In this document: piece after piece, positions 1 to 10,529 of the stretch
Numbering within the stretch: the first letter of the stretch is position 1
How the letters are laid out: the number at the start of each line of letters is the position of its first letter
Source of the DNA: Promethearchaeota archaeon
GTDB taxonomy: Archaea; Asgardarchaeota; Lokiarchaeia; Sigynarchaeales; SOKP01
Direction of reading: 5' to 3'
Assembly (NCBI GenBank): GCA_030620005.1
Contig: JAUXAJ010000184.1
Span: forward strand, 1 to 10,529
Length of the DNA: 10,529 bases
Made by a program: the position numbers and the translations under genes
The notes under the pieces: generated by a model
The model's database searches: none
What the model saw: the letters and a program-made list of their open reading frames with translations, nothing else
Told to the model about the DNA's origin: nothing

Positions 1-1
1 T

Positions 2-337
2 TCGCAATATTTAATAGATATAGAGAATGCAGAATCACTCTACTTAAATCGTGCTAAATTCTTAATTTCAAGTCATTCATATTTAGTAGAACATCCAGAC
101 AAGACCCCTTTTGATTACATGAGAAAAAAGATAAAAGAAAATCAACAAAAAATAGATGATGCAATAAAATTAATAGAAGATAATAGTTCATCGGAAGAAA
201 ATATCGTAAATGAATTGTTGAAAAAGGATCTTTTTTTCCCTAAAAGTAAAATGAAAGGTTTTTTATCGGAAATTTACACTCATTGGGAGTCTTGGATTAT
301 CAGGCAACATTTAAGACATGCATTTTTACCTACTTAA
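2..337 (+). CDS. 3' end of a hypothetical protein, truncated by the window edge
   Basis: The frame is open from base 2 to the TAA at 335-337, so about 111 C-terminal residues of a longer protein are visible. The ATG at 119 is internal to this open frame and need not be the start. The visible part has a lysine-rich, probably helical stretch (MRKKIKENQQKIDDAIKLIE) and ends in an aromatic-rich segment, THWESWIIRQHLRHAFLPT. I see no catalytic motif, cysteine cluster or membrane segment and do not recognise the family. It converges with the HEPN/MNT pair across a 172-base AT-rich gap. Its function cannot be judged without the missing 5' part. Confidence 0.6.
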   Translation, partial: SQYLIDIENAESLYLNRAKFLISSHSYLVEHPDKTPFDYMRKKIKENQQKIDDAIKLIEDNSSSEENIVNELLKKDLFFPKSKMKGFLSEIYTHWESWIIRQHLRHAFLPT

Positions 338-509
338 AGGTAACGCATTTAAATTATTAAATATCTATTGAGAAGTAATATAACTTTTATAAAAGTACAT
401 CCAATTAGAAAAAGCAAAAAAAATAAGGAATATGTCGAGCAATGTTAAGAAAAGAATTTGGATTTTACCTTCTTCTATGATTTTAATAATAATCAATAAT
501 TTCAATCAT
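338..509. other. AT-rich convergent intergenic gap
   Basis: No reading frame, tRNA or repeat array is visible. The gap holds a 14-bp perfect AT-rich palindrome, ACTTTTATAAAAGT, at 383-396, and an A-rich run that reads as a T-tract on the minus strand (separate entry). The plus-strand gene ending at 337 has no clear T-tract terminator here. Confidence 0.5.
408..428 (-). terminator. Possible U-tract terminator of the HEPN/MNT pair
   Basis: On the minus strand, downstream of the HEPN stop at 510, the sequence reads TTATTTTTTTTGCTTTTTC. Archaeal transcription often ends at such oligo-T tracts without a strong hairpin. The distance of about 80 bases from the stop codon and the AT-rich background make this tentative. 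Confidence 0.35.
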
Positions 510-956
510 TCATTCTTTACTATTAATTGATTCTTGTTTTTTCAAAAATTCATCTATTAATTTTATACATTCTTCAATAACTTTTTTTACTGGTTCTTTA
601 AATTGAGATGCATCATTTATAAAATAATCCTTAGTAATTCCATCCACATATCCATGTGCTGAAACGCCTCTTAAACTAATCAAATCTTTTAAAACATCCA
701 TTTGGAAGTCTATTTTATCAATAAACCATTTGGGAATATCTTTTTTTTCTAAATTTATGTAGACTTTTGAAATATCATGTTTTCTAGGATATTCTATTCC
801 ATAGAGAATAAGTATGGCTTTTAGAGCTTGCTCAACTGACATTTGATAAGAATAAATTACGTCGTCCCATCTTTCATCTTCGTATGCTCGTATAGCTCCT
901 TGATACCAACGAGATGCCCGTTCTATTGCCCCTTTTGAAGTTTCAAAATTATTCAT
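510..956 (-). CDS. HEPN domain protein, probable toxin RNase of a HEPN/MNT pair (HepT-like)
   Basis: This 148-residue, mostly helical protein has the HEPN motif Rx4-6H as RGVSAH (R96, H101). With the following Gly-Tyr it forms Rx4HxY (R96, H101, Y103), the motif in which HepT-type toxins are modified on the Tyr by their partner MNT enzyme. The N-terminal half (about residues 12-65) matches the usual HEPN layout, with SYQMSVEQALKAILILYG as the second helix. Active HEPN toxins act as dimeric RNases in the cytoplasm. The ATG (956) overlaps the TGA of the upstream nucleotidyltransferase by four bases, so the two are co-transcribed and probably translationally coupled. HEPN/MNT pairs of the COG2250/COG1708 type are common in archaea and not all have been shown to be toxins. 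The domain call is firm. The toxin role is inferred from intact motifs and gene pairing. Confidence 0.88.
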   Translation of the reverse strand: MNNFETSKGAIERASRWYQGAIRAYEDERWDDVIYSYQMSVEQALKAILILYGIEYPRKHDISKVYINLEKKDIPKWFIDKIDFQMDVLKDLISLRGVSAHGYVDGITKDYFINDASQFKEPVKKVIEECIKLIDEFLKKQESINSKE

Positions 957-1483
957 AATTCAACTATTTCTCCAAATTTAATATCTTTTCTTTCCCAATA
1001 GAAATCATTGTCACTAATAAAAACACGTTTTAGGCCTTTTTCTTCAATCCTATTCTTTATTTTTTTAATAAATTTTAAGCCAGTCTGATTTCTGTCAAAA
1101 AGTATTATTCCATCCATGGCAATATCGTAATATAAAGTTCTAAAATTATTCAAATCCTCCATTTTTAACGCTATTTCCTGAATGGGACAAAAAAGTTCCA
1201 CACCATCTTCATTAATAACTTGATTTTCTTTTTCAAAGAATGCCGTCAATCTTATAACCTCCTTATTTAATTTTCGGGCATCTGAAGTGTCATCTGAAAA
1301 CAATAAAAATAAATCAATATCACTATCTTTATTCCATTTTCCTCTAGCGACAGACCCATATAATATGACCGATAAAAGCTTTTCTTTACAATTTTCCTTT
1401 AAGACTTTAAGAAGATTATATAAATAATTTCTAAAAACATGAGAAACTCTATCTAAACTCTCATAAATCTGTTCTTCTTCCAA
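953..1483 (-). CDS. MNT-type minimal nucleotidyltransferase, probable antitoxin to the HEPN protein
   Basis: This 176-residue protein has the polymerase-beta-like nucleotidyltransferase signature GSx10DxD: G43, S44, then D55 and D57 (GSVARGKWNKDSDID). These are the nucleotide-binding turn and metal-binding Asp residues of MntA/COG1708 enzymes. In characterised pairs MntA transfers AMP to the Tyr of the HepT Rx4HxY motif and silences the RNase. The next gene has that Tyr, so the same chemistry is expected. The C-terminal 50 residues are a basic helical extension beyond the catalytic core. The start is a TTG at 1483 (complement of CAA): the in-frame TGA at 1490-1492 leaves no ATG upstream, and no clear Shine-Dalgarno precedes it. 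It overlaps the HEPN gene by four bases and is transcribed first. Confidence 0.87.
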   Translation of the reverse strand: MEEEQIYESLDRVSHVFRNYLYNLLKVLKENCKEKLLSVILYGSVARGKWNKDSDIDLFLLFSDDTSDARKLNKEVIRLTAFFEKENQVINEDGVELFCPIQEIALKMEDLNNFRTLYYDIAMDGIILFDRNQTGLKFIKKIKNRIEEKGLKRVFISDNDFYWERKDIKFGEIVEL

Positions 1484-1503
1484 AATGAATCAAGCGTTTC
1501 TTA

Positions 1504-1547
1504 TTTTTATAGGCTATTCTAATAAGTGTATATGGATATATATAAAT
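1504..1547 (-). promoter_or_regulatory. Candidate TATA elements for the MNT/HEPN pair
   Basis: Read on the minus strand, TATAAAAA (1504-1511) lies 21-28 bases before the TTG start, which would fit a leaderless mRNA. ATTTATATATA (1537-1547) lies farther out and would give a leader of about 25-30 bases. I cannot choose between them from sequence alone. Confidence 0.3.
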
Positions 1548-1752
1548 CACCATTTTATATCTATTCTTTGTTGTATTAAAATCGAATGCAAAATAACTTA
1601 ATTACAAAGAAAATTAATTGAAATTTCATTTTAAAAATTGAATAGTTGATGGAACTCTTTTAAATATGATTTTTTAAAAAGAACGCGACTTAATAAACCT
1701 TTTAACAAATTTTTTATAAAAAAATAGATTTAACAGATTAAATAAAATAAGA

Positions 1753-1760
1753 TATATTAT
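1753..1760 (+). promoter_or_regulatory. Candidate TATA box of the mvhD-fwd operon
   Basis: TATATTAT lies 47-54 bases before the mvhD ATG. With the usual archaeal spacing of about 25 bases to the start site it would give a leader of about 25 bases. TTTAAATT (1783-1790) is closer but would place the start site at or inside the ATG. No BRE stands out, and no Shine-Dalgarno precedes mvhD. Confidence 0.3.
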
Positions 1761-1806
1761 TTTTACTGACAAGTTATTAATCTTTAAATTTCAAAATTGA
1801 ATTATA

Positions 1807-2232
1807 ATGACTGAAAGCGAATATAAGCCCTATATACTCGGGTTATGTTGTAATTGGTGTACTTACGCAGGCGCAGACCAAGCGGGGACGTCTAGAATGC
1901 AGAGACCAGCAAATCTGAGAATACTTAGAATGATGTGTGGAGGTCGAATTGAGCCGCAATTTGTGTTGGACGCCCTAATGAACGGAGCGGATGGTGTATT
2001 AGTAAGCCATTGCCACAAAGGAGATTGTCATTATGTGACTGGAAATCACAAGACTTTTGGAAAAATGTCCATTCTTCTTCGATACTTAGAACAATTCGGG
2101 ATTAATCCGAAAAGAGTATATTATACGCAAATATCTGCTTCAGAGGGAGCAGAATTAACAGAAGTAGTCGAAGAATTTGTACATACATTAAAAGAGTTAG
2201 GACCCAATCCAATTAAAAAGGAGGGAAAATAA
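1807..2232 (+). CDS. mvhD: MvhD-type iron-sulfur subunit (hydrogenase/heterodisulfide reductase delta)
   Basis: MvhD/FlpD family (COG1908), 141 residues, which is full length. These are small cytoplasmic [2Fe-2S] proteins that pass electrons from a hydrogenase or formate dehydrogenase to HdrA in electron-bifurcating complexes. Diagnostic residues are CCNWC (C14, C15, C18), MMCGGRIEPQFVLDAL (C44) and HCHKGDCHY (C69, C74), the conserved Cys set of the family. It is the first gene of the fwd operon, and the next gene follows after four bases. The Shine-Dalgarno of that gene, AAGGAGGG at 2218-2225, lies in the mvhD 3' end. No hydrogenase or hdrA is in the window. Its presence here suggests that electrons for or from formylmethanofuran dehydrogenase pass through an Hdr-type complex, which is inference from position. 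Confidence 0.93.
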   Translation: MTESEYKPYILGLCCNWCTYAGADQAGTSRMQRPANLRILRMMCGGRIEPQFVLDALMNGADGVLVSHCHKGDCHYVTGNHKTFGKMSILLRYLEQFGINPKRVYYTQISASEGAELTEVVEEFVHTLKELGPNPIKKEGK

Positions 2233-2236
2233 AAAA

Positions 2237-2494
2237 ATGCAAGTGTTTAAGTTAAAAGTAAATCATTACCTCTGTACTGGTTGCAATATCTGTGTAGTTT
2301 CGTGCCCAATAAATTTTGACGAGCTAAAAACTAAAAGCAAATTGACCGCCGAAAACGCTGTTATTCTGGTAAAAAATGGCATTGCCAGGCCAATATATGA
2401 TGAAGGCAGGAAAAGAAATTGCGATGGATGTGGTGTTTGTATTAAATCTTGCCCTCAAAATGCAATTCAAATAGAAATAATAAATGTGATGTGA
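2237..2494 (+). CDS. fwdG: Ferredoxin with two [4Fe-4S] clusters, FwdG-like subunit
   Basis: This 85-residue protein has two complete Cx2Cx2Cx3CP motifs: C13, C16, C19, C23 and C62, C65, C68, C72. It therefore binds two [4Fe-4S] clusters. About 38 residues separate the motifs, as in the FwdG subunits of archaeal formylmethanofuran dehydrogenases, and its place before the polyferredoxin and fwdD fits that role. It would carry electrons between FwdB/FwdD and the polyferredoxin chain. A good Shine-Dalgarno (2218-2225) sits 11 bases before the ATG. A generic ferredoxin cannot be excluded from sequence alone, so the symbol rests on context as much as on the protein. Confidence 0.75.
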   Translation: MQVFKLKVNHYLCTGCNICVVSCPINFDELKTKSKLTAENAVILVKNGIARPIYDEGRKRNCDGCGVCIKSCPQNAIQIEIINVM

Positions 2495-2505
2495 GGTATT
2501 AAAAA

Positions 2506-3213
2506 ATGTCATTTCCAAAAATATCAAGAACAATAAGTAAGGAAGAAGAAAGAGTTAAAGTTCAATTCCTCACCGAAAGTTTAGAACTAATTCTTAATAG
2601 AGAAAAGTGCGTTGGATGCGGAACGTGTGCCAGAGTTTGTCCAAAGGAAGCTGTTAGTCGAGGACCTATAGGGGCATCTGCAAGATTTCCTACCACGGAA
2701 GATATCATTCCACAAATTTACGACCCAAAAAAATGTGTCTTTTGCGGGACTTGCGTGGTCATGTGTCCATTCAGCGCATTAACGCTTGTAAAAGATGGAG
2801 AAATAATTGAACTGGCAAGTATCCCATTAGTGGAACAGAAGGTGATACCTAAGCTTGAATTTGAAGCGAAAAAATTAGATAATGGTAAGGTCGTCAAACA
2901 ATATGCTAAAGCAAATGTAAGTATTGTGATCGATGAATGCGCTGGGGGCTGTTCTACTTGCGCTGAAGTTTGCCCTAGTGGAGCAATTAAAGTTGCGGCA
3001 AGACCAGAAAAAGGTTGGGAGTCAAGTGGCAAGGTAGAAGTTGTAGATCCTGACCTCTGCGTGGCGTGTGGTGCTTGCGATAATGGATGTCCAACTGGAG
3101 CTATAAAATTAGAGATAACTGAAGTAAAATATTCAGGAGATTACAGTAAAACATTCTGGCCACCTCTAATAGAAAGATTAAAAACATTAAAATGGAGTAA
3201 AAAGGAGGCTTAA
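2506..3213 (+). CDS. fwdF: Polyferredoxin with four [4Fe-4S] clusters, FwdF-like subunit
   Basis: This 235-residue protein has four ferredoxin motifs: C35/38/41/45, C77/80/83/87, C145/149/152/156 and C185/188/191/195. All end in CysPro. The third has a one-residue insertion (CAGGC, Cx3Cx2Cx3C) that may change cluster geometry or potential. Methanogen FwdF carries eight clusters in a longer chain, so this is a half-size version: two two-cluster domains joined by a linker of about 55 residues (90-144). The role is electron transfer to the FwdB active site. GAGGT about ten bases before the ATG serves as a Shine-Dalgarno, and the next gene starts five bases after the stop. The symbol is assigned from position between fwdG and fwdD; the polyferredoxin call is secure. 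Confidence 0.8.
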   Translation: MSFPKISRTISKEEERVKVQFLTESLELILNREKCVGCGTCARVCPKEAVSRGPIGASARFPTTEDIIPQIYDPKKCVFCGTCVVMCPFSALTLVKDGEIIELASIPLVEQKVIPKLEFEAKKLDNGKVVKQYAKANVSIVIDECAGGCSTCAEVCPSGAIKVAARPEKGWESSGKVEVVDPDLCVACGACDNGCPTGAIKLEITEVKYSGDYSKTFWPPLIERLKTLKWSKKEA

Positions 3214-3218
3214 AAAAG

Positions 3219-3614
3219 ATGAGTATAGAGAATTTAACTTTAATAACCGGACGCACGATAAACCAAGGCGTTGCGCTTGAAGGGGGAAAAGTCACAAAAG
3301 AAAACGTTCGGGCTGCTGCTCTTTGCGCCTTTGATCCGGAAGATTTTAAAAAATTAGATTGTCTAATCGGAACCCCGGTAAAAATTACTACAGATCACGG
3401 AGAAGTGACGGTATATTCCACGATCTCAGAAGAAGGACCACATTCAGGAATAATTTTTGTTCCAATGGGACCTTGGGCAAATCAAGTTGTCAATCCAGAT
3501 TCTCAATCTTGTGGAACTCCAACTTATAAAGGAATGAAAGCAAAAGTAGAAGCTGTAAAAAATGGTAAAGTTTTGGACGCATTAGAATTAATAAAAACAT
3601 TAATGGAGGGTTAA
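3219..3614 (+). CDS. fwdD: Formylmethanofuran dehydrogenase subunit D (molybdopterin-dinucleotide binding)
   Basis: FwdD/FmdD, 131 residues, corresponding to the C-terminal pterin-binding beta-barrel of other DMSO-reductase-type enzymes, here a separate subunit that pairs with FwdB. Recognisable features are LITGRTINQGVALEGGK near the N-terminus, FVPMGPWANQVVNP (80-93) and SCGTPTYKG (97-105), the family hallmarks that contact the bis-pterin cofactor. The Shine-Dalgarno AAGGAGG ends about ten bases before the ATG, inside the fwdF 3' end. fwdB follows after four bases, in keeping with the tight FwdB-FwdD partnership. Confidence 0.95.
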   Translation: MSIENLTLITGRTINQGVALEGGKVTKENVRAAALCAFDPEDFKKLDCLIGTPVKITTDHGEVTVYSTISEEGPHSGIIFVPMGPWANQVVNPDSQSCGTPTYKGMKAKVEAVKNGKVLDALELIKTLMEG

Positions 3615-3618
3615 AATA

Positions 3619-4977
3619 ATGGTAGAAAAAAGTATTAAAACTTTTGAGGACGTCGTGTGCCCATTTTGCGGAAAGGAATACTTTTTTTAAAGATTCCCCG
3701 TATCATTATGCGACGATCTCGAAGTCGATGTTAACGTACACGAAAATATTGTTGTAGAAGTTCGAAATGCGTGTCAAATAGGCACGAGAAAATATTTCTC
3801 GTCTAATCCAAGTGAACACAGATTCGAGAAACCAATGATTAAAGACAACGGCTCTTTAAAAGAAGTTTCATGGGATGAAGCGATAAATAAGGCAGCAGAA
3901 ATTTTAACCAAAGCTAAAAGACCACTGCTTTATGGCTTTTCAAGCACGGAATGTGAAGCCCAAAGTAAGGGGGTTGAGTTAGCAGAGATTTTAGGAGGCA
4001 TTTTGGATAACACTGCTTCCGTATGTCACGGGCCTACATTGCTTGCCGTTCAAGATGTAGGAGCGCCAAGCTGTACGTTAGGAGAGATAAAAAATAGGGC
4101 TGATTTAGTCATATTTTGGGGTTGCAATCCAGTTCACGCACACCCAAGGCATCTTGGAAGGTATTCTGAATTTGTTAGGGGCTATTTCAGGACGGACGGA
4201 AGGAACGATCGCACTATCGTAGTAGTTGATCCTCGCTACACGCATACAGCTCAAATAGCCAACACGTACATTCAAGTGAATCCTAGCGAGGATTACGAGT
4301 TATTAAACGCGATTAGAGCCGTGCTTAGAGGCGTAGAATTAGACGATAAGGAAATATCCGGAGTATCAATGGAAAAAATTAAAGAACTAGTTGAGGTAAT
4401 GAAATCGTGCAAGTTTGGAGTCATATTTTTCGGAATGGGATTAACTCAAAGCTTATCTCACCATCGAAACATTGATACCGCTATTTGTCTAACAAGAGAA
4501 TTAAACGATAAGACTAAATTTTCAATCATTCCAATGCGAGGCCACTACAACGTTGCTGGAGCTAATCAAGTGTTTACTTGGGCAACTGGCTACGCATATT
4601 CTATAGATTTCTCAAAAGGTTACCCTCGATATAATCCGGGAGAGTTTTCCGCTTGTGATCTGTTAATAAGAGACGAAATCGATGCGTCTTTAATAGTCGC
4701 GTCCGATCCCGCTTCAAATTTTCCAGCAGCTTCAGTACGAAACATGTTTAAACACCCTTTAATCGCTATAGAACCACATGAAACACCTACTTCGGCAAAT
4801 GCAGATGTTGTTTTACCCGCAGCTATTGCGGGAATTGAATGTGAAGGAACCGCCTATCGAATGGATAAAGTTCCTTTAAGAGTAAGAAAAGTAAAGGACG
4901 CACCCGGTGAATGTCTAACTGATAGAGAAATATTGGAAAGATTAATTGAAAAAGTAAAGGAGAAGCAAGGTGAATAA
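3619..4977 (+). CDS. fwdB: Formylmethanofuran dehydrogenase catalytic subunit B, interrupted by a predicted BHB intron
   Basis: FwdB/FmdB holds the W- or Mo-bis-pterin centre that reduces CO2 to formate, or the reverse, before transfer to methanofuran. Read straight, the gene stops after 23 codons at TAA 3688-3690. Joining 3619-3673 to 3704-4977 gives 442 residues, close to the family's roughly 430. The N-terminal [4Fe-4S] ligands are then C14, C17, C21 (CPFCGTLCDDLEV) and C42 (RNACQIG). The catalytic Cys, C126 in SVCHGP, is encoded by TGT and aligns with Cys118 of the Methanothermobacter enzyme, so this is not a selenocysteine form. YGFSSTECEAQSKGVELAE, FWGCNPVHAHPRH, IPMRGHYNVAGANQV and EGTAYRMDKVPLR are all intact. 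The start is the ATG eight bases after GGAGGG (3605-3610). The alternative ATG at 3835 would remove all four cluster ligands. No decay is seen elsewhere, which argues against a pseudogene. Confidence 0.93.
3646..3720 (+). other. Bulge-helix-bulge RNA structure around the fwdB intron, with an outer stem
   Basis: From outside in: outer stem GAGGACGTCG (3646-3655) with CGACGATCTC (3711-3720), with one A-A mismatch and one G-U; a six-base 5' bulge (3656-3661); a weak helix (C3662-G3710, A3663-U3709, U3664-A3708, two U-U, U3667-A3705); 3-nt bulge A3702-C3704; a central 4-bp helix (G3668-U3701 wobble, C3669-G3700, G3670-C3699, G3671-C3698); 3-nt bulge A3672-A3674; and an inner hairpin (GGAAU 3675-3679 with AUUCC 3693-3697, bulged A3680, CUUU 3681-3684 with AAAG 3689-3692, UUUU loop). 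This is the hBHBh' arrangement with tRNA-like polarity: 5' cut next to the inner helix, 3' cut next to the outer one. Confidence 0.85.
3674..3703 (+). other. Predicted 30-nt archaeal BHB intron in fwdB
   Basis: The segment begins AGGAATAC and ends CCCCGTAT and contains the in-frame TAA at 3688-3690. Its ends are set by the BHB rule, cleavage between bases 2 and 3 of each 3-nt bulge: A3672-A3673 / A3674 and A3702-U3703 / C3704. Ligation of A3673 to C3704-A3705 makes ACA (Thr19) and restores CPFCGTLCDDLEV, which agrees with FwdB sequences I know from methanogens. Thirty bases is a plausible size for archaeal introns, which in tRNAs can be very short. Known processing uses the splicing endonuclease EndA and ligase RtcB, neither of which is encoded here. 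The fold and the restored consensus are independent lines that agree on the same ends. Splicing itself is a prediction. Confidence 0.87.
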
Positions 4978-4980
4978 GTA

Positions 4981-5832
4981 ATGGCTGAAATAAAGTTAAA
5001 GTTAAAAACCCAACCTGATTTTCCACTGGAAGCAGAATCAATCTCTCCAGATAATTTTGCTGGAAAATCCGCTACAGATATTAAAAAGTTAGTGTTGTAT
5101 CACGGAAACGAGGAAGTTACCCTAGGAGATTTTTTTAGTGTTTCCGGAAAATCTGGAGATATAAGCGAATTAAAAATTATCATGGATGGAAATCTATCCA
5201 ATGTAAAGCGCATCGGAGAAAATATGACTGGTGGAGAAATCGTGATAAACGGTAATGTAGGAATGCACGTTGGAAATCATATGTCAGGGGGAAAGATTTT
5301 AGTTAATGGTAATGCGGATGATTGGGCGGGTGCTATGTTGAAAGGTGGTGAATTAGAAATTACAGGGAACGCTGGACATTATGTAGGAGCCGCTTATAGA
5401 GGTTATTGGCAAGGAATGAGAAATGGTACCATTAAAGTTAAAGGAAAAATAGGTAATGAAGCATTGTTATGGGCAAACGGCTCTACAGTCGCTAAAAGGT
5501 TTCCAACTTTATATTGTGGTGGTGCAGCATCATTTTTAGGCGCACATAATCACGGTGGAACCATTGTAGTTGATGGTGATGTAGATCGCTGCATTGGAGC
5601 TGATCAAGTAAAAGGTACAATCGTAATTAAAGGGAAAATTTCAAGAATACTCCCGTCGTTTATAAAGATTGGAGAAGTCAATGAAATTGAACTATTCAAC
5701 GGAGAAAAAATTACCGGGAAATTCATTGAATACAGCGGAGATCATTCCGTTAAGAAAAATCATTCTGTTGTAAGTAAGAAAACGGGGAATGTTAATATTG
5801 GTGTAAATGGCAGATTATACATTGCCGCTTAA
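4981..5832 (+). CDS. fwdC: Formylmethanofuran dehydrogenase subunit C (beta-helix scaffold)
   Basis: FwdC/FmdC, 283 residues, related to the C-terminal GXGXG domain of glutamate synthase large subunit. It forms a right-handed beta-helix that holds the FwdA and FwdB/FwdD parts together. The turns are visible as imperfect repeats: GGEIVINGNVG (85-), GGKILVNGNAD (103-), GGELEITGNAG (122-), NGTIKVKGKIG (148-), GGTIVVDGDVD (192-) and KGTIVIKGKI (211-). The first 70 residues are a separate cap region. The start lies three bases after the fwdB stop, with AAGGTGA as a Shine-Dalgarno in the fwdB 3' end. It is the last gene of the operon in this window. In several methanogens fwdA precedes fwdC; here fwdA is absent on both sides. 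Confidence 0.94.
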   Translation: MAEIKLKLKTQPDFPLEAESISPDNFAGKSATDIKKLVLYHGNEEVTLGDFFSVSGKSGDISELKIIMDGNLSNVKRIGENMTGGEIVINGNVGMHVGNHMSGGKILVNGNADDWAGAMLKGGELEITGNAGHYVGAAYRGYWQGMRNGTIKVKGKIGNEALLWANGSTVAKRFPTLYCGGAASFLGAHNHGGTIVVDGDVDRCIGADQVKGTIVIKGKISRILPSFIKIGEVNEIELFNGEKITGKFIEYSGDHSVKKNHSVVSKKTGNVNIGVNGRLYIAA

Positions 5833-5846
5833 AATAAAACATCATT

Positions 5847-5882
5847 CTTATTTTTTATTAATTTTAAATTCTTTATTTTTTT
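5847..5882 (+). terminator. Oligo-T terminator tract after fwdC
   Basis: Two T-runs, TTATTTTTTATT near 5848-5859 and CTTTATTTTTTTAG at 5871-5884, follow the fwdC stop within 50 bases on the coding strand. No GC-rich hairpin precedes them, which is usual for archaeal intrinsic termination. They lie in a convergent gap, so termination here would protect the minus-strand gene downstream. Confidence 0.55.
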
Positions 5883-5909
5883 AGATGTTTTCTTCTAAGT
5901 TGTTGCGTT

Positions 5910-5930
5910 GTAAGTTTTAAAAATACTTAC
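5910..5930. terminator. Small inverted repeat at the convergent gene ends
   Basis: GTAAGT (5910-5915) and ACTTAC (5925-5930) form a perfect 6-bp inverted repeat over an AT loop that covers the stop codon of the minus-strand gene. On the minus strand the loop reads ATTTTTAAA. It could help end the minus-strand transcript, but the stem is short. Confidence 0.25.
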
Positions 5931-6829
5931 ATTTCTTCAATCAAATCAAAAAGAGCCTTTTTAACTTCTTCATCGTCATTGGTATACTTAAACACACCCT
6001 CTTCGAATGAACCGCCAATTCCAGCTCCAGCAAGCTCGTATATGAAGTTTTCTGCGTCTTCAAGAGTGATATTTAGCGCTTGAGCAAGTTTTTCAATTGG
6101 CAGGCATTTTTGGAGTTTGATTATCCCCTCAACCCGCTTTTTCTTTTTTAATAAATCTCTTTCAGTATCTCGAGAAACAACTTTAAATTTAGGCGGCTCC
6201 GGAGATTTCGGTGGCTTTGGTGATTTCGGAGATTTCGGCGTCTTCGGAATTCCAATTTTACCTAATATCTCGTCTTTATACGAAATTACAGCATCTCTTA
6301 TAAATTGTGAAACAGATTTACTCAAATCTTCAGCAAGTTCCTTTAAATCATCTTTCATTTCTTTAGGAAGAGTAAAATTTAATCTTACAAATTCTTTTTT
6401 TGTATCTCTTAACCTTTCCTTTCTCTCTCTATTATCTTCTCTCATTCTTTCCCGTTCTTCCCTTAACTTTTCTTTTCTCTCTCTACTCTCCTCTTTAATT
6501 CTTTCTCTCTCTTCCCTTAATTTTTCTTTATCTCTTGCTAACTTTTCTTTTACTCTTTCCTTTTCATGTTTTGCTCTTTCCCTCTCTCTGGCCATCTCTT
6601 CTTTTAGTCTTTCCTTTTCAGCTTTTGTTCTTTCCTTCACTTTTGCTATTTCTTCTTTTATTTCTTTCTTATTTACAGGGATTCTTGCTTTAATATCATC
6701 CATATAATCACTGGAATTTTCTTCTGCTTGTTCTCCAGGTTTTAAGCGTGAACTTAAATCTTTACCGCAATTTTCGCAAAATTCCTGGTCTGAATCTTTA
6801 ATTTCTGCACCACAATTTGGACAATGCAT
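5927..6829 (-). CDS. Multidomain zinc ribbon - coiled coil - ribbon-helix-helix - winged-helix protein, Asgard-type
   Basis: This 300-residue protein has, in order: a zinc ribbon (CPNC at 3-6, CENC at 18-21); a long Lys/Arg/Glu coiled coil (about 55-146) with two near-identical units, KLREERERIKEESRERKE and KLREERERMREDNRERKE; a ribbon-helix-helix-like segment (147-188, RLNFTLPKEMKDDLKELAED then SVSQFIRDAVISY); a Pro/Ser/Lys linker (195-214); and a C-terminal winged-helix module (about 230-284, LPIEKLAQALNITLEDAENF) resembling the PCI-type winged helix. A DNA- or RNA-binding scaffold is plausible, but I do not recognise a named family. The coiled coil followed by a PCI-like winged helix recalls eukaryotic DDRGK1; this is only architectural. 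It is monocistronic and converges with the fwd operon. No clear Shine-Dalgarno precedes the ATG. Confidence 0.85.
   Translation of the reverse strand: MHCPNCGAEIKDSDQEFCENCGKDLSSRLKPGEQAEENSSDYMDDIKARIPVNKKEIKEEIAKVKERTKAEKERLKEEMARERERAKHEKERVKEKLARDKEKLREERERIKEESRERKEKLREERERMREDNRERKERLRDTKKEFVRLNFTLPKEMKDDLKELAEDLSKSVSQFIRDAVISYKDEILGKIGIPKTPKSPKSPKPPKSPEPPKFKVVSRDTERDLLKKKKRVEGIIKLQKCLPIEKLAQALNITLEDAENFIYELAGAGIGGSFEEGVFKYTNDDEEVKKALFDLIEEM
6415..6535 (-). repeat. Imperfect 54-bp tandem repeat encoding coiled-coil units
   Basis: Two adjacent 54-base units encode KLREERERxxEExRERKE twice, followed by a partial third (RLRDTKKE). On the plus strand the tract is pyrimidine-rich (CTTTTCTTTCTCTCTCT type). 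It lies wholly inside the 5927-6829 gene and most likely arose by unit duplication. Confidence 0.6.
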
Positions 6830-6860
6830 GATTTTTTATCCTATTTTTTTTTTATTTTTT

Positions 6861-6878
6861 ATTATTATTATTATTATT
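6861..6878. repeat. (ATT)6 microsatellite
   Basis: Six ATT units follow a T-rich tract (6843-6860) in the 133-base gap upstream of the zinc-ribbon gene. The repeat sits 32-49 bases before that gene's ATG, where it reads (AAT)6, so its length could affect promoter spacing. No other element in the gap is clear. Confidence 0.8.
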
Positions 6879-6962
6879 CTATTATTCATCTTCATTTTAA
6901 CACATACAAATAATTTATTGTTAAAGTAAAAGAAGTTTTTTTTGGTTGTTTTGATTTTAATT

Positions 6963-8438
6963 TCAAGTTGTATCTGAGGTTGTTGCAATTTTCATACCAT
7001 TATTCAATTCTAATTCAATTCTACGCTTTTTCAATATTGTAGATATGCGCTTCACGTCCTTATCGATCCAGATTGTCGCAAAAAGCCAGATTAAAGGTCC
7101 AATTGCTCCAATACTCATCGTAATTATCACAGTCATTTGATAATCTTGAGTAAATGCTGCCAACAGTATTCCTGCTAGTATAGGTCCAGTTCCAGCACCT
7201 ATCATCTCTAAAAACTGATTTGTTGAACTAATAGTTCCTTGAGCTTCCGGTAAGTTTATTTTTTGTAGAATTGGAGGTTGGTTCATGCTATAAAGGCTAC
7301 TTAATGAACGTCCAAGAAACACACCAATTCCAATTACCCATATTACGGGAAAGGAAAATAAAAAACCTATATTATTGCCTTCATCTACCGTTAAATGAGG
7401 AAGTGGTACGGAAAAAATTATTATAAACATCAAGAACATGCTAAAAAGCGAAATTGTTATCAGATAAATCCTGTATTTAATGTTCTTTTTACCCAAGCGG
7501 TCTGATATTTTCGCAAAAAGAACGGCTCCTAATATTCCCCCAGGAAGTCCAAAGACAATCATGAAAAGACTGGTTGAAAGCGGCGAAATATTATGCGGCG
7601 ACGTTTGAATGTATGCCATTAGTAAGAAATCAGGAACAGATAAAATTATTGTAGTAAAGATCCCCTCAACAAATGCGATAATGTTTGTCGGAGAAAGAAA
7701 GGTTTTCTTAATTGTTTCCTTGGTTAAATGATATTCGTAAATAATATCCTTATTTGATAATATTTCTTGAAATACAGCTTGATTTGCCGCGCGTTTCGGT
7801 TCCTTCCCCTTCATATTCACGAAACCAAATATTACAACAATCAACCCAACAATCCAGAAATACATTCGCCACATATTACTCTGAAATATTACTGCCGAAA
7901 TGACCATGCCAAATATTTGTATTATTTGAAATGTTCCGTCCAATGCTCCGTAAAATTGCGAACGTTCTTCTTCTGCCGAAGCATCGTTGATGTAGGAGTT
8001 TGTAATTGGCCAGAAGCCCCCCGTAAAAAAACCCCGCACTAAAATACAAATCATGAAAAACACGTAAGTAGTAAAACCCAACCCTTCAGGGGCAAATCCG
8101 TTAACGAATAACCCCGCACCAAAAAAGACTGAAGAAATCGAAATTAACTTGACGCGTGAAATTCGATCCGCTAAATAGCCAAAAAATAACCCCGAAATAG
8201 CCATTATATACGTGGCAAATCCTACTAATAGACCTAATTCGGTTGAGCGAAAGGGTTCTCCTGGCCACATTATATTTGAAATGATTATAATATTAATGTA
8301 TATTGCCGCCATGGCAAACGCGTGAAAACCATGAGATAAAAAAAAAGACCAGGTCTTCTGAACTATTGAAGTGAAGCCGATGGTTCCTTTAGTTTCGTTA
8401 ACAGTTTCGTTAACTTTAATATTAATATCCATGCTCAT
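6963..8438 (-). CDS. Major facilitator superfamily transporter, 12 membrane segments
   Basis: This 491-residue polytopic membrane protein has the N-terminal half (about residues 30-210), a central cytoplasmic loop (about 210-250) and the C-terminal half (about 251-460) of MFS carriers. Motif A is GYLADRISRVK (87-97), and a second-half copy is AKISDRLGKK (309-318). The stretch LVRGFFTGGFWPITNSYIND (133-152) is the helix 4-5 region seen in sugar-phosphate and drug-type MFS families. The substrate cannot be told from sequence. The N-terminus (MSMDINIKVNETVNETKG) is hydrophilic with a duplicated VNET. GGTGAG (8444-8449, minus strand) five bases before the first ATG supports this start over the internal ATG at 8432. 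It is divergent from the small HTH gene at 8774, which may regulate it. Confidence 0.92.
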   Translation of the reverse strand: MSMDINIKVNETVNETKGTIGFTSIVQKTWSFFLSHGFHAFAMAAIYINIIIISNIMWPGEPFRSTELGLLVGFATYIMAISGLFFGYLADRISRVKLISISSVFFGAGLFVNGFAPEGLGFTTYVFFMICILVRGFFTGGFWPITNSYINDASAEEERSQFYGALDGTFQIIQIFGMVISAVIFQSNMWRMYFWIVGLIVVIFGFVNMKGKEPKRAANQAVFQEILSNKDIIYEYHLTKETIKKTFLSPTNIIAFVEGIFTTIILSVPDFLLMAYIQTSPHNISPLSTSLFMIVFGLPGGILGAVLFAKISDRLGKKNIKYRIYLITISLFSMFLMFIIIFSVPLPHLTVDEGNNIGFLFSFPVIWVIGIGVFLGRSLSSLYSMNQPPILQKINLPEAQGTISSTNQFLEMIGAGTGPILAGILLAAFTQDYQMTVIITMSIGAIGPLIWLFATIWIDKDVKRISTILKKRRIELELNNGMKIATTSDTT

Positions 8439-8646
8439 CGTATCTCACCAAGACCGGTTTTTAAATAAAGTAAATCTAACCTTTGTATAAGGTAAAATTA
8501 TACTATAAAAAAGTTTACGTTTTATTGACCTTTTTTCATCATTTTTTTTTTCATTTTTTTTTTCATTCATTTTTTTTTCCTCATCGTGTATGTATTAAGT
8601 GTGTTTTGATACACACTCATTATTACTTATTGAATGTGTATTATGA

Positions 8647-8654
8647 TATTTAAA
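8647..8654 (+). promoter_or_regulatory. Candidate TATA box of the small HTH gene
   Basis: TATTTAAA is a good archaeal TATA match. A start site about 25 bases downstream would fall near 8675-8682, at the first palindrome, so a protein bound there would be expected to block transcription. The leader to the TTG start would be about 95 bases. Confidence 0.4.
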
Positions 8655-8667
8655 GGTTTGCTTTTTT

Positions 8668-8733
8668 GTGTGCATTAGTGAATGATTATTCATTATAAGT
8701 GCATCCAGTGTGTATTAGTGAATAATTATTCAC
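8668..8733. promoter_or_regulatory. Two palindromic operator-like sites, 40 bp apart
   Basis: A 25-base unit, GTGTGyATTAGTGAATrATTATTCA, occurs at 8668-8692 and 8708-8732 with two differences. Each carries a dyad: TGAATGATTATTCA (8679-8692, one central mismatch) and the perfect 16-bp palindrome GTGAATAATTATTCAC (8718-8733). Forty bp is close to four helical turns, so dimers would bind on one DNA face. The likely ligand is the neighbouring HTH protein. Confidence 0.55.
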
Positions 8734-8773
8734 AAAAAAAGAAATTTCAAAACACAAAAAAAGTAGCTTATAT

Positions 8774-9193
8774 TTGTTAGAATCATCCCTCAAAGCGAAA
8801 ATATCACACAGTTTACTTAAGTCATATAATGCTAAAGGGCACATAAGTTTAAGAGAATTTGGAGCCATTCTTCACTTGACTCGAAAAGAAGCGAAAAGGT
8901 GCGTTTCTTATTTGGAAGCCCTTGGTTTCAAAGACAATAATAAAGACGGAAATTACATTTTTTCAGACAGTAAAAAAATTATTTTAAAAGATGCATTCGA
9001 TATAATCACAACTTTGAAGTTTTCTCACGGTGAGTTCCATAAGTTAGATAATGCTTCCTTTGCTCGAATTATGGGTGTCACAGAGCAAGATGCTACTCAA
9101 TATCTTTGCGAAATTATTGAATCTAGTCCCATTGACGCCTTTATTTACTACGGAATTTTTTATTATCAAAGGGGGAGTCCAGAAACTAAGTAA
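8774..9193 (+). CDS. Small protein with two HTH-like modules, possible local regulator
   Basis: This 139-residue protein starts with TTG; the in-frame stop at 8723-8725 and the lack of any upstream ATG leave no better start, though the 5' end is uncertain. Residues 8-65 read as a winged helix: helix KISHSLLKSYNA, HTH HISLREFGAILHLTRKEAKR, then helix SYLEALGF and a wing ending DGNYIFSDS. Residues 88-115 hold a second HTH-like stretch (KLDNASFARIMGVTEQDATQ). The tail is aromatic-rich (FIYYGIFYY). It is divergent from the MFS gene and downstream of two palindromes, so an autoregulatory or transporter-regulating role is plausible. I do not recognise a named family, and no effector domain is evident. 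Confidence 0.6.
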   Translation: MLESSLKAKISHSLLKSYNAKGHISLREFGAILHLTRKEAKRCVSYLEALGFKDNNKDGNYIFSDSKKIILKDAFDIITTLKFSHGEFHKLDNASFARIMGVTEQDATQYLCEIIESSPIDAFIYYGIFYYQRGSPETK

Positions 9194-9419
9194 GCTTTTA
9201 TTAGATGGATGGAAAACTATTGGGAGGGAAGTGAAGGCTTACAATCTAAAGACATGAGCGATTTTATCATGAAATATATAAAATGACGAAATAAGATTAA
9301 AATTAAAAATCCATTAAAAAAAATCCGGTATAAAAACCATTAAATCGTCGGGGAGCAAACATTTAAATCGTATTCTTTCCATTTATTTAACGTGCGCCTT
9401 AAAAATTTGAGAGATAGTT

Positions 9420-10529
9420 ATGAGGGTATTTTGTTCAATGAAAAATAGGGAAGAGATACGAGAAAAAATAATCAAAGAGAGAAAAAGGCTCAGAGAAGAA
9501 AGGGAGCGTATTAAACGAGAGCACGACAGAGAAGGGCACAGAGAGCAGAGCAGAGAGTTTAAAATAAACGATTACATCACGCTCAAGTTGGAATTTTTAC
9601 AGACCGATATTTATGTGGCAGGCGAGCGTTTCATCCAGTGCAAGGGCTTATTGTTAGATATACCCGTCAACAACATCGTGAAGCTTGAGGCGCTCGAATC
9701 TATGGACGATATTGACATATTTGCCAGAGAGTTCCATAGATCAACGGGGTATGGGAAGAGGATCCCCCCAGAGACCGAGTTCTGGGGACACTGTTCGAAC
9801 ATTCAAGTCTGGGCCGAGCACGATTACGACACTCGTCTAATTCACACCAATCTTGCGTTTCCGCTATTAAAAAGATTAACCGAAGTCGGGGACCCCGTCG
9901 CTAAGCATGTTTTTAAGGACGAGATCGGCAAAAGGCTGCGGAGCGGAAGCATCGTTAGCGCGCGCTACTTGCTTATAGAAGGCTATTTTAACTATTTCAC
10001 TAAAGAGGAGGGGGAACTAATCTTTCTCAGAAACAACTTAACTTTAAGCGATGAAATATCGGATGTGCTGAATCGTCCAAAAGAATTGAACAAGCTTTTT
10101 AAAGAAAAGATTTTTGCTCTTGAACTGTTAGAAATACTATCCGAGTTAGGCGACGATATGGCTCAGAGTATTCACGATAGATATGTCAAGAGTTTAAAGA
10201 GCAGTACATTCACAGTAAAAAAGTTTTGGGACCTAATTGAGCGGACAAGGAAAAAGTGCAACAACGATTCGGAATACCAGAGGGAATTATTAGAGAACGA
10301 GTTAAAAGCGTTAACACTCGAGGAGCTCTACTGTATTCATGAGATTTTGAACCTTTTATCCTTTAAATTAGAATCTAATCAAAAATTTTTAAACCAACCT
10401 GGATATCTTATTATAGCTTTAGGCAAGGAAGCATACATGAAAGCTCTATATAATGCGGAAGAGTTTACTCGCGATTTCGAGGCTGGTGTGTACGGGAACG
10501 CTCGTTTTATCGTAATTATGCTTAATAGA
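9420..10529 (+). CDS. Asgard-type conserved hypothetical protein, 5' part, runs off the window
   Basis: The frame is open for 370 codons from ATG 9420 to the last base, so the gene continues beyond the window. A second in-frame ATG at 9438 is a possible start and would fit a TATA-like TTAAAAATTT at 9399-9408. The N-terminus is a charged helix (MKNREEIREKIIKERKRLRE onward). The core has the motifs LLLDIPVNN, ESMDDIDIFAREFH, ETEFWGHCSNIQVWAEHDYD and LAFPLLKRLTEVGDPVAKHV, a combination I associate from memory with a large family of uncharacterised proteins in Lokiarchaeia and relatives. The rest is helical and may form repeats. No enzyme motif is seen. Base composition is visibly less AT-rich than in neighbouring genes (for example AGCGCGCGCTAC near 9958). 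It stands alone after a 226-base gap. Confidence 0.85.
   Translation, partial: MRVFCSMKNREEIREKIIKERKRLREERERIKREHDREGHREQSREFKINDYITLKLEFLQTDIYVAGERFIQCKGLLLDIPVNNIVKLEALESMDDIDIFAREFHRSTGYGKRIPPETEFWGHCSNIQVWAEHDYDTRLIHTNLAFPLLKRLTEVGDPVAKHVFKDEIGKRLRSGSIVSARYLLIEGYFNYFTKEEGELIFLRNNLTLSDEISDVLNRPKELNKLFKEKIFALELLEILSELGDDMAQSIHDRYVKSLKSSTFTVKKFWDLIERTRKKCNNDSEYQRELLENELKALTLEELYCIHEILNLLSFKLESNQKFLNQPGYLIIALGKEAYMKALYNAEEFTRDFEAGVYGNARFIVIMLNR

Follow-up and report, generated by a model that had tools for sequence, protein, structure and literature searches.

We propose that the 30-nt insert that breaks the fwdB gene in the window (the whole stretch of 10,529 nucleotides analysed, from a Promethearchaeota archaeon) is an mRNA intron of the bulge-helix-bulge (BHB) type, predicted from its sequence to be cut by EndA, with the exons probably joined by RtcB so that the motif CPFCGTLCDD is restored, and that it belongs to a population of Asgard introns of about 30 nt; we put the probability of this reading at about 94%. 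EndA would cut the fwdB mRNA at both bulges, RtcB would join the two exons and the intron would leave, and the spliced mRNA would encode a 442-residue FwdB carrying the Fe-S motif CPFCGTLCDD; unspliced fwdB RNA would yield a 23-residue peptide only. The initial annotation of this DNA had already suggested a BHB intron in fwdB, and at the level of sequence the suggestion is supported by recurrence of the insert in separate assemblies, by its presence at three fwdB sites, by restoration of the protein, by stems in the exons and by EndA and RtcB in related genomes. Its reading as a single case beside cbf5 did not hold, since these genomes contain many such introns (41 in six genes), that of the window among them.

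The window holds an operon-like run of genes in the order mvhD/flpD, ferredoxin, FwdF-like polyferredoxin, fwdD, fwdB and fwdC (Table 1), and the loci closest to its fwdB are Lokiarchaeota MAG genes with a protein identity of up to 83%. A GGAGG lies upstream of the fwdB start at 3605-3609, and the reading frame from ATG 3619 bore out the earlier statement that an in-frame TAA splits the gene: the unspliced ORF has 23 codons, running through MVEKSIKTFEDVVCPFCG and KEYFF to the TAA at 3688, and the family match restarts at LCDDLEV. Excision of 3674-3703 in silico deleted the stop and gave CPFCGTLCDD within a 442-codon gene, the remainder of which is open, in agreement with the CPFCG-T-LCDDLEV that had been predicted; the solved FwdB 5t5i has VCPFCGTLCDD, the same motif as the spliced window gene. 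ARAGORN detected no tRNA, either in the window or in the 20 loci scanned. At 510-1483 on the minus strand of the window, a HEPN protein lies beside a nucleotidyltransferase-domain protein, neighbours that form the usual toxin-antitoxin layout.

Table 1. Features of the window around the interrupted fwdB gene.
Feature	Position	Strand	Description
mvhD/flpD	1807-2232		
Ferredoxin	2237-2494		
FwdF-like polyferredoxin	2506-3213		
fwdD	3219-3614	+	adjoins fwdB on its 5' side, unbroken; NF042908 109.5 bits (below the curated cut-off of 175)
fwdB, whole gene	3619-4977	+	broken by the 30-nt insert 3674-3703
fwdB exon 1	3619-3673	+	55 nt; encodes MVEKSIKTFEDVVCPFCG and the first base of the Thr codon
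Outer stem, 5' strand	3642-3659	+	exon 1 coding sequence throughout; pairs with 3707-3724
Central BHB helix, 5' strand GCGG	3668-3671	+	exon 1; pairing probability 1.00
5' bulge AAA	3672-3674	+	predicted cut between 3673 and 3674
Predicted BHB intron	3674-3703	+	30 nt; contains in-frame TAA 3688-3690; absent from intact homologues
Inner intron hairpin	3675-3697	+	stems of 5 and 4 bp, a single bulged base and a loop of 4 nt
Central BHB helix, 3' strand CCGU	3698-3701	+	intron; pairing probability 1.00
3' bulge AUC	3702-3704	+	predicted cut between 3703 and 3704; A3702 pairs with U3667 in the minimum-energy fold
fwdB exon 2	3704-4977	+	formylmethanofuran dehydrogenase subunit B, (T)LCDDLEV to stop; TIGR03129 605 bits
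Outer stem, 3' strand	3707-3724	+	exon 2 coding sequence throughout
fwdC	4981-5832	+	adjoins fwdB on its 3' side, unbroken; TIGR03122

For the RNA of 3640-3730 the predicted fold has an energy of −29.3 kcal/mol (z −4.2), and none of 200 shuffles was equally stable. The BHB rule was applied as a cut between bulge bases 2 and 3 at both exon-intron borders. The 4-bp helix previously described between the bulges (3668-3671/3698-3701) was recovered with a pairing probability of 1.00, against a mean of 0.02 when the intron was shuffled, and 0 of 300 shuffles matched it. As for the two 3-nt bulges of the same description, the 5' bulge is exact, whereas the minimum-energy fold has a 2x2 internal loop (3665-3666/3703-3704) on the 3' side; because U3667 pairs with A3702 in that fold, the window motif is a slightly relaxed BHB. 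Three cuts of the insert are consistent with the protein, two giving CPFCGSLCDD and one CPFCGTLCDD, and only the cut before 3674 has the full 4-bp helix and gives CPFCGTLCDD, so that the structure rule and the protein consensus agree on the ends, as had been claimed. A group I or II self-splicing intron was rejected, the insert having only 30 nt and no Rfam family reaching the gathering threshold in the window; such introns have a catalytic RNA core of hundreds of nucleotides.

Among 77 of the 80 fwdB loci (three start too late in the gene and were left out), the N-terminal interruption was found in 4 of 36 Lokiarchaeal loci (L002, L011, L012 and L029) versus 0 of 41 others. A pattern scan of 155 records gave 99 with an intact motif, 39 in which the pattern was not matched (EndA loci in four cases), and 17 odd records, of which nine are the window, L002, L011, L012, L029, L150 and second copies of three, and eight (L141-L148) are motif variants without interruption. 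Besides the window, six genomes carry frameshifting fwdB inserts of 29 or 31 nt, at three positions and each with a BHB-like motif: site A (CGGAA^, the caret marking the insert) in the window, L012, L029 and L150 (30, 29, 29 and 29 nt), site B (CCGTTT^) in L002 and L011 (29 nt each), and site C, internal at about residue 135, in L037/L137 (31 nt). Lengths of 29 and 31 nt exclude simple read-through. In all seven fwdB alleles the BHB-rule cut is among the 1-5 protein-consistent cuts with a helix score of at least 5, a score that 4-6 of 51 offsets per allele reach; in L029, L002 and L137 another offset, inconsistent with the protein, outscores it in the helix. The central helix has a pairing probability of 0.74-1.00 in six of the seven alleles, reached by 0-1 of 300 shuffled introns; that of L137 has a probability of 0.07 in a longer fold (6 of 300 shuffles). 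Whole-structure energy with the intron shuffled is unremarkable for L012, L002 and L011 (z −0.7, −0.4 and −1.1).

Intron-free fwdB orthologues had been expected to match the spliced form, and they do; most Lokiarchaeal fwdB genes examined are intact. The motif is intact in 105 of the 120 FwdB protein matches listed, and nine of the other 15 (P0004, P0017, P0020, P0039, P0055, P0064, P0070, P0094 and P0100) start with residues that, from the proteins alone, are readable as 3' ends of site A or B introns. In a phylum survey of 227 genomes at least 192 have a FwdB match; among the matches listed, near-full-length FwdB starting past residue 14 is found in G001-G004 and G053 (contig ends aside) and FwdB split internally in G035. 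An ORF comparison (at least 150 codons, 44 records), which is insensitive to introns near gene ends, found L037 only. Several breaks were rejected as introns: that of L149 is a deletion, the paralogues L151-L154 have no insert in the alignment, and those of G187 and G215 (L170, L171) are contig ends.

In the protein database the window FwdB (P0001) starts at 3835, without the first 62 of its 442 residues, which would fit translation from an internal start without the N terminus, or in two pieces, with the hairpin as a retained regulatory RNA element. We consider this very improbable: both CPFC cysteines would be lost from a motif that is kept in the solved FwdB, exon 1 encodes the CPFC motif in 6 of 6 site A/B intron alleles, and regulation needs no restoration of the protein upon removal of the hairpin. 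If the insert is spliced as a BHB intron, gene callers truncate intron-bearing genes, P0001 being an example.

An assembly or sequencing artefact, or a fwdB pseudogene, would agree with the window being one contig and with the few other genes in these genomes that hold nonsense codons without an insert (L216, L247). However, separate assemblies share the size and design of the insert at the same codon, the remainder of fwdB is open and precisely restored, exon stems accompany the insert, and one EF-2 intron (L234) is found on a contig of 2.27 Mb in a genome of 2.3 Mb, and we attach hardly any weight to such an origin. The genome G002, with the fwdB intron, and G011, without it, are alignable over 122 kb at about 90% identity. 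Of the 16 indels of 12-130 nt that separate the two, the 29-nt fwdB insert alone combines a length that is no multiple of three with the lengthening of an ORF of more than 100 codons upon removal; a 15-nt insert in G011 leaves a 350-codon ORF shortened by 15 at its C-terminal end, and the remaining indels lie in short ORFs or long ORFs stay open.

Four more families, hand-chosen and thus not a random sample, were searched in 83 genomes of the class of L012. In total 41 inserts (39 distinct) were scored, at 16 positions in six genes (fwdB, fwdA, cbf5, cdhA and two EF-2 paralogues). At least 25 of the 83 class genomes carry one or more such introns, a minimum because match tables do not reveal introns close to the ends of genes, and three genomes outside the class carry them too. 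A protein-consistent cut with a helix score of at least 5 exists in 41 of 41 inserts, with four standard central pairs in 36 and three plus one mismatch in five (L012, L137, L228 and L227 twice), counts that are favoured by taking the cut as the best among 1-9 protein-consistent ones; in a scored subset of 22 inserts the chosen cut was always also top in protein score. The insert length is not divisible by three in 22 of the 41. When the helix was shifted (32 of the 41 introns), 32 introns had it at the rule register and 24-25 at the two registers that prolong the same helix, three other cells held 13-24, and 0-10 were counted elsewhere.

Ribosomes that hop or shift frame over the insert offer a further explanation, and the short gap, the hairpin and the early stop do resemble bypassing elements, of which T4 gene 60 is an example. 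Bypassing requires matching take-off and landing codons, and by our own reading of the site A sequences the take-off GGA is set against landing codons GTA, GAA, GTA and GTA, a match in 0 of 4; it also leaves the BHB register in 41 introns unexplained, and we find translational bypassing scarcely credible here.

The fwdA introns (L214, L215), in a subunit of the same enzyme as FwdB, lie at two further positions: that of G010 has 30 nt (GPW^EFALHH, helix CAUG/CAUG), and only the BHB register gives the reference E; that of G046 has 31 nt, and here the BHB cut yields E where K stands in the reference and results from two other registers, a point against the proposed reading. The cbf5 intron of G081 (L221) has 32 nt (GTL^DPKVTG, helix CACU/AGUG). 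In cdhA (L224-L228), eight introns in five genomes, one or two per gene, are placed in and ahead of the Cys-rich motif (YMP^ICDM, CCL^CTYGKC and in GPHP). The EF-2 b paralogue (L230-L242, L245) has 15 introns in 14 genomes, at ITAH^IDHGKTT, AHIDHG^KTT and MTDSD^DEEQERG (two lie 6 nt away), and EF-2 genes that best match the a paralogue (L243, L244, L246, L248, L249) have five, at GHIDHG^KTT and DTPGH^VDF; EF-2 introns of the class of L012 are in the P-loop, in DTPGH and in one nearby motif. Outside the class, G155, G157 and G158 (L264, L265, L266) have EF-2 introns of 29 nt each at DTPGHVD^F.

Other breaks in these families were rejected as introns. The cdhA break of L229 is a masked stretch of N, the EF-2 gene of G127 is split across two contigs, and fwdA of G027 (L216) and EF-2 of G072 (L247) have stop codons without an insert, for which a pseudogene, an error or recoding are candidate readings. 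The EF-2 genes of G124, G130 and G134 (L273, L271, L274) give a two-piece family match in one open frame of more than 800 codons, and because the gap lies within that one frame it was taken as extra protein sequence, after about position 215.

The outer stem is encoded by the exons and supports splicing independently of the homologues. Its stability in the site A/B alleles (−13.5 to −21.2 kcal/mol, 6 of 6) exceeds that in every one of 50 distinct intact alleles, taken from loci of the class of L012 and from L036 (best −12.5 and −12.8). Synonymous resampling reached the outer stem in 4, 0, 58, 10, 0 and 24 of 2000 draws for the six alleles; that of L029 is moderately unusual (58 of 2000 resamplings; 16 of 383 other places in the gene). 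When L029, L011, L012 and L150 were compared with their intronless kin L018, L009, L021 and L006, respectively, the 24 codons near the site had 8, 9, 13 and 13 synonymous and 1, 2, 2 and 2 non-synonymous changes, and the next 100 codons 14, 7, 33 and 10 synonymous ones. The changes between intron alleles and intronless kin cluster round the site and are mostly synonymous. Exon sequence is tied to the presence of the intron, and both selection and transfer of the flanks with the intron are compatible with this. As the site A outer stems of fwdB have no common register, we claim no position-by-position covariation for them. For the nine EF2b site-64 introns (8 distinct) covariation is modest. 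The share of paired cells, 94%, is matched by 3 of 500 shuffles, and both sides have changed in 4 cells (1 of 500). Doubly changed pairs (157 of 500) and further types of pair (389 of 500), in contrast, are no more numerous than in shuffles, and at one position three of the sequences lack the pair.

PF01974 (EndA) was found in 14 of 14 related genomes, with two proteins in ten and one in four, and RtcB in 6 of 6 genomes with a fwdB intron. The first EndA paralogue of G003 resembles the crenarchaeal subunit of broad specificity: it best matches the EndA of A. pernix (3p1z, E 1e-34), and NKPR aligns with EKPR of 3p1z, the K-P-R of the Crenarchaea-specific loop being kept; the second paralogue has, by eye, no His at the catalytic place. 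An (alpha beta)2 EndA with the Crenarchaea-specific loop is defined by a pair of paralogues, the catalytic one having Lys-Pro-Arg in the loop and the other no catalytic His; the Asgard pair may form such an enzyme. The A. pernix EndA mutants P45A and R46A have drastically lowered cleavage according to the available text of PMC12397907, and in that of PMC6379350 (alpha beta)2 and epsilon2 EndA are reported to be efficient on relaxed BHB introns, M. kandleri being a constrained exception.

In the accessible parts of two papers from 2009 and 2020 (PMC2738675; PMC7714728), cbf5 of Crenarchaea is named as the sole confirmed case of a BHB intron within an archaeal protein gene, putative introns in other such genes being predicted and unconfirmed according to the first. 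The crenarchaeal cbf5 introns, as described in the available text of PMC2738675, resemble ours in being short BHB introns in an archaeal protein gene, often with a relaxed motif, in the link that the authors draw to hetero-oligomeric EndA, and in lineage-specific loss. They differ in occurring in one gene, in Desulfurococcales and Sulfolobales, whereas the Asgard set spans fwdB, fwdA, cdhA, two EF-2 paralogues and cbf5 and is scattered among close relatives; the Asgard cbf5 intron shares the gene with the crenarchaeal precedent, comparison of position aside. The intron-rich tRNAs of Atabeyarchaeia and Freyarchaeia (PMC11291895) are alike in being archaeal, in non-canonical intron positions and in their Asgard hosts, and unlike in that the introns are in tRNA and not in mRNA, with no protein-gene introns reported in the available text. 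EndA also processes mRNA at BHB sites in HVO_1309 of Haloferax, but in the 5' UTR, outside coding sequence (PMC7714728, available text). Our literature search, with preprints and most subscription journals outside its coverage, did not turn up BHB introns described for fwdB or for any Asgard protein gene. Crenarchaeal cbf5 already exemplifies this kind of intron; in the literature searched we met no description of its occurrence across several Asgard genes, and protein-gene introns look far commoner in Asgards than that literature reports.

If these introns are spliced, Asgards depend on tRNA-splicing enzymes for EF-2, CO dehydrogenase and a complex of central carbon metabolism, the splicing machinery would be required for CO2/formyl metabolism in the window organism, as was pointed out earlier, and the group thought to be ancestral to eukaryotes possesses a non-spliceosomal system of mRNA introns. 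The recurrence of the introns in active-site motifs is reminiscent of mobile introns and inteins. We think it fairly probable that Asgards, above all Lokiarchaeia, harbour a genome-wide, fast-turnover population of EndA-spliced introns of about 30 nt in essential genes, within codons of active-site motifs (P-loop and DTPGH of EF-2, GTLDPK of Cbf5, Cys clusters of CdhA and FwdB), that spreads like a mobile element and makes mRNA splicing a routine part of gene expression in the closest prokaryotic relatives of eukaryotes.

A tree was built from 151 FwdB rows, after removal of five duplicates and without P0001 and P0114; 47 of its 148 inner branches have support below 80. Site A, in six rows, takes six changes on it, no fewer than with shuffled labels, and site B, in ten rows, two of which are one genome's gene, takes four. 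Intron labels are scattered on this tree, and gain is indistinguishable from loss there. Given the scattered presence among close relatives, the introns probably come and go quickly, and gain, loss or both are likely to be frequent; if the introns are spliced, relatives with and without them allow gain and loss to be studied directly.
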